NCBI GenBank assembly: GCA_031292255.1
Contig: JARLHN010000011.1
Coordinates: 50,333 to 114,332, forward strand
Length of the DNA: 64,000 nucleotides
Reading direction: 5' to 3'
Origin: Oryzomonas sp.
GTDB lineage: Bacteria > Desulfobacterota > Desulfuromonadia > Geobacterales > Pseudopelobacteraceae
This document shows, piece by piece, positions 1 to 64,000 of the stretch. Below the pieces are notes generated by a model, which worked only from the letters and a program-made list of their open reading frames with translations, was not told where the DNA came from and did not search any database. A program made the translations under genes and the position numbers. Within the stretch, counting starts at the first letter, position 1. Each line of letters begins with the position of its first letter.

Positions 1-1490
1 ATACCAAACAACGGCCAGATGGTCGCAATATCTCCGGTGTAGACCAGATAACCCCAAGCTGAGGTAAATAAGGCACTTGTAAAGATTATGCCGGGTTTCC
101 AGCCATTGTCGGCGAATGGTGCATAGACTTTGCCCAGCATCTCCTGCAGCAGGTAACGTCCTACACGGGTGCCGGCGTCAACGGCGGTCAGAATGAATAC
201 CGCCTCGAACATGATGGCAAAGTGATACCAGTAGGCCATCATCCCCTTCAGGAATGGTACGGTTGAGAAAATATAGGCCATGCCGACTGCCAGGGAAACC
301 GCACCGCCGGGGCGACCCTGGACCTGTTCGCCTACTTGTGCGGCGAGCGAAGGCAGATGGACCGTGGCCATATTCAGGGCTGCAAAGGCCTTGGGAGCGG
401 CGTTGATGGCAAAGTAGTCGGCGGGTACAAGTACGCTGGCGGCGATCAGAGCCATGATGGCGACAAAACCCTCAACGAGCATGGCGCCGTAACCGACAAA
501 CAGGATGTCGCGCTCGTTGGCGATCATCTTTGGCGTGGTGCCGGAGCCGATAATGGCATGAAAACCGGACAGGGCTCCGCATGCAATTGTAATGAAGACA
601 AACGGGAACGCCGCACCAGGAATGATTGGTCCACCACCAAAGAAGTACGAGGAGATGGCAGGCATCTGCAGGTCTGGGTGGATGAAAACGATTCCCAAGG
701 CGAGAAGGGCGATGGTGCCGATTTTGAGATAGGTGGAAAGGTAGTCGCGCGGCACCAGCAGGAACCAGACAGGTAGCACTGAAGCAGCAAAGCCATATGC
801 AGGAATGATCAGAGCTAACTGTTTCTTTGAAAAAGTCAGCATTGATGCTAAGGCAGGATCAGCCGCAACATACGGACCGGCAAGAATTGACAACACCAGC
901 AGGGTAACGCCGATAATGCTTCCCCCCATAATGTCGCCGGGCCGTACCTTCTGCATATAGACCCCCATGATCATGGCGATTGGGATGGTTGCTAAAACGG
1001 TAAATGTTCCCCAGGGACTGTTGAACATGGCATTAACTACCGCAATGGAGAGTCCGGCCAAGGTCAGAATAAGGATGAAGAGTATCGCAAAGGAGGCCAC
1101 CTTGCCGGCGACCGTGCCAATCTCGGTTTCGGCGATGACGGAGAGGCTCTTCCCCTTGTGCCGCACAGATGCAAACAGCACCACGGCATCGTGTACGCCC
1201 CCAGCCAGCACCGCCCCGATAAGAATCCAAAGAGCACCCGGGAGGAAACCAAACTGCGCCGCCAGTACCGGTCCAAGCAACGGCCCCGCTGCTGCGATGG
1301 CTGCAAAATGATGACCAAACAAAATATACTTGTTGGTCTTCACATAATCATGGCCATCCGCGTACATCACGGCTGGCGTAATTCGTTCCTCTCGAAGATT
1401 GAGAACTTTGTTGGCTAGGAAGAGTCCGTAGAATCGATAGCTGATTGCAAATAAACATGCAGCGGCAAAAATGAGTGTCAATGAATTCAT
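1..1490 (-). CDS. cstA: Carbon starvation protein CstA-type transporter, C-terminus outside window
   Basis: Polytopic inner-membrane transporter of the CstA family, members of which import peptides or pyruvate during carbon limitation. The frame is open from the ATG at 1488-1490 (GGGGGA at 1495-1500 is a good ribosome site) to the window edge, so about 496 codons are visible and the C-terminal part is missing. The N-terminus starts with a membrane segment (MNSLTLIFAAACLF), followed by the family signature region TPAVMYADGHDYVKTNKY and FGHHFAAIAAAGPLLGP near residues 40-70; hydrophobic helices then alternate through the whole visible stretch. No frameshift or internal stop was seen. The gene stands alone on this side of the window. 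Substrate is inferred from the family only. Confidence 0.93.
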   Translation of the reverse strand, partial: MNSLTLIFAAACLFAISYRFYGLFLANKVLNLREERITPAVMYADGHDYVKTNKYILFGHHFAAIAAAGPLLGPVLAAQFGFLPGALWILIGAVLAGGVHDAVVLFASVRHKGKSLSVIAETEIGTVAGKVASFAILFILILTLAGLSIAVVNAMFNSPWGTFTVLATIPIAMIMGVYMQKVRPGDIMGGSIIGVTLLVLSILAGPYVAADPALASMLTFSKKQLALIIPAYGFAASVLPVWFLLVPRDYLSTYLKIGTIALLALGIVFIHPDLQMPAISSYFFGGGPIIPGAAFPFVFITIACGALSGFHAIIGSGTTPKMIANERDILFVGYGAMLVEGFVAIMALIAASVLVPADYFAINAAPKAFAALNMATVHLPSLAAQVGEQVQGRPGGAVSLAVGMAYIFSTVPFLKGMMAYWYHFAIMFEAVFILTAVDAGTRVGRYLLQEMLGKVYAPFADNGWKPGIIFTSALFTSAWGYLVYTGDIATIWPLFG

Positions 1491-1978
1491 TTAGTCCCCC
1501 TTTTCTGATGTGCATATTTGATGATTTCTCTGCCACGCTCCTATTACCATTAATAATATCATGTGGTTGATTGATAAAATATTTCAAAATAGTTTTCCAA
1601 GTTTTGAAACTTATTTATATACCAAAAAAGTACGAAAGTAACCCGACATTTCCAGGCTTCGGTTCCGTGGATGACATCCATTTCCTTGAGACCGCTCAGG
1701 CAGGAAGGGGGTTCCAGTGGGGTCTTCCAAGATGTCAGGTTTGTTTTCAAGGCCGGATTTCGGGGACCAAATCAGCGTCGTCAAGGTGGATGCTTTGCTC
1801 ATGAGTAACGATTACAACTTGTCCACTTGGAAGTCTGAACCCTGCCGCCACTCCACTGCGTTTGTGGTATGGTTTCAGAGGAGGTGAGCGCCAAACAAAG
1901 AACCGCCTGAAACGCAAACAGCCGTTCCCTTTGCCAGGGAACGGCTGTTGTTTGACGTACATCATCCAGCGGTCGCGG
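1491..1978. other. Non-coding gap between cstA and the SurA-like gene
   Basis: The first part must hold the cstA promoter, but I could not pick convincing -35/-10 boxes. Short frames on both strands at about 1560-1960 have no recognisable product or good ribosome site; one minus-strand peptide near 1750-1860 reads like a protein fragment but cannot be named. The far end holds the hairpin at 1917-1949. Confidence 0.6.
1917..1949 (-). terminator. Perfect 14-bp hairpin downstream of the SurA-like gene
   Basis: AACAGCCGTTCCCT (1917-1930) and its exact complement (1936-1949) with a 5-nt loop lie about 30 bp past the stop codon of the minus-strand isomerase gene. The tail on either strand is only moderately T-rich (TTTGCGTTT on minus), so terminator function is likely but not certain. 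Confidence 0.7.
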
Positions 1979-2959
1979 CTACAACAGGCCCTTCAGATCC
2001 TTGATATCCACGCTGGCCTTGCTGCGCAACTCCTTTGCCCACAGGTTGAAGCGTTCCTCGGACTTCTTGCGATAGATCGCGTCCTCGATATCGGCCTTGA
2101 CGCTCTCGAACGGCTTCACCTTGCCCTTGATCCGTTCCTCCAGCTTGATGATGTGGAATCCGGCCGGCGTAACGACCAGTTCACTGACCTCGCCCGGCTT
2201 CATGGCCAGGATGGTCTGTTCCAGCTCCGGCAACATATCGCCTTTTTTGAATATCCCCAGGTCCCCGCCGTCCTTGCGGGCAGCCGGGTCTTCAGAGTAG
2301 CTCTTGGCCAGTTCGACGAAGTCCTTGCCGCTCTTGGCGTCGGCCAGCACCAGCAGGGCGGTGGTCATGGCGCGTTTGATCTCCTCGGCCGGGGCCTTCT
2401 CGCTGATGCGGAAGAAGATGTGCCGGGCGTGGAAACTCTCCTCTTCCGAGTATTTGGCCAGATTGGCCTCGTAGTAGTCCCGCATCTCCGACTCGCCCAC
2501 CTGGATCTTGGAACGGACCTCCATGCTGACCAGCCTGAGCCTCTCAAGCTGTTCCTGCAACTGGGCCTGGTACTGGTCGAAGGTGAGGCCCTGAGCGGCC
2601 AGGGCGGCTTTGAACGCTTCCTGCGAATCGATTTTGTTCTGCCGCTTCACATCCTCGATGGCCTGTTTGATCTCATCGTCGCCGATCTTGATGTTCAACT
2701 CGTGGATCTTCTGTTCCACCAATTTCTTCTCGACCAATTGGTCCAGGACGGCTTGGCGGATCTTGCTGCGGGCGGCGTCGTCCAGGGGCGACTTCTTCTC
2801 CGCTTCCCGCAGAGGCGGCCGGGCTTCCCGGATAACGTCGTTCAGGGTGATGATGTCGTCGTTGACGATGGCGGCAATGGCGTTGATCACCTTGGCCTGG
2901 GCGCCGGCGGGCGCCAGGAGCAGACAGGAGAACAGCAGGGCAAGCGAGTTTCGTCTCAT
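1979..2959 (-). CDS. SurA-like periplasmic peptidyl-prolyl isomerase (parvulin type)
   Basis: Periplasmic folding catalyst/chaperone for exported and outer-membrane proteins. I chose the ATG at 2957-2959, giving 326 residues that begin with a clean Sec signal peptide (MRRNSLALLFSCLLLAPAGA); a longer frame upstream adds an implausible basic leader. A SurA-type N-terminal helical domain follows (about 25-150), then one parvulin domain (about 170-270) with the usual ARHIFF, GGDLGIFKKGDMLPE and GFHIIKLEE blocks. Only one PPIase domain is present, whereas E. coli SurA has two, so it is a short relative. It lies downstream of a second parvulin lipoprotein and mfd on the same strand, probably partly co-transcribed. 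Confidence 0.9.
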   Translation of the reverse strand: MRRNSLALLFSCLLLAPAGAQAKVINAIAAIVNDDIITLNDVIREARPPLREAEKKSPLDDAARSKIRQAVLDQLVEKKLVEQKIHELNIKIGDDEIKQAIEDVKRQNKIDSQEAFKAALAAQGLTFDQYQAQLQEQLERLRLVSMEVRSKIQVGESEMRDYYEANLAKYSEEESFHARHIFFRISEKAPAEEIKRAMTTALLVLADAKSGKDFVELAKSYSEDPAARKDGGDLGIFKKGDMLPELEQTILAMKPGEVSELVVTPAGFHIIKLEERIKGKVKPFESVKADIEDAIYRKKSEERFNLWAKELRSKASVDIKDLKGLL

Positions 2960-2988
2960 AGGCAATGGTCTTTCATCGGGGAAAGCAC

Positions 2989-3015
2989 GGAAGGGCGGGC
3001 AGAGCCCACCCTTCC
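2989..3015. repeat. GC-rich palindrome, GGGCGGGC type (copy 1 of 3)
   Basis: GGAAGGGCGGGC and GCCCACCCTTCC pair with one mismatch around a 3-nt loop. Very similar GGGCGGG/CCCGCCC hairpins sit at 10217-10239 and 11706-11728, so this seems a small dispersed palindrome family. Confidence 0.6.
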
Positions 3016-3027
3016 GGTTAGTATCCC

Positions 3028-3144
3028 GATTCCACGTCAAGGCTCCATTCTTTCTTGGCTCGTCTTCGGCTCCTCAACATACGGTCGCGTATGCCATCGT
3101 TGCCTCAATCCTCGCCGCCTTGATTTGATCCTTGATGTGCAATC
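3028..3144. repeat. MITE-like intergenic element (family B, copy 1)
   Basis: 117-bp element with near-perfect 15-bp terminal inverted repeats (3028-3042 and 3130-3144, 13 of 15 matching) and a central ATACGGTCGCGTAT palindrome. A 24-nt interior block (3055-3078) is identical to 35202-35225 in copy 2. It lies between the two isomerase genes and contains no gene. Confidence 0.75.
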
Positions 3145-3194
3145 GTTATGAAAATCGTCTGCAATGACCGGCCGGGCCGGTCACGCGTTACTTG

Positions 3195-4142
3195 TTACTT
3201 CTTCTCGGGCGCGGCCGGTGCGGCAGGTGCGGCTGCCGGAGCTGCCCCAGGCTTGCTTTCGTCTTTGGTGGCGCCCATGCTGTTCAGGACGTCTTCCTTG
3301 ATGTTGATCTTGGCGCTCTTCTTCAACTCGTCCTTGATCTTCTGAAACACTTCCTGCTGTTTAGTCGGCATGATGGCGGCCTTGATCTGATCCTTCACCT
3401 CTTCAAAGGGGCGAACGCCGGCGGGGCGTTTGCCGGTCAGTTTGATGATGTGATAGCCGAAGTCGGATTTGACGACGTCGGAGACCTGGCCTTCTTTCAG
3501 CGATAGGACAGCTTTCTCGAAGACCGGCACCATGGAGCCTTTGCCGAACCAGCCCAGATCCCCGCCTTTTGCGGCGGATGAGTCAACAGAGTATTTCTTG
3601 GCCAGTTCTTCGAACTTGCCGCCGGCCTTGATCTGGGCCAAAACGTCCTTGGCCTCCTTTTCGGTCTTGACCAGGATATGGCTGGCTCTGACCTGCTCGC
3701 CGGTTTTGAACTTGTCCTTGTTCTGCTCGTAGAATTTCTTCAGGTCGTCGTCGCCAATCTTGGCATCGGTTTCAACCCTTTTCTTCAGAAACGCTTCGAC
3801 AATCAAGCGCTTCTTAAGGTCTTCCAGCTTCCGGGCGACCTCCGGGCTCTTGTCCAGGCCGTCCTTGGCCGCCTGCTGCAGGATCAGCTCGCGGATCACC
3901 ATGGTGTCCAACATTTCCTTGCGCCCCTGGGGGGTTTCGGCCATGGTTTTCAGGTACTCGGGCAGGTTCTTCAGCTCGTTGTTGAAATCGCCGGTGGTGA
4001 TGTTGCTGCCGTTGACTTCGGCCACGACCTGGCCTTCCTTCTTGGTTTCCGTCGATGATCCTGGTGTCCCCTTTTGGCAGCCGAATATGGCTGTTATGCA
4101 GAGGGCTGTGGTGATGAGCTTTGCAGTGGCGATGGCTTTCAC
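3195..4142 (-). CDS. Parvulin-type peptidyl-prolyl isomerase lipoprotein
   Basis: PrsA/PpiC-like isomerase anchored by lipid, acting on exported proteins. The start is the GTG at 4140-4142, four bases after AAGGAGA, a far better site than the upstream ATG near 4202. The 315-residue product has a lipoprotein signal ending in AIFGC (Cys about residue 22), a spacer rich in Lys/Glu, SurA-type helices, and one parvulin domain (about 140-240) with RASHILV, GGDLGWFGKGSMVPVFE and FGYHIIKLTG. The C-terminal tail is Ala/Pro-rich. It follows mfd on the same strand after a 150-bp gap. Two tandem isomerases beside mfd suggest a duplication with different membrane attachment. Confidence 0.92.
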   Translation of the reverse strand: MKAIATAKLITTALCITAIFGCQKGTPGSSTETKKEGQVVAEVNGSNITTGDFNNELKNLPEYLKTMAETPQGRKEMLDTMVIRELILQQAAKDGLDKSPEVARKLEDLKKRLIVEAFLKKRVETDAKIGDDDLKKFYEQNKDKFKTGEQVRASHILVKTEKEAKDVLAQIKAGGKFEELAKKYSVDSSAAKGGDLGWFGKGSMVPVFEKAVLSLKEGQVSDVVKSDFGYHIIKLTGKRPAGVRPFEEVKDQIKAAIMPTKQQEVFQKIKDELKKSAKINIKEDVLNSMGATKDESKPGAAPAAAPAAPAAPEKK

Positions 4143-4293
4143 GGAATCTCCTTTATTGGGTAGGGGTAATGTTGTTAAAAACTTTAAAAAACTAGCATAC
4201 ACTGGTCTTGGTGTGCAACTCTTTTCGTGCGGTGCCGGGGGGCTTTTTTCGTCATCCGTGCCGTCTCCGCGCAGCCCTCCTTCACCGGGACGG

Positions 4294-7200
4294 TCAGCCG
4301 GCCGGCGGCAGCAGGCGCAGCAGCAGTTTACGGGCCGTGTCGAGGATGTCTTCGAATGCGCTGCCGCTGATGGCCGCCACCAGGCGGTAGTCGGGGGTAA
4401 ACTGGTACCTCTTCGGTTCGTTCCGCATCATGGCGATGATGGTATCCGGCGGGGCGGGGGTACGGGGGTGGAAGGAGACGATTATGTTCTTGCCGTCGTA
4501 GTCGATCTGCCGCACCAGCAGACGTTTCAACAGGATGCGCAGCTTCATGATCTCGAACAGGTAGGCTGTGGCCAGGGGGTAGGCGCCGAAGCGGTCGCTG
4601 ACCTCGTTTTGTACGTCCAGCACATCCTCCTCGCCCTCGGCCTGGGTCAGTTTCTTGTAGATCACCAGACGCTGGCCGGTGTCCCTGATATACGACTCGG
4701 GGATGAAGGCCGGCACCTTGAGGTTGATCTCCGGCTCCACCCGTTCGGTCATCTCCTCGCCCCGCAGACGGCAGATGGTCTCCTCAAGCATCTGGTTGTA
4801 GAGTTCAAACCCGATCTCGACAACGGTGCCTGACTGGCGGCTTCCCAACATGTCGCCGGCCCCGCGGATCTCCATGTCGTGGGTGGCGATACGGAAGCCG
4901 GCCCCCAGTTCGGAGATGTCCTGCAGGATGCGCAGACGTTCGCGGGCGTCGCCGCTGATAGAGCCCTCGCCCGGTATGAGCAGGTAGGCGTAGCCCCGCT
5001 GAGTTGAACGTCCCACCCGGCCGCGCAGCTGATAGAGTTGGGAAAGGCCGAACCTATCGGCATGGTCCACTATCAGGGTGTTGGCGTTGGGGATGTCCAG
5101 GCCCGATTCGATGATGGTGGTGCAGAGCAGCAGATTTGTCTCTCCATGCATGAAGCCGAGCATGACCTTTTCCAGTTCGTGCTCGTTCATCTGGCCGTGC
5201 CCAACGGCGATCCGGGCCTCGGGCACGATTGCGGAGAGCTGTTCCATGCGCTTTGCGATGGTCTGCACCCGGTTGTGGACGAAAAAGACCTGGCCGCCCC
5301 GGCGCAGCTCGCGCATGACTGCCTCGCGGATCATCTCCTCGGAGAAACGGGCCACGAATGTCTTGACGGCCAGGCGGTCCACCGGCGGGGTGTCGATGAT
5401 CGACAGGTCCCGGATGCCCATCATGGACATGTACAGGGTGCGCGGGATCGGGGTGGCGGTCAGGGTCATGACGTCCACCACGGCCCGAAAGGCTTTGAGG
5501 CGCTCCTTGTCCTTGACGCCGAAGCGCTGCTCCTCGTCGATGATCAGAAGCCCCAGATCCTTGAAGGCCACGTCCTTCTGCAGCAGACGGTGGGTGCCGA
5601 TAATGATGTCGATGTCCCCTTTTTTGAGGCGCTCCAGGAGGTCCTTTTGTTCCTTGGGGGTGCGGAAGCGGGAGAGGACTTCAACCGTGACAGGATACTC
5701 CTTGAGCCTCTCGTGAAAGGTCTCGAAGTGTTGCTGGGCCAGGATGGTGGTCGGCACCAGGATGCCCACCTGTTTGCCGTCCAGGGCGGCCTTGAAGGCG
5801 CCCCGCAGGGCCACCTCCGTCTTGCCGTACCCGACGTCGCCGCACACCAGCCGGTCCATGGGCCGGGAGTTCTGCATGTCCGCCAGCACGTCCTGGATGG
5901 CGGAGAGTTGATCGGGCGTCTCCTCCCAGGCAAAGGATGCCTCGAACTCCCGGAACATCTCGTCCGGTGGCGAAAAGGAGAAACCCTCGCAGATCTGGCG
6001 CTTGGCGTAGATCTCCAGCAGTTCTCCGGCCAACTCCTCGATGTCCTTTCTGGCCTTCCCCTTGGACTTCTCCCACGAACTTCCCCCCAACTTGTCCAGC
6101 CCCGGCTGGCTCCCCTCCGGCCCCACATAGCGTTGCACCAGCCCCAGACGGTCCATGGGCAGGTAGAGCTTGTCGCCTCCGGCATACTCCAGAAGCAGGA
6201 AGTCGCCGCCGATGCCGGCAATGCTGACGTGTTGAAGTCCTCGGTACAGGGCGATGCCGTGGTCCACATGCACCATGTGGTCGCCCGGTTTGAGTTCGGC
6301 CAGGGAGGCCAGGATCTGCTTCTTGCGCACCTCGGAGATGCCCCGCCGCCGGACCCGTTTGCCGAACAGCTCCTCTTCGGCGACCAGGGCCAGGCGGGAG
6401 GATGCCAAGCGGAAACCGCGGGAGATCTCTCCCAGGATCAGAGTCACATGGGCCGGGGGGGGGACGCTGCCGACGGCATCGGAGAAAGGAGCTTCGCTGA
6501 TGAGGCAGGGGATGCCGTAGGGGGCGAACAGTTCCTTTAGCCGTTCGGCCTGGGGACGCTGGTGGCAGGCGATCAGGAGGCGGAAACCCTGATTGAGCCA
6601 CTCCCGCAGTGCCTGGGAGAGCGGGGCCAGGGCATGGGTGGTTTCCTTGGAGACGGAGACCCGCAGGTCGGCATTGTCCTCGCACGGGATGGCGATGGTC
6701 GTCGCCCCGGCCGTGCCGTCCAGCGCCAGTCCCGACATCTCCAGGCGGACGCGGCCGGTCATGATGGTATCCAGGTCCCCGGCATTCAGATAGAGCTCTT
6801 CCGGCGTGGAATGGGGCAGCCGGGCGCCCGTGGCCTTGCTCTCACCCGTGGCGATCTCGCCGGCAAAGCGGGCCGCGGCTTCGCGAACCGACTCGGGGTC
6901 GAGCAGGACCAGCGTCGCGGCCGGCGCATAGTCGAAGATCGTTTCCAGGCCGGGATGCAGGAGGGGTTGAAGGTATTCGATACCCTGGAAGTAGACGGCA
7001 TTACGCAAGTCCTCCAGGATGAGGCGCCGCCGGTCGGCCGGAATGTCCAGGGCGTCGCAGCGCTCCTTCAGCCGGGGAGCGATATCGGCCAGGACCTCGT
7101 TCGTCAGGAGCAGTTCACGGGACGGGAGCAACACCAACTCGTCCACCGGCTGGAGCGAGCGCTGGGTGAGGGGGTCGAAGGCGCGCATGGTCTCCACCGT

Positions 7201-7818
7201 GTCGCCGAAAAACTCGATTCTGACCGGTGCGCTCAGGTTGGGGGGGAAGATGTCCAGGATGCCGCCCCGGACGGCAAAACTGCCGCGGTCCTCCACCAGG
7301 GGGACGCTGGCATAGCCGAGCCTGACCAGCCTGGCCAAAAGCTCCTCCCGTTCGAATTCCTCGCCGGCCACCAGGTAGCAGGAGACTTGGTTGAAGAGAG
7401 AGCGGGGCAGGACCTTTTGCATGGCCGCCGCTACCGGCAGCACCACCACCCGCGCCTGATTGCCGTGCATGCGGGAGAGCGCATCGAGCCGCGCACCGGA
7501 AATGTCGGGATGGGGGGATGCGGCCGCAAAAGGGGCGCTGTCCCAGACCGGGAAGGAGAGCGGCGCCGGGTCGCTGCGGAAAAAAGCCAGTTCACGGCTG
7601 AACTCGTCGGCATCCTCCTGGCTGGCGGTGATGACCAGCAGGCTTTCGGCAGAGGAACCGAGGAGGCCGGCAACCACATATCCCGCAGCAGAGCCCTTCA
7701 GGCCCGGCAGCACGATGCGCCGGTCGCCCCTGCGCAGGGCTGCCAGGCATTCGACGAATTGGGGCGGCTGGGAGATTGAGGTGAAAGAGGTCATCGGGTT
7801 AGCGTCGTTCTTGTCCAT
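4294..7818 (-). CDS. mfd: Transcription-repair coupling factor
   Basis: ATP-dependent translocase that removes RNA polymerase stalled at DNA lesions and recruits UvrA. At 1174 residues it has the normal full length: UvrB-like N-terminal region, CarD-like polymerase-binding domain (HMVHVDHGIALYRGL, about residue 510), helicase domain with Walker A GDVGYGKTEV (about 663) and DEEQRFGV (about 758), motif VI region QLRGRVGRS, and the C-terminal TRCF/UvrA-binding domain. The ATG at 7816-7818 lies 4 bp after the upstream gene's stop with GGAAA before it; a second ATG eight codons later lacks a ribosome site. Probably co-transcribed with the small gene upstream. Confidence 0.97.
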   Translation of the reverse strand: MDKNDANPMTSFTSISQPPQFVECLAALRRGDRRIVLPGLKGSAAGYVVAGLLGSSAESLLVITASQEDADEFSRELAFFRSDPAPLSFPVWDSAPFAAASPHPDISGARLDALSRMHGNQARVVVLPVAAAMQKVLPRSLFNQVSCYLVAGEEFEREELLARLVRLGYASVPLVEDRGSFAVRGGILDIFPPNLSAPVRIEFFGDTVETMRAFDPLTQRSLQPVDELVLLPSRELLLTNEVLADIAPRLKERCDALDIPADRRRLILEDLRNAVYFQGIEYLQPLLHPGLETIFDYAPAATLVLLDPESVREAAARFAGEIATGESKATGARLPHSTPEELYLNAGDLDTIMTGRVRLEMSGLALDGTAGATTIAIPCEDNADLRVSVSKETTHALAPLSQALREWLNQGFRLLIACHQRPQAERLKELFAPYGIPCLISEAPFSDAVGSVPPPAHVTLILGEISRGFRLASSRLALVAEEELFGKRVRRRGISEVRKKQILASLAELKPGDHMVHVDHGIALYRGLQHVSIAGIGGDFLLLEYAGGDKLYLPMDRLGLVQRYVGPEGSQPGLDKLGGSSWEKSKGKARKDIEELAGELLEIYAKRQICEGFSFSPPDEMFREFEASFAWEETPDQLSAIQDVLADMQNSRPMDRLVCGDVGYGKTEVALRGAFKAALDGKQVGILVPTTILAQQHFETFHERLKEYPVTVEVLSRFRTPKEQKDLLERLKKGDIDIIIGTHRLLQKDVAFKDLGLLIIDEEQRFGVKDKERLKAFRAVVDVMTLTATPIPRTLYMSMMGIRDLSIIDTPPVDRLAVKTFVARFSEEMIREAVMRELRRGGQVFFVHNRVQTIAKRMEQLSAIVPEARIAVGHGQMNEHELEKVMLGFMHGETNLLLCTTIIESGLDIPNANTLIVDHADRFGLSQLYQLRGRVGRSTQRGYAYLLIPGEGSISGDARERLRILQDISELGAGFRIATHDMEIRGAGDMLGSRQSGTVVEIGFELYNQMLEETICRLRGEEMTERVEPEINLKVPAFIPESYIRDTGQRLVIYKKLTQAEGEEDVLDVQNEVSDRFGAYPLATAYLFEIMKLRILLKRLLVRQIDYDGKNIIVSFHPRTPAPPDTIIAMMRNEPKRYQFTPDYRLVAAISGSAFEDILDTARKLLLRLLPPAG

Positions 7819-7822
7819 CGGG

Positions 7823-8380
7823 TCATTTCCGCAGGCCTGCCTTGATCTTGGGCTTGCCGTCTTCCACCACCACCCGGAAGGTCAGGTTGTCTGTCCCCAG
7901 CTTGTTCTTGATGGACGGCTTGTGTTTTTCGATGGCGGCCCGGATCTGATCGCGGCTGACGGTATCAACCGGCAGGTTGCAGATCTTGCGGGCCTCGCAG
8001 TATTCCCGGTAGACCCGTTCGACCTCGTTGTCGGGCTCCTGCCGGGTGGCCTCGGCCTTTGCCGGCCGGCCGGCGGCATGCTGCCTCTGGTGAAGGTCGC
8101 TGATGAAGCGGTCGCGGGAATACCTCCCCTCCTCGATCAGCCGGAGGATACGGTTCCAATGTTCGCGGTAGGTGTTGAAACGGCCTACAAGTGTGGTAAA
8201 TTTATGTTTGTACATGGTGTTGTTGATGGGGACGCCGGTATATAGCCGCACCGCCTTCTCTACCTCGGCGCGCAAAGAGAGGGGCTCCCGTTTCTCCAGG
8301 CCGGTAAAATACTGTTCATACCGGAGGACAAGGTCGGCCAGCATCTGTTCAAGCTTTGTTAAATCTTCGACTATCCCCAT
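7823..8380 (-). CDS. Hypothetical protein, resembles MXAN_5187 C-terminal domain family
   Basis: Predicted cytoplasmic protein of 185 residues from the ATG at 8378-8380; a GTG at 8494 in frame would give 223 residues, and the choice is not decisive. The first half is helical (LTKLEQMLADLVLRYEQYF), the middle has an Arg/Lys-rich RHWNRILR-type region, and the C-terminus has the block VYREYCEARKICNLP ... LTFRVVVEDGKPKIKA, which I associate from memory with the MXAN_5187 C-terminal family. Function unknown. It sits 4 bp upstream of mfd and diverges from the regulator gene at 8622, so it may share mfd's transcript. Confidence 0.8.
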   Translation of the reverse strand: MGIVEDLTKLEQMLADLVLRYEQYFTGLEKREPLSLRAEVEKAVRLYTGVPINNTMYKHKFTTLVGRFNTYREHWNRILRLIEEGRYSRDRFISDLHQRQHAAGRPAKAEATRQEPDNEVERVYREYCEARKICNLPVDTVSRDQIRAAIEKHKPSIKNKLGTDNLTFRVVVEDGKPKIKAGLRK

Positions 8381-8539
8381 GCAGATCCCCGGTCCGTTTG
8401 CCGTATGCCTGCCGATGGCGCCCGGCGGACAAATGTCTTGAATAGAGGCCATTGGGAAGTGTTTGGCCCAACTATACAAACTATATTCAAACACACTGAT
8501 ATGTAAAGCGTTAATCGGTCGGTTCAGTCAACAAAATTC

Positions 8540-8568
8540 TTGACATATTACAATGCGGGCACTATTTT
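8540..8568 (+). promoter_or_regulatory. Sigma-70 promoter for the kinase/pyrophosphorylase gene
   Basis: TTGACA at 8540-8545, 17-bp spacer, TATTTT at 8563-8568; the transcript would start about 45 bp before the ATG at 8622. Confidence 0.75.
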
Positions 8569-8621
8569 AATTAGAAAAAACGTGCTTAAACTAATGAGAC
8601 AGGCGGGACCGCAGCGCGATT

Positions 8622-9431
8622 ATGAAAACCATTTACATCCTTTCCGACTCAACCGGCGAAACCGCCGAACGGGTGATCAAGGCGGCCCTGTCCCAGTTTT
8701 TCGAAGAGGACGTCAAGGTCCACCGCCTGTTTCAGATCCGTTCGCAGGACGATTTGCACCAGGCCCTGGCGGCGGTTGTGCGCGATCCCGGAATGCTGGT
8801 CTATACCCTCGTCGATCCGCACCTCTCCGAGGTGGTTGAACGGGTTGCCGAGGAGCATGGCCTGATCGCGGTCGATCTCTTGAGCAGCCTGATCTACAAT
8901 CTGTCGCGCTATCTGGGTGCACCCTCGCGGGAGATCCCGGGGCTGTTGCATCGCATCGACACTGAGTACCACAGGCGGGTCGAGGCGGTCGATTTCACGG
9001 TCAAGCACGATGACGGACAGGAACACCGTCACCTGTACAAGGCCGACCTGGTTCTGGTGGGGGTTTCCCGGTCGTCCAAGACCCCTCTTTCCATGTATCT
9101 GGCCCACAAGGGGTACAAGGTGGCCAACGTGCCGCTGGTCAAGGGGATCGAACCACCGGAGGAGTTGTTTCAGATCGATCAGAACAAGATCGTGGGACTG
9201 GTGATCGATACCAGGCGTTTGGTGGAGATTCGCACCTCGCGGCTGCTCAACATGCGGCAAAGCCCCCGTGGGAGCTATGCCGACTACCAGCAGGTGGAAG
9301 ACGAGGTGGCATACTGCAAAAGACTTTACCGGCAGCACCCTGAATGGATGACCATCGATGTGACCAACAAATCGGTGGAGGAGGCTGCATCGGAAATAAT
9401 GCGGCGCATGGATGAGTCACCCGTCTATTAG
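8622..9431 (+). CDS. Pyruvate,water dikinase / PPDK regulatory kinase-pyrophosphorylase
   Basis: Bifunctional ADP-dependent kinase and Pi-dependent pyrophosphorylase (former DUF299) that switches PEP synthase or pyruvate phosphate dikinase off and on by threonine phosphorylation, linking energy state to gluconeogenesis. The 269-residue product has family-typical length, the N-terminal IYILSDSTGETAERV block and the P-loop-like GVSRSSKTPLSMYLA (about 150). Which dikinase is the partner cannot be told, since neither is in the window. It has its own promoter and is followed after 55 bp by an OmpR-type regulator, probably on the same transcript. Confidence 0.92.
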   Translation: MKTIYILSDSTGETAERVIKAALSQFFEEDVKVHRLFQIRSQDDLHQALAAVVRDPGMLVYTLVDPHLSEVVERVAEEHGLIAVDLLSSLIYNLSRYLGAPSREIPGLLHRIDTEYHRRVEAVDFTVKHDDGQEHRHLYKADLVLVGVSRSSKTPLSMYLAHKGYKVANVPLVKGIEPPEELFQIDQNKIVGLVIDTRRLVEIRTSRLLNMRQSPRGSYADYQQVEDEVAYCKRLYRQHPEWMTIDVTNKSVEEAASEIMRRMDESPVY

Positions 9432-9486
9432 TGCACGCCTGTCGATGATACCTGTACTGGATCGATATTTCAAAAGGGGGTACAAC

Positions 9487-10158
9487 ATGAAGATTCTCGT
9501 GGTTGAAGATGAAAAGAAGGTCGCCAGCTTCATCAAGCGTGGTCTTGAAGACGACAACTACCAGGTTTCAGTGTCGTATGACGGCCTCGACGGATTCAAA
9601 CAGGCCAGGGAGGGGGAGTACAACCTGGTCATCATGGATATGATGCTGCCCAAGAAGGATGGCATGGAGGTGGTCAAGGATCTGCGCGAATCGGGAAACC
9701 GCGTGCCGGTGTTGATGCTGACCGCCCGGAACAACATGGAGGATATCGTGTCCGGCCTTGATGCCGGCTCCGATGACTACCTCACCAAGCCGTTCGCCTT
9801 TGCCGAATTGCTGGCGCGTGTTCGCGCACTCCTGCGGAGAGGGGAACAGGATCGCGGCGCCGAGATCCGCTTCTCCGACCTGCGGCTCGATCCGGTCAGC
9901 CACAAGGTATGGCGCGACAGCAAGGAGATCGACCTGACATCGAAGGAGTACGGCCTGCTGGAGTACCTGATGCGCAACCCCAACGCCGTTCTCTCCCGGG
10001 CCATGATCGCCGAGCACGTATGGGACTATGCCTTCGACAGCTTCACCAATATCATCGACGTGTATGTCAACTATCTGCGCAAGAAGATCGACAAGGATTT
10101 TCCCACCAAACTGATCCATACCGTGCGCGGGCAGGGGTATATCCTGCGGGAGGGGTAA
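9487..10158 (+). CDS. OmpR/PhoB-family response regulator without adjacent kinase
   Basis: Two-component transcription factor of 223 residues: receiver domain (about 1-118) with acidic pocket EDE near residue 8, phospho-acceptor Asp in VIMDMMLPKKDG (about 51), conserved Thr (MLTARN) and Lys (TKPFAF), then a winged-helix DNA-binding domain (about 130-220, EHVWDYAFDSFTNIIDVYVN). The ATG at 9487 follows AAGGGGG closely; an ATG at 9412 overlapping the upstream gene is less likely. No histidine kinase gene lies nearby; the next gene is an envelope-stress protease, so a CpxR-like envelope role is an inference from context only. Confidence 0.93.
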   Translation: MKILVVEDEKKVASFIKRGLEDDNYQVSVSYDGLDGFKQAREGEYNLVIMDMMLPKKDGMEVVKDLRESGNRVPVLMLTARNNMEDIVSGLDAGSDDYLTKPFAFAELLARVRALLRRGEQDRGAEIRFSDLRLDPVSHKVWRDSKEIDLTSKEYGLLEYLMRNPNAVLSRAMIAEHVWDYAFDSFTNIIDVYVNYLRKKIDKDFPTKLIHTVRGQGYILREG

Positions 10159-10172
10159 GGAGCGGACAGGAC

Positions 10173-10201
10173 TTGATTTTTGCCGGTTGATTGATTATTT
10201 T
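10173..10201 (+). promoter_or_regulatory. Candidate promoter for degP
   Basis: TTGATT at 10173-10178, 17-bp spacer, TATTTT at 10196-10201, followed by a GC palindrome and the protease ATG at 10280. Computed by eye only. Confidence 0.5.
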
Positions 10202-10216
10202 TCCAAATAACGGCCC

Positions 10217-10239
10217 GGGGCGGGCAAGCAACCCGCCCC
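10217..10239. repeat. GC-rich palindrome, GGGCGGGC type (copy 2 of 3)
   Basis: GGGGCGGG and CCCGCCCC, perfect 8-bp stem with 7-nt loop, in the leader of the DegP gene. Confidence 0.6.
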
Positions 10240-10279
10240 TGCCAGTCCATCAACCCAAAGATTTCAGGGAGGTCAGAAA

Positions 10280-11695
10280 ATGTCCGCTTCACTCGTGTCA
10301 ACAGCCCGTTGTCTGGTCGTCGGTATGATTGCCGCCCTGGCGATCCCGGTCATGTCGATTGCCAAGCCGGTCACCCCCGATTTCGTCGAGCTGGCGAAAA
10401 GACTCACGCCGACCGTCGTCAACATCCGGACCACCAAAAACATCAAACCCAGGCAACGCACGCGCCACCCCCAACTCCAGCAGAACCCCTTCAACAATTT
10501 CTTCGACGATTTCTTCGGCCATAATTTCGACGAAATGCCGCAACAGCACCCGCGCCGTGAACAGAGTCTGGGCACCGGCTTCATCATCAGCGGCGAAGGG
10601 TACATCCTGACCAACAACCATGTGGTCAACGGCGCCGACGAGGTGATGGTCAAGCTTGCCGACGGCAGGGAGATCAAGGGAGAGATCAAGGGGAGCGACG
10701 AAAAACTCGACCTGGCCCTGGTCAAGATCAGCGATAAGGAGAAGCTGCCGGTTGCCGAACTGGGGGACAGCGATAGACTCGAGGTCGGGGAGTGGGTCAT
10801 GGCCATCGGCAACCCCTTCGGCCTGGCCCAGACCGTCACGGCCGGGATCGTCAGCGCCAAGGGGCGCGTGATCGGAAGCGGGCCGTATGACGACTACATC
10901 CAGACCGATGCCTCCATCAACCCGGGTAACTCCGGCGGGCCGCTCTTCAACGTAGACGGCAAGGTGATCGGCATCAATACCGCCATCATCTCCGGCGGCC
11001 AGGGGATCGGGTTTGCCATCCCGATCAACATGGCAAAGAATGTGGTGGCCCAACTCCGCGACAAGGGCAAGGTCACCAGGGGGTACCTGGGGATCCGCTT
11101 CCAGCCGCTGACCGCCGATCTCGCCAAATCGTTCGGGCTCGATACCGACAAGGGGGCGCTGATCGCCAACGTGGATAAGGATACGCCGGCCGAGAAGGCA
11201 GGTCTCAAAACGGGCGACATCATCCTGGAGTACGATGGGAAACCGATCACCGAGGGGAACGAGCTGCCCCGCTACGTGGCGATGACCCCCATAGACAAGA
11301 AGGTCAGGCTGGCGATCTTCCGTGACGGCAAGCGGCAGGAGGTGGCGGTGGTCATCGCCAGGATGAAGGATGGCGCAACCCAGGCCAGCGCCGACGGCAT
11401 CCTTGAGAGCGAAACCATCGGCATCGTGGTGCAGGAACTGACGAGGGAACTGGCCTCCCGCCTGGGGATCAGGGATGCCAAAGGCCTGATCGTCAGCGAG
11501 GTCAAGCCCGGCTCCCCCGCTGAGGACGTTGGGATTTCCGCCGGCGACATGATCATCGAGTTCAATGGCCAGCGGCCCGAGACGCTGGAACAGTACAACA
11601 CCGCGGCAGCCGGGCTGAAAAAGGGTGATGTGGCCCGCCTGCTCCTGAAGCGTTCCGACGGCGCGATTTACTACGCGGCCGTGAAGATCGACTGA
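10280..11695 (+). CDS. DegP/HtrA-family periplasmic serine endoprotease
   Basis: Periplasmic Do-like protease/chaperone for misfolded envelope proteins. The 471-residue product has a signal peptide (about 1-28), a trypsin-like domain with the triad His in TNNHVV (about 115), Asp in KLDLALVKI (about 145) and Ser in GNSGGPLF (about 218), then two PDZ domains (about 265-350 and 375-465) containing RGYLGIRF and the GxxxxxVxPGSPAE block. An acidic, Phe/Asn-rich loop (NPFNNFFDDFFG) follows the signal region, as in DegP/MucD relatives. AGGGAGGTC precedes the ATG. A lone OmpR-type regulator lies upstream, a possible but unproven regulator. Confidence 0.96.
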   Translation: MSASLVSTARCLVVGMIAALAIPVMSIAKPVTPDFVELAKRLTPTVVNIRTTKNIKPRQRTRHPQLQQNPFNNFFDDFFGHNFDEMPQQHPRREQSLGTGFIISGEGYILTNNHVVNGADEVMVKLADGREIKGEIKGSDEKLDLALVKISDKEKLPVAELGDSDRLEVGEWVMAIGNPFGLAQTVTAGIVSAKGRVIGSGPYDDYIQTDASINPGNSGGPLFNVDGKVIGINTAIISGGQGIGFAIPINMAKNVVAQLRDKGKVTRGYLGIRFQPLTADLAKSFGLDTDKGALIANVDKDTPAEKAGLKTGDIILEYDGKPITEGNELPRYVAMTPIDKKVRLAIFRDGKRQEVAVVIARMKDGATQASADGILESETIGIVVQELTRELASRLGIRDAKGLIVSEVKPGSPAEDVGISAGDMIIEFNGQRPETLEQYNTAAAGLKKGDVARLLLKRSDGAIYYAAVKID

Positions 11696-11705
11696 CAGCC
11701 ACAAG

Positions 11706-11728
11706 AGGGCGGGCCGAAGGCCCGCCCT
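11706..11728 (+). terminator. GC-rich hairpin after degP (palindrome copy 3 of 3)
   Basis: AGGGCGGGCC and GGCCCGCCCT enclose a GAA loop 10 bp after the stop codon. The following TCTAAT is a poor T-tract, so it may attenuate rather than stop transcription into the next gene. Confidence 0.5.
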
Positions 11729-11754
11729 TCTAATGCCATCCCCTGGGAGACCCC

Positions 11755-12729
11755 ATGTCCACCCGTTACGTCCAGCCTCTGCGTATCCTGATCCAATTCT
11801 GCTTTCTCGCCTTCATGCTCTGGCTGGGGTTACGGTTCTATCTTTTCGTCCGGTATGTCGGCTCCGGCGGTGGCACTGCCCCCGTGCCGCGCCCCGACGG
11901 CATCGAGGGGTTTCTCCCCATCTCCGGGCTGTTGGGCCTGGCCGGTTGGCTCAAGGGGTTGGGCATCAATCCGGTCCATCCGGCGGCGGTGGTGGTCCTT
12001 CTGACCATACTGGGAGTCTCCCTGCTGCTGCGGCGCTCCTTCTGCTCGTGGATCTGCCCGGTGGCGACCCTCTCGGAATGCTTCTGGAAGGCCGGGTTCA
12101 GGAGCATGCGGCGCAACCCCCGTCTGCCCTTCTGGCCGGACGTGGTCCTGCGCGGGCTGAAATACCTGCTGTTGGCCTTCTTCATCTATTCCATCGTGAT
12201 CGCCATGCCGGCGGCGGCGCTTCGCGATTTCATCTTCTCCGACTATCACAAGCAGGCCGATGTGCGCCTCTTGGACTTTTTCCTGCATATCTCGCCAGCG
12301 GCGCTGGGGATTATCCTGGCCCTGACGGCGGCCTCGTTTGTCCTGCGCAACCCTTTCTGCCGCTACCTCTGCCCCTACGGAGCGCTCCTGGGGCTCACGG
12401 CCAAGCTTTCGCCGGTCCGGGTCACCCGCGAGAGCGACCGTTGCGTCTCCTGCGGCGCCTGCAACCAGGTTTGCCCGACCTATATCGACGTCATGCACCA
12501 AAAGAGCGTCAATTCTCCCGAATGCATCGGCTGCTGGCGCTGCATCAGCCACTGCCGGGTGGAGAGCGCTCTCTCGATGCGCGTCGTGGGCAGGTTCGTC
12601 ATCCCCGGCATCGTCTTTGCCCTCCTGGTGGTGCTCTTCTTCTGGGGAGGGACGCTGGTGGGCAGGGCCACCGGCCACTGGCACACGATGCTGGACAGCG
12701 CCGAGTACGGCAGGCTGTTGGGAAGGTAG
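11755..12729 (+). CDS. NapH/CcoG-like membrane 4Fe-4S binding protein
   Basis: Inner-membrane electron-transfer protein of 324 residues. About five membrane helices carry two cytoplasmic CxxxCP motifs (CSWICP, about residue 100; CRYLCPYGAL, about 205), followed by a soluble two-cluster ferredoxin segment with CVSCGACNQVCP (about 233) and CIGCWRCISHC (about 258), then a last helix. This is the layout of NapH-type quinol-linked proteins. No nap, nos or cco genes are nearby, so the partner oxidoreductase is unknown. A GAGA-rich site precedes the ATG at 11755. Confidence 0.88.
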   Translation: MSTRYVQPLRILIQFCFLAFMLWLGLRFYLFVRYVGSGGGTAPVPRPDGIEGFLPISGLLGLAGWLKGLGINPVHPAAVVVLLTILGVSLLLRRSFCSWICPVATLSECFWKAGFRSMRRNPRLPFWPDVVLRGLKYLLLAFFIYSIVIAMPAAALRDFIFSDYHKQADVRLLDFFLHISPAALGIILALTAASFVLRNPFCRYLCPYGALLGLTAKLSPVRVTRESDRCVSCGACNQVCPTYIDVMHQKSVNSPECIGCWRCISHCRVESALSMRVVGRFVIPGIVFALLVVLFFWGGTLVGRATGHWHTMLDSAEYGRLLGR

Positions 12730-12915
12730 GGGAAGGGGATTATATGGGGCATATGGGAATTATGAGGCCCATAAGTCCCCGTGCAGAGGCGATGTCTCCG
12801 TAAATCTCCACTGCATCCCCTTGACCGGAATCCCCCATGGCATAACACGCAAAAATATGGCATACTACACGACTATTCAAGATATTGCCTGTCAACGAAA
12901 GGATGCACCTGCAAC

Positions 12916-14085
12916 ATGGGAGTCTATGCCAACACCGTCAGCATCACCCAGTACACCATAACCGGCGACCTGCCGAAGAGCGATCAGTTCACGTGGTTTT
13001 CCGAAAAGCTGTCCGCCCGTGGGTTTCAGTCCATTGAAAACTCCGCCGAGGAGTCCTCCGAGGGGTGGACCCTTGTGGACCATCCCGATAACGCCGCATT
13101 CGAGGCGCCGTCCGATTTCTGGCGCGACAACTACCTGGTCTTCTCCCTGCGCCGGGACCAGCGCAAGGTGCCGGCCGCCCTGCTCAAATCCCACGCCGGC
13201 CGGGAGGAGGGGGCTTTCCTGGCCCAGAACCCCAACCTGCGCCGCGCGCCCAAGAAGAAGCGGGAAGAGATCAAGGAACAGGTGCAGTTGCGCCTTTTGA
13301 CCAAATCCCTGCCGGTCCCCTCCAGCGTGGACGTGGTCTGGGACCAGAGAAACGGCGTGCTGACCCTGTTCAGCCTGGGGACAAAGGTTCTGGAGCGGTT
13401 CGAGGATATTTTCCGCAAGACCTTCGAGGGGTTCAGCCCGGTGATTATCCATCCCTTTGCCCGGGCCCGGATGCTCTTGGAGGGGCAGATGCTGGACAAG
13501 CTGGAAGCCGCCAATCTGGCCGGGTCGGATGCGGTGGCTGCCCTGATCCGCGACAATCAGTGGCTGGGGTGGGATTTCCTGCTCTGGCTCCTCCAGCGCG
13601 GGGTGAACGGGGAAGGGGAGTTCAGCGTTTGCCGGCCTGGCCATCTCGGCACCGGCGAGCGATTCTCGGCCTGGATCGACGACCGCATCCAGTTCCAGGG
13701 CGGGAGCGAGGAGGGGAGCATTCAGAAGGTCTCCGTCTCCGGTTCCCAGGACAGCTACCTGGAGGCCATCTCGGCCCTCAAGGGAGGCAAGCGGATCACC
13801 AGCGCCACCATCTGCATGGAAAAGGACGAAAACCCCTGGAAACTTACCCTCAAGGGGGACACCTTCGGCTTCGCCTCCCTCAAATGCCCCCAGGTCCGCA
13901 TCGAGAAGGACGCCACCGTGGATCAGATGAGCGAGCGGGAAGCGGTCTTCTACGAGCGCATGTTCCTTCTGGAGCAGGGGGTCCAGCTCTTCGACAGCCT
14001 GTTCGCCACATTCCTGAACGAGCGCCTGAACGATGCCTGGGGGATGCGTCTCCAGGCCATCCAGGCCTGGCTGGACGGAAAGTAG
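12916..14085 (+). CDS. rdgC: RdgC-like recombination-associated protein
   Basis: DNA-binding protein of the RdgC family, whose E. coli member forms rings on DNA and limits RecA activity. The 389-residue product matches the family in length and order: N-terminal FxSxxxGWTLVDHP-type block, KKKREEIKEQVQLRLL (about 110), a VDVVWDQRNGVLTLFS strand region, and C-terminal SLKCPQVRIEKDA. I chose the ATG at 12916 (AAAGGA about 12 bp upstream) over an earlier one whose leader is unlike the family. The stop is 3 bp before obgE, so the two genes are almost certainly co-transcribed, an uncommon pairing. Confidence 0.85.
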   Translation: MGVYANTVSITQYTITGDLPKSDQFTWFSEKLSARGFQSIENSAEESSEGWTLVDHPDNAAFEAPSDFWRDNYLVFSLRRDQRKVPAALLKSHAGREEGAFLAQNPNLRRAPKKKREEIKEQVQLRLLTKSLPVPSSVDVVWDQRNGVLTLFSLGTKVLERFEDIFRKTFEGFSPVIIHPFARARMLLEGQMLDKLEAANLAGSDAVAALIRDNQWLGWDFLLWLLQRGVNGEGEFSVCRPGHLGTGERFSAWIDDRIQFQGGSEEGSIQKVSVSGSQDSYLEAISALKGGKRITSATICMEKDENPWKLTLKGDTFGFASLKCPQVRIEKDATVDQMSEREAVFYERMFLLEQGVQLFDSLFATFLNERLNDAWGMRLQAIQAWLDGK

Positions 14086-14088
14086 ACC

Positions 14089-15102
14089 ATGAAATTCATC
14101 GATGAGGTAACCCTGTTCACCGGCTCCGGCCACGGCGGCGCCGGCTGTATCGCGTTCCGCCACGAGAAGTTCATCGAGTTCGGCGGCCCCAGCGGCGGTG
14201 ACGGCGGCAAGGGGGGGGACGTAATCTTCGTGGCCGTTTCCGGCCTCTCCACCCTGCTGGAACTGCGCCATCGCCCGCACCAAAAGGCCGAAAAGGGTCA
14301 TAACGGCATGGGCAAGAACCGCCACGGCGCCGGCGGAGAGGATTTGGTTCTCAAGGTGCCGGTGGGCACGGTCATCAAGGACGCCGAGACCGACGAGCAA
14401 CTGGCCGACTTGACCGAGAACGGTCAACGGGTGGTCCTGCTCAAGGGGGGACGGGGAGGGCAGGGGAATGCCCGCTTTGCCACTTCCACCAACAAGGCGC
14501 CCAAATTCGCCCAGCCGGGTGAAGAGGGAGAGGAACGCAAGCTGCGGCTGGAATTGAAGCTGATGGCCGACGTGGGGCTCCTGGGGCTGCCCAATGCCGG
14601 CAAATCGTCGTTTATCAGCAAGATCTCCGCCGCCCGCCCAAAGATCGCCGACTACCCCTTCACCACCATGGTTCCAAGCCTTGGGGTGGTGGCATACAAA
14701 AACTACCGCTCCTTCGTGGTGGCCGATATCCCCGGCATCATCGAGGGAGCCCACGCCGGCGCGGGCCTGGGGCACCGTTTTCTGAAGCACCTGGAGCGCT
14801 CCGGTATCCTGCTGCATCTGGTGGACATTTCCTGGATGCCGGACCGGGATCCCTTGGAGGAATACCAGGCGGTCTGCCGCGAGTTGGCCCTGTTCAGCCC
14901 CGAACTGGCCGCAAAGGAGCAGGTTGTGGTGATTACCAAGACCGACCTGCCCCAGACCCGGGAACGGCTTGCCGAGATCAGGGCGTGGTTCGAAGGCCGA
15001 CACATCGCGGTATTCCCCATCTCATCGGCCACCGGCGAGGGTGTCGAGGCGCTATTGGACGAGATCGCCCGGCGGTTGTGGGCGGGGCAGGATCAGGGAT
15101 AA
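14089..15102 (+). CDS. obgE: Obg-family GTPase
   Basis: Essential ribosome-associated GTPase for 50S assembly and stress control. The 337-residue product has the glycine-rich Obg fold at the N-terminus ([17 protein letters not shown] ... [14 protein letters not shown]), the G1 loop GLPNAGKSS (about 165), switch region [12 protein letters not shown]3 DIPGIIEGA (about 212), and G4 TKTD (about 283). It lacks the long C-terminal extension found in some species. It lies directly behind rdgC and ahead of proB; the usual upstream rplU-rpmA pair is absent here. Confidence 0.97.
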
Positions 15103-15116
15103 TCTCCATACGGCGG

Positions 15117-15335
15117 TTTTGCCGCGGAGCCACAAAGGCCCTGAGAAAACCTGGAGAGAAATCAACATCTGCCACAGAAACGCAGAGACACAGAGGAAAC
15201 ATCGAAAGCTTACATCATTGTCCGGACGTATGAGCGCTTCACCGTTTTCGTCCGTGATTTTCTCTGTGTCTCCGTGGCAGATGTTTGTCCGGCCTTTCAT
15301 TTTTCCCTCGGCCCTCTGTGGCGCTGTGGCAAATT
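15117..15335. repeat. Intergenic inverted-repeat element, family A (copy 1, nested double)
   Basis: Between obgE and proB. The outer arms (15117-15149 and 15301-15335) and inner arms (15165-15195 and 15256-15285) are both versions of the TCTGCCACAGAGACACAGAG sequence and its complement, so one copy appears inserted in another. It would fold into a long hairpin and contains no gene. Confidence 0.85.
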
Positions 15336-15359
15336 TACTACTGATTCAGGACACTGGTG

Positions 15360-16481
15360 ATGCGTAAAGAGCTTTTGAAAGCCGTGAAGCGGGTTGTGAT
15401 CAAGATCGGCAGCCGGGTGCTGACCGATGCCGACGGCGCCCTGGACCTGGCGGTCATCGGGCGGATCTGCAGCGACATTGCTGCCCTGCAGGCCCGGCAC
15501 CTGCAGGTGGTGGTGGTGTCGTCCGGCGCCATCGCCGCCGGCAGGAGCGAGCTGGGGCTGACGGAAAGGCCCCGGACCATCCCCCAGAAACAGGCAGCGG
15601 CGGCCATTGGCCAGTCGCGCCTCATGCGGGCCTACGAGGAGGCCCTGGAGCCCCACGGCCTGAAGGCGGCCCAGGTGCTCCTGACCAGCGAGGACCTGGT
15701 AAACCGGCAACGTTTCCTCAATGCCCGCGCCACCCTGGACGCCCTCCTGGGCTTCGGCGTCATACCGGTCATCAACGAGAACGATACCGTGGTCGTGGAC
15801 GAGATCAAGTTCGGGGACAACGACAATCTTTCGGCCTTGGTAACCAACATGGCCGAGGCCCATCTGCTCCTGATCCTTACCGATATCGAAGGGTTCTACA
15901 GCGCCGACCCCCACCGCGACCCCAGTGCCCGGCTGATACCGCTGGTACGGGGGATCACCCGCGAGGTGGAACGGGCAGCAGGGGGCTCCGGTTCAAAGGT
16001 CGGAACCGGCGGCATGGCCACAAAGGTGGCAGCCGCCAAGAAGGCCGGCAAGAACGGCGTCCCGACCATCATGGTGAACGGCAAGCGCGACGGGGTCATC
16101 GCCGCCGCACTTGGGGGCGCAGAGGTCGGCACCATGTTCCTCCCTGCCGACGAAGGGGTGAACCGCCGCAAACATTGGATAGCCTACACTCTCAAGCCAT
16201 CCGGCAGGGTGGTGGTGGACGAGGGGGCACGGGAGGTGCTGCTGAAACGGGGCAAGAGCCTGCTGCCGTCGGGGGTCCTCCGGGTCGAGGGGCGTTTTGA
16301 GCGGGGAGGGTGCGTGCGGGTCTGCGGTCCGGACGGTGTGGAGTTCGCCCGGGGGCTGTCGGATTATTCCAGTGTCGAGGCGGCCAAGCTTGCGGGGAGG
16401 AAAAGCAGCGAGATCGACAATGTCCTGGGGTATCACTATGGGGACGTGATCATCCACCGGGACAACATGGTGGTTTTGTAA
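15360..16481 (+). CDS. proB: Glutamate 5-kinase
   Basis: Cytoplasmic first enzyme of proline synthesis, ATP plus glutamate to glutamyl-5-phosphate. The 373-residue product has the amino-acid kinase domain (about 10-255) with [24 protein letters not shown] and the [11 protein letters not shown] loop, followed by a C-terminal PUA domain (about 275-370). The ATG at 15360 has AGGA 8 bp upstream; the GTG directly before it is less well placed. Full-length proB with PUA is typical. proA is not in the window. Confidence 0.96.
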
Positions 16482-16609
16482 CGCATAAGGTCTTCGGGAA
16501 GTTTACCAGCACGGATTCCTGTCAATGAACACCGTCCATATCACAGAATCACGGACCGGTAAAGCATTGGTCTGCACCTGCCCTCTCACACCCAATACCG
16601 TTGTTCAAC

Positions 16610-16638
16610 TTGACAACACCTGAGGCTGTTGTTACAAT
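16610..16638 (+). promoter_or_regulatory. Strong promoter of the toxin-antitoxin pair, apparently leaderless
   Basis: TTGACA at 16610-16615, exactly 17 bp, TACAAT at 16633-16638. The ATG at 16646 is only 7 nt after the -10 box, so the transcript would begin at or very near the start codon. Confidence 0.8.
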
Positions 16639-16645
16639 CTCCAAC

Positions 16646-16942
16646 ATGAACGCGAGCTTGATGCTCAATGAGCGACACACAATAGCTGAGAGCGCCTTTG
16701 TCGAAATGGTAGTGTGGCGATTGCCTTCTCCGCTTTCTGGGAGTTGCCATAGCTTTAAATATCGGCTTGCACTTGTGGTGGACGGCGTTTGCGTGCTGCG
16801 TTACGACAACGAGGCAGGTAAAGGGGATCATAGGCATGTCGGGCAAGCAGAGGGCTCCTACTATTTCACCACACCGAAGGCTTTGCTCGATGATTTCTGG
16901 AATGATTTCGAGAGGCTGAGGGGGTATAAATGCGTACCGTGA
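16646..16942 (+). CDS. TumE-family toxin (DUF6516)
   Basis: Small protein of 98 residues matching the TumE toxin family of type II toxin-antitoxin systems: MLNERHTIAESAFVEMVVW at the N-terminus, a central FKYRLALVVDGVCVLRYDNE strand region, GDHRHVGQ and a C-terminal FTTPKALLDDFWNDFE helix. The family is thought to be an RNase-like toxin, but its target is not shown by sequence. The ATG at 16646 is favoured by family alignment although no Shine-Dalgarno precedes it. Its 3' end overlaps the antitoxin gene by 13 bp, so the pair is translationally linked with the toxin gene first. Confidence 0.85.
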   Translation: MNASLMLNERHTIAESAFVEMVVWRLPSPLSGSCHSFKYRLALVVDGVCVLRYDNEAGKGDHRHVGQAEGSYYFTTPKALLDDFWNDFERLRGYKCVP

Positions 16943-17274
16943 CTTTGGAAGTAGCTTCGCGCGAGAGCGTGAACAGAAGGTTTTTGCAGGCATTTGAGGG
17001 AGAACCGCACGGGGATGTCATTAGCTTCGAGTCTCCCGCGCTTTTGTTCAAGGTGCTTTCAGGAAAGCGCTGGGAAGTGCTGAACGTTATGACCGGCGCC
17101 GGACCGATGGCGATCCGTGATCTGGCCCGGCGTTTGGACAGGGATGTGAAAGCGGTGCATGGCGATGTGCATGCTCTGTTGAATGCCGGAATACTGCAAA
17201 AAACAGAGGACGGCAAAGTGTCTTTTCCCTTTGATGCCCTGCATGTGGATTTTATACTGAAAGAGGCGGCTTGA
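16930..17274 (+). CDS. TumA-family antitoxin (HVO_A0114-type DNA-binding protein)
   Basis: Antitoxin partner of the TumE-like toxin, 114 residues with a MarR/winged-helix type HTH: GPMAIRDLARRLDRDVKAVH and HALLNAGILQKTEDGKV. Expected to bind the toxin and repress the common promoter. Its start overlaps the toxin's end by 13 bp. A second, 5'-truncated and frameshifted copy of this gene lies at 21053-21317 on the far side of a three-gene signalling cassette, which shows a duplication or recombination event at this locus. Confidence 0.87.
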   Translation: MRTVTLEVASRESVNRRFLQAFEGEPHGDVISFESPALLFKVLSGKRWEVLNVMTGAGPMAIRDLARRLDRDVKAVHGDVHALLNAGILQKTEDGKVSFPFDALHVDFILKEAA

Positions 17275-17427
17275 GTTCTGGTCTGTGTCTTGCCCGGCAT
17301 AGCTTGTAAGGTCTTATCAGAGGGATATCACATTCTCTTCGTCTGGAGACTCTTACAGCATCCTCTCAAGACAAGAAAGTTGACCGGTTTGAGTTGAGAA
17401 TACCAATTGGAAAATGAGGATAAGGTA

Positions 17428-19917
17428 TTACTTCAAATTACTCATGACATCACTCAGAGCGCTTATTGTGTAAGGTTTCTGGAGAAAGCCTGAAAAATTG
17501 TGTTCCTGCAAATGTCGTGACACCTCAAATTCGGTAAAGCCGCTAGAGAGAATTACTTTAACATCGGAACAAAGTTCTCTTAACTGTTCATAAACCTGAA
17601 TACCGTCTTCTCCTGGCATTGTAAGGTCCAAGATCACGTATTTGATTGCTTTATTTTTTTTAAATAGTTCAATTGCACGACGACCGTCTTCGGCCGTCAG
17701 GCACTGATAACCGAGAGAGATGAGAATTTCCTTGCCAATAAACCGGATAGCCTTCTCGTCATCGACAAGAAGCACAAAACCATTCCCATGCTTATCTTTG
17801 CGTGGGCTTGGCGCGGCAAAAGATACTGTTTGCATTTGACTCAGAGGCAAAAGGATAGTGAATGTTGACCCCTTACCTAACTGGCTGTCAACGCTGATGG
17901 TTCCCTTGTGACTACGAATAATCCCCAGTACCGCAGCCATACCCAAGCCCCGCCCGGTAAATTTTGTTGTGAAGAAGGGATCGAAAATCTTAAGCTTGGT
18001 GTCCCTGTCCATGCCGCAACCGTTATCTGTTACGCTAATAAAATTAACCGTGCCTCTCTTAAGGCTGTCTGGAAACACCGTCTCTCTGAGGTCGTTGACG
18101 GAACAATTCTTTTGTCCCGTACAGATAGTGATAATACCAAAATCTTTATCAATAGCCTCAGCAGCATTGATGACCAAATTCATGATTAATTGTCTCATTT
18201 GAGTTTCATCGGCATCAACAAAAATTGATTCTGAAGTCAGGTTGAGTTCGAGCTTGATTTTTTTTGAAATTGACACTTCTATCAAGTGGACTATTTCAGT
18301 TACGATGCTGTTAATATTGACAGGTTTGATCACAAACATTCCTTTGCCTGAATAGGTAAGCATTTGATTCGCAAGATCGGACGCCCGCTTGGCGGAAGTC
18401 TCGATTCTTGCAAGATAATCATTGACTTGCGAGTCGGCGGGCAGTTTGCGCTGAACTAATTCAGTATTGCCAAGAATTGACATGAGAATATTGTTGAAAT
18501 CATGGGCAACACCTCCTGCCAGGACTCCAAGGCTCTCCATCTTCTGGGCGTGAAGCAACTGCTCTTCAATTTGCTTTTTCTCCTCGGCAAGCTTTATCTC
18601 TTCAGATAGGTCTTGCCCAATAACCAGAAGATTTACGCAGTCATTGGCCACAAAACGTGATAATTGATACTTGACCGGAACCTCTTTTCCAAACTCAGTA
18701 TGAAGAACCGTTTCCACAGTAGAGGGATTGCCGTTGGAAATAACCTTTTCAGCGATCTCCAACACTTTTGAAGTCTTCCAGGAATTCAACATCCTGAAGT
18801 TCTGCTCTTGAAGAGCTTGCAGAGAGCCACCAACGATATTGCTTGCCACCTTATTCGAAAGAATGCATTTTCCTGATAACGCGTCAAATACCTGGATGCC
18901 GAAAGGAGAGCTGTCCAGGAGATTTCCAACAAGGATGAGCGCATCATTTCGCTGGTTTTCGGCCTCTCGTTGCATTTTGATCTTCCAAGCGGTATCCAGT
19001 AGCAGCTTGAGCTGGCGAGTGTCGCTTTCATCATAGGGGGTTTCCTTGTTCACCACCCCAACGAGTGCAACTATTCTATTGTCGACAAGGACCGGGACAC
19101 AAAGAAGTGATGCGATATTCTTATCTTCATTGGCAAGCCCAAACCTTTTTGCATGATAAGCCTGTAAATCGTTAACAATAATCGGTTGGCACAGGTTGAT
19201 TACATCATAGAGAATGCTTGACTTGCTCAGTTCTGAGCAACTCAGGTTATCAACCAGTTGATTTGCCCCCTCAACATCCTTGGTCCAGCAGATAGGCTCA
19301 AGTCTCCCATTAACATCAAGGCTTTGAAAAATAAAACCAAGCCTGCTTTGTGTAAGGCGGACACCTTCGTCAAGAACACGCTCAAGAAGATTGGACGTTG
19401 GCATCGGACCAAGCTGGGCGATCGTCAACAAACTCTCGAGGCGGGCCTCATTGATGCGGAGTGCTTCCTCTGCCCTACTCATCTTTTCAAGGTCGTTAAG
19501 GGCTTGAGTATGCTGTGATCGCGTCTTCTGGGCCAAAAAGGTCAAATCCGAAACATCGTGAATGGATACCAGGGCATATAGCTCCGAGTCAATCTCCAGG
19601 GTACTCACCGTAGTCTGTTGTATGCGAAATTTACCGTTTGGCAGGAGTGCCGGTACGAAGTGATGGTGTAGATGAGAAGAGAATAACACCGGCGGACCAC
19701 CATTAAAAAGTGGTCTTATTCTTCCGATATATCGGGATGAAGCCAAATGAGGATAAACTTCCGTTATGTTTTTCCCTAAAATTTGAGCACGCGGAATCCC
19801 GGTCCACTCTTCCATCATGAGGTTCCAGTACATAATGCAAAACTCATTACTGAAAATTATTATCCCCTGCGGCAGGCAGTCAAACGTATCTATCGGGACC
19901 GAATTGGCTAAGTTCAC
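17428..19917 (-). CDS. Hybrid sensor histidine kinase (PAS-GAF-PAS-HisKA-HATPase-REC)
   Basis: Cytosolic sensor kinase with no membrane helix. Approximate order for an 829-residue product: PAS (10-130), GAF (175-325), PAS (335-450), HisKA with the phospho-accepting His in GGVAHDFNNIL (about 471), HATPase with NLVINAAEA, DNGCGM (about 632) and GRGLGMAAVLGI, and a C-terminal receiver with Asp in ILDLTMPGEDG (about 763). The GTG at 19915-19917 (GAGG upstream, 13 bp after the CheC-like stop) is my choice; an ATG at 19983 would overlap that gene by 53 bp. Signal unknown. The coding sequence is visibly AT-richer than flanking housekeeping genes, suggesting transfer. Confidence 0.9.
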   Translation of the reverse strand: MNLANSVPIDTFDCLPQGIIIFSNEFCIMYWNLMMEEWTGIPRAQILGKNITEVYPHLASSRYIGRIRPLFNGGPPVLFSSHLHHHFVPALLPNGKFRIQQTTVSTLEIDSELYALVSIHDVSDLTFLAQKTRSQHTQALNDLEKMSRAEEALRINEARLESLLTIAQLGPMPTSNLLERVLDEGVRLTQSRLGFIFQSLDVNGRLEPICWTKDVEGANQLVDNLSCSELSKSSILYDVINLCQPIIVNDLQAYHAKRFGLANEDKNIASLLCVPVLVDNRIVALVGVVNKETPYDESDTRQLKLLLDTAWKIKMQREAENQRNDALILVGNLLDSSPFGIQVFDALSGKCILSNKVASNIVGGSLQALQEQNFRMLNSWKTSKVLEIAEKVISNGNPSTVETVLHTEFGKEVPVKYQLSRFVANDCVNLLVIGQDLSEEIKLAEEKKQIEEQLLHAQKMESLGVLAGGVAHDFNNILMSILGNTELVQRKLPADSQVNDYLARIETSAKRASDLANQMLTYSGKGMFVIKPVNINSIVTEIVHLIEVSISKKIKLELNLTSESIFVDADETQMRQLIMNLVINAAEAIDKDFGIITICTGQKNCSVNDLRETVFPDSLKRGTVNFISVTDNGCGMDRDTKLKIFDPFFTTKFTGRGLGMAAVLGIIRSHKGTISVDSQLGKGSTFTILLPLSQMQTVSFAAPSPRKDKHGNGFVLLVDDEKAIRFIGKEILISLGYQCLTAEDGRRAIELFKKNKAIKYVILDLTMPGEDGIQVYEQLRELCSDVKVILSSGFTEFEVSRHLQEHNFSGFLQKPYTISALSDVMSNLK

Positions 19918-19930
19918 GGTTAATATGGCC

Positions 19931-20533
19931 TCATATTTCAAGTTTATTAATAACGGCAGTCGAAAGGACGTCGAATGCTCCAATCTCGAGTAATAGTATT
20001 ATCTCTCCATAAATTTGGTGTTCTTCCACAGTGAATTTTGCCGTGGCAGATATTACTGGCGTCGGGCATTTCACCTCTTCGTTAAAAACTGACGAAATTT
20101 TGCCTTCCATGTACACCGGTATGGAGAATATCAGTCGAGAATCAAGCAGGTCCCCGAAGGAGGCCATAACAGCATTCAGTATAATATTTCCGACCTCACT
20201 CAATGCACCAACCTTTATTGCATCCAGATCGTCTGTAATAGGTACTTCGCCTACCAGCATGTCGACAAGTTTCGCTGCACTTTCAGGAGGAAACACGAGT
20301 GATGAGAGCCCGCAGATCGGACCTCGAAACTTCAGCCTGACCGCTGAAACCGTCAACGTGTGAATAGTGCTGAATGCGTGATCCATTTCTTCGAGAGAAA
20401 TGAAATTCACATTCGGCACTTCAAGAATAATATGTTTGTTCAGCAGATCATTTAATGTCCCGGCTGCTTTGCCGACCCCAATATTAATTATTTCTTTCAG
20501 CGCGTCTTTAAGTCCTTCTTTAATGGGTATCAC
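19931..20533 (-). CDS. CheC-like phosphatase family protein
   Basis: Predicted CheY-P phosphatase or scaffold of the CheC/CheX/FliY family, 200 residues. Two copies of the family's E-x-x-N active-site helix are visible: LKEIINIGVGKAAGTLNDLL near the N-terminus and ALSEVGNIILNAVMASFGDL near residue 115, the two-site pattern of CheC. The start is the GTG at 20531-20533, which overlaps the stop of the receiver-only gene upstream by 4 bp, so the pair is translationally coupled. Together with that regulator and the hybrid kinase it forms a compact phosphorelay; the direct substrate is likely the adjacent CheY-like protein. Confidence 0.85.
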   Translation of the reverse strand: MIPIKEGLKDALKEIINIGVGKAAGTLNDLLNKHIILEVPNVNFISLEEMDHAFSTIHTLTVSAVRLKFRGPICGLSSLVFPPESAAKLVDMLVGEVPITDDLDAIKVGALSEVGNIILNAVMASFGDLLDSRLIFSIPVYMEGKISSVFNEEVKCPTPVISATAKFTVEEHQIYGEIILLLEIGAFDVLSTAVINKLEI

Positions 20534-20901
20534 GCATGTCTCTCCTTATTGATCGCTTTATCAACGGCGGAAAGTAAATCTGCCTCTCGAGGCGGTTTGT
20601 GGAGTACGTCGGCAGCTCCCAATTCCAAACAGATATTTCTGGTTTTTTCCTGAATGTCCGCAGTGAGAATAATGACAGGAATATTATTTTGTAAGTTACG
20701 TAGCGCCGCCAAAAACTTAGGGCCATCCATTTCCGGCATGAGGACATCCGCAATGATGCAGTCAGGAGTATGGTCTTGGAGCACTTTTAAGCCATGGATA
20801 CCATTTTCAGCTTCAAGTATGTTATGAGCACTCTTCCCCAGCACTTTCATTATCAAACTACGGCTAAATTTGGAATCATCGACGAGCAATATACAAGCCA
20901 T
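20530..20901 (-). CDS. CheY-like single-domain response regulator
   Basis: Receiver-only protein of 123 residues: acidic pair in LLVDDSKFSRS, phospho-acceptor Asp in IIADVLMPEMDG (about 52), Thr in VIILTADIQ and Lys in VLHKPPREADL. It has no output domain and must act through partners, presumably the CheC-like protein (4-bp overlap) and the hybrid kinase downstream. AAGGA lies 9 bp before the ATG, and a perfect hairpin at 20922-20946 stands in the leader. Confidence 0.92.
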   Translation of the reverse strand: MACILLVDDSKFSRSLIMKVLGKSAHNILEAENGIHGLKVLQDHTPDCIIADVLMPEMDGPKFLAALRNLQNNIPVIILTADIQEKTRNICLELGAADVLHKPPREADLLSAVDKAINKERHA

Positions 20902-20921
20902 TTCTGAAATCCTTTCTTGAT

Positions 20922-20946
20922 AGCACGCTGCAAAATTCAGCGTGCT
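20922..20946 (-). promoter_or_regulatory. Hairpin in the leader of the CheY-like gene
   Basis: AGCACGCTG and CAGCGTGCT form a perfect 9-bp stem with a 7-nt loop, about 20 nt upstream of the regulator's start codon. It could be an operator, an RNA control element or an old terminator. Confidence 0.45.
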
Positions 20947-21052
20947 GCTTTAATTTACCCGAAAGCAGAGGATGTCTTAACCAATATTCGAGCCCAAGGA
21001 GCGTAAATATCAATAAAACATAATGAGGTTCTATTTACAAACAATTAATTTC

Positions 21053-21317
21053 GGGATGTCCTCAACTTCGAGTCTCCCGTGCTTTTATTCAAGATGCTTT
21101 CAGGAAGGCGGTGGGAAGTGCTGAGCGTCATGACCGGTGCCGGACCGATGACGATCCGAGAGTCGGCCCGCCGTTTGGACAGGGATGTGAAAGCGGTGTA
21201 TGGCGATGTGCATGCCCTGTTAAATGCCGGGATACTGCAAAAAACAAAAGGCTGGCACAGTGTCTTTTTCTTTCGATGCCCTGCATGTGGATTCCATGCT
21301 GAAAGAGGCGGCATGAG
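21053..21317 (+). pseudogene. Truncated, frameshifted copy of the TumA-type antitoxin gene
   Basis: About 260 bp aligned by eye with 17012-17275 in the intact antitoxin gene and clearly similar throughout (shared blocks such as CGAGTCTCCCG, GTTTGGACAGGGATGTGAAA, GTGGAT). The 5' third of the gene and the toxin are missing. A one-base insertion near 21245-21255 (AAAAGGCTGG against GAGGACGG) shifts the frame before the C-terminus. The two copies are direct repeats bracketing the AT-rich signalling cassette. Confidence 0.85.
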
Positions 21318-21340
21318 TTTGGGGCCGGGTGAAATTTAAG

Positions 21341-22639
21341 CTAGTTCGCCTGCACCGTTGCAACGCTGGAGGTGAATGTCTCCGTGCGCTGCAACAGCCC
21401 GTCGGAAAGCTCCACCCGGAACCGCAACTCCTGCCCGATGCGGCTATCGTCGCGCACCCTCAGGTCCAGATAATATTCCGCCATTTTTCCGGTCTCCAGG
21501 GCATCGATCCGGAACAACGGGGTATCAGCCCCGTCCCGGTGGAATTGAGGATTCCCCTCTTCCATGAAAACGAGCTGCGGCGGCAGGATCATCCGCCCGG
21601 TCAGCTCCCGGGCCGTTTTGGACCCGATGTTCAGCACGGTCACGCGGTAGCGGGCCTGTCCGCCGGGGACGATCTTCTGCCCGGAGGGGCGGGCAACGAT
21701 ACGCACCAGCGGCGCGGCGGTCGTCAACAGGGTGTCCTTCGACAGGGCGACATCGCTGAAGCGCGCCGAAACCACCTTCAGGGTCATCCCCTTGCGTTCG
21801 CCGTCCACCCGGTCGGATGGTATGCGGAATGAGATGGCTCCCTTGAAGGATTGCCCCGCCCCGATGGTCGCGCGGGCGGTCGTCACGCCCGGCGCCGCCT
21901 CGGCCGACAGAAGCGCGCCGTATTCGGCAGGCGCGTTGATATCGAGGGCGAACTCTTCGTTGTTTTGGGTACGGTTGATGATCTCGAACGGGAGCGTCCC
22001 GCTTTGTCCCGCAATGGCGACCCGGCTCTCCTCCATGGTGATGGCGGTGCCGGTGCGGATCGCCTCTTTGGCGGTCTTTTCGACGGCGATCCGTTCACGC
22101 TCCCTGCGTTCCAACTCGGCCTTCTCCCTGGCGATGCGATCCTGCTCGGCCTTGAGGCGGGCCAAGCGTTCCTGCTCCAGTCTCTCGGCAATGGCCCGTT
22201 CGATGGCAAGCTGCTCATTACGGATCTTCACTGCTGCCGCATGCAGCGCCTTGTTTTCCGGGAGATGTTCGCCCTTGTGAAGTCGAGCCCCCAGGTTGAG
22301 CAATTCGTCCTCAATGCTCGACCTCAAGGGATTGGCGGAAAATTCGGCGGTGAACTGGTTGACGGTCCGGGCGGCCAGCGTGTTGTCGCCGGCCTTCAGC
22401 CCGGAACGGGCCAGAAGCAGCAGGGCCACATCCCGAAGCGGGGTGTCGGGGAAGACCTGGGTAAGCTCTTTGACCTTGTCGATTGCCAGGAGGTAATCCA
22501 TTTTCTGATAGGCGCCAAAGGCCTCGATAAAGAGGTTCGAGTCGTCGATCTCCGCCGCCGGGGCGCAGGGCGCCCACGGCAGCCAGATAAACAGCGCCAG
22601 TACGGGGATGATGAGGCAGGCGAACGGTGATCGACCCAT
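21341..22639 (-). CDS. Secreted hypothetical protein with TPR-like N-terminus and coiled coil
   Basis: Not assigned to a named family. The 432-residue product starts with a signal peptide ([19 protein letters not shown] ... AAEID). Residues about 30-110 have a YbgF/TPR-like helical pattern ([36 protein letters not shown]). About 140-190 is a charged coiled coil rich in Arg, Glu and Lys ([20 protein letters not shown]). The C-terminal half is beta-rich and ends with a DUF11-like block ([20 protein letters not shown], about 330). Probably a periplasmic or envelope protein. It lies 5 bp downstream of rpoD on the same strand, so it may be transcribed with it. Confidence 0.8.
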
Positions 22640-22644
22640 GGGTC

Positions 22645-24393
<1,749 letters not shown>

Positions 24394-24421
24394 TTTTTTC
24401 ACCTCAAATGCAGCCCTCGGG

Positions 24422-26176
24422 CTACAGCTTCGATTTTCTGGTGCGTAAGGCGTCGGCCTGTTGTAAAAGTGCGGTATATTCCTCGCTGTCCGGGTCCAGG
24501 ACTGCCAGCCGGGCGGCAATGTCGCGGGTGCTGGAGTGGAGAGCGCGCTGTTCCCTGCCGCGCTTGTAGCTGGCAAAGACTGTACGCCAGTCTATATCTG
24601 CCAGGTGCTCGTCGTTCACGAGCACCTGGGACAGGATTCGCTTCTGGTCGGGGTCTTCCAGCCCCTCCAGTAGGTTATGCACATCGTGAGAGGTTTCGCC
24701 GGTGTCGAGAGAAGCAAGCACCGCTTCGGCCAGGTTCCGGTACGGTTCCTCGAAAAGCTTCTCAACTCCGAACGCGCCTATTTCGCCACGCGCCTCGGGA
24801 TATCTTACCATGAGCGCCAGCAGGGTCTCCTGGGTACGGTCCCCCTGGAACGTCTGGGGCCGCTGCAATCCCGGCAGGTCACGGGCCGTGACGTTCATGC
24901 CGCCCAGGCGCTTGCGGAAGGCATGCACCGCGATGCCCAGCAGGCGGCAGATTTCCTTCTCGTACAGGTCGCGCTCCACCGGATCGACGATCTTGCGGAA
25001 GCGGGGGATCACCTCGTCCATGACCCGCACCTTGTTGTCCACGCTGTCCGGCGGCGTGCGAATCAGCAGGGTTCGGACGTAATGATCGAACACCGGTCGC
25101 GCCTTGTCCCGGCAGGCCGAGAAAGACTCCACCGGGTTTTGGGCCAGAAAGCTGTCCGGGTCGTCGCCGCTCGGCAGGGTGATGACATATGCCGGCATGC
25201 GCTGTTCGAGGAACAGTTCCATAGAGCGGAAGGTCGCCTTGAGGCCGGCGGCATCGCTGTCGAACAGCGTGTAGACCTTTGCCGCGTGGCGCTTGATCAG
25301 GCCTGCGTGGGTCGCCGTCATGGCGGTGCCGCAGGTGGCGACCACATTGCGTATCCCGGCCCGGTACAGCGCCAAGTGGTCGAAATATCCCTCCACGATG
25401 ATGACGCTGTTCTCGGCCCTGATGGCCGGCAGGGCCATGTCCAGGCCGAAAAGCACGGCGCTTTTGTGGTACAGCGGCGACTCCGGCGAGTTGATGTATT
25501 TGGGGAGCGACGTATCCAGCACTCGCCCGGCAAAGGCAATGACGTGGCCCTTATGGTCGCGGATCGGAAAAATCAGCCGATTGCGGAACAGGTCGTGCCA
25601 GCCGTTGTCTCCCTTGCGGAGTATCCCCAGTTTCTGGGCGATTTCCAAGTCCACACCTTGAGACTTGAGGTGTCTGGCAAGGCCATCCCACCGGTCCGGG
25701 GCAAAACCGAGCCGGTAATCGGCGGACAGGGCCTCGTCAACGGCACGCTCCCCCAGATAGGTTCTTGCGACCTGTCCCGCGGGCTCATGGAGGAGTACCG
25801 CCCGGAAATAGCCTTCAGTCAGGTCGTTGATCCGCTGGAACTGCTGTCGCTCGTCCTGGGCGTGCCGCTCGGCCGGGGTCAACTGCCGTTCCTCGATCTC
25901 GATCCCGGCTTTGCGCGCCAGCAGCTTGACCGCTTCCGGAAATCCGACCCCCTCCATCTTCATGACAAAGGAGAAAGCATTGCCGCCAGCGCCGCATCCG
26001 AAACAGTGGAAAATCTCCCGGGCGGGGTTGACGTTGAACGACGGGGTCTTTTCCCCGTGAAACGGGCACAACCCCACGTAATTCGCCCCGGCTCGTCTCA
26101 ATTGGACGTAATCCGAGACAACCTCAAGAATGGAAATACGTTCCGCAACCTCCCGCACTTTTTCTTCGGGGATCAT
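24422..26176 (-). CDS. dnaG: DNA primase
   Basis: Makes RNA primers at the replication fork and works with DnaB helicase. The ATG at 26174-26176 overlaps the cvpA stop (ATGA) and gives 584 residues. An N-terminal CHC2 zinc-binding domain is visible ([16 protein letters not shown] ... [15 protein letters not shown], about 37-70), then the TOPRIM catalytic core with [15 protein letters not shown] (about 260) and [12 protein letters not shown] (about 305), and a C-terminal helical DnaB-binding region. Length and order are normal. It lies just upstream of rpoD in the classic arrangement. Confidence 0.96.
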
Positions 26177-26664
26177 GGTTGTTTGGTGGCTCCATTCCGC
26201 CAGAGTAAAAGAATCCTGTCGCCTGTCCGGGCAAGCATTGCGGCGGCTTCCGTGGCCTTGATCCTGGCCTTCAGCCTTTCGGGCATGAACCCTGCCGTGG
26301 CGGTGCTGAACAGCAGGGAAAGCAGAAGCGCCCCTTCGGCCGCCCCGATCAAGAGGCCTCCCAGACGGTTGATGCCGCCCAACATGACGACCCGCAGGGC
26401 AGCTGTAACCACGTTGCCCACGATGTGCGCCACGATGCCGCACGCCAGAAGGATCAGGATAAAGGCAAAAAACGCGCATATCTGCACCGGCAGGTGCGTG
26501 ACGCTTCGTATCGGCGCAGAAACAGCCGGATAGAAATGGTACGCAAGCCATGCGCCCAGGATCAGTCCGGCAAGTGAAGACGCCTCATTGACAAGTCCGC
26601 GCGCCAATCCCTTGAGGGCAAAGAAGAGGAGAACCGCCAGGATAATGATGTTGAAAGCATTCAT
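26173..26664 (-). CDS. CvpA-family membrane protein
   Basis: Inner-membrane protein of 163 residues with four predicted helices, for example FNIIILAVLLFFALKGLARG, SLAGLILGAWLAYHF and the C-terminal GGLLIGAAEGALLLSLLF. The family is named for colicin V production in E. coli but its true role is unclear. The ATG at 26662-26664 was chosen because the first helix starts there; a frame from 26697 adds 11 residues. The stop overlaps dnaG's start by 4 bp, so the genes are coupled. Confidence 0.85.
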   Translation of the reverse strand: MNAFNIIILAVLLFFALKGLARGLVNEASSLAGLILGAWLAYHFYPAVSAPIRSVTHLPVQICAFFAFILILLACGIVAHIVGNVVTAALRVVMLGGINRLGGLLIGAAEGALLLSLLFSTATAGFMPERLKARIKATEAAAMLARTGDRILLLWRNGATKQP

Positions 26665-26779
26665 CGGGAACCATGTGCCGGCATCCGGGCAGAGCACTCT
26701 CCCCCTTCCCCCTCAACGGGTTGCTCAAGGGACACGCCGCTTTGCTCCTGTAAGTACAGACGTCATTTCATAGGCAATT

Positions 26780-26822
26780 GTTACACGGAAGGGGCGATCA
26801 GAAGATTGCCCCTTCGTGTAAC
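26780..26822 (-). terminator. Long hairpin downstream of yqeY
   Basis: Arms 26780-26799 and 26804-26822 pair over 19-20 bp (one bulged G, one G-T) around an AGAA loop. It lies between yqeY and cvpA on the minus strand; no strong T-run follows, so it may only attenuate reading into cvpA-dnaG-rpoD. Confidence 0.55.
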
Positions 26823-26864
26823 AGAATACAGAACTTCGATCACCGGGAACTGCCGGCAACGCCA

Positions 26865-27308
26865 TCAGGAAAGGAGCTGTCTGACCGTATCGCTGACGGT
26901 CTTTCCGTCAGCCCGACCTGCTGTCAACGGCGCCAGCGCCTTCATGACCCTGCCCATATCCTTGCTCCCCTGGGCCTCCGTCTCACGGATGACCCGCGCG
27001 ACCAGTTCGGCGATCTCGTCGCCTGTCAACTGGGCCGGAAGGTAACCGAGCAGGATCGCCAGTTCGGCCTCTTCTTTTTCCACGAGGTCGGGACGATTCC
27101 CCTCCCCGTAGAGCCGGATCGATTCGCGACGTTGTTTTGCCAGGGACGAGATGACCTCGATGACCCCTTGATCGTCCAACTCCCTCTTCAGGTCGATTTC
27201 TCGGTTCCTGATCGTGGAGCGGACCATGCGAACAGCCGAAAGGCGCAGGTCATCCCGCGCCTTCATGGCTTGCTTCATCGCAGTATCAAGTTGTTCTTTG
27301 AGTGTCAT
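26865..27308 (-). CDS. GatB/YqeY domain protein
   Basis: Cytoplasmic 147-residue protein related to the C-terminal tRNA-binding domain of GatB, the amidotransferase subunit; a free-standing YqeY is common but its exact role is not settled. Visible blocks are MTLKEQLDTAMKQAMKARD, LRLSAVRMVRSTIRNREID and the C-terminal GSKDMGRVMKALAPLTAGRA. It sits 9 bp downstream of rpsU, the normal neighbour in many bacteria, and upstream of cvpA-dnaG. Confidence 0.92.
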   Translation of the reverse strand: MTLKEQLDTAMKQAMKARDDLRLSAVRMVRSTIRNREIDLKRELDDQGVIEVISSLAKQRRESIRLYGEGNRPDLVEKEEAELAILLGYLPAQLTGDEIAELVARVIRETEAQGSKDMGRVMKALAPLTAGRADGKTVSDTVRQLLS

Positions 27309-27317
27309 GGGCGTGTC

Positions 27318-27515
27318 CTAGTCCACCATCTTGCGCTGCTTTTTGAGGGCGCGCTTGCGGGCGGCAATCGCCTTTTTCTTCCGCTTGATGCTTGGCTTCT
27401 CGTAATGCTCGCGTTTGCGAACCTCGGAGAGTATCCCAGCCTTTTCGCACTGTTTTTTAAACTTCTTCAGGGCTAGTTCAAATGGTTCGTTTTCTTTGAT
27501 CTTTACTCCCGGCAT
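27318..27515 (-). CDS. rpsU: 30S ribosomal protein S21
   Basis: Small basic ribosomal subunit protein of 65 residues, involved in mRNA selection during initiation: [20 protein letters not shown] at the N-terminus, then [16 protein letters not shown] and a Lys/Arg-rich tail. GGGGGGGATA precedes the ATG at 27513-27515. A strong promoter at 27596-27623 makes this the head of the rpsU-yqeY-cvpA-dnaG-rpoD cluster. Confidence 0.96.
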
Positions 27516-27595
27516 CCATTATCCCCCCCCTCATTGTGAAGTGTCGAATCTTGATGAGCATGACGCCGTTATGTAAGAATTTCGCAAGATTGTAA

Positions 27596-27623
27596 ATAAT
27601 AGCACTAAATATTTGCATGTCAA
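27596..27623 (-). promoter_or_regulatory. Sigma-70 promoter of the rpsU cluster
   Basis: On the minus strand TTGACA (27618-27623), 16-bp spacer, TATTAT (27596-27601), about 75 nt before the rpsU start. Confidence 0.8.
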
Positions 27624-27691
27624 TATAAAAGTCATTCTGCGACTAGGCACGGCAGAGATCCGAAGGACGTCAAAGGCACACAAAAAGATCA

Positions 27692-27811
27692 GCATCTGCC
27701 GCAGAGACTCAGAGAACGTCCTGGGCACAAGCAGTTTTCCCGGAGGCCGCTTGCCCATTTATTCCTCTGTTTCCGGTTTCCTCTGCGTTTTGTGTCTCTG
27801 TGGCAGATTTT
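27692..27811. repeat. Inverted-repeat element, family A (copy 2)
   Basis: GCATCTGCCGCAGAGACTCA at the left and GTGTCTCTGTGGCAGATTTT at the right form the arms; the centre holds a second GC-rich inverted stretch. It fills the gap between hisE and the rpsU promoter region, both genes reading on minus. Confidence 0.8.
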
Positions 27812-27827
27812 ACGGATTTTGCAGATT

Positions 27828-28163
27828 TTAGACTGAGGCGGGGCGGGAGTTCTTCTCCTCGATGCCCGACATGCCGAAACGCCGGCGCAGTTCGGCAAAG
27901 ATCTCCTCGGGCGGTATGTCGCAGTATCCCAAAAGGACCAGGAGGTGGAAGAAGAGATCACTCGTCTCGTAGATGATCTCCTCCCGCTTGCCCCCCTTGG
28001 CTGCAATGACCACCTCGGTTGCCTCTTCGCCGATCTTCTTGAGAATCTTGTCGATCCCCTTGTGCATCAGTGCGGCGGTATAGGATTTCTCCGACGGGTT
28101 ACGCTTCCGGTCGAGGATGACGTCGTACACCATCTGGAGGATGTCGTTGTCGCAATTCCTCAT
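27828..28163 (-). CDS. hisE: Phosphoribosyl-ATP pyrophosphohydrolase
   Basis: Second step of histidine synthesis, hydrolysing phosphoribosyl-ATP to the AMP form. The 111-residue product has the MazG-like all-alpha fold with metal-binding acidic motif [17 protein letters not shown] (about 40-58) and [14 protein letters not shown] (about 65-80). It is a separate protein here, not fused with HisI, which is absent from the window. Its ATG overlaps the hisF stop by 4 bp; it is the last gene of the hisH-hisA-hisF-hisE run. Confidence 0.95.
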
Positions 28164-28921
28164 AATCTCACCGCCACCCCTTTATTGTGAAGATACTGTT
28201 TGGCCTCGCCGATGGTGTGCTCCCGGTAGTGGAAGATGGAGGCCGCAAGGCAGGCCCCGGCCCCAGCCTTCACGAAGCCGTCGTAGAGGTGTTCCAGGTT
28301 CCCGACGCCGCCCGAGGCGATGACCGGGATGGAAACCGCATCGACGATGGCGCGAGTCAACTCCAAATCGTATCCGTCCTTGGTGCCATCGCGGTCCATG
28401 CTGGTCAGAAGGATCTCGCCCGCTCCGTATCCCTCCATCCTGGCGGCCCATTCCACGGCGTCGATGCCGGTTGGTGTGCGACCGCCATGGGTGTAGACTT
28501 CCCAACGCCGCTCACCCGACACGCGGCGGGCGTCGATGGCCACCACGGTGCATTGGGAGCCGAAGCGTTCGGCCGCCTCCTGGACGAATTCCGGCCGCTG
28601 CACGGCGGCGGTGTTGATGGATGTCTTGTCGGCTCCGGCGTTCAGCAGGCGGCGGATATCGTCCACGGTGCGGATGCCGCCCCCCACGGTAAGCGGCATG
28701 AATACGCGATCCGCAGTCCGGCGCACCACGTCGATGATGATGTCGCGCTCGTCGCTGGAGGCGGTAATGTCCAGAAAAGTCAACTCGTCGGCGCCCTGCT
28801 GGTCGTAGATCTCGGCGATCTCCACCGGGTCGCCGGCATCGCGCAGTTCGAGGAACTGCACCCCCTTGACGACGCGGCCCCCCTTGACGTCAAGGCAAGG
28901 GATGATGCGTTTGGTCAGCAT
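28160..28921 (-). CDS. hisF: Imidazole glycerol phosphate synthase cyclase subunit
   Basis: (Beta/alpha)8-barrel that uses ammonia from HisH to make imidazole-glycerol phosphate and AICAR. The 253-residue product carries the catalytic Asp residues in [14 protein letters not shown] (Asp about 11) and [15 protein letters not shown] (about 130), and the phosphate-binding GGGIRTVDD (about 80) and SGGVGNLEH (about 205). It starts 1 bp after hisA ends and overlaps hisE at its 3' end. AICAR made here feeds purine synthesis, whose purH-purD-purE genes lie 20 kb away. Confidence 0.97.
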
Positions 28922-28922
28922 G

Positions 28923-29654
28923 TCAAACCTCTCCCTTGGTCAGGGCGATCGCCTCGGCCAGCTTGATGGCGCCGGTATATACCGCCTTGCCGGTGATGAC
29001 GCCGGTAACGCCGCTCTTCTCGATGGCCATGAGATTTTTGATGTCCTCCAGGCGTGAAACCCCGCCCGAGGCGATTACCGGGATGGCCACGGCTTCGGCC
29101 AGCTCCCTGGTCGCTTCCAGGTTGGGACCCTGCAACATGCCGTCGCGGCTTATGTCGGTGTAGATGATGGCCGACACCCCGAACCCTTCGAACTTCCTGG
29201 CCAGGTCCGCAGCGGTGCAGTCGGTCACCTCGGCCCATCCCTGGACCGCCACCATGCCGTTCTTCGCGTCTATGCCCACCACGATTCTGCCGGGGAACCG
29301 GCTACAGGCATCTTTCACCAAGTCGGGGTTGCGCTGGGCGGCCGTGCCGATGATGACCCGCGACAGCCCCAGTGCCAGGTAGGCCTCGATGGTGGCCAGG
29401 TCGCGAATGCCGCCCCCCAGTTGGGCCGGGATGGAGATCGCTCCCAGGATGGCCTCGATGGCAGACCTGTTTCTCGGTTCGCCGGCAAAGGCGCCGTCCA
29501 GGTCCACGATGTGCAGCAGCTCGGCCCCCTGGCGTTGCCACTCCAGGGCCTGGGCGGCCGGGTCGTCGTTGAAGACCGTATCCTTGTCCATCAGCCCCTG
29601 TTCGAGGCGGACGCATCTTCCTTCCTTCAAATCAATGGCGGGTATGACGATCAT
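28923..29654 (-). CDS. hisA: ProFAR isomerase HisA
   Basis: 1-(5-phosphoribosyl)-5-[(5-phosphoribosylamino)methylideneamino]imidazole-4-carboxamide isomerase, a barrel enzyme related to HisF. The 243-residue product has the catalytic Asp in [14 protein letters not shown] (about 8), [14 protein letters not shown] (about 80), the second catalytic Asp in [14 protein letters not shown] (about 130) and the phosphate site [10 protein letters not shown] (about 175). It is separated from hisH upstream by a family A repeat at 29685-29814. Confidence 0.97.
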
Positions 29655-29684
29655 GGGTACCTTTCGTTATAAATCTAAAGACAG

Positions 29685-29814
29685 CATCTGCCACTGAGAC
29701 ACGGAGAACGTCAAAGACATAATCTTATCTTCTTTTATCCTCTCCATCCACATCATCCTGGTAAGTTTGTCTTTGTCTGCGAACCTCTGTGTCTCAGTGG
29801 CTCTGTGGCAGATT
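29685..29814. repeat. Inverted-repeat element, family A (copy 3)
   Basis: Arms GCATCTGCCACTGAGACACG and the GTGTCTCAGTGGCTCTGTGG complement sit inside the his operon between hisH and hisA, with AGAACGTCAAAG-type extensions. A transcript through here would fold into a long hairpin. Confidence 0.85.
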
Positions 29815-29821
29815 TTAGCCC

Positions 29822-30448
29822 TTAATCTTTCATCGCGGCAAAGTTCTTCAGTATCGTTAACCCCACGTCCTGGGACTTTTCCGGGTGGAACTGGGTGGCG
29901 ACGATATTGTCCTTCCAGACGGCGGAGCAGAACTCGATGCCGTAGTCGGTTGTTGTGGCAATGACGCCGGCATCGTCCGGTTTCGCGTAGTAGGAGTGCA
30001 CAAAATAGACGTTGGCATTGTCTACGATCCCCCCAAAGGCGGGCGGACGCCGCTTGAACGAGATTTGGTTCCACCCCATCTGGGGCACCTTGAGCTCTTC
30101 GCCCCCTTCCTGCATTCCTTCGGGAAAACGGAGCACATGGCCGGGGATCACATCAAGGCCGTTGTAGAGGCCGAATTCTGTACTGTCGGTGAACAACAGC
30201 TGCATGCCGACGCAGATGCCCAGAAAGGGGCGCCCTTGGCTGATGACCGCGAGGATAGGTTCCACAAAGCCGGCCGCCTCCAGGTTGCGCATGCAGTCGC
30301 GGAAGGCGCCCACGCCCGGCAGGACGATCTTGTCGGCCTCCAGTACCACGCGGGGATCGGCGGTGACGACCGCCTCGAAGCCGACCTTTTCAAAGCCTTT
30401 CTGCACGGAACGAAGGTTGCCCATTCCATAATCGATGATCGCTATCAT
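29822..30448 (-). CDS. hisH: Imidazole glycerol phosphate synthase glutaminase subunit
   Basis: Class I glutamine amidotransferase that supplies ammonia to HisF. The 208-residue product has the nucleophile Cys in [12 protein letters not shown] (about 80) and the His/Glu pair in [11 protein letters not shown] (about 190), plus the N-terminal [19 protein letters not shown]. Its ATG at 30446-30448 overlaps the stop of the upstream chemoreceptor-hemerythrin gene (ATGA), so translation is likely coupled to that gene, an unexpected pairing. A family A repeat separates it from hisA. Confidence 0.96.
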
Positions 30449-32001
30449 TGTATGCCGCTCGCCGTGAGGTGGGGACCGTATTTTTTGTCAACACCCTTGA
30501 TGTGGTTGATCAGCCAGTCCTGGAGGAACTCGATCACGCTCTGGGTCAACAGTGTTTCACCGGCGCTGAATTTTCGTTGCAGTTCCAGAACCTGTTTGAC
30601 CAGTTCGCTGTGGTGCTGCTTGTGCTGGGCCTCCTCGGGGTAGCTGGATCTGCGGAAGGCCTCTTCCTCGGCGCCGAAATGGGAGGCGGTGTACTCGATC
30701 AGGCGGCCGAGGATCGAGCCGATAGCCTCCTTGCTCCGTTTCTGTTGCATGGCATCGTGCAGTTCGTTGACCATATCGAACAGCTTCCGGTGCTGCTGGT
30801 CGAATTGGCTGATATTCGTGGCGAAGCTGCTGTCCCACTCCAGGACATTGGCGAGGCGAAAATGGCTGACGAGTTTGTGCAGTTCATCCACCTGTTCGGC
30901 CAGCTTGCCGGTGGCGTGGGTAGTGCTCCGGGCATTCTCCACGTTGTGGTTGACCACGTCGGTGATCATCTGGATGTTGCTGGTGATCTCTTGGGTGGTG
31001 GCGGTCTGTTCCTCGGCAGCGGTGGCGATCTGGCTGACCTGCATGTTCAGGTCGTTGATCCTGTTGAGGATATCCTCCAGCGCCTCCCCGGAGCGGTTGG
31101 TCTCGGTGGTGCCGCGCTTGACCTCTCCGACTCCTTCCGACATCGAGCTTACGGCGGTCAGGGTCTCGTTCTGGATGGACTTGATCATGGTGCTGATCTC
31201 TTTGGTCGCCTTCGTCGTGCGCTCGGCCAGGGCCCGGACCTCGTCCGCCACCACGGCGAAACCGCGTCCCTGTTCGCCGGCCCGTGCCGCCTCGATGGCG
31301 GCGTTCAGCGCCAGCAGGTTGGTCTGGTCCGCTATGTCCTGGATGGTGTTGACGATGGCGCCGATCTTGTCGGAGCGATGACCCAGCCCTTCAACGGTCT
31401 GGGAGGACTCGTTGACGCGCTTGGCGATGTTCTCCATCAGCCGGGAGCTGTTCTGGACGAGTTGGGCGCCGCTGTGGGTTTGGTCGGTGGCCTTTTGGGC
31501 GCTCTCGGCGGCAAACAGGCAGTTGCGGGCGATATCGCCCGACGTGGCCGACATCTCCTCGCTGGCAGTGGCGATGGTGCCGGCTTGCAGGGCCACATCC
31601 TCGGCCGCCAGGGCCATGGAATGGGTCGTGGCACTGACCATGTCCACCGAATCCCGGACCAGGTCTGCCACGGAAAAGAATTGGCGCATGGCCTTGTTCA
31701 TGTCGGTCATCATGCAGTTGAAGGCAATGGCGAGGCGGCCCAGTTCTCCATTGCTGGTGATGGCCACGCGGACCGAAAGGTCGCCGGCGGCTGCCTTTTC
31801 AAGGGCGGCTACCAGACCGGCCAGCGGTTTGAAGGTGCGGCTGCCGATGATGCCGATAACCACCGCAGCGGCAACCAACATGGCCAGGCCGATGAGGACC
31901 TCGGTCCACAGCCCCTTCCCGCCATTCAGGGTGGTCATCGTCGTTATGCCCAACAGGATTACGATAGAATTACCGATGATGACGCGTGCAATAAATGACA
32001 T
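30445..32001 (-). CDS. Methyl-accepting chemotaxis protein with C-terminal bacteriohemerythrin domain
   Basis: Membrane chemoreceptor of 518 residues that probably senses O2 or redox in the cytoplasm. Two N-terminal helices (about 7-25 and 33-52) are separated by under ten residues, so there is almost no periplasmic domain. A HAMP-like segment follows, then the signalling hairpin with the tip [20 protein letters not shown] (about 225). Residues about 390-515 form a hemerythrin with the diiron ligands in [27 protein letters not shown] and [10 protein letters not shown]. DcrH of Desulfovibrio is the known parallel. Its stop overlaps hisH by 4 bp. Confidence 0.93.
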
Positions 32002-32068
32002 AATGCCAGGCTCCTTTAGGATGGTTGCAAGTCAAAAATGCGTTGTAAGGGGCGTCGTTGCCGGTGTC

Positions 32069-34131
32069 CTATGCAATGCGGGAAAAATCGGCAACATGCC
32101 CGAACATGCGGGCAATGGCCGTTAAGAGGGCCAAGCGGTTGGCACGGACCCGTTCGTCATCGGCCATGACCATGACTTTGTCGAAGAAGGTGTCGATGGG
32201 GCCGCGCAGGGTGGCGATCTCGGTCAGGGCCGCCTGCCATCGGCCGGAGGCAATACTGCCCCCAATCGAGCTCTTCACCGTCTGGAAGGCTTCGTACAGG
32301 CCGTTCTCTGCGTTGTCCTGAAACAGGTTTGGATCGACCGGTTCATCCAGGCCGTTCTTGATGATGTTGCCGACCCGTTTGAAGGCCACGGCCAGCGGCT
32401 CGAAATCGGGATGGGACTTGAATTCCGCCAGGGCAGAAATACGGTCCCGGACCTGTACGAGATCGTCGAAACCTGCCGAAACAGCAGCCTCGATGACGTC
32501 GGCGGGGTAATCGTTCGCCAGCAGGTTGACGAACCTGCCACGGAAAAACTCACCTATATCGGCGGCGACCTGCTCCATCGGGCGGGTCAGTTTGGCGGCC
32601 AGGAGGCCCAGGGCTTGTGCGGTCAGGGCGGCGAGCGACAAGCGGTAGCCCTTGTCCAAGACGGTGCTGATGATGCCGATGGTGGCGCGCCGCAGGGCAT
32701 AGGGGTCGGCGGCGCCGGTAGGGATCAGTCCCACGCTGAAGCAGCCGCAGACGGTGTCCAGTTTGTCGGCAATGGAGACAAAGGCGCCGATGTCCGAGGC
32801 GGGCAGTTCGCCGCCGGCCTGGGTCGGCAGGTAATGCTCGGCAATGGCGTTGGCCACAGCCACCTCCTCACCTTCCAACAGGGCGTACTCGCGCCCCATA
32901 ATCCCCTGGACCTCGGGGAACTCTCCCACCATACCGCTTACCAGGTCGGCCTTGCAGAGCCAGGCAGCGCGGGCCGTCTGCTCCTGGACTGCCGGGTTGA
33001 GCCGTTGTGCAAGCCCCACCGCCAGGGTACGGAAGCGCTCCATCTTCTCGTAAGACGTGCCCAGTTTCTGTTGGTAGACCACCTTCCTGAGGGCCTCCAC
33101 ACGGTCGTCCAGTTTAACCTTCCTGTCCTCCTCGAAGAAGAATCGGGCATCGGAGAGCCGGGCTCGCAGGACCCGCTCGTTCCCCTTGACCACCACCGTA
33201 GGGTCGTCGGTCAGGGTGTTGTTGATGGTGATGAAGCCGGGCAACAGCTTGCCGTTGTCGTCCACGATGGAGAAGTAGCGCTGGTGGCTGCGCATGGAGG
33301 TGATCAGCACCTCCTTGGGCACCTTGAGGAACTCGGGGGAAAAGGTGCCGTGCACGGCGCTGGGATACTCGGCCAGATAGACGATCTGGTCCAGCAACTC
33401 TTCGTCCGGCAGGAGATGGCCGCCGGCGGCCCTGGCCACGCGGTGCGTCTCGCGGCGGATGATCTCCCGCCGTTTTTCAGGATCGGGGATGACGAAGTGC
33501 CGCTCGCATTCCTCCTGATAGTGGGCAAAGTTGTTCACCGGAAAGGTGGTGTTGGCCATGAAACGGTGGCCGCGCGACAAGGTGCCGCTCTCCACCGTGC
33601 CGAAACTGAACGGCACGACGACACCGTCGAACAGGGCCACGATCCAGTGAATCGGCCGGGCGAAACGCACGTCCAGATCGCCCCAGCGCATGGATTTTTT
33701 GAAGGGGATGTCGGCGATGAGCTTCGGCAGGATCTCGGACAAAAGCTCGTGGGTCGGCCGGCCGGTCACTTTTTTCGTAACCGCCAGATACTCTCCCTTC
33801 TCGGTGACAACGGTCTTTAACTCGGAGACATCCACCCCCTGGCCCTTGGAAAAACCCTCGGCCGCCTTGGTCGGTTTGCCGTTGGCGTCGTAGGCTGCCT
33901 TCACGGAAGGCCCGGTGGCGGTGATCTCTGCATCCGGCTGCACTTGCGGGATATCCTTGACCACCAGCGCCAAGCGGCGTGGCGTGGCCAGGGTCTGTAC
34001 CATGCCGAAGGTGAGTCGGGCATTGGTCAACTCACGGCTGATCATGGCCTCCATCTCGGCCAGGGCGCGGGGGATGAAGCCGGCCGGTATCTCTTCGGTG
34101 CCGATTTCGAGAAACAGTTCTTTGGCGCTCA

Positions 34132-34132
<1 letters not shown>
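32069..34132 (-). CDS. glyS: Glycyl-tRNA synthetase beta subunit
   Basis: Beta subunit of the alpha2beta2 bacterial glycyl-tRNA synthetase, involved in tRNA recognition. The ATG at 34130-34132 overlaps the glyQ stop by one base (TGATG) and gives 687 residues, the usual size. It begins AKELFLEIGTEEIPAGFIPR and contains GHRFMANTTFPV, the HD-like AWLCKADLVSGMVGEFPE region (about 435) and a C-terminal anticodon-binding helical domain. The tRNA-Gly(GCC) at 59840 is one of its substrates. Confidence 0.97.
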
Positions 34133-35010
<878 letters not shown>

Positions 35011-35051
35011 GATTATGCCTCCGAAAGGGGAAAAGATTCAAAAGAATCGTT

Positions 35052-35080
35052 AAAATAGCAGGTATGCTGGTTCCGGTCAA
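35052..35080 (-). promoter_or_regulatory. Promoter of glyQ-glyS
   Basis: Minus strand TTGACC (35075-35080), 17-bp spacer, TATTTT (35052-35057), with the glyQ start 40 nt downstream. Confidence 0.7.
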
Positions 35081-35115
35081 GGACGAGCACGAATCGCGAG
35101 TTGTTGTTATTCCAA

Positions 35116-35267
35116 TTTCAAATCAAAGCGGCGTCTTGACAAGTCCTCCGGCCTTCCCCTGCGGGGCGCCTTCGCGGTCCAATTTGCTTCGCAAATTGTC
35201 GTTGGCTCGTCTTCGGCTCCTCAACGTACTAACTCTGTACGCCCTCGTCGCCTTGCAAAGTCATCTT
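35116..35267. repeat. MITE-like intergenic element (family B, copy 2)
   Basis: 152-bp element bounded by perfect 13-bp inverted repeats (TTTCAAATCAAAG at 35116-35128 and its complement at 35255-35267). The interior holds a CGTACTAACTCTGTACG palindrome and a 24-nt block (35202-35225) identical to 3055-3078. No coding capacity. Confidence 0.8.
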
Positions 35268-35823
35268 TGATTTGAAACCGGAATTATGTATCGTCCATGT
35301 CGCCATGGGACAGCAGGAGGTTCAAAAGAAAAAGGACAGTGCCGGGGCTGTGATCGGGGGCGGTGCAAGGGGGGCCCATAGTGCGATAATCCTCGCGCCA
35401 AATGGTTTCAGACATGGTAATGTGCCGTTTTTATTGCGCCCCCATGGGCAGGGTCAAGACAATTAACGGAGAAATAAGCGGATTCCATATTATTTTCTTG
35501 TTGACAAGGCGTAGAGTTTAGGGCTAACTTTTTTATAAACCTCTACCACACTTCTTGAGCAAGAAAAAACTCGACCCCATAGAAGACAAATCCCGTTTAC
35601 TTGAAAATTTTGTGTGAATCTCCGAGTGAATCCTTAACCAATTTAATGGATAATTTAATTTTTGTAGGAAGCTTCCTGCCCAGGCACGTTCCTTCCAAAG
35701 CCGTTTCCAAGGCCATTTTCGAATTGGCGCTATGTGGATTGTATAGTGAAAACCCCCGGAACCATAGAACTTAATCTCATTTCATAGCTGCACATACGTG
35801 TCGCGTCACACGCAGGAGAACCG
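35268..35823 (+). other. Non-coding leader region upstream of rho
   Basis: No credible gene. A possible rho promoter is TTGACA at 35501-35506 with TAACTT at 35525-35530 (18-bp spacer), which would leave a leader of nearly 300 nt. Long leaders with autogenous Rho-dependent attenuation are known for rho in E. coli; nothing here proves the same. The part between 35268 and 35470 shows nothing I can name. Confidence 0.5.
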
Positions 35824-37071
35824 ATGAACTTACAAGAACTTAAAGGCAAAAAGATCAACGAACTCAACGCTATTGCCCGTGATCTCAACATTGAGGGGGC
35901 ATCCAGCTTGCGCAAGCAGGATCTTATTTTCGCCATCCTCAACGCCCAGACCGAGCAAAACGGCATGATCTTCGGCGAAGGGGTTCTTGAAACCCTGCAG
36001 GACGGTTTCGGCTTTCTGCGTGCCACGGATTACAACTACCTGCCGGGCCCGGACGATATCTACGTCTCTCCCAGCCAGATCCGACGCTTCAACCTGCGTA
36101 CCGGCGACACGGTTTCCGGTCAGATCCGTCCTCCCAAGGAGGGGGAACGCTATTTTGCCCTGCTCAAGGTGGAATCGGTAAACTTCGAATCCCCCGAGGT
36201 TGCCCGGGACAAGATCCTATTCGACAACCTCACGCCGCTCTATCCCCAGGAAAAGCTCAAGCTGGAAACCGTCGGCGACAACCTCCCCATGCGGGTGGTA
36301 GAGTTGGTTGCCCCCATCGGCAAAGGACAGCGCGGCCTGATCGTGGCTCCGCCCCGCACCGGCAAGACCATGTTGATCCAGAATATCGCAAACTCCATTG
36401 CCACCAACCACCCCGAAGTCTACCTGATCGTCCTTCTGATCGACGAACGCCCGGAAGAGGTGACCGACATGCAGCGCTCGGTCAGGGGAGAGGTGGTCTC
36501 CTCCACCTTCGACGAACCGGCGACACGCCACGTCCAGGTGGCCGAGATGGTCATCGAGAAGGCCAAGCGCCTGGTGGAGCACAAGCGCGACGTGGTCATC
36601 CTGCTGGACTCCATCACCCGTCTGGCCCGGGCCTATAACACCGTCATTCCTCCCTCCGGCAAGATCCTGTCCGGCGGCGTGGACTCGAATGCACTGCACA
36701 AGCCCAAACGTTTCTTCGGCGCGGCCCGCAATATCGAGGAAGGGGGTTCCCTCACCATCATCGCCACGGCGCTGGTGGACACCGGCAGCAAGATGGACGA
36801 GGTCATCTTCGAGGAATTCAAGGGCACCGGCAACATGGAACTGCACCTGGATCGCAAGCTGGTGGAGAAACGCACCTTTCCGGCCATCGACATCAACAAG
36901 TCCGGCACCCGCAAGGAGGAGTTACTGATCGAAAAAAGCTCGCTCCACCGCACTTGGATACTGCGCAAGGTCCTGCACCCCATGAATGTGGTGGACAGTA
37001 TGGAATTCCTGCTGGACAAGCTCTCCGAGTCCAAGAGCAATCAGGACTTCCTGGACTCCATGAGTAAATAG
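35824..37071 (+). CDS. rho: Transcription termination factor Rho
   Basis: Hexameric RNA-dependent ATPase that ends transcription. The 415-residue product has the N-terminal Rho domain ([20 protein letters not shown]), the cold-shock-like primary RNA site ([20 protein letters not shown], about 57), Walker A in [13 protein letters not shown] (about 180), Walker [14 protein letters not shown] (about 260) and the R-loop region [21 protein letters not shown] precedes the ATG. It is followed by rpmE after 140 bp, a common order. Confidence 0.97.
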
Positions 37072-37210
37072 CCGGAATTCATGGGCAAAGAAAAAAGTGT
37101 TGCAAAAATGAATCCGAATCATTACGATTATAAATTGCGACCGAGCCTGGTAACGACATCAATTTATATTAATACTGAGACTGAGAAGCATTCTTGAGGA
37201 GGAAGAGAAG

Positions 37211-37411
37211 ATGAAAGAAGGTATCCACCCAATGTATTCCGAGGTAACTGTGAAGTGCCTGTGCGGCAACACGTTCCAGACCCGCTCCACCAACAAAGAG
37301 ATCAACACCGAGATCTGCTCTGCATGCCACCCCTTCTTCACCGGCAAGCAGAAGTTGATAGACACCGCCGGTCGCGTCGAGCGGTTCAAAAAACGTTACG
37401 GCCAACTTTAG
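37211..37411 (+). CDS. rpmE: 50S ribosomal protein L31, zinc-binding type
   Basis: Large-subunit protein of 66 residues. The C+ type is shown by the four cysteines in KCLCGNTF and EICSACHPF, expected to bind zinc. GAGGAGGAAGAG precedes the ATG, a strong ribosome site. It stands between rho and an intrinsic terminator at 37435-37468. Confidence 0.96.
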
Positions 37412-37434
37412 TCCACCATCGGTTCAATGCATTG

Positions 37435-37468
37435 AGGGGATCTTGTCGTCAGGCAAATCCCCTTTTTT
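37435..37468 (+). terminator. Intrinsic terminator after rpmE
   Basis: AGGGGAT (37435-37441) pairs with ATCCCCT (37457-37463), extended by TTG/CAA past one bulge, followed by TTTTTT. Confidence 0.85.
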
Positions 37469-37507
37469 GTATCCTGGTGACTTTACTCTCCACAACGGCA
37501 GGACACC

Positions 37508-38200
37508 ATGAACGTTACGCTTATAGAACATACCCCCAACCCCGAACTAACCGTGGCCCTGGCTGCCCGGCTCTGCTATTCTCCCTCTGCCATCGGCGAA
37601 TTGCGGAACAAGCTGGAAGCCACGGACATCGAGAAGTTCCTGAACAAGATCATGGCGCTGGGCCACTACTCGGTGCTGGAGCATGTCTCCTTTACCTTTG
37701 GCATGGAAGGGATATCGCGGGTGACCAGTCATCAACTGGTGCGCCACCGCATCGCTTCCTTCTCCCAACAGTCCCAGCGCTACGTGTCCCACAAGGATGA
37801 GTTCACCTCCATCATGCCGGACAGCATCGCCGAGAATGCCGACGCTCGGCAGATCTTCGCCTTCATGTCCGAGACGGTGCACAAGGCGTACACCCAGTTG
37901 GTGGATATGGGCATTCCGCCCGAGGACGCCCGCTATATCCTGCCCAATGCCACCGAAACCAAGATCATCATGACCATGAACGCCCGCGAACTGCTGCATT
38001 TCTTCGCCCTGCGCTGCTGCCAGCGGGCCCAATGGGAGATACGCGAGATGAGCATTGAAATGCTCAGGCTGGTGAAAAAGGTCGCCCCGGTCGTTTTCCG
38101 CGAGGCAGGACCGGGCTGCGTGGGGGGATCGTGCCCGGAAGGGGAGTTCTGCTGCGGCCAGACCGCCGAGGTGCGGGAGTTCTTCGCTACGCTGGAATAA
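37508..38200 (+). CDS. thyX: Flavin-dependent thymidylate synthase ThyX
   Basis: FAD- and folate-dependent dUMP methylase that replaces ThyA. The 230-residue product carries the ThyX signature region [14 protein letters not shown] (about 78-91), [16 protein letters not shown] upstream of it and the C-terminal [20 protein letters not shown] (about 158). A Cys-rich tail ([15 protein letters not shown]) is unusual for the core family and could bind a metal, though this is only a guess. It precedes the DUF1385 gene by 26 bp. Confidence 0.96.
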
Positions 38201-38226
38201 CGGGAGATAGTACAAAGAAAGGTATT

Positions 38227-39153
38227 ATGGAAAAGATCAATGTAGGCGGCCAGGCGGTTATTGAAGGCGTCATGATGCGCGCACCCCGTTCCGTGGCCAT
38301 TGCCGTGCGACGCCCCGACGGCGAGATAGTGGTCAAGCGGGAATTGGTCGTACCGCTCTCCGAGCGTTATCCGCTGGTCAAGCTTCCGATCGTGCGCGGC
38401 GCGGTCGCTCTTTTCAGCTCGCTGATCATCGGCATCAAGGCGCTTAACTTTTCGGCCAACGAGGCCATGACCGAGGAGGAAAAAGAAGGAGAAAAGGACA
38501 AGGGGAAAGGGGAATTATCTTCGTGGGCCATGGCCGGCACCATGGCGGTGGCCTTCGGCTTCGGCATCGGCCTGTTTTTCCTGTTTCCGCTCTACCTGAC
38601 CAAGTTGATGACGCCGCTTATCGGCAGCAACAACATCATCTTCAACCTGGTGGACGGGGTGATCCGGGTGATGGTTTTTCTGGTCTACATCTGGGGCATC
38701 TCCCGCATGAGCGATATCCAGCGGGTGTTCCAGTATCACGGCGCCGAACATAAATCGATCTTCGCCTTCGAGGCGGGCGAGGAACTGAGTGTGGAGAATG
38801 TGCGCCGTTACAGCCGCCTGCATCCCCGTTGCGGCACCAGCTTTCTCCTGATTGTCATGCTGGTGAGCATTGCCGTGTTCTCGCTGATCCCCAAGCTCTG
38901 GCCCTTTTATTTCAAGGCAAGCTCGCGTGTAGTGCTGTTGCCGCTCATCGCCGGCATCTCCTACGAGTTCCTCAGATGGAGTGCCAAGCACGACGGTCAT
39001 CCTCTGGTAAGGATGATCATTGCCCCCGGACTGGCCCTGCAACGCCTTACGACCCGCGAACCGGACGACCGGCAGCTCGAAGTGGCCATCCGCTCCATGA
39101 ACGAGGCGCTGGAAGTGAACGCCGGGTATGCGGACGACCGCCTGGTTGTGTAA
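38227..39153 (+). CDS. DUF1385 (YqhQ-like) membrane protein
   Basis: Polytopic membrane protein of 308 residues and unknown biochemical role. It begins [20 protein letters not shown], the family signature, has a Glu/Lys-rich loop (about 85-97), four or five helices, and the conserved [19 protein letters not shown] (about 173) and [15 protein letters not shown] (about 198) blocks. The ATG at 38227 is chosen because the signature starts there. In Geobacter relatives and Firmicutes this gene commonly precedes rpmE or prfA; here prfA follows after a family A repeat. Confidence 0.92.
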
Positions 39154-39165
39154 ATTCAAAAAATA

Positions 39166-39362
39166 ATTTGCCACGGAGCCACAGAGGCTCAGAGAAAAGT
39201 AGGAGGGGCGATAAACAGTTTCCCTCTCCCTTGTGGAGAGGGTCAGGGTGAGGGGAAAATGGTCACAAATCCCCCTCACCCGTCCTTCTGCCATCTTCTC
39301 CCGCGGGGAGACGGTTTCAAGTTTTTGTTTTTCTCCGTGTCTCTGTAGCTCCATGGTAAATC
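39166..39362. repeat. Inverted-repeat element, family A (copy 4) with an inner repeat
   Basis: Outer arms TTTGCCACGGAGCCACAGAG and TCTCTGTAGCTCCATGGTAA; within lies a different GAGAGGGTCAGGGTGAGGGG / CCCCTCACCC inverted sequence. It separates the DUF1385 gene from prfA, both on plus. Confidence 0.8.
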
Positions 39363-39378
39363 CGATTGAGGTTATAGT

Positions 39379-40443
39379 ATGTTTGATAAGATAGAAGAAC
39401 TCGAACGGCGCTATCAGGAGGTGGAGGCGCTGTTGTCCGATCCCGCGGTTATCGCCGTTCAGCCGGAATTCCGCAAACTCTCCCGCGAGCATGCCGACCT
39501 GAGTGAACTGGTGGCTGCTTATCGCCGCTGGCGCAAGGTGCTGGACGAAATCAAGGAGAACCGCGAGCTGTTGTCAGATGCGGATATGAAGGAGATGGCC
39601 GAAGAGGAGTTGCAGAGTCTGGAGGCGGAAAAGGAGCAACTGGAAGCCGACATCCAGCTGTTATTGCTCCCCAAGGACCCCAATGACAACAAGAGCGTCA
39701 TCCTGGAGATCCGGGCCGGCACCGGGGGGGACGAATCGGCCCTGTTCGCCGGCGACCTGTTCCGTATGTATTCCCGCTTTGCCGACGTCAACCGCTGGAA
39801 GGTCGAGACCATCTCGGCCTCCGAGTCGGAGCGGGGCGGTTTCAAGGAGATTATCGCCTCCGTCGAGGGGGATGGGGTCTTTGCAAAGCTCAAGTACGAA
39901 TCCGGCACCCACCGCGTGCAGCGAGTGCCCGAGACCGAGGCCCAGGGGCGCATCCACACCAGCGCCTGCACCGTGGCGATCATGCCCGAGGCAGAGGATG
40001 TTGACATCGACATCAGGCCGGATGACCTGAAGATCGACGTCTACCGCTCGTCCGGTGCCGGGGGGCAGCACGTCAACACCACTGACTCGGCCGTGCGCAT
40101 CACCCATCTCCCCACCGGCACGGTTGTGGCCTGCCAGGAGGAACGCAGCCAGATCAAGAACCGGGCCAAGGCCATGAAGGTCCTCAAGACCCGCATCCTG
40201 GACCACATCATTCAGGAACAGAGCGCCAAGCTGGCCGCCGACCGCAAGCAGCAGGTCGGGTCCGGCGACCGCAGCGAACGTATCCGCACCTACAACTTTC
40301 CCCAAGGGCGCATGACCGACCACCGCATCGGCCTCACGCTCTACCGCCTGGATTCCATCATGTCCGGGGATATCGCCGAGATAGCCGACGCCCTGCGCGC
40401 TCATTACCAGATGGAGGCTCTGAAGGCCCAGAGCGAGGCGTAA
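39379..40443 (+). CDS. prfA: Peptide chain release factor 1
   Basis: Releases peptides at UAA and UAG. The 354-residue product has the catalytic GGQ in [17 protein letters not shown] (about 228-245), N-terminal helices, and the decoding region around [13 protein letters not shown] (about 192, in the usual PxT-containing domain 2). Length is normal. prmC, the methylase of the GGQ glutamine that normally follows, is missing: the next gene is on the opposite strand. Confidence 0.97.
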
Positions 40444-40517
40444 GTAACTGCTTCACTCTCCGTCATTGCGGCGTTCCCGCCACCTCACCATTGCCGAGCA
40501 GCGCAGCAGCGCCTACG

Positions 40518-42554
40518 TCACGCGGCAGCAGGCAGAGCGCCGGCATCCTCAGGATCATTTCTCTTCTCCTGCTCTCCTGCGGCCGGTGCATCCATCTTGC
40601 AGATGCCGATTTTTTCCAGCGCCTTGAGCTGGCGGTAGGAGTTGCGCGACAGCTCGAAACGATCCATCATGAACCCGACACTTTCAAAGTAGAAGATGGC
40701 GTCCTGGAGGGCGCGGGCGTAGTTTCCCGCCCCATCCGGCTGCTTCTCCGGGAGGCAGATGAGGACCTCTCCGCTGTCGAGCAGGTGCCAGGCGAGGTGG
40801 ATGGCCGTTTTCCCTCCCTGTTCCACCACGCAGACATAAGCGCTGCAATCCTGGGATCGTCTCCCTTCCGGCGTGGCCCGGATCACGTTTGCCGAACCGT
40901 AGACTTCAACGATATCATCGGTTGAATGATAGGAAATGACCGATACCTGCGGGGCGTAGCGAATGGTCGAGTCGCCGACAGTCGCCGGGCCAAGGCTGCC
41001 GAACCCGGCAAAGCCGGGACCGGTATCCGTCAGTCCCAGGGCGGCAAAGGGTGACGCCACGGCAGACGGTTCGGCGCCGGTCTGGCCGAACAGGGACACA
41101 GGACGGGGGCCTGCTTCCTCCATCTGCATCAGCTTTTCCTCCAGGGCCTGCTTCTCCCGCGTAAGGCGCTCCACCGCTTTGTGGGCCTTTTTCTTGAAGC
41201 TGCCGGCGATGGTGTCCCACAGCTTTTTCTCGCCCAACAGATGTTCCTGTCTGGCCGAGAGAGACTTGAGTTCGATGCTGGCCGTTTTCAGTTCCAGCTC
41301 CTTTTCAGCCAGGAGCGTCTCGTAACGTTGCCGTGCCTCCATCTGCTCGTATTCAAGGCGTTTGATGCTGCTCTGCAACCCTTCCTGCTCCTGTACGCGG
41401 GGGTCCATCTCCTGCTGCCGCTCGATCCCCGCGCTCTCCCTGAGAACCGCCAGTTCGGCCCTGAGCGCCTCCCGCTCGTTGACGAACACCTGCTGCTCTT
41501 TCAGCACGTTTTTCAAGGTGTCCTGCATGACGCTGTTTTCGTGGCGGGCAGCGGCAAGTTCGTCTCGCAGCAGTTGTTCCCGTTCCGTGGCGGCATGCCC
41601 TTCCGCGTCACGCCGGGCGACCTCCCCGGCAAGCTGCTCTTCGGCACGCAATCGCTCGGCCGCCACGTCCTGATGGAGTCTGTCCAGTTCCCGTCGCAGT
41701 GCGGCCGACGCTTCTTCCGCCCGTTCCAGACGGTGCCCCAATTCATTCGCCCTTGTCTCGGTCTCCCGCTGGTTTGCCGTTTCCCTGACAAGCATCTCCT
41801 CAAGGGCGCGCAGCGCCTCGGTCTTACTTCCCAATTCGGCAAGCAGATCGGCCTCGCCCTCCGGGGCCTGCTCCTGCCGCCTGTCGCCCGGCTCCTGTTG
41901 AAACGCCCTCTCCCTCTCCCGGTACAAGGCGATGGTTCTCTCCAGCTCCAGTTTGATGCCCAAGATGGTTTGTTCGGCCATCCTTTCGGTCTCGTCCTTG
42001 GCTGACTCCATATCGGTCAAGGCTCTCCTGAGGTCGGCCACTTCTGCGGAAAGCGCGGCAACCTCGGGTGGCGTGACCTCCGGCAAGGAAAGCGAGACTG
42101 ACCCGGCGGCGGCAAAGTCATGGAGCGGGGCGTTGTCAGGCTCTTCCGCAGGGTGCGCAACGGTTTTGGACGGGGAGGGCGGGCGCATGACATTGATGCC
42201 TTGGATAATGACCTGGCGCATGGCAGCGCTGTAATCGAGTTTTAGCGGCTCCATGTCGAAACCCATGGACTTTGTGAGCTTCAGGGCCTCGTTGACGAGA
42301 CGTTTCTGATCGGCAGGCTTTCGTACATCGCCGGTTGTTGAGAGGATAACGGGACATTGGGTGGAAATATCGAAGAAGGCAACATACACGCAAAACCGGT
42401 CGTCTTCTCGGGCACTGCAGACGTACGCCTCGCACGGGTGCCCCTGGCATTGTGCTTCGGGGGGAACGGCGCTGTTGGAGGAACGGTAGAGCTCGGCGAG
42501 ATCAGGTTCCTTGATCTCGATATGGGTGAGGGAGTGATCCAGGGAAAACGCCAT
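40518..42554 (-). CDS. Hypothetical coiled-coil protein with a duplicated N- and C-terminal domain
   Basis: No known family recognised. The ATG at 42552-42554 has GGAGG six bases upstream; a TTG two codons earlier lies inside that site. The 678-residue product has no signal or membrane segment. Residues about 12-118 and 540-653 are repeats of one domain: DLAELYRSSN / DIVEVYGSAN, EAYVCSARED / SAYVCVVEQG, and SMGFDMEPLKL / SVGFMMDRFEL align at equal spacing. A long Glu/Arg/Leu coiled coil (about 166-476) joins them. It converges with prfA and has a candidate GEMM-type riboswitch plus terminator 230-330 nt upstream, suggesting second-messenger control. A filament- or scaffold-like role is only a guess. 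Confidence 0.88.
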   Translation of the reverse strand: MAFSLDHSLTHIEIKEPDLAELYRSSNSAVPPEAQCQGHPCEAYVCSAREDDRFCVYVAFFDISTQCPVILSTTGDVRKPADQKRLVNEALKLTKSMGFDMEPLKLDYSAAMRQVIIQGINVMRPPSPSKTVAHPAEEPDNAPLHDFAAAGSVSLSLPEVTPPEVAALSAEVADLRRALTDMESAKDETERMAEQTILGIKLELERTIALYRERERAFQQEPGDRRQEQAPEGEADLLAELGSKTEALRALEEMLVRETANQRETETRANELGHRLERAEEASAALRRELDRLHQDVAAERLRAEEQLAGEVARRDAEGHAATEREQLLRDELAAARHENSVMQDTLKNVLKEQQVFVNEREALRAELAVLRESAGIERQQEMDPRVQEQEGLQSSIKRLEYEQMEARQRYETLLAEKELELKTASIELKSLSARQEHLLGEKKLWDTIAGSFKKKAHKAVERLTREKQALEEKLMQMEEAGPRPVSLFGQTGAEPSAVASPFAALGLTDTGPGFAGFGSLGPATVGDSTIRYAPQVSVISYHSTDDIVEVYGSANVIRATPEGRRSQDCSAYVCVVEQGGKTAIHLAWHLLDSGEVLICLPEKQPDGAGNYARALQDAIFYFESVGFMMDRFELSRNSYRQLKALEKIGICKMDAPAAGEQEKRNDPEDAGALPAAA

Positions 42555-42566
42555 GCACAACCTCCG

Positions 42567-42716
42567 TTAGCAGGCTGCCGAAAATCTACTGCGGGGTTGG
42601 TCTGCGGCGTTGCCGCTCGCTCAAAAGCTCACCGTACCGATGGGTACGCCTCGCTTCCTCGTTCGCTTGCGCCTTGAATACCAACCTCCTCATGACGATT
42701 TCCAACAGCCTGTTAG
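42567..42716. repeat. MITE-like intergenic element (family B-related, copy 3)
   Basis: 150-bp element with imperfect 20-bp terminal inverted repeats (42567-42586 and 42697-42716, about 15 matches), inner GGTTGGT/ACCAACC arms and a central CGTACCGATGGGTACG palindrome. It lies in the leader of the coiled-coil gene, between the riboswitch terminator and the start codon. Confidence 0.75.
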
Positions 42717-42782
42717 TGCCGTTTTCCCCACGGGGAGAACGGACGGAACAGGCTTTGACCCTTTTGACCGTTGCAACATAAA

Positions 42783-42814
42783 CGGGTGCAAAAGATCTGA
42801 TCTTTCGGCACCCG
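42783..42814 (-). terminator. Terminator hairpin of the candidate GEMM riboswitch
   Basis: On minus, CGGGTGC...GCACCCG (42808-42814 with 42783-42789) enclose a further AAAGATC/GATCTTT stem, followed by TTTATGTT. The 3' side of the aptamer is part of this hairpin, so the two structures exclude each other. Confidence 0.7.
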
Positions 42815-42885
42815 GCTGTCTCAAAGAGACCCTTAGGCTATCCGTCCCGCCATTGCTGGCGGTTTAGTAGTATCGTTTATCAGAT
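42795..42885 (-). promoter_or_regulatory. Candidate GEMM-I (cyclic dinucleotide) riboswitch
   Basis: Read on minus: a 7-bp basal stem ATCTGAT (42879-42885) / ATCAGAT (42795-42801), then AAACC, a GCAA-capped hairpin (CCGCCAGCAATGGCGG), GGACGGATAGCC, CTAAGGGTCTC/GAGACAGCCGGGT and GCCGA. These follow the order of the c-di-GMP-I/GEMM consensus, including the GNRA loop. The bases just before AAACC differ from consensus (CTACT for AGGGC) and one U is missing on the 3' side, so ligand and activity are uncertain. In Geobacter some GEMM RNAs bind cGAMP. The gene downstream is the duplicated-domain coiled-coil protein. Confidence 0.62.
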
Positions 42886-43012
42886 GGTCAATAAAATATT
42901 TTAATTTATATAGTAATTAATTTTAAGCGCGACAACAAGTTTGTCAAGCGGTATTTGGTTGTTCGGCGAGATGGAAGTAACGGCACCGCCCCGTTTACGC
43001 CGCAATGGCGGA

Positions 43013-44299
43013 TCAGCGCTTCATGGCATCGTCCATGACCTTGTAGGCGCAGAACTCGCCGCACATGGTGCAGGCCCCGTGGTCGGCAACCGGCGAATTG
43101 GCTCGGAACTCCCGTGCCCTGTCCTCATCCAGCGCCAGGGCGAATTGCCCTTCCCAGTCCAGTTTTTTCCTGCACTTTGCCATCTGGATGTCCTTGTCCA
43201 TGGCCCCTTTGACACCCTTGGCGATGTCGGCCGCGTGGGCGGCGATACGGGAGGCGATCACGCCGTCACGCACGTCCTGCACGTCCGGCAGGCGCAGGTG
43301 TTCGCTGGGGGTGACGTAGCAGAGGAAGTCGGCCCCGGCGGCTGCTGCAATGGCCCCGCCGATGGCGCAGGTTATATGGTCGTATCCCGGTGCGATATCG
43401 GTGACCAGAGGGCCCAGGACGTAGAACGGCGCACCGTGACACAGACGTTTCTGCAGCAGGATGTTGGCCTGGATCTGGTTCAGGGGCATATGCCCCGGCC
43501 CTTCGATCATGACCTGCACCCCGGCCTCCTGAGCCCGCTGGGTCAGTTCTCCCAGAATGATCAGCTCCTGGATTTGAGCCCTATCGGTGGCGTCGGCCAG
43601 GCATCCGGGACGGAAACCGTCACCCAGCGACAGAGTCATGTCGTATTCCTTCGTGATCTCCAGGAGCTTGTCGAAGTGCTCGAAGAGCGGGTTTTCCTGG
43701 TGATTGTAGGCCATCCATTCGATGGTGAAGGCCCCGCCTCGGGAGACCACGTCCATCAGGCGCCCCTCGTTTCTCATCCGGTCCACCGTGGAGCGGGTCA
43801 CGCCGCAGTGCACGGTGATGAAGTCCACGCCGTCCTCGGCGTGTTTGATGATGCCGGCGAAGATGTCGTCCACCGTCATGTCCACGATGGCCTTCTTCTT
43901 GACCCGCACGGCATCCAGGGCGGCCTGGTAGAGCGGCACGCTGCCGATACAGGCTTTCGTCTCCGCCACCACGGCCCGCCTGATCTCGTCAACCGGCCCG
44001 CCGGTGGACAGGTCCATGATGGCGTCGGCGCCGTATTTCACGGCAATGCGGGCCTTTTCCAACTCTTTCTGCATGTCGGTGTCGTCGGAGGATGAGCCGA
44101 TATTGGCGTTGATCTTGGTGCGAAGTCCGGCTCCCACCGGCAGGGGGGTGCCGTTGGCATGTTTGATGTTGTGGCAGATAACGATGGTGCCGGCGGCTAT
44201 GCCATCGCGGATGAACTCGGGTGCGACCCCTTCCGCTGCTGCTGCGGTCTGCATCTGTTCGGTGATGAGGCCCCGTCGGGCATATTCTAGTTGGGTCAT
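43013..44299 (-). CDS. thiC: Phosphomethylpyrimidine synthase ThiC (short form)
   Basis: Radical SAM enzyme turning AIR into HMP-phosphate for thiamine. The 428-residue product is the short type found in many anaerobes, without the extra N-terminal domain of E. coli ThiC. GSSSDDTDMQKELEKA, DLSTGGPVDEIR, HCGVTRSTVDRM and EGPGHMPLNQI are family blocks; the C-terminal cluster motif is CTMCGEFC, with three residues before the last Cys where long ThiC has four. The related BzaF makes hydroxybenzimidazole, but the neighbour is thiED and the operon has a TPP riboswitch, which favours ThiC. GGAGCACGCA precedes the ATG. Confidence 0.93.
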   Translation of the reverse strand: MTQLEYARRGLITEQMQTAAAAEGVAPEFIRDGIAAGTIVICHNIKHANGTPLPVGAGLRTKINANIGSSSDDTDMQKELEKARIAVKYGADAIMDLSTGGPVDEIRRAVVAETKACIGSVPLYQAALDAVRVKKKAIVDMTVDDIFAGIIKHAEDGVDFITVHCGVTRSTVDRMRNEGRLMDVVSRGGAFTIEWMAYNHQENPLFEHFDKLLEITKEYDMTLSLGDGFRPGCLADATDRAQIQELIILGELTQRAQEAGVQVMIEGPGHMPLNQIQANILLQKRLCHGAPFYVLGPLVTDIAPGYDHITCAIGGAIAAAAGADFLCYVTPSEHLRLPDVQDVRDGVIASRIAAHAADIAKGVKGAMDKDIQMAKCRKKLDWEGQFALALDEDRAREFRANSPVADHGACTMCGEFCAYKVMDDAMKR

Positions 44300-44331
44300 T
44301 GCGTGCTCCGTGAAAAAAACAGGGTTATGGA

Positions 44332-45807
44332 TTATCGGTCATGGTGCTGCGCCGCGGCAAAATGATTCACCGGGCTATGTCCCTTGCCCAGGGGGTGGGC
44401 CAGGCGGATGGCGGCGGAGATGAACTCCTTGGCCTTTTCCACGGCGCTTTTGAGGGGTTCTCCCTGGGCGAGAAAAGAAGCGATGGCCGAGGCGTAGGTG
44501 CAGCCGGTGCCATGGGTGTTGCTGGTGAAGACCCGTTCCGCCGCATACTCCCGTGATTCGTACCCGTCAAAGAGGATGTCGATGGATTGCCGGCCGGTGA
44601 GATGCCCACCCTTGAGCAGCACGTTGGCCGGGCCAAGGGCGTGCAGGTCGATGGCCGCCTGCGCCATCTCCGTCTCGGAACGGATCGCTCTCCCCAAGAG
44701 GCGCTCGGCCTCGGGAATGTTGGGGGTCAGCAGGTAGGCCTGGGGCAGCAGTTGGTCGATCATGACGCGGATCGAATCGCGATCCAGCAGCGCCGTGCCC
44801 CCCTTGGAGATCATGACGGGGTCAATGACCAGCGGGATAAGGTCCGCGCGCTCAGCCAGGAGTTCGGCCAGCGCCGAGACGATGGCGGCGGTGTGCAGCA
44901 TGCCGGTCTTGATTACGTCCACCGGGATGTCGGCCAGCACGGTATTTATCTGGTCCGCGACAAAGGAGGCAGGGAGACCGTGAATGGACGAAACCCCCCG
45001 CGTGTTCTGAGCGGTCAGGGCGGTCAGGGCGCTGGCAGCGTAGCTTCCCAGGAGGCTTATGGTCTTGATGTCGGCCTGAATCCCGGCCCCGCCGCCCGAG
45101 TCGCTGCCGGCAACACTCAGGACGGAACCACGCGGATGGGGGCACGTGCGGTTGAAGAGCAGTTTCAACTCGGCAACCGCGATGTCCGGGCGGGGGTTGG
45201 ACAAGACCGATGCGATCACCGCCACGGCATCGGCGCCGGCGTCGATCACCCGGCAGGCGTTGCTGGTGGTGATGCCGCCGATGGCCACCACCGGGAGTTT
45301 GATGCGGTCGCGAATAGCGGAAAGGCCGCAGATGCCGGGCATGTGGGTAATGACCTTGCTGTCGGTCGGATACATGGCGCCGAAACCGATATAATCGGCC
45401 CCCTCCTGTTCCGCCTGGATGGCCTCGTTCAGATTATGGGTCGATTTGCCGATGATCTTGCCGGAACCGAGCATCTCCCGTGCTTCGGCAATGCCGCCGT
45501 CGTCCTGGCCCAAGTGGACGCCGTCCGCATCCAGATCCCTGGCCAGGCGGATGTCGTCGTTGACGATGAAGACCGCCCCGAAGCGCTTGCAGAGCTCCTT
45601 CAGTTCGTGCCCTTCCTCAAGGCACGTCTCGCGGCCCTTGTCCTTGGCGCGGTATTGCAGCACCGCCACGCCGCCACGCAGGGCGATGCGCACTCGTTCA
45701 ATCAGGTTGTCCCCCCGGTCGGTAATCAGATAAACGCCTGAGATCGGCGGGAATGATTGCGCCGTGTTGTTGATGACCAGACGAAACCGTCTGCTGGAAT
45801 CGCCCAT
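44332..45807 (-). CDS. thiED: Bifunctional thiamine-phosphate synthase / HMP-P kinase
   Basis: Fusion of ThiE and ThiD, 491 residues from the ATG at 45805-45807 (GGGGGA upstream). ThiE part (about 20-215): GVYLITDRG, VLQYRAKDKGRE, DGVHLGQDD and VAIGGITTSNA, coupling HMP-PP and thiazole-P. ThiD part (about 230-480): SVAGSDSGGGAGIQADIKT, VIDPVMISKGGTALL and NTHGTGCTYASAIASFLA, phosphorylating HMP-P. The fusion puts both steps in one chain; thiC follows 32 bp downstream. A TPP riboswitch with terminator precedes the gene, so both are repressed by thiamine pyrophosphate. Confidence 0.96.
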   Translation of the reverse strand: MGDSSRRFRLVINNTAQSFPPISGVYLITDRGDNLIERVRIALRGGVAVLQYRAKDKGRETCLEEGHELKELCKRFGAVFIVNDDIRLARDLDADGVHLGQDDGGIAEAREMLGSGKIIGKSTHNLNEAIQAEQEGADYIGFGAMYPTDSKVITHMPGICGLSAIRDRIKLPVVAIGGITTSNACRVIDAGADAVAVIASVLSNPRPDIAVAELKLLFNRTCPHPRGSVLSVAGSDSGGGAGIQADIKTISLLGSYAASALTALTAQNTRGVSSIHGLPASFVADQINTVLADIPVDVIKTGMLHTAAIVSALAELLAERADLIPLVIDPVMISKGGTALLDRDSIRVMIDQLLPQAYLLTPNIPEAERLLGRAIRSETEMAQAAIDLHALGPANVLLKGGHLTGRQSIDILFDGYESREYAAERVFTSNTHGTGCTYASAIASFLAQGEPLKSAVEKAKEFISAAIRLAHPLGKGHSPVNHFAAAQHHDR

Positions 45808-45824
45808 GGCATATCCCCCGTGAT

Positions 45825-45856
45825 AAAAAAGGCCGCACTGATTGATACAGGCGGCC
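45825..45856 (-). terminator. Attenuator terminator of the TPP riboswitch
   Basis: On minus GGCCGC (45851-45856) and GCGGCC (45831-45836) form a stem with a 14-nt loop followed by six T (45825-45830), just before the thiED ribosome site. It is the expected expression platform for switching off thiED-thiC. Confidence 0.85.
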
Positions 45857-45887
45857 GGGTTCATAAAGATGAACAGTCGTGTAAGCC

Positions 45888-45975
45888 GCTTTCCTACGCC
45901 GGGATAAACCGGATCAGGTTCAAAGGGTCTGATTCCGCAGGAATCATCTCAGTTCGTACGAACTCCCCCAGGGCC
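45888..45975 (-). promoter_or_regulatory. TPP riboswitch (THI element)
   Basis: Minus strand shows the conserved CTGAGATGATTCC, AGACCCTTTGAACCTGATC and CCCGGCGTAGGAAA segments in the standard order, with a GGGGAGTTCGTACGAA stem at the start. It controls the thiED-thiC transcript. Sequence match to the known THI box is close. Confidence 0.95.
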
Positions 45976-46164
45976 TTGTTGCGTCCGTCTACGGTACTGG
46001 AATTAACCTCACCTGTCAATGGGTATAAAAACAGGACGGTTGCCCCTTTCCGTTTCGTCGGTGCTCCCCCTTTACAGTCACCGGCAGACATGGTAATAAG
46101 CGTGACGGAACCTTTCTCCCTTCTGTTATCGCCGGAATGAGGTTCAGAAAGGAGTCTCACGACA

Positions 46165-47298
<1,134 letters not shown>

Positions 47299-47317
47299 AA
47301 ACCAGAAAAGGACGGTC

Positions 47318-48346
47318 ATGATCAAGCTGACACAACAGGTAAAAGCCGCCGGTTGAGCCGCGAAACTGGGCCCTGCGGGCCTGGCGAAAGCCCTGGATGG
47401 GCTTTGGGCGCACCGTGACGCACATCTTCTCGTAGGTCCCGAGACATCCGACGACGCCGGAGTCTACAGGATCGGGCCGGAGTGCGCCCTGGTCGAGACG
47501 GCCGACATCATCACCCCGCTGGTGGACGATCCCTTCACCTTTGGCCGCATAGCCGCGGCCAACGCCATTTCCGACGTCTACGCCATGGGTGCCCGCCCCG
47601 TGACCGCCATGAATCTGGTCTTTTTCCCGGCCTGCTCCCTGCCGATGGATATCCTGCGGGAGATCCTGGCCGGCGGGCAGAGCGTGCTGAACGAAGCAGG
47701 GGTCTGCCTGGTGGGGGGGCATACGGTGGAGGACGACGAGTTGAAGTACGGTCTCTCCGTGACCGGCCTGATAGCGCCCGACGCGATTATCCGCAACTCC
47801 ACCGCCCGCCCCGGCGATCTCCTGATACTGACCAAGCCTTTGGGGAGCGGGATCATCGCCACTGCAATCAAGGGGGAGATGGCTCCAGCCAAGGCTGTCG
47901 ACGAGGCCGTGACCTGGCTGACCACCCTCAATCTTGCCGCCGCCGGCCTGATGCGGGAGTGCAATGCCTCCGCAGCCACCGACGTGACCGGTTTCGGTCT
48001 GATCGGCCATTGCAGCGAGATGGCCATAGGCTCCGGGGTAAGCATCCGCCTCCGGCTCACCGCGATCCCCCTCATGTCTGGAGTGACGGAGTTGATGGCC
48101 GACGGTATGGTGCCGGCCGGCTGCTACCGCAACCGGGACCACTATGCGCCTTTGATGAGCGGGAGAGATGCTGCCGACGAGGCCCTTGTGCCGCTCTTCG
48201 ACCCCCAGACCTCCGGCGGGCTCCTGATCGCCTTGGCACCGGAGGATGCCCGGAATTTTCTGGCCGAAGCCGGGAAACGGGGCATCTTTGCCGCACAGAT
48301 CGGCGTGGTGCTGCCCCGGCAGGCCTGCACCATCGAGATCACCTGA
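47318..48346 (+). CDS. selD: Selenide, water dikinase, selenoprotein with in-frame UGA
   Basis: Makes selenophosphate, the selenium donor for Sec-tRNA. Reading from the ATG at 47318 the frame meets TGA at 47354-47356 (codon 13, in VKAAGUAAKLGP), exactly where SelD has its catalytic Cys or Sec, and then runs uninterrupted to 48346 (342 residues including Sec). Downstream blocks are [29 protein letters not shown] (about 62), [15 protein letters not shown] and [14 protein letters not shown]. Gene finders that treat TGA as stop would begin it too late, at the ATG at 47522. A hairpin just after the TGA fits a bacterial SECIS. The stop overlaps the next start (TGATG). Confidence 0.95.
47354..47395 (+). 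promoter_or_regulatory. Bacterial SECIS-like hairpin in selD
   Basis: Following TGA, GGGCCC and GGGCC arms (47369-47373 with 47377-47381) cap a stem with loop TGC at 47374-47376, 17 nt after the UGA, a spacing compatible with SelB recruitment. Outer pairing by eye is approximate. Confidence 0.6.
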
Positions 48347-49587
48347 TGCCCGGCTACGCACTTGCAATGGACCTGGGCACCACCACCCTGGCCGCTTCCC
48401 TGATCGATTGCACCACCGGCCGACGGCTGGCCATGACCGGCAGCATGAACCCCCAGCGCCGTTTCGGGGCCGATGTGGTGTCGCGCCTGGACGCGGCGGT
48501 CCACTCGGAGGAGTCGCTGCAAGAGATGGCGTCCCTGATCCGTGCCGAACTGCTGCGTCTGGCTCATGAGCTCTGCGCCGGAAGCGCCGTCCCGTGGAGC
48601 GCGGTCACACAGGCAGCCATTGCCGGGAATCCGGCCATGCAACACCTGCTGCTGGGACTGTCGGTCAAATCCCTGGTCTTTCCACCCTATCGCCCCCTGT
48701 TTACCAGCGGCAAACTGGTGACGGCGGAGGAGCTGGAGTGGGACGGCGCGGCCCAGGTCTATTTGTTCCCCATGCCGGGCGGTTTCGTGGGAGGGGACAC
48801 GGTGGCCTTCCTCTACGGTGCGGCGCCGGGCGAGGCCACCTTGTGCCTGGATATGGGCACCAACGGTGAGATGGCCCTGAACACGGGCGACACTATCTGG
48901 GCCACCTCGGCCGCGGCCGGGCCGGCCTTTGAGGGGGGCAACCTCACCTGCGGCATGGCAGCTTTGCCGGGGGCCATCAATTCCATCCGCATCGAGACAG
49001 AGCGGGTGAGGATCACAACTCTGGGCAATGTGGAACCTGCGGGCATCTGCGGTTCGGCCGCCATCGAGTTGATCACGGAACTCTTGCGCCTGGAGATCCT
49101 GGAAGAGGGGGGGAGGCTCCGCACCGGCGCCGAAATTCCCTCGAACCTCGGCCAGCGGGTGGTGGAAAAGGACGGAGAGAATGCCTTTGTCATCCATCGG
49201 GATGCCCGGCGGTCGTTGCTTCTCACCCAGCGGGATATCCGCCAGATCCAGTTGGCAAAGGGAGCTATCCGGGCCGGCATGGAGGTGTTGGCCGAGCGCG
49301 CCGGTATACCTTTTACCGGCCTGCGGGACGTGCTACTGACCGGTTCGTTCGGTGCGGTCTTGCGACCTTCGTGGCTTAAAACCATTGGAATTTTCAGCGA
49401 AGGCATGGTACAAATCTCACATTTTACCCCAGAAGGGGCGCTGGCCGGCGTTGAACGTGCCCTGGCAACGAACGACGGGTTCGAATCCGTGGAGAGACTC
49501 GGCGAACGGTTCCGGGTGGTGCCGCTTTCCGGTACGCCGCTGTTCGAGACCAAATTCATGGAGCATATTGACTTCCCGCACCCGTAA
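48346..49587 (+). CDS. ASKHA-domain ATPase, RACo C-terminal-like (DUF4445)
   Basis: 413 residues related to the ATPase part of reductive activators of corrinoid proteins. Nucleotide motifs are AMDLGTTTLAASLIDCTTG (N-terminus), LCLDMGTNGEMAL (about 165) and DVLLTGSFGAVL (about 325). The N-terminal [2Fe-2S] domain of RACo is absent, so redox partner and substrate are unknown. The start overlaps selD's stop by one base, so translation is coupled with the selenophosphate enzyme. This pairing suggests, but does not show, a link with selenium or corrinoid metabolism. Confidence 0.87.
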   Translation: MPGYALAMDLGTTTLAASLIDCTTGRRLAMTGSMNPQRRFGADVVSRLDAAVHSEESLQEMASLIRAELLRLAHELCAGSAVPWSAVTQAAIAGNPAMQHLLLGLSVKSLVFPPYRPLFTSGKLVTAEELEWDGAAQVYLFPMPGGFVGGDTVAFLYGAAPGEATLCLDMGTNGEMALNTGDTIWATSAAAGPAFEGGNLTCGMAALPGAINSIRIETERVRITTLGNVEPAGICGSAAIELITELLRLEILEEGGRLRTGAEIPSNLGQRVVEKDGENAFVIHRDARRSLLLTQRDIRQIQLAKGAIRAGMEVLAERAGIPFTGLRDVLLTGSFGAVLRPSWLKTIGIFSEGMVQISHFTPEGALAGVERALATNDGFESVERLGERFRVVPLSGTPLFETKFMEHIDFPHP

Positions 49588-49598
49588 ATCTTAAAAAA

Positions 49599-49748
49599 TT
49601 CTGCCACGGAGACACAGAGACACAGAGAAAATCAAGGGCAGACTATGCAGAAGAATCAGGTTAACGGCAGATGTTAGGCCTTTGTCCTCTTTATCTCTGT
49701 TAAATCGTTTTTGCTTTTGACGTTCTCCGTGTCTCTGCGGCAGATGTT
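49599..49748. repeat. Inverted-repeat element, family A (copy 5)
   Basis: TTCTGCCACGGAGACACAGA at the left and TCTCCGTGTCTCTGCGGCAG at the right, nearly perfect arms around a 90-nt AT-richer centre. Lies between the ASKHA gene and purH, both on plus. Confidence 0.9.
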
Positions 49749-49796
49749 TGTTTTTATTTCCGATTATCAACTTTAGAGAGCGAAGGAGCAGGTCCA

Positions 49797-51353
49797 ATGG
49801 CCAAGATCACCAGGGCGCTGATCAGCGTTTCCGACAAGACAGGCATCATCGAGTTTTCCAAACAACTGGCCGGCTACGGAGTCGAGATACTCTCCACCGG
49901 CGGCACGGCCAAGCTGCTGCGCGAGGCCGGCCTGACCGTAAAGGATGTCTCCGAGTTCACCGGTTTCCCCGAGATGCTGGACGGCCGGGTCAAGACCCTG
50001 CATCCCAAGGTGCACGGCGGCCTGCTCGGCATGCGCAGCAATCCCGCCCATGTTGCCAAGATGAAGGAACACGGCATCGAGAACATCGACATGGTGCTCG
50101 TCAACCTGTATCCTTTCGAGGCCACCGTGGCCAAGGATGGGTGCCGGCTGGAAGACGCCATCGAGAATATCGACATCGGCGGCCCCACCATGCTCCGTTC
50201 GGCCGCCAAGAACTACCCGGATGTGACCGTGATCGTGGACCACGCCGATTACGGCCGGGTCCTTGAAGAGATGGCAACCGCCAAGGGATGCGTCTCCCCG
50301 GCCACCAACTTCGACCTCGCGGTCAAGGTGTTCCAGCACACCGCCGCCTATGACGGCGCCATCTCCAATTACCTGGGGGCGCGCCTCGGCGAGGAGCCCC
50401 AGGCATACCCGGCCACTTTCACCATCCAGGTCAAAAAGGCCCAGGACCTGCGCTATGGCGAGAATCCCCAGCAATCGGCCGCCTTTTACGTGGAAAAGGA
50501 CATTGCCGAACCGTGCGTCTCCAATGCCGTGCAATTGCAAGGCAAGGAGCTTTCATTCAACAACATTATCGACCTGGATGCCGCCATAGAGACGGTCAAA
50601 GAGTTCGAACAGAGCGCGGCGGTCATCATCAAGCATACCAACCCCTGCGGCGTGGCCCTGGCCGATACGCCTCTCAGCTCCTACCTCAAGGCGCGGGAAT
50701 GCGACCCGGTTTCGGCCTTCGGCGGCATCGTCGGCTTTAACCGCCAAGTGGATGCTGCCACGGCCCGGGAACTCGCCTCCACCTTCCTGGAGGCGGTCAT
50801 TGCCCCCGGCTATAGCGACGAAGCCCTGGAGATATTCACTGCCAAGAAGAACGTGCGGGTGATGCAGGTGCCGCTGTTGGAAGCGTATGTTGCCCAGGGG
50901 TATGACCTCAAGAAGGTGGTGGGCGGACTGCTGGTCCAGGGGCGCGATTTGGGGATGGTGCGGGCGGCCGACTGCCGAGTGGTGACCGAGCGCACCCCCA
51001 CCGCCTCGGAATACGATGCGCTCGATTTTGCCTGGCGGGTCTGCAAGCACGTCAAGTCCAACGCCATTGTCTTTACCAACCGCGACCAGACCGTGGGAAT
51101 AGGGGCCGGCCAAATGTCCCGGGTCGATTCCTCCAAGATCGCCGTGCAGAAAGCGTTGCTGCCGACCCAGGGCACGGTGCTGGCGTCCGATGCCTTCTTC
51201 CCGTTCCGCGACGGGGTGGACACCGCGGCGGAAGCAGGCGTCACGGCCGTCATCCAGCCGGGCGGGAGCGTGCGCGACGATGAGGTCATCAGGGCGGCCA
51301 ACGAGCACGGGATAGCCATGGTGTTCACCGGCATGAGGCACTTTCGGCACTAG
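49797..51353 (+). CDS. purH: Bifunctional AICAR transformylase / IMP cyclohydrolase
   Basis: Last two steps of IMP synthesis in one protein of 518 residues. The N-terminal cyclohydrolase part (MGS-like, about 1-190) has [18 protein letters not shown] and [16 protein letters not shown]; the transformylase part has [15 protein letters not shown] (about 220), [14 protein letters not shown] (about 278) with the catalytic Lys-His pair, and the C-terminal [20 protein letters not shown] precedes the ATG. It takes AICAR, which also comes from the his pathway present in this window. purD and purE follow on the same strand. Confidence 0.97.
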
Positions 51354-51412
51354 ATTACCCACTTTTCCGTGATCTCGGCTTGCTGATTAAAATCTATCAT
51401 CCGCTAACGATA

Positions 51413-51490
51413 AAATCCTCCTTTAACAAAGGGGGATTTGCCCTTGAGCTTTAAAAGCAAATCCTCCCTGTCCCCCTTTTTAAAAGGGGG
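51413..51490. repeat. Nested inverted repeats between purH and purD
   Basis: AAATCCTCCTTT/AAAGGGGGATTT (51413-51439), GGATTTGC/GCAAATCC, and CCCCCTTTT/AAAAGGGGG (51472-51490) form adjacent hairpins of the AAATCCCCC type often scattered in Geobacter-like genomes. Not the same family as A or B. Confidence 0.7.
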
Positions 51491-51602
51491 GAACAATATG
51501 GCGGAAATTTGAGTGCCAATAAGGTCGCTTATCTTCCTTGACCTCTTGAAAAATTGGACGATTTTTTAAATTGAGCATGTACAAATGACGAGGAGTTAAT
51601 CC

Positions 51603-52877
51603 ATGAAAGTTTTGGTGGTTGGCGGCGGAGGCCGGGAACATGCGTTGGTGTGGAAGATCGCCCAATCGCCGCTGGTAACGAAGGTCTTTTGCGCCCCCGG
51701 CAATCCGGGGATCGGCCAACTGGCCCAGAACGTCCCGATTCGGGTTGACGAGTTGGACAGGCTGCTGGACTTCGCGCGCAACGAGGGGATCGGGCTCACG
51801 GTGGTGGGGCCGGAGCAGCCCCTCTCCCTGGGTATCGTGGACCTGTTCGAGGAACAGGGGCTCAAGATCTTCGGCCCCCGGAAGGACGCGGCCATCATCG
51901 AGGCCAGCAAGGCGTTTTCCAAGGACCTGATGCAGAAATACGGCGTCCCCACTGCTGCCTACGGCGTCTTCACCGATGTTGCGCCAGCCGAGGAATTCAT
52001 TGACCGGACCGGGGCTCCGATTGTGGTCAAGGCTGACGGCCTGGCTGCCGGCAAGGGGGTCATCATCGCCCAAACTCGCCAGGAGGCGATGACAGCCGTC
52101 AGGGACATGCTCAGCGGCAATGCCTTCGGCAGCGCCGGCGCCCGGGTGGTAATCGAGGAATTCCTCACCGGGGAGGAGGCCTCCTTTCTGGCGATCACCG
52201 ACGGCAAGAACATCATCCCCCTGGCCAGTGCCCAGGATCACAAACCTATCTTCGATGGCGACAAAGGCCCGAATACCGGGGGCATGGGGGCTTATTCCCC
52301 CGCACCGGTGGTGACACCGGCAGTGCATGAACAGGCGATGGCCGAGGTGCTCCGCCGGACGGTCGACGGCATGGCCGCCGAGGGGCGCCCCTATCGCGGC
52401 GTGCTGTATGCGGGGTTGATGGTAAAGGAAGGCCGGGTCAGAACCCTGGAGTTCAACGCCCGTTTCGGGGACCCGGAGTGTCAGCCGCTCCTGATGCGGA
52501 TGAAGTCCGACATCGTGCCGATCCTGATGGCCGTGGCCGAAGGGGATCTGGCAGGCCGTTCCATTGAATGGCACGACAAGGCGGCGGTCTGCGTTGTCAT
52601 GGCCAGCGAGGGATATCCGGGCGACTACCGCACGGGAGACGCGATCAGCGGCCTGGACAAGGCAGCCGAACTGGATGACGTGTTTGTCTTCCACGCCGGC
52701 ACCGCTGCCAAAGACGGCCAATGCGTCACCGGAGGCGGCCGGGTCCTGGGGGTCACCGCCCTGGGCGCGACGGTGCGGCAAGCCATTGATCAGGCCTACC
52801 GGGGGGTCGAGCGGATCACCTGGCCAGGGGCGCAGTACCGCAAAGACATCGGCAATAAGGCGCTCAACCGCGGGTAA
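51603..52877 (+). CDS. purD: Phosphoribosylamine-glycine ligase
   Basis: ATP-grasp enzyme making GAR in purine synthesis, 424 residues. It starts MKVLVVGGGGREHALVWKI and shows the ATP-grasp blocks IVVKADGLAAGKGVII (about 140), GEEASFLAITDGKNIIPL, NTGGMGAYSPAPV (about 225) and FNARFGDPECQPLL (about 287). Length and order are normal. It lies 250 bp after purH, behind a hairpin-rich gap, and before a family A repeat and purE. Confidence 0.97.
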   Translation: MKVLVVGGGGREHALVWKIAQSPLVTKVFCAPGNPGIGQLAQNVPIRVDELDRLLDFARNEGIGLTVVGPEQPLSLGIVDLFEEQGLKIFGPRKDAAIIEASKAFSKDLMQKYGVPTAAYGVFTDVAPAEEFIDRTGAPIVVKADGLAAGKGVIIAQTRQEAMTAVRDMLSGNAFGSAGARVVIEEFLTGEEASFLAITDGKNIIPLASAQDHKPIFDGDKGPNTGGMGAYSPAPVVTPAVHEQAMAEVLRRTVDGMAAEGRPYRGVLYAGLMVKEGRVRTLEFNARFGDPECQPLLMRMKSDIVPILMAVAEGDLAGRSIEWHDKAAVCVVMASEGYPGDYRTGDAISGLDKAAELDDVFVFHAGTAAKDGQCVTGGGRVLGVTALGATVRQAIDQAYRGVERITWPGAQYRKDIGNKALNRG

Positions 52878-52892
52878 GATCAGTACCTGCAC

Positions 52893-52984
52893 CTCTGCTA
52901 CAGAGACACAGAGAAAATTTAAGTGCAAAAACCAGTTAAATCTATTTTTTGTTTCTGAATTTCTCCGTATCTCCGTGGCAGAAG
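52893..52984. repeat. Inverted-repeat element, family A (copy 6, shortest)
   Basis: CTCTGCTACAGAGACACAGA and TCTCCGTATCTCCGTGGCAG arms, 92 bp in total, between purD and purE. Confidence 0.85.
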
Positions 52985-53027
52985 TTATGTTTTTTATACG
53001 TGGTTGAATTTAATAAGGAGTGAAGCT

Positions 53028-53549
53028 ATGAAAGCAATGGGCGAATCACCACAGGTTTTGATCATCATGGGGAGCGATTCCGACCTGCCGGTGATGGAGG
53101 AGGCTGCCGGGGTGCTCCGGAAATTCGGCATCGCCTTCGAGATGCGGATCTCCTCGGCTCACCGCTCACCGGCCAGGACCATGGCCCTTGCGGCCGAAGC
53201 GGCCGGGCGGGGCATCAAGGCGATCATTGCCGGAGCCGGGATGGCAGCCCATCTGGCCGGCGTGGTGGCTGCCAAGACCACCCTGCCGGTGATCGGTGTG
53301 CCTATGCCGGGCGGGGCGCTGAACGGCGTTGACGCCCTGTACTCGACGGTGCAGATGCCGGGCGGGATTCCGGTGGCGACCATGGCGATCGGCAAGGCCG
53401 GGGCTAAAAATGCCGGGTTGTTCGTTGTCCAGATCCTGGCCCTTTGCGATGAGAGGCTTGCCGGTGCGATCATCGACTATCGCCGCGAGATGGATGACGA
53501 GGTGGAGAGCAAGGACGCCGCCCTGCAGGCGGCGGGCCGTGAAGCATGA
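53028..53549 (+). CDS. purE: N5-carboxyaminoimidazole ribonucleotide mutase
   Basis: Class I PurE, converting N5-CAIR to CAIR. The ATG at 53028 follows AAGGAGTG and gives 173 residues; an ATG at 53004 lies before that site. Visible are IIMGSDSDLPVMEEAA (substrate loop, about 13), FEMRISSAHRSPARTM with the catalytic His (about 45), AGAGMAAHLAGVVAAKT and GVPMPGGALNGVDAL. The usual partner purK is not next to it. Confidence 0.97.
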   Translation: MKAMGESPQVLIIMGSDSDLPVMEEAAGVLRKFGIAFEMRISSAHRSPARTMALAAEAAGRGIKAIIAGAGMAAHLAGVVAAKTTLPVIGVPMPGGALNGVDALYSTVQMPGGIPVATMAIGKAGAKNAGLFVVQILALCDERLAGAIIDYRREMDDEVESKDAALQAAGREA

Positions 53550-53566
53550 GCCAGGGGGCTTTTTGC

Positions 53567-53596
53567 TTGACATCCTTTTTTGCCGTGTAGTAACTT
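53567..53596 (+). promoter_or_regulatory. Promoter of the cytochrome c7 gene
   Basis: TTGACA at 53567-53572, 18-bp spacer, TAACTT at 53591-53596, 37 nt before the ATG at 53633; GGAGGAA serves as ribosome site. Confidence 0.65.
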
Positions 53597-53632
53597 CGTC
53601 CTGCTTTTTATATTTTTTATGGAGGAATAAAA

Positions 53633-53896
53633 ATGAAAAACGTTGTTGTTGCACTGTTTGCCCTCGTTGCATTTGCGGGCACCGCCTTTGCCGCTCCCGA
53701 GTTCATTGAGCTGAAAAGAGGGGTTAAGTTCAACCACAAGGCTCACATCGCCGCCATCGGCAACTGCAAGAAGTGCCATGAAAAAGGACCCGGCAAGATC
53801 GAAGGCTTTGGCAAGGATTGGGCCCATAAGAACTGTAAGGGTTGCCACGCCGAGGGCAAAAAAGGCCCCACGAATTGCAAAGAGTGCCACAAATAA
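53633..53896 (+). CDS. Periplasmic triheme cytochrome c7 (PpcA-type)
   Basis: Small electron carrier of 87 residues with signal peptide MKNVVVALFALVAFAGTAFA. The mature part of about 67 residues carries three c-type haem sites, CKKCH, CKGCH and CKECH, and early His residues (FNHKAHIAAIG) for axial ligation, as in Geobacter PpcA-E, which carry electrons between inner and outer membrane during metal or electrode reduction. It has its own promoter and intrinsic terminator, so it is a monocistronic unit, set next to the cytochrome c maturation genes resB and ccsB. Confidence 0.95.
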   Translation: MKNVVVALFALVAFAGTAFAAPEFIELKRGVKFNHKAHIAAIGNCKKCHEKGPGKIEGFGKDWAHKNCKGCHAEGKKGPTNCKECHK

Positions 53897-53929
53897 CAAT
53901 TCCTGATTCATAGTTTTGGCATGCCTTGA

Positions 53930-53967
53930 AGAGGGGTGACGCGAAGTCTGCTGTCATCCCTCTTTTT
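53930..53967 (+). terminator. Intrinsic terminator after the cytochrome c7 gene
   Basis: AGAGGGGTGAC (53930-53940) pairs with GTCATCCCTCT (53953-53963) with one G-U, followed by TTTTT. Confidence 0.92.
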
Positions 53968-53974
53968 GTCTCCA

Positions 53975-54008
53975 GTGTCCTGTGCGGGGGACTCACCGCA
54001 CAGGACAC
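53975..54008. repeat. Perfect 13-bp inverted repeat upstream of resB
   Basis: GTGTCCTGTGCGG (53975-53987) and its exact complement (53996-54008) with an 8-nt loop, just after the c7 terminator. No T-run follows, so an operator or a back-up terminator are both possible. Confidence 0.6.
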
Positions 54009-54133
54009 CAGGGGAGTAAATCGAAGCTGTTCCAAAAAAAGAGTGCATTTTTTATAGTTCTTGAGCTAAAATCAAAAATCCAAGCCTGACGCCTGGGGCG
54101 GCAGGCTGCTGACATCATGACCGGGAGATACCA

Positions 54134-55498
54134 TTGGCAACCACCGACCGCAGCTTCGTTCAGTCACTTTGGGATTTTTTCTGTTCTCTCAAGCTCACCA
54201 TATCCCTCCTGATCTCCCTGGCGCTTACCTCGATCATCGGCACCATCATTCCCCAGGGAAAACTTGCGCCGGAATACGTGGCCACGATCAGCCCCATTAA
54301 GTTCCAGATCTATTCCAAGCTCGGTTTTTTCGACATGTACCACAGTATGTGGTTCATCACGCTCCTGTACGTCTTCAGCCTCAACCTGGTCTGCTGCTCC
54401 GTCAAGCGGTTGCCGCACGTGTTCAAGTTCATCAGCGAACCGACCCTGGTGCTGGGGGAGAGTCTGCGCAAAGGTTTTTCCCTGAAGCAGGATCTCAGCT
54501 TTTCGACGTCGCTCGACAAGGGGCGCGAGGCCCTGGCCGCGTTTCTCGGGAAGGAGTTCGGCACTCCGGTCGTTACCGAGCAGAACGGGGAATACCATCT
54601 CTTCGCCCAGAAGAGCGCCTGGTGCCGCCTGGGGGTGTATGTCGTCCACCTGAGCATCCTGGTCATCTTCGTCGGCGCCATCATCGGCTCGCTGTTCGGG
54701 TATAAAGGTTTTGCCGCCATCGTTGAAGGCTCCAACGTGTCGAGCATCCAGGCCCGCAACGGCGCGGAAATCCCCTTGGGGTTCGACCTCCGCTGCGAAC
54801 AGTTTACCGTATCCTATTATGATTCCGGCGCGCCGAAGGAGTTCAAGAGCATCCTGACGGTCCTGGAAAACGGCAAGCCGGTCAAGGATTATACCAATGT
54901 CCGGGTCGTGGTGAACGAGCCGCTGACCTACAAGGGTTTCACCTTCTACCAGTCCAGTTTCGGGCAGGCCAGCGAAAGCAGCGACCACACCTTATCGGCG
55001 AAATCGCGCTCGGGCGATCTTAGCCAACGTTTTACCCTGCGGGAGGGCCAGGCAATCACCCTGAAGGACGGCACCTCCCTCAAGCTGTTGGAGACGGCCC
55101 AGGATATCAGCCAGTTCATGCCCGGTTTCTCCGGACCGGCCGCCCGGGTCGAGGTCACCCCCAAGGGCAAAGCCGCCCAAACATTTATCGTGTTGAAGAA
55201 CTATCCCGAGGTAAATGCCCAGCGGGACGATGACCTGCTGTTCCAGTACGAAGGGTCCAACGCCAAGATGTACACCGGACTCCAGGTAGCCAAAGACCCC
55301 GGCGTCTGGGTGGTCTGGCTGGGATGCACACTGATGGTGGTCGGCCTGTTCATCGCGTTTTTCATGTCCCACAAGCGGGTTTGGATCGTTGTTTCCAAGG
55401 GACATGCCCGGATGTACGGCAATGCCAGCAAGAACCAGGCTGCATTCCAGATGCAGTTCGAGGAGCTGTCCGACAAGTTTAAAAACCTGAAAATCTAG
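54134..55498 (+). CDS. resB: ResB-family cytochrome c biogenesis protein
   Basis: Ccs1/ResB component of the system II haem-handling complex, 454 residues. It has membrane helices near 18-38 (LTISLLISLALTSIIGTIIP), 70-90 and 170-195, a large periplasmic domain (about 200-395), and a last helix (VVWLGCTLMVVGLFIAFFMS). The start is a TTG at 54134 with GGGAGA upstream; a GCCTG/CAGGC hairpin (54084-54106) stands in the leader. It precedes ccsB by 17 bp, and both would mature the many c-type cytochromes expected in this organism, including the neighbouring c7. Confidence 0.93.
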   Translation: MATTDRSFVQSLWDFFCSLKLTISLLISLALTSIIGTIIPQGKLAPEYVATISPIKFQIYSKLGFFDMYHSMWFITLLYVFSLNLVCCSVKRLPHVFKFISEPTLVLGESLRKGFSLKQDLSFSTSLDKGREALAAFLGKEFGTPVVTEQNGEYHLFAQKSAWCRLGVYVVHLSILVIFVGAIIGSLFGYKGFAAIVEGSNVSSIQARNGAEIPLGFDLRCEQFTVSYYDSGAPKEFKSILTVLENGKPVKDYTNVRVVVNEPLTYKGFTFYQSSFGQASESSDHTLSAKSRSGDLSQRFTLREGQAITLKDGTSLKLLETAQDISQFMPGFSGPAARVEVTPKGKAAQTFIVLKNYPEVNAQRDDDLLFQYEGSNAKMYTGLQVAKDPGVWVVWLGCTLMVVGLFIAFFMSHKRVWIVVSKGHARMYGNASKNQAAFQMQFEELSDKFKNLKI

Positions 55499-55515
55499 CG
55501 GAGGTTACCCGGTAT

Positions 55516-56373
55516 ATGACAAGTTCACTTCTATTCAACGTGACAACGATCGCCTACATGGCGTCAATGGTTGTCTTCTTCGCATTCCTCGGCAGCAAGA
55601 ACAAGACCGTCGGCTTGGCCGGCAGCCTGCTGGCCTATGCCGGTTTTGCCATCCAGACCGTAGGCATTGCCCTGCGCTGGAAGGAATCGTACGCCTTGGG
55701 GTACGGCCATGCGCCGCTCTCCAACCTGTACGAGTCGGTAACATTCTTCTCCTGGACCATCATCCTCATCTATATTTTCATCGAACTTAAGTACAAGTAC
55801 CGCATCGTCGGCGCTTTCGTGGTCCCATTTGCCCTCTTTGGCATGGCGTGGGCCCAGCTCGGCATGCAGAGCGGCATCGAGCCGCTGGTGCCGGCACTCC
55901 AGAGCAACTGGCTCCTGTATCACGTCATCACCTGTTTCCTCGGCTATGCCGCCTTTGCCGTGGCCTGCGGCATCTCCATCATGTACCTGTTCAAGGCCAA
56001 CAGCGAAGAGCGGGGCGGTTCCAACCCCGCCGGCGGTCTCATGGGGATGTTTCCGCCGATCCGGGTGCTTGACGATCTCAACTACCGGGCGATCATGATA
56101 GGTTTTCCCCTATTGACCCTCGGCATCATTACCGGCGCGGCCTGGGCCAACTATGCCTGGGGCACCTACTGGAGTTGGGACCCCAAGGAAACCTGGTCCC
56201 TGATCGTCTGGTTCGTCTATGCCGCGTTTCTCCACGCCCGCTTTACCAGGGGGTGGGTCGGCAAGCGCGCCGCATGGCTTTCCATCATCGGTTTCGCGGC
56301 CACCATCTTCTGTTACCTGGGGGTCAACCTCTTCCTGTCCGGCCTGCACAGCTACGGCAGCTCGAAGATGTAG
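55516..56373 (+). CDS. ccsB: CcsB/ResC cytochrome c biogenesis protein (CcsA-type)
   Basis: Haem exporter/ligase partner of ResB in system II, 285 residues with about eight helices. The tryptophan-rich WWD domain is clear (WGTYWSWDPKETWSLIVW, about 215-232), and conserved His residues flank it (LYHVITCFLG, AFLHARFTRG). GGAGGTTACC precedes the ATG. It is co-transcribed with resB. Confidence 0.95.
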   Translation: MTSSLLFNVTTIAYMASMVVFFAFLGSKNKTVGLAGSLLAYAGFAIQTVGIALRWKESYALGYGHAPLSNLYESVTFFSWTIILIYIFIELKYKYRIVGAFVVPFALFGMAWAQLGMQSGIEPLVPALQSNWLLYHVITCFLGYAAFAVACGISIMYLFKANSEERGGSNPAGGLMGMFPPIRVLDDLNYRAIMIGFPLLTLGIITGAAWANYAWGTYWSWDPKETWSLIVWFVYAAFLHARFTRGWVGKRAAWLSIIGFAATIFCYLGVNLFLSGLHSYGSSKM

Positions 56374-56475
56374 GCCGTCCTTAGGGACTCGGTACATCGG
56401 CAAATTCCAAGTCCCTTGATCGCGATCCGGCAAAACATTTTTGATGATTTTGTAAAACGAGTATGATTATATGAA

Positions 56476-56501
56476 CCGGGAACACAATTCCCGGTTTTTT
56501 T
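56476..56501 (+). terminator. Terminator-like hairpin abutting a glycosyltransferase start
   Basis: ACCGGGAA and TTCCCGGT enclose CACAA, followed by a T-run that ends directly at the ATG at 56502. It looks like the ccsB terminator, yet the next gene starts inside its tail. Confidence 0.75.
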
Positions 56502-57476
56502 ATGGACCAACCAGCCATCTCCATCATCATACCGGTCAAGCCGGGGTTCAGCATAACGGCCGCACAGCGGCTGGCTGCGGTCGATTATCCGCCGGAGAGG
56601 TATGAGATCATCGTCGCCGAAGGATACAGCCCGAGCCGGCAGCGGAATGCAGCGGTGGCGACGGCCCGGGGCGAGATCGTCTACTTCCTTGATGACGACT
56701 CCCTGACCTCGCCCGGCTTCCTGGCCCTTGCCGCCAGCCACTACAAAGACCCGCAGGTGGCGGCCGTGGGCGGCCCGTCGCTTACCCCGGCGACCGACTC
56801 TCTGCTGCAGCGCAGCATCGGTGCGGCCCTGGCCTCGGTCCTGGGGGGCGGTGGGATGCGCAACCGCTACCGCGCCCAGGGGAAGGCGCGCCTGACCAGC
56901 GACAGCGAGTTGATCCTCTGTAACCTGAGCTTTCGCCGGGAGCGGTTTCTGGCCTGCGGCGGCCTTGACGAGCGGCTCTATCCCAACGAGGAAAACGAGC
57001 TCATGGACCGGATGCGCCAAACCGGCGCGGGCCTGATCCATGATCCGCAACTGGCGGTTTATCGCAGCCAGCGGCCGACTTGGCGACTGCTCTGCCGCCA
57101 GTTCCTGAACTACGGCCGGGGACGGGCCGAACAGACGCACATCAGCAGGCGCATCCAGCCCGCCAGCCTGATACCGGCCCTGTTCGTCGTCTACGCGGCG
57201 CTCGTGCCGTTTCTTTTCTGTTCATTGATGTGGTTGCCCCTGGCCGCCTACGGGCTCCTGGTGTTCGCCTTTTCCGTCCGGGAAGCGTCAACGGCGCGCA
57301 GCCTGGGGATGTTCTTCCGGTTGCCGCTCATCTACGCCATCATCCACCTGGCGTACGGGGCCGGCCTCTGGTGGGGGGCGCTGGGCACCCTCCTGGGCCG
57401 GCGGCGCAAACCTGGCGGCGAGGTCGCATTGCGGCTGGTAAAGGGATTGGACGATCCCCCCTGCGCGGGGAACTGA
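56502..57476 (+). CDS. Family 2 glycosyltransferase with C-terminal membrane helices
   Basis: Predicted GT-A fold enzyme of 324 residues using a nucleotide sugar. N-terminus ISIIIPVKPGFSITAAQRL, the metal-binding motif in IVYFLDDDSLTSPGF (about 65), NLSFRRERFLACGGLDERLY (about 145) and acidic PNEENELMDRM are typical; three helices follow (about 230-305). The acceptor is unknown, probably a lipid-linked cell-surface glycan. No ribosome site precedes the ATG, only the T-run of a hairpin, so the start or its regulation is unusual. Two more glycosyltransferases lie downstream. Confidence 0.87.
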   Translation: MDQPAISIIIPVKPGFSITAAQRLAAVDYPPERYEIIVAEGYSPSRQRNAAVATARGEIVYFLDDDSLTSPGFLALAASHYKDPQVAAVGGPSLTPATDSLLQRSIGAALASVLGGGGMRNRYRAQGKARLTSDSELILCNLSFRRERFLACGGLDERLYPNEENELMDRMRQTGAGLIHDPQLAVYRSQRPTWRLLCRQFLNYGRGRAEQTHISRRIQPASLIPALFVVYAALVPFLFCSLMWLPLAAYGLLVFAFSVREASTARSLGMFFRLPLIYAIIHLAYGAGLWWGALGTLLGRRRKPGGEVALRLVKGLDDPPCAGN

Positions 57477-57546
57477 AGAGTAACGTAGAATAAAACGATT
57501 TCAGATTGTATAGTTCCATGTAACACTTGAGGTTACGCATATAATT

Positions 57547-57569
57547 CCCTCCCCCCGCTGGGGGGAGGG
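57547..57569. repeat. Perfect GC-rich hairpin upstream of the DPM1-like gene
   Basis: CCCTCCCCCC and GGGGGGAGGG with a GCT loop, followed by GACTTTT. An outer CATGTAAC/GTTACATG pair (about 57518 and 57590) could extend it. Terminator or leader structure. Confidence 0.6.
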
Positions 57570-57620
57570 GACTTTTCAGAATAGTTGCTGTTACATGATA
57601 CTGGATACAAGGGGGTGAAG

Positions 57621-58571
57621 GTGAGTGTGGAGCTGAGCATAGTTGTGCCGATCTACAACGAAGAGGAGAATGTGGCGGCGCTCTACGAGAGTGTTCGCGA
57701 GGCCCTGGCACCCACATCCCTGGAATACGAACTCATTTTTGTGGATGACGGCTCGGGCGACGCCTCGTTCAAGCTCCTGAAAGGGATTGCCGCCGAAGAC
57801 CAGCGGGTGAAGCTCCTGCGCTTTCGCCGCAACTTCGGCCAGACAGCCGCCATGGCCGCCGGATTCGACGCAGCAAAGGGCAGTGTCATCATCCCCATGG
57901 ACGGCGACCTCCAGAACGACCCGGCCGACATCCCCCGCCTGCTGGCAAAGCTCCACGAAGGGTATGACGTTGTCTCCGGGTGGCGCAAGGAGCGCAAGGA
58001 CACCTTCGTCACCCGCAAGATCCCCTCCATGCTGGCGAATGCCCTCATCTCCACCATGACCGGCGTACACCTGCACGATTACGGTTGCACCCTCAAGGCC
58101 TACCGCCGCGAGGTGCTGGACGGCATCAACCTCTACGGCGAGATGCACCGTTTCGTGCCGGCCCTGGCCTCCCAGGTCGGGGCAAAGGTCGCGGAACTGC
58201 CGGTCAACCACCGGCCGCGCCTGTACGGCAAGAGCAAGTACGGCATCTCCCGGACGTTGCGGGTCGTACTGGACCTGATGACGGTCAAGTTCCTGCTGAC
58301 CTACTCCACCAAGCCGATCCAACTGTTCGGCAAGTGGGGAGTCTACACCCTGCTGGCCGGTTGTCTCTCCGGCGGGACGACGCTGTACATGAAGATCTTC
58401 GACAATATGAGCATGAACCGCAATCCACTCTTGATCCTGACGGCCTTCCTGCTGTTCATGGGGATCCAGTTCATCGTCCTGGGGCTTCTGGGCGAACTGA
58501 ACGCCCGGACCTACTTCGAGTCCCAGGGCAAGCCGATCTATGTGGTAAGGGACAGGGTAAACATTGGCTGA
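57621..58571 (+). CDS. DPM1/ArnC-like family 2 glycosyltransferase
   Basis: Polyprenyl-phosphate type glycosyltransferase, 316 residues. I chose the GTG at 57621 (AAGGGGG seven bases upstream); upstream codons give an implausible leader. LSIVVPIYNEEENVAALYES, ELIFVDDGSGDASF, VIIPMDGDLQNDPADIP (DxD motif, about 82-98) and a HRPRLYGKSKYGISRTLRV block lead into two C-terminal helices, as in GtrB/ArnC proteins that load sugar on undecaprenyl phosphate. Its stop overlaps the next gene by 8 bp. Confidence 0.92.
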   Translation: MSVELSIVVPIYNEEENVAALYESVREALAPTSLEYELIFVDDGSGDASFKLLKGIAAEDQRVKLLRFRRNFGQTAAMAAGFDAAKGSVIIPMDGDLQNDPADIPRLLAKLHEGYDVVSGWRKERKDTFVTRKIPSMLANALISTMTGVHLHDYGCTLKAYRREVLDGINLYGEMHRFVPALASQVGAKVAELPVNHRPRLYGKSKYGISRTLRVVLDLMTVKFLLTYSTKPIQLFGKWGVYTLLAGCLSGGTTLYMKIFDNMSMNRNPLLILTAFLLFMGIQFIVLGLLGELNARTYFESQGKPIYVVRDRVNIG

Positions 58572-59751
58572 TCCAGTGCTGAGAATCCTCATGGTGGCGC
58601 CCACGCCCTATTTCGCGGACAGGGGCTGCCACGTGCGCATCTACGAGGAGGCGCGCGCCCTGCGCAACCTGGGCCACGATGTCCGGATAGTCACCTACCA
58701 CATCGGCAGGGACATGCGCGGCATCCCGGTGGTGCGCATCCCGCGGATACCGTGGTACAACCGGCTGGAGGCCGGCCCTTCCTGGCACAAACTCTACCTC
58801 GACCTGCTGCTCCTCTGCCGGGCGGCTGCCTTTAGTCTCCACTTCCGGCCCCACGTCATCCATGCCCACCTTCACGAGGGTGCCGGTATCGGCTGCCTGC
58901 TCAAGCTCATGACCCGCATCCCCCTGGTCTTCGATTACCAGGGGAGCCTCTCCGGCGAATGCATGGACCACGGCTTCTTCAAGCCCGGCTCCCTGATGGC
59001 CCGCATCTTCGGGCGGGTCGAGCGTGCCATCAACGGCTGCGCCGACCGGATCGTCACCAGCTCCAGCGCCGGATACAGCGACCTCATTAACGTCTGGGGA
59101 GTGGCCCCCGGCCGCGTTGTCTCCGTCATAGACGGCGTGGATACGGAGAAGTTCCGTCCCCATGACCGGCAGGATGCGAGGAAACACCTGGGGATCGCCC
59201 CGGATGTCCCGGTCGTTGCCTACCTAGGCATCATGAGTGCCTACCAGGGCACGGACCTGCTGCTGGACGTCGTAGCGCTCTTGAAGGCGCGAGGGGTGCG
59301 GGTCCGCTTCCTGGCCATGGGCTTCCCCCACGAACGCTACCAAGCCGCGGCCGAGGCGCTGGGGATCGGCGACATGATCACCTTCACTGGCAAGATCGAC
59401 TATAACGATGCGCCGCTCTTCCTCTCGGCCGCCGATCTGGCGGTATCGCCCAAGCTGTCGTTGACCGAGGCCAATGGCAAACTCTTCAACTACATGGCCT
59501 GCGCCCTGCCGGTGGTGGTCTTCGACACGCCGGTCAACCGGGAGATCCTGGGGGATACGGGCATCTATGCGCGCCTGGGCGACAGCGCGGACTTTGCAGG
59601 GCGGATCGAGGCCCTGCTTGCGGACAGTGACGGGCTGAAGGGGCAGGGGGAGCGGGGGCGCGCCAGGGCGGTCAGCGAGCATGCCTGGCAGGCCAGGGGG
59701 ACCAGATTGGTGGAGGTCTACCGGGCTGTTGTCGGCACGCCTGCGGCCTGA
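58564..59751 (+). CDS. Family 4 glycosyltransferase
   Basis: GT-B fold retaining glycosyltransferase of 395 residues. The N-terminal half contains GCHVRIYEEARALRNLGHDV and DYQGSLSGE; the C-terminal nucleotide-sugar domain has VDTEKFRPHD, VVAYLGIMSAYQGTDLLLDV, and SLTEANGKLFNYMACALPVV (about 300, the E-x7-E region). The start is a TTG at 58564 inside the end of the previous gene (8-bp overlap), with AGGGACAGGG before it, so the two are coupled. Probable role in the same glycan as the two glycosyltransferases upstream. Confidence 0.9.
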   Translation: MADPVLRILMVAPTPYFADRGCHVRIYEEARALRNLGHDVRIVTYHIGRDMRGIPVVRIPRIPWYNRLEAGPSWHKLYLDLLLLCRAAAFSLHFRPHVIHAHLHEGAGIGCLLKLMTRIPLVFDYQGSLSGECMDHGFFKPGSLMARIFGRVERAINGCADRIVTSSSAGYSDLINVWGVAPGRVVSVIDGVDTEKFRPHDRQDARKHLGIAPDVPVVAYLGIMSAYQGTDLLLDVVALLKARGVRVRFLAMGFPHERYQAAAEALGIGDMITFTGKIDYNDAPLFLSAADLAVSPKLSLTEANGKLFNYMACALPVVVFDTPVNREILGDTGIYARLGDSADFAGRIEALLADSDGLKGQGERGRARAVSEHAWQARGTRLVEVYRAVVGTPAA

Positions 59752-59796
59752 TGCAGGTGAAAAGACTGTTTCTTGGAAAAAATTGCACAAAAGTTG

Positions 59797-59825
59797 TTGA
59801 CACGCCGGTCCAATTTTGGTAGAAA
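59797..59825 (+). promoter_or_regulatory. Promoter of tRNA-Gly
   Basis: TTGACA at 59797-59802, 17-bp spacer, TAGAAA at 59820-59825; tRNA begins at 59840. Confidence 0.75.
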
Positions 59826-59839
59826 ACAAAACTCACCAA

Positions 59840-59914
<75 letters not shown>

Positions 59915-60189
59915 AATAACTACATAGAATCATTTGCGATTCTTGACGATTTACCCCGACTTTCACCAAAACTTTCACCAAAAAGTTTTTAATGGAAGAT
60001 TCGGGGTTTCGTTTTTTCGAGGGATAATAATCGGTTGCTGCGGGAAAGGTATTGGTTGACTGTACCCGACTGTAGCTGATTGCTTCTTTTTCGGTTCCGC
60101 GAAGTCCCGGCCATAATATTCGAAAATCTGCCAAAAATCCTCTTCAAGCCCTTCGATGTAATCCCCGTACACTTCATGGATCATTTTCT

Positions 60190-60552
60190 TTGATCCATTT
60201 TTTTGATGACGAGGATCGCTTCACCTACCTGAAACTTTTGGCTGGATATTCACTAAAGCATCACTTCCGAATCTGGGCATATTGCCTGATGAACAGCCAT
60301 GTACATCTGCTTGCAGTGCCTCAGACGGAAACCTCTCTTGCCCGTAGAATAGGATTGACCCATTAGGTGTATACCCAACACCTCAACCGTAAATTAAATC
60401 AATCCGGTCGAATCTGGCACAACCGTTTCTATTCGTGCATCGTCGAACGCAACCAGTACCTCTGGGCGGTCGCTCGCTATATTGAACGCAATCCCCTGAA
60501 GGTGGGTTTGACGGAAAGCGCATGTCAGGAGCAAAATTCACGGATAAAATAG
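60190..60552 (+). pseudogene. REP-associated tyrosine transposase (Y1_Tnp/RAYT) remnant
   Basis: The frame reads FFDDEDRFTYLKLLAG, then WAYCLMNSHVHLLAVPQTE with the HUH-type HVH motif, then a TAG stop at 60364-60366 and VYTQHLNRKLNQSGRIWHNR, IERNPLKVGL. These are the standard blocks of the transposase linked to REP sequences. The N-terminal HVxxRG block is missing and the stop lies just ahead of the catalytic Tyr region, so it is dead. A short frame after it (60521-60628, MSGAKFTDKIVETLAGREKI) may be a further remnant. Confidence 0.85.
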
Positions 60553-60628
60553 TAGAGACCCTTGCCGGCCGGGAGAAGATAACAGCAGCAATAGCATCCG
60601 GGGTACAGGATGCACTCAAAAAAACATA

Positions 60629-60991
60629 AACAGGCCGGTAATCTTGTTGTCGTCTGGCGTGACAGGAAAATGGTCTCGTTGGCGCGGGAAGAGCTTCAAG
60701 TGTAATATTAGCTCTTGCAGGATAAATAGCGTATTGTTATTGTGTGTTCGAACGAATGTTCGATAAATTGGTCGAGCCGCATGGTGTGTGGCCATTTCAA
60801 CCAATAGAGCAATTAATCTTGAATTCTATTCACACTTTCCTGCGTAAAATGATTCCAATTCGCCCAAGTTATCCTGTGAAGGGAAGCCCCTTTGAAAGTC
60901 CAAATTTATAATGCAGCAACAAATTATGCTGTACAAAATCATTAGAATGGTCACGGTGTACCAATACAGTACAAAATAGGGAGATGTGAAG
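60629..60991. other. AT-rich gap before the chemoreceptor gene
   Basis: No credible gene on either strand. It should hold the chemoreceptor promoter, but no good boxes could be chosen. Confidence 0.5.
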
Positions 60992-62635
60992 ATGACGTGG
61001 TTCAATAATCTGAAGACAGGCAATAAGCTGATAATCGGCTACGCTTTAATTGTTCTCATCTCAGTAGTGGGCGGGATTGTCGGGTTTGGAAATATCAGCA
61101 AGATTAGCAATGAGCAGAAAGACACCTACCAGTTCAATACCGTTCCACTAGGAATCCTGGGGGTCATCGGTGACCATTACCAACAGATAAGGATCGACCT
61201 GAGAAATGCCGTCATTGCCAAAAATAAAAATGATGTAGATAAGTTCGCGGATAGCGTCCGTAGCGGTCATAAGAGCATGGCGGACAAGCTGGCTGAGCTT
61301 GACAAGATGATTCGCGAACCGGAGCAAAGGAAGGTTTACGAACAGGTGGTTGATGAGTTCAAGGCATATAGTAACTGGGAGGAAAAACTCCTTGGCCTGA
61401 TCCGCGAGAGCAAAGATCAGGAGGCATTCGACGTTCTCCAGAGCGATGCTTACAAAAAGTCCACTAAGATAATCAGGGATGGCTTGACGAATCTTCAGGA
61501 AATGAAAACAGCCAGTTCAAAAGCAAGGTATCTGGAAGGTGAAGCAAGTGGAGACTCTGCCAAAAACACCATGATTATTCTCCTGCTGGCTAATGTGTTT
61601 TTTGCTGTTGTGTTGGCACTATTCATTTCCCGCCTTATAACACGGCAGCTTGGCGGCGAGCCTAACGAAGTCAGCGACATTGCCAATCAGGTCGCTAATG
61701 GAGATTTGAGCCACGAGATTATTACAGCCTCCGGCGACACCACCAGCGTAATGGCTGCCATGAAGAAGATGGTACAGAACCTGAGGGAACTGGTATCACA
61801 GACAGTTACGATCTCCGAAATTATCGCCTCGGCATCCAACCAGCTTCATTCAACTTCAACCCAGATTGCCACCGGAGCGGAAGAGGCTGTTTCACAGACC
61901 AATACCGTCGCCACCGCCAGCGAAGAAATGTCGGCCACCAGCGGCGAGATTGCCAGCAACTGTTCCATGGCTGCCGAGGCATCACGCAAAACCACCGACT
62001 CAGCCAACGCTGGGGTCAAGGTGGTCAGCGATACCATTAACGGCATGAACGTCATTGCTGACCGGGTGCGCCAAACTTCAAAAACCATTGAGGCGCTGGG
62101 TAGCCGCTCCGACCAGATCGGCCAGATTGTCGGCACTATCGAAGACATCGCCGATCAGACGAACCTGCTGGCCTTGAATGCTGCTATCGAAGCGGCACGG
62201 GCTGGCGAGCAGGGCCGCGGCTTTGCCGTTGTGGCCGACGAAGTTCGAGCATTGGCCGAGCGGACCACCAAGGCCACCCGCGAGATTGGCGAGATGATCA
62301 AGGCGATTCAAAAAGAAACCCATGATGCGGTCAAAGCCATGGAAGAGGGTGTCGCCGAGGTCGAAAAAGGTGCCGTATCTTCCCATAAATCGGGCCAGGC
62401 GCTGGAGGAAATCCTGGAGAGGATCAACGAGGTCACCATCCAGGTCAGCCAGATCGCCACAGCTGCCGAGCAGCAGACCGCCACCACTGGAGAGGTAACC
62501 AACAACATCCAGCAGATCACCGAGGTGGTGCACCAGACCGCGCGCGGTGCCGATGAAACCGCGGGCGAGGCGGCCCAACTGGCCACTCAGGCCCAGAAGC
62601 TGCAAAGCCTTATCAGCCATTTCCGGTTGGCATAG
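60992..62635 (+). CDS. Methyl-accepting chemotaxis protein with 4HB periplasmic sensor
   Basis: Transmembrane chemoreceptor of 547 residues. A first helix (about 9-30, [20 protein letters not shown]), a four-helix-bundle type periplasmic domain (about 35-185, with [20 protein letters not shown]), a second helix (about 192-214), HAMP, and the signalling hairpin with the tip [20 protein letters not shown] (about 395). No C-terminal methylesterase-binding pentapeptide. The ATG at 60992 has GGGAG eight bases upstream. A cheW gene follows 10 bp later but is broken, so this receptor must use another CheW. Confidence 0.95.
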
Positions 62636-62645
62636 GGAGGCGGCC

Positions 62646-62902
62646 ATGAGCAATCTACTGGCAGTCACAGGAGAAGTGGCTAAAACTTCTCACGAGGTCT
62701 TCCAGTTGGTTAGCTTCGAACTGGGAGGCGAAGAGTATGGCATTGACGTGCTGACGGTGCGAGAAATCATCCGTGTACCGTCCATTACCTAGATGCCCGG
62801 CACGCCGGATTACGTGGATGGCATCATCAACATGCGCAGTTCGGTAGTACCGATGATCTCACTACGTAAATTCTTTGGGCTGCAAGAACGCGAGCAAAGG
62901 CT
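62646..62902 (+). pseudogene. cheW: cheW remnant: nonsense codon and truncated
   Basis: Starts MSNLLAVTGEVAKTSHEVF, QLVSFELGGEEYGIDVLTV and REIIRVPSIT, then TAG at 62790-62792 where family members carry Gln, then MPGTPDYVDGIINMRSSVVP and MISLRKFFGLQEREQR. The coding sequence ends at about 62902, where a repeat element begins; the second half of CheW is missing. The stop can come from one CAG to TAG change. Confidence 0.88.
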
Positions 62903-63056
62903 AAATAGGGACATCCATGATAAGTTTTGTCAAGGGGGGAAACGGAGATTTCCCTTAACCTTCCGAACTGCGCCGGTGGCCTTGTTTTTGCTCCTTCATG
63001 CCGTCCAATTTATTGATCTTTCCAAGTGGTCCGCGTGATCATGGATGCCCCTATTT
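62903..63056. mobile_element. MITE-like element with 19-bp terminal inverted repeats
   Basis: AAATAGGGACATCCATGAT (62903-62921) and ATCATGGATGCCCCTATTT (63038-63056) are inverted with one mismatch. The 154-bp interior has no gene. It truncates the cheW remnant. No clear target duplication flanks it. Confidence 0.8.
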
Positions 63057-63161
63057 GAGCCCCGACATTTTGAGACCGGCACTGTCGATAAATTTTACAA
63101 TTAACAAATTCAAAAAAACGAAAAAAATGAATGATCAACAAACACAGCAGCTTGTATTTGT

Positions 63162-63177
63162 TGGCATAATAGTTGCT
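63162..63177 (+). promoter_or_regulatory. Sigma-54 (-24/-12) promoter of the PEP-CTERM gene
   Basis: TGGCATAATAGTTGCT matches the consensus TGGCAC(R)N4TTGC(W) with one change; the GG and GC pairs are 10 bp apart. The start site would lie about 50 nt before the ATG at 63237. Confidence 0.78.
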
Positions 63178-63236
63178 TTAAAAATATTGAAAAACCAATG
63201 TTTGTAACTGATTGAATTTTCAAAGGAGGAATAATT

Positions 63237-63800
63237 ATGAAACGGTCATTAACCGCGATAACGCTGGGATGTCTGCTGGCATTCGCAGGATCAGTATCAG
63301 CTTATACCATTGATAATGGTGCAATTAATGTTGGGGGTCAAGATACCCTGATTTCATCAACACATCTATCCAATAGCAGCCCCTCGACGGAAACAGCTTG
63401 GATAAACAGCGTACTCAGTCAAAGTTTTGCTTCTGGTACACAGAGTACGCCAACATGGACTCAAGTTGATGGAAGCACTACACTCTGGGCTGCTGAACTT
63501 TCGAATAACCCCGGTTATTTTCTTGTCAAAACTGGAGAAGGTGGAATAACTAAAAATGGAAATTGGGATTTTCTGTTTCAAGATAACGCTAGTACTGGTT
63601 ATGCGGTTATAGACCTTTATTCCGCTACAAATGGTCTGGACTTTAAATCTAATGTAGATGCTAGTGGTATAAGCCATATAACGTCAGTAGACTCAGGCTC
63701 CTCTACTCCTGTTCCTGAGCCTGGTACCATGATGCTTCTCGGCGCTGGTATGTTCAGTCTGGCGTTATTTGGAAAGCGCCGCATGAACAAAATGTCTTAA
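63237..63800 (+). CDS. PEP-CTERM sorting-signal protein
   Basis: Exported protein of 187 residues with signal peptide MKRSLTAITLGCLLAFAGSV and a C-terminal sorting tag: VPEPGTMMLLGAGMFSLALF followed by GKRR. Such tags are cut by exosortase EpsH-type enzymes and the proteins go to the cell surface or extracellular matrix. The body is Ser/Thr/Asn-rich, without Cys, and has no family I recognise. GGAGGAA precedes the ATG; a sigma-54 promoter lies upstream and a terminator downstream, so it is a single-gene unit. No exosortase gene is in the window. Confidence 0.93.
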   Translation: MKRSLTAITLGCLLAFAGSVSAYTIDNGAINVGGQDTLISSTHLSNSSPSTETAWINSVLSQSFASGTQSTPTWTQVDGSTTLWAAELSNNPGYFLVKTGEGGITKNGNWDFLFQDNASTGYAVIDLYSATNGLDFKSNVDASGISHITSVDSGSSTPVPEPGTMMLLGAGMFSLALFGKRRMNKMS

Positions 63801-63827
63801 TAGCCGATTATCAGCGAATCTAACTTG

Positions 63828-63862
63828 AAGGGCGTTGTGAAAACAACGTCCTTTCTTGTTTT
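63828..63862 (+). terminator. Intrinsic terminator after the PEP-CTERM gene
   Basis: Arms 63828-63838 and 63843-63853 form an 11-bp stem with one G-U and a GAAA loop, then TCTTGTTTT. The group II intron begins directly after this tail. Confidence 0.9.
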
Positions 63863-64000
63863 GTGCGCCAGGCATGGCGCGTGGCGCGTAAGCGCCATCC
63901 AATCAGCTATGGTGGCTGATTGGTGACTTGGAGGTGCAAGTCCTCTTCGGACCCTGATGGTGGGAACCGATAGCTGAACAGCAAGGGTGTCCGTCGCGAG
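63863..64000 (+). mobile_element. Group IIC intron, 5' end (continues beyond window)
   Basis: Begins GTGCGCCAGGCATGGCGCG, similar to the GUGUGCCCGGCAUGGG start of group IIC introns, and continues with GAGGTGCAAGTCCTC and GCAAGGGTGTCCGTCGCGAG, conserved domain I segments. It lies at the base of a terminator T-tract, the known target of class C introns. The reverse transcriptase gene and 3' end lie outside. Confidence 0.87.

Follow-up and report, generated by a model that had tools for sequence, protein, structure and literature searches.

The minus strand of a 64,000-nt stretch of Oryzomonas sp. DNA (hereafter the window) carries a conserved, gene-linked variant of the GEMM-I aptamer. We read it, with a probability of about 0.8, as a GEMM-Ib riboswitch, a cGAMP-activated transcriptional ON switch for the gene of a 678-aa protein with twin domains and a coiled coil; the ligand, the direction of the switch and the regulation of the gene are what we infer here. 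Judged by its bases, the core looks odd but largely corresponds to the form already known to sense cGAMP. The part for which we did not find a description is a conserved junction with U at position 48 and a deletion at the base of P3.

The full aptamer spans positions 42795–42885 of the minus strand (91 nt). A candidate promoter, TTGACA-16-TAAAAT, is placed just 5′ of it, a dispersed repeat of 141 nt separates the predicted terminator from the candidate gene, which counts against the proposed control of that gene, and upstream on the same strand lie thiC and, with a TPP riboswitch, a fused thiE/thiD gene (Table 1). A TTGACC motif just before P1 (42886–42891) could pair with either of two GGTCAA motifs after the terminator (42764–42769 or 42755–42760), and by eye comparable motifs occur in several leaders of the family.

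Table 1 Features of the riboswitch locus, with base numbers in what we take to be Vc2 numbering, mapped through the RF01051 alignment
Feature	Position	Strand	Basis or remark
Sigma-70-like promoter TTGACA-16-TAAAAT	42920..42947	(-)	Consensus scan, 11/12 matches; putative function
P1 5′ strand AUCUGAU	42879..42885	(-)	Complementary to 42795-42801
GEMM-I aptamer, RF01051 match	42804..42878	(-)	42.7 bits, gathering 35
A20, ligand-selecting base (A = cGAMP type)	42868	(-)	Rule from a passage of PMC9481103; equals A14 of 4YAZ (passage of PMC6274999)
C21, U22 (partners G46, G45; P2 base)	42866..42867	(-)	Similar pairs in pilM, 4YAZ
P2 hairpin, GCAA (GNRA) loop	42847..42862	(-)	Sequence and leader alignment
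G45, G46 (partners of U22, C21)	42842..42843	(-)	Leader alignment
A47, J2/3 stacking adenine	42841	(-)	Equals A41 of 4YAZ
U48, variant position (ordinary GEMM-Ib: A)	42840	(-)	36 ordinary elements versus 17 group leaders
P3 arm	42811..42839	(-)	RF01051 alignment
P3 3′ base GGG-U-G, 1 nucleotide short (ordinary: GGG-NN-R)	42809..42813	(-)	
C92, predicted to pair with ligand guanine; within terminator stem	42808	(-)	Equals C75 of 4YAZ/pilM
P1 3′ strand AUCAGAU, common to terminator hairpin	42795..42801	(-)	
Predicted terminator hairpin competing with P1, P3 base and C92	42783..42814	(-)	Folding
Dispersed repeat between terminator and gene	42580..42720	(-)	21 own-genome matches including itself
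Candidate regulated gene, 678-aa protein	40518..42554	(-)	GGAGG at 42561-42565, ATG at 42554

A preliminary description had proposed a GEMM-I element from its sequence blocks, and the minus strand does carry them, arranged as claimed. The covariance model of RF01051 bears out the membership, with a match above the gathering score (E 5.4e-05 in the search of the window); a low covariance score without conserved homologous leaders, which was to count against the proposal, was not what we found. A permissive scan of 451 bases also returned the sister family RF03167 (c-di-GMP-I-GGC) at 38.7 bits, under its own cut-off of 59, and the element is not counted as a member. RF03167 and RF03168 (c-di-GMP-I-UAU) belong to the same clan as the element, and their names presumably give the bases at positions 20, 47 and 92 as GGC or UAU, unlike the AAC found here. 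The 121-nt leader folded better than all of 200 shuffled sequences (200/200, z −3.43).

Compared with RF01051 members of the GEMM-Ia type such as Vc2, the element shares the overall fold, the GNRA loop of P2, the AAACC and GGAC blocks and the CCGA 3′ end but has A20 rather than G20 and an inverted C21–G46 pair. Its core (A20, the pairs C21–G46 and U22·G45 that close P2, and the bases A47 and C92) is that of the Geobacter GEMM-Ib riboswitches (pilM Gm0970; Gs1761, 4YAZ), with which it also shares the three-helix architecture. The equivalents in 4YAZ, a cGAMP riboswitch, are given in a passage of PMC6274999 as A14, C15–G40, A41 and C75, and the accessible text of PMC9262584 describes for pilM a lower U·G pair in P2 and a ligand paired by C75. 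The segment before AAACC, earlier said to depart from consensus, does so relative to RF01051, whereas it matches the cGAMP-type core. The core pattern ACTAAACC..GGNCGGANAGCC had 284 occurrences, distributed over 57 of the 76 genomes searched in the taxonomic family, and a control with the pattern reversed gave no occurrence in the same 76 genomes.

The element differs from the Geobacter GEMM-Ib aptamers at the junction of J2/3 with P3, where position 48 is U instead of A and a single nucleotide stands between GGG and GCC in the 3′ strand of P3. A sample of 36 ordinary GEMM-Ib elements (L012 and L030–L059), picked by a pattern that accepted any base at position 48, had A48 in 36/36 and two nucleotides at the P3 base in 36/36. 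We know of no source that makes A48 or the two-nucleotide base a defining feature of GEMM-Ib, so we treat both departures as variation. The earlier suspicion of a divergent variant was therefore right, but for features other than the one it named: the quoted blocks did contain U48 and the single-base gap near 42810, but neither was recognised, and the variant does not reside in the segment before AAACC.

Both features accompany one group of genes. Among the 284 pattern matches in the family, U48 occurred in 7 and C48 or G48 in none. When the 141 genomes of the order were searched for U48, 22 matches came up, 13 of them aptamers before the same gene family and 9 without aptamer context; reading of its leader added G014, and G084 carries G48 before the same gene family. 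A class-wide search for the deletion (48 = A, G or U, with G91) found it in 13 of 277 genomes, with U48 in 12, G48 in 1 and A48 in 0. The resulting variant set comprises 17 leaders of one gene-family group, spanning three families of the order, of which 14 have U, 1 has G and 2 have A at position 48. Since 16 of the 17 have the deletion and 14 have U48, against 0 of the 36 ordinary elements, the window element is a conserved, gene-linked variant aptamer. U48 is not obligatory in the group: the 16 leaders with the deletion combine U48 with G91 (13), G48 with G91 (1) or A48 with A91 (2; G082 and G083), whereas in G014 U48 occurs next to a full-length P3 base. With these four exceptions (G082, G083, G084 and G014), the two features are not strictly coupled. 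Among the literature titles and abstract openings listed, none described the variant, which does not establish its absence from print.

By our own reading of the RF01051 structure line, the partners of A49 and G50 are bases 90 and 89, respectively. The variant offers one base for these two partners and must therefore lack at least one pair next to A47 and the ligand. It could be speculated that U48 stands in for the pyrimidine that is missing, but G082–G084 indicate that it is not obligatory for this. Compensation by a shorter internal loop was rejected, because an ordinary element (L033) with the same 'taagggtc' segment retains both bases. Across the 36 ordinary elements, base 90 covaries with the nucleotide that precedes C44 (G–U in 11/12, A–C in 22/24, with the nucleotide before C44 given first; Fisher p 1.4e-06, ignoring kinship), as isosteric G·U and A·C pairs would. 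Separately, the weakest GEMM-I match of the own genome (L014 1501–1587, G20 type) has GGAGAACC after P2, which by eye corresponds to G48 with an intact P3.

Could the remodelled junction, with U48 in place of A48 and a base lost at 89/90, alter ligand preference, affinity, kinetics or response range, for example towards another range of cGAMP or another cyclic dinucleotide? Such a functional effect is improbable in our judgement, though well short of negligible. Both changes sit beside the pocket, where, according to a passage of PMC6274999, simulations of 4YAZ show a contact between A42 and the ligand, and they accompany one gene group in three families while being absent from the 36 ordinary elements. 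Against this, the known selector bases are unchanged, a single inherited event in an orthologous leader requires no change of ligand, and position 48 is not fixed within the group. A shift in affinity would in any case be compatible with a cGAMP ON switch.

As to the ligand itself, the known ligand-selecting bases are kept, so cGAMP is most likely. A passage of PMC9481103 associates a selecting G with c-di-GMP and a selecting A, as found here at position 20, with c-AMP-GMP. The element could instead be a divergent but otherwise canonical c-di-GMP riboswitch, given that it matches RF01051, a family named c-di-GMP-I, and that binding of c-di-GMP by cGAMP riboswitches has also been reported (in the accessible part of PMC9262584); A20 disfavours this, the Gm0970 aptamer is reported to be ~1600-fold selective for cGAMP (PMC8835794), and we consider canonical c-di-GMP sensing decidedly unlikely. 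A source of cGAMP may also be encoded in the same genome. It has 34 GGDEF matches, of which 30 were read; 6 gave no motif reading, and the 24 motif readings (one neighbouring domain was read twice) have Asp in 23 and Ser in 1 at the Hypr position. The sole Ser-type domain read, L103 (GHLVGS..GGDEF), is a candidate cGAMP synthase, and we take Ser348 of GacA to lie in the corresponding GHxxG motif. That GacA residue is described in PMC8835794. The earlier link to GEMM-Ib and cGAMP is thus strengthened by the match of A20, C21–G46, A47 and C92 to published aptamers and by the Ser-type GGDEF domain. Metal-respiration genes of Geobacter are under the control of cGAMP riboswitches according to a passage of PMC6456294, and another passage there, on a gacA deletion in sulfurreducens, was counted in favour of a cGAMP ON switch.

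The proposed cGAMP switch would act through competition between P1 and a terminator. P1 consists of seven Watson–Crick pairs, as had been claimed, and its predicted competition with the terminator appeared as a crossover of folds in growing transcripts. P1 was in the best fold for 3′ ends from 42794 to 42786 (−30.2 kcal/mol), from a 3′ end at 42784 the fold without P1 was better, and at 42782 the terminator hairpin won, with −36.6 versus −30.2 kcal/mol when P1 was forced. CGGGUGC and GCACCCG, the two ends of the hairpin, pair with each other throughout, and the hairpin includes C92. This crossover follows the logic published for pilM, in which, in the accessible text of PMC9262584, the ligand-pairing C is captured by the terminator in the ON mechanism. 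Geobacter GEMM-Ib riboswitches work as ON switches by the same mutual exclusion, which the element has in predicted folds, with a weak U-tract.

In the proposed mechanism, the hairpin would, when ligand is absent, capture the 3′ half of the aptamer (the P3 base, C92 and the 3′ strand of P1), and transcription would stop. cGAMP would bind at the P1/P2/P3 junction with its A base at A20, its G base paired to C92 and A47 between them; P1 would then be held and the polymerase would read on. In the gene-tied variant, the base of P3 at J2/3 is remodelled by U48 and by the nucleotide lost opposite A49/G50. The proposed termination step may be leaky, because the U-tract is weak or missing in this genus and a simple terminator scan of the leader found no terminator. 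The tract after the hairpin, UUUAUGUU, is weak. By eye, a similar hairpin is present in 14 of 15 ortholog folds (the exception is G027), with the U-tract missing in G049, G050 and G052 and strong in G019, G084 and G085. Termination in this genus may be inefficient, or its expression platform may differ.

The 17 variant leaders have a common architecture, with 60 of 96 alignment columns invariant and 94.6% of structure cells paired. The junction pairs, C44–G73 and most of P1 are kept, and the UGAU/AUCA pairs of P1 are invariant in the 14 distinct leaders. Covariation within the group is modest, with 3 pairs showing double changes, a number equalled by 93 of 500 shuffles, and in a scan of 14 ortholog loci, 2 had nothing that reached the RF01051 cut-off. 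The element ranks 13th by score among 14 GEMM-I matches of its own genome, found by scoring 150 of 309 first-look candidates, and together with the weak or missing U-tracts this might point to the decayed copy that was suggested earlier; conservation of the leader before related genes in three families, with its junction pairs, C44–G73 and most of P1 preserved, disfavours a non-functional aptamer and makes it hardly credible.

The history of the cGAMP-type leader can be followed through the gene. Among 17 more distant homologs, 4 have an ordinary GEMM-Ib element and 2 (G082 and G083) the deletion with A48; the remaining 11 had no RF01051 match in the flanking stretch examined, so the gene is not always accompanied by the switch. 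Because more distant homologs bear ordinary GEMM-Ib elements, the comparison suggests that the P3 deletion arose on the way to the variant group. In a tree of 30 N-terminal domains, which leaves out G019 and G051 (domain missing), 15 members of the variant set fell into one group (support 81/85). G082 and G083 sit inside it beside G084 and G085, where A48 is either ancestral or a return. G127, from another family, is on a long branch of unsure placement and may have acquired gene and leader together.

The 678-aa protein has related N- and C-terminal domains of ~125 residues each, joined by a coiled-coil-like stretch. Searches of Pfam (threshold 0.001) and NCBIfam (threshold 0.1) assigned it to no family, and it had no relatives in the PDB by sequence. 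The AlphaFold model of the C-terminal domain is fair (pLDDT 82.8), and in a Foldseek search with it no PDB structure reached E ≤ 0.001; the best-ranked hit, a PARP1 entry with a WGR domain (E 0.12), is too weak to claim. Of the 141 genomes from the order, 61 encode a domain of this protein family.

Other GEMM-I elements of the same genome and of relatives show further arrangements. The 14 own-genome matches have A20 in 6 and G20 in 8, with the J2/3 segments of L007 and L014 read by eye. At L012 (C42:77295–77371 and 77448–77533; L012 1501–1577 and 1654–1739), an A20, cGAMP-type element that has a terminator-like hairpin of its own stands 76 nt before a G20, c-di-GMP-type aptamer, which in turn precedes a 429-aa ORF containing fn3; this mixed-ligand tandem is possibly an AND gate, and its exact spacing pattern occurred in 1 of 76 family genomes, the own genome. 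Four own-genome loci (L002, L003, L004 and L010) combine A20 with the ordinary G21–C46 closing pair. Rfam labels L002 and L003 as c-di-GMP-I-GGC, L004 as -UAU and L010 as RF01051; the GGC and UAU labels of L002–L004 do not give the ligand, because the bases that presumably gave these families their names are absent. In genome G016, three A20 elements stand in tandem within ~320 bases (L044 1501–1823).

The cGAMP-type core of GEMM-Ib was already known; what appears to be new is the conserved U48/P3-deletion junction. If the remodelling is neutral, the element is an ordinary case, another member of a well-described regulon. If it does shift the response, this one gene would have a response of its own within the cGAMP regulon, unlike that of the other members, and a natural variant altered beside the pocket and kept with one gene would show tuning of an RNA whose known selector bases are unchanged. 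The switch as we read it would tie part of an uncharacterised protein family to cGAMP signalling.
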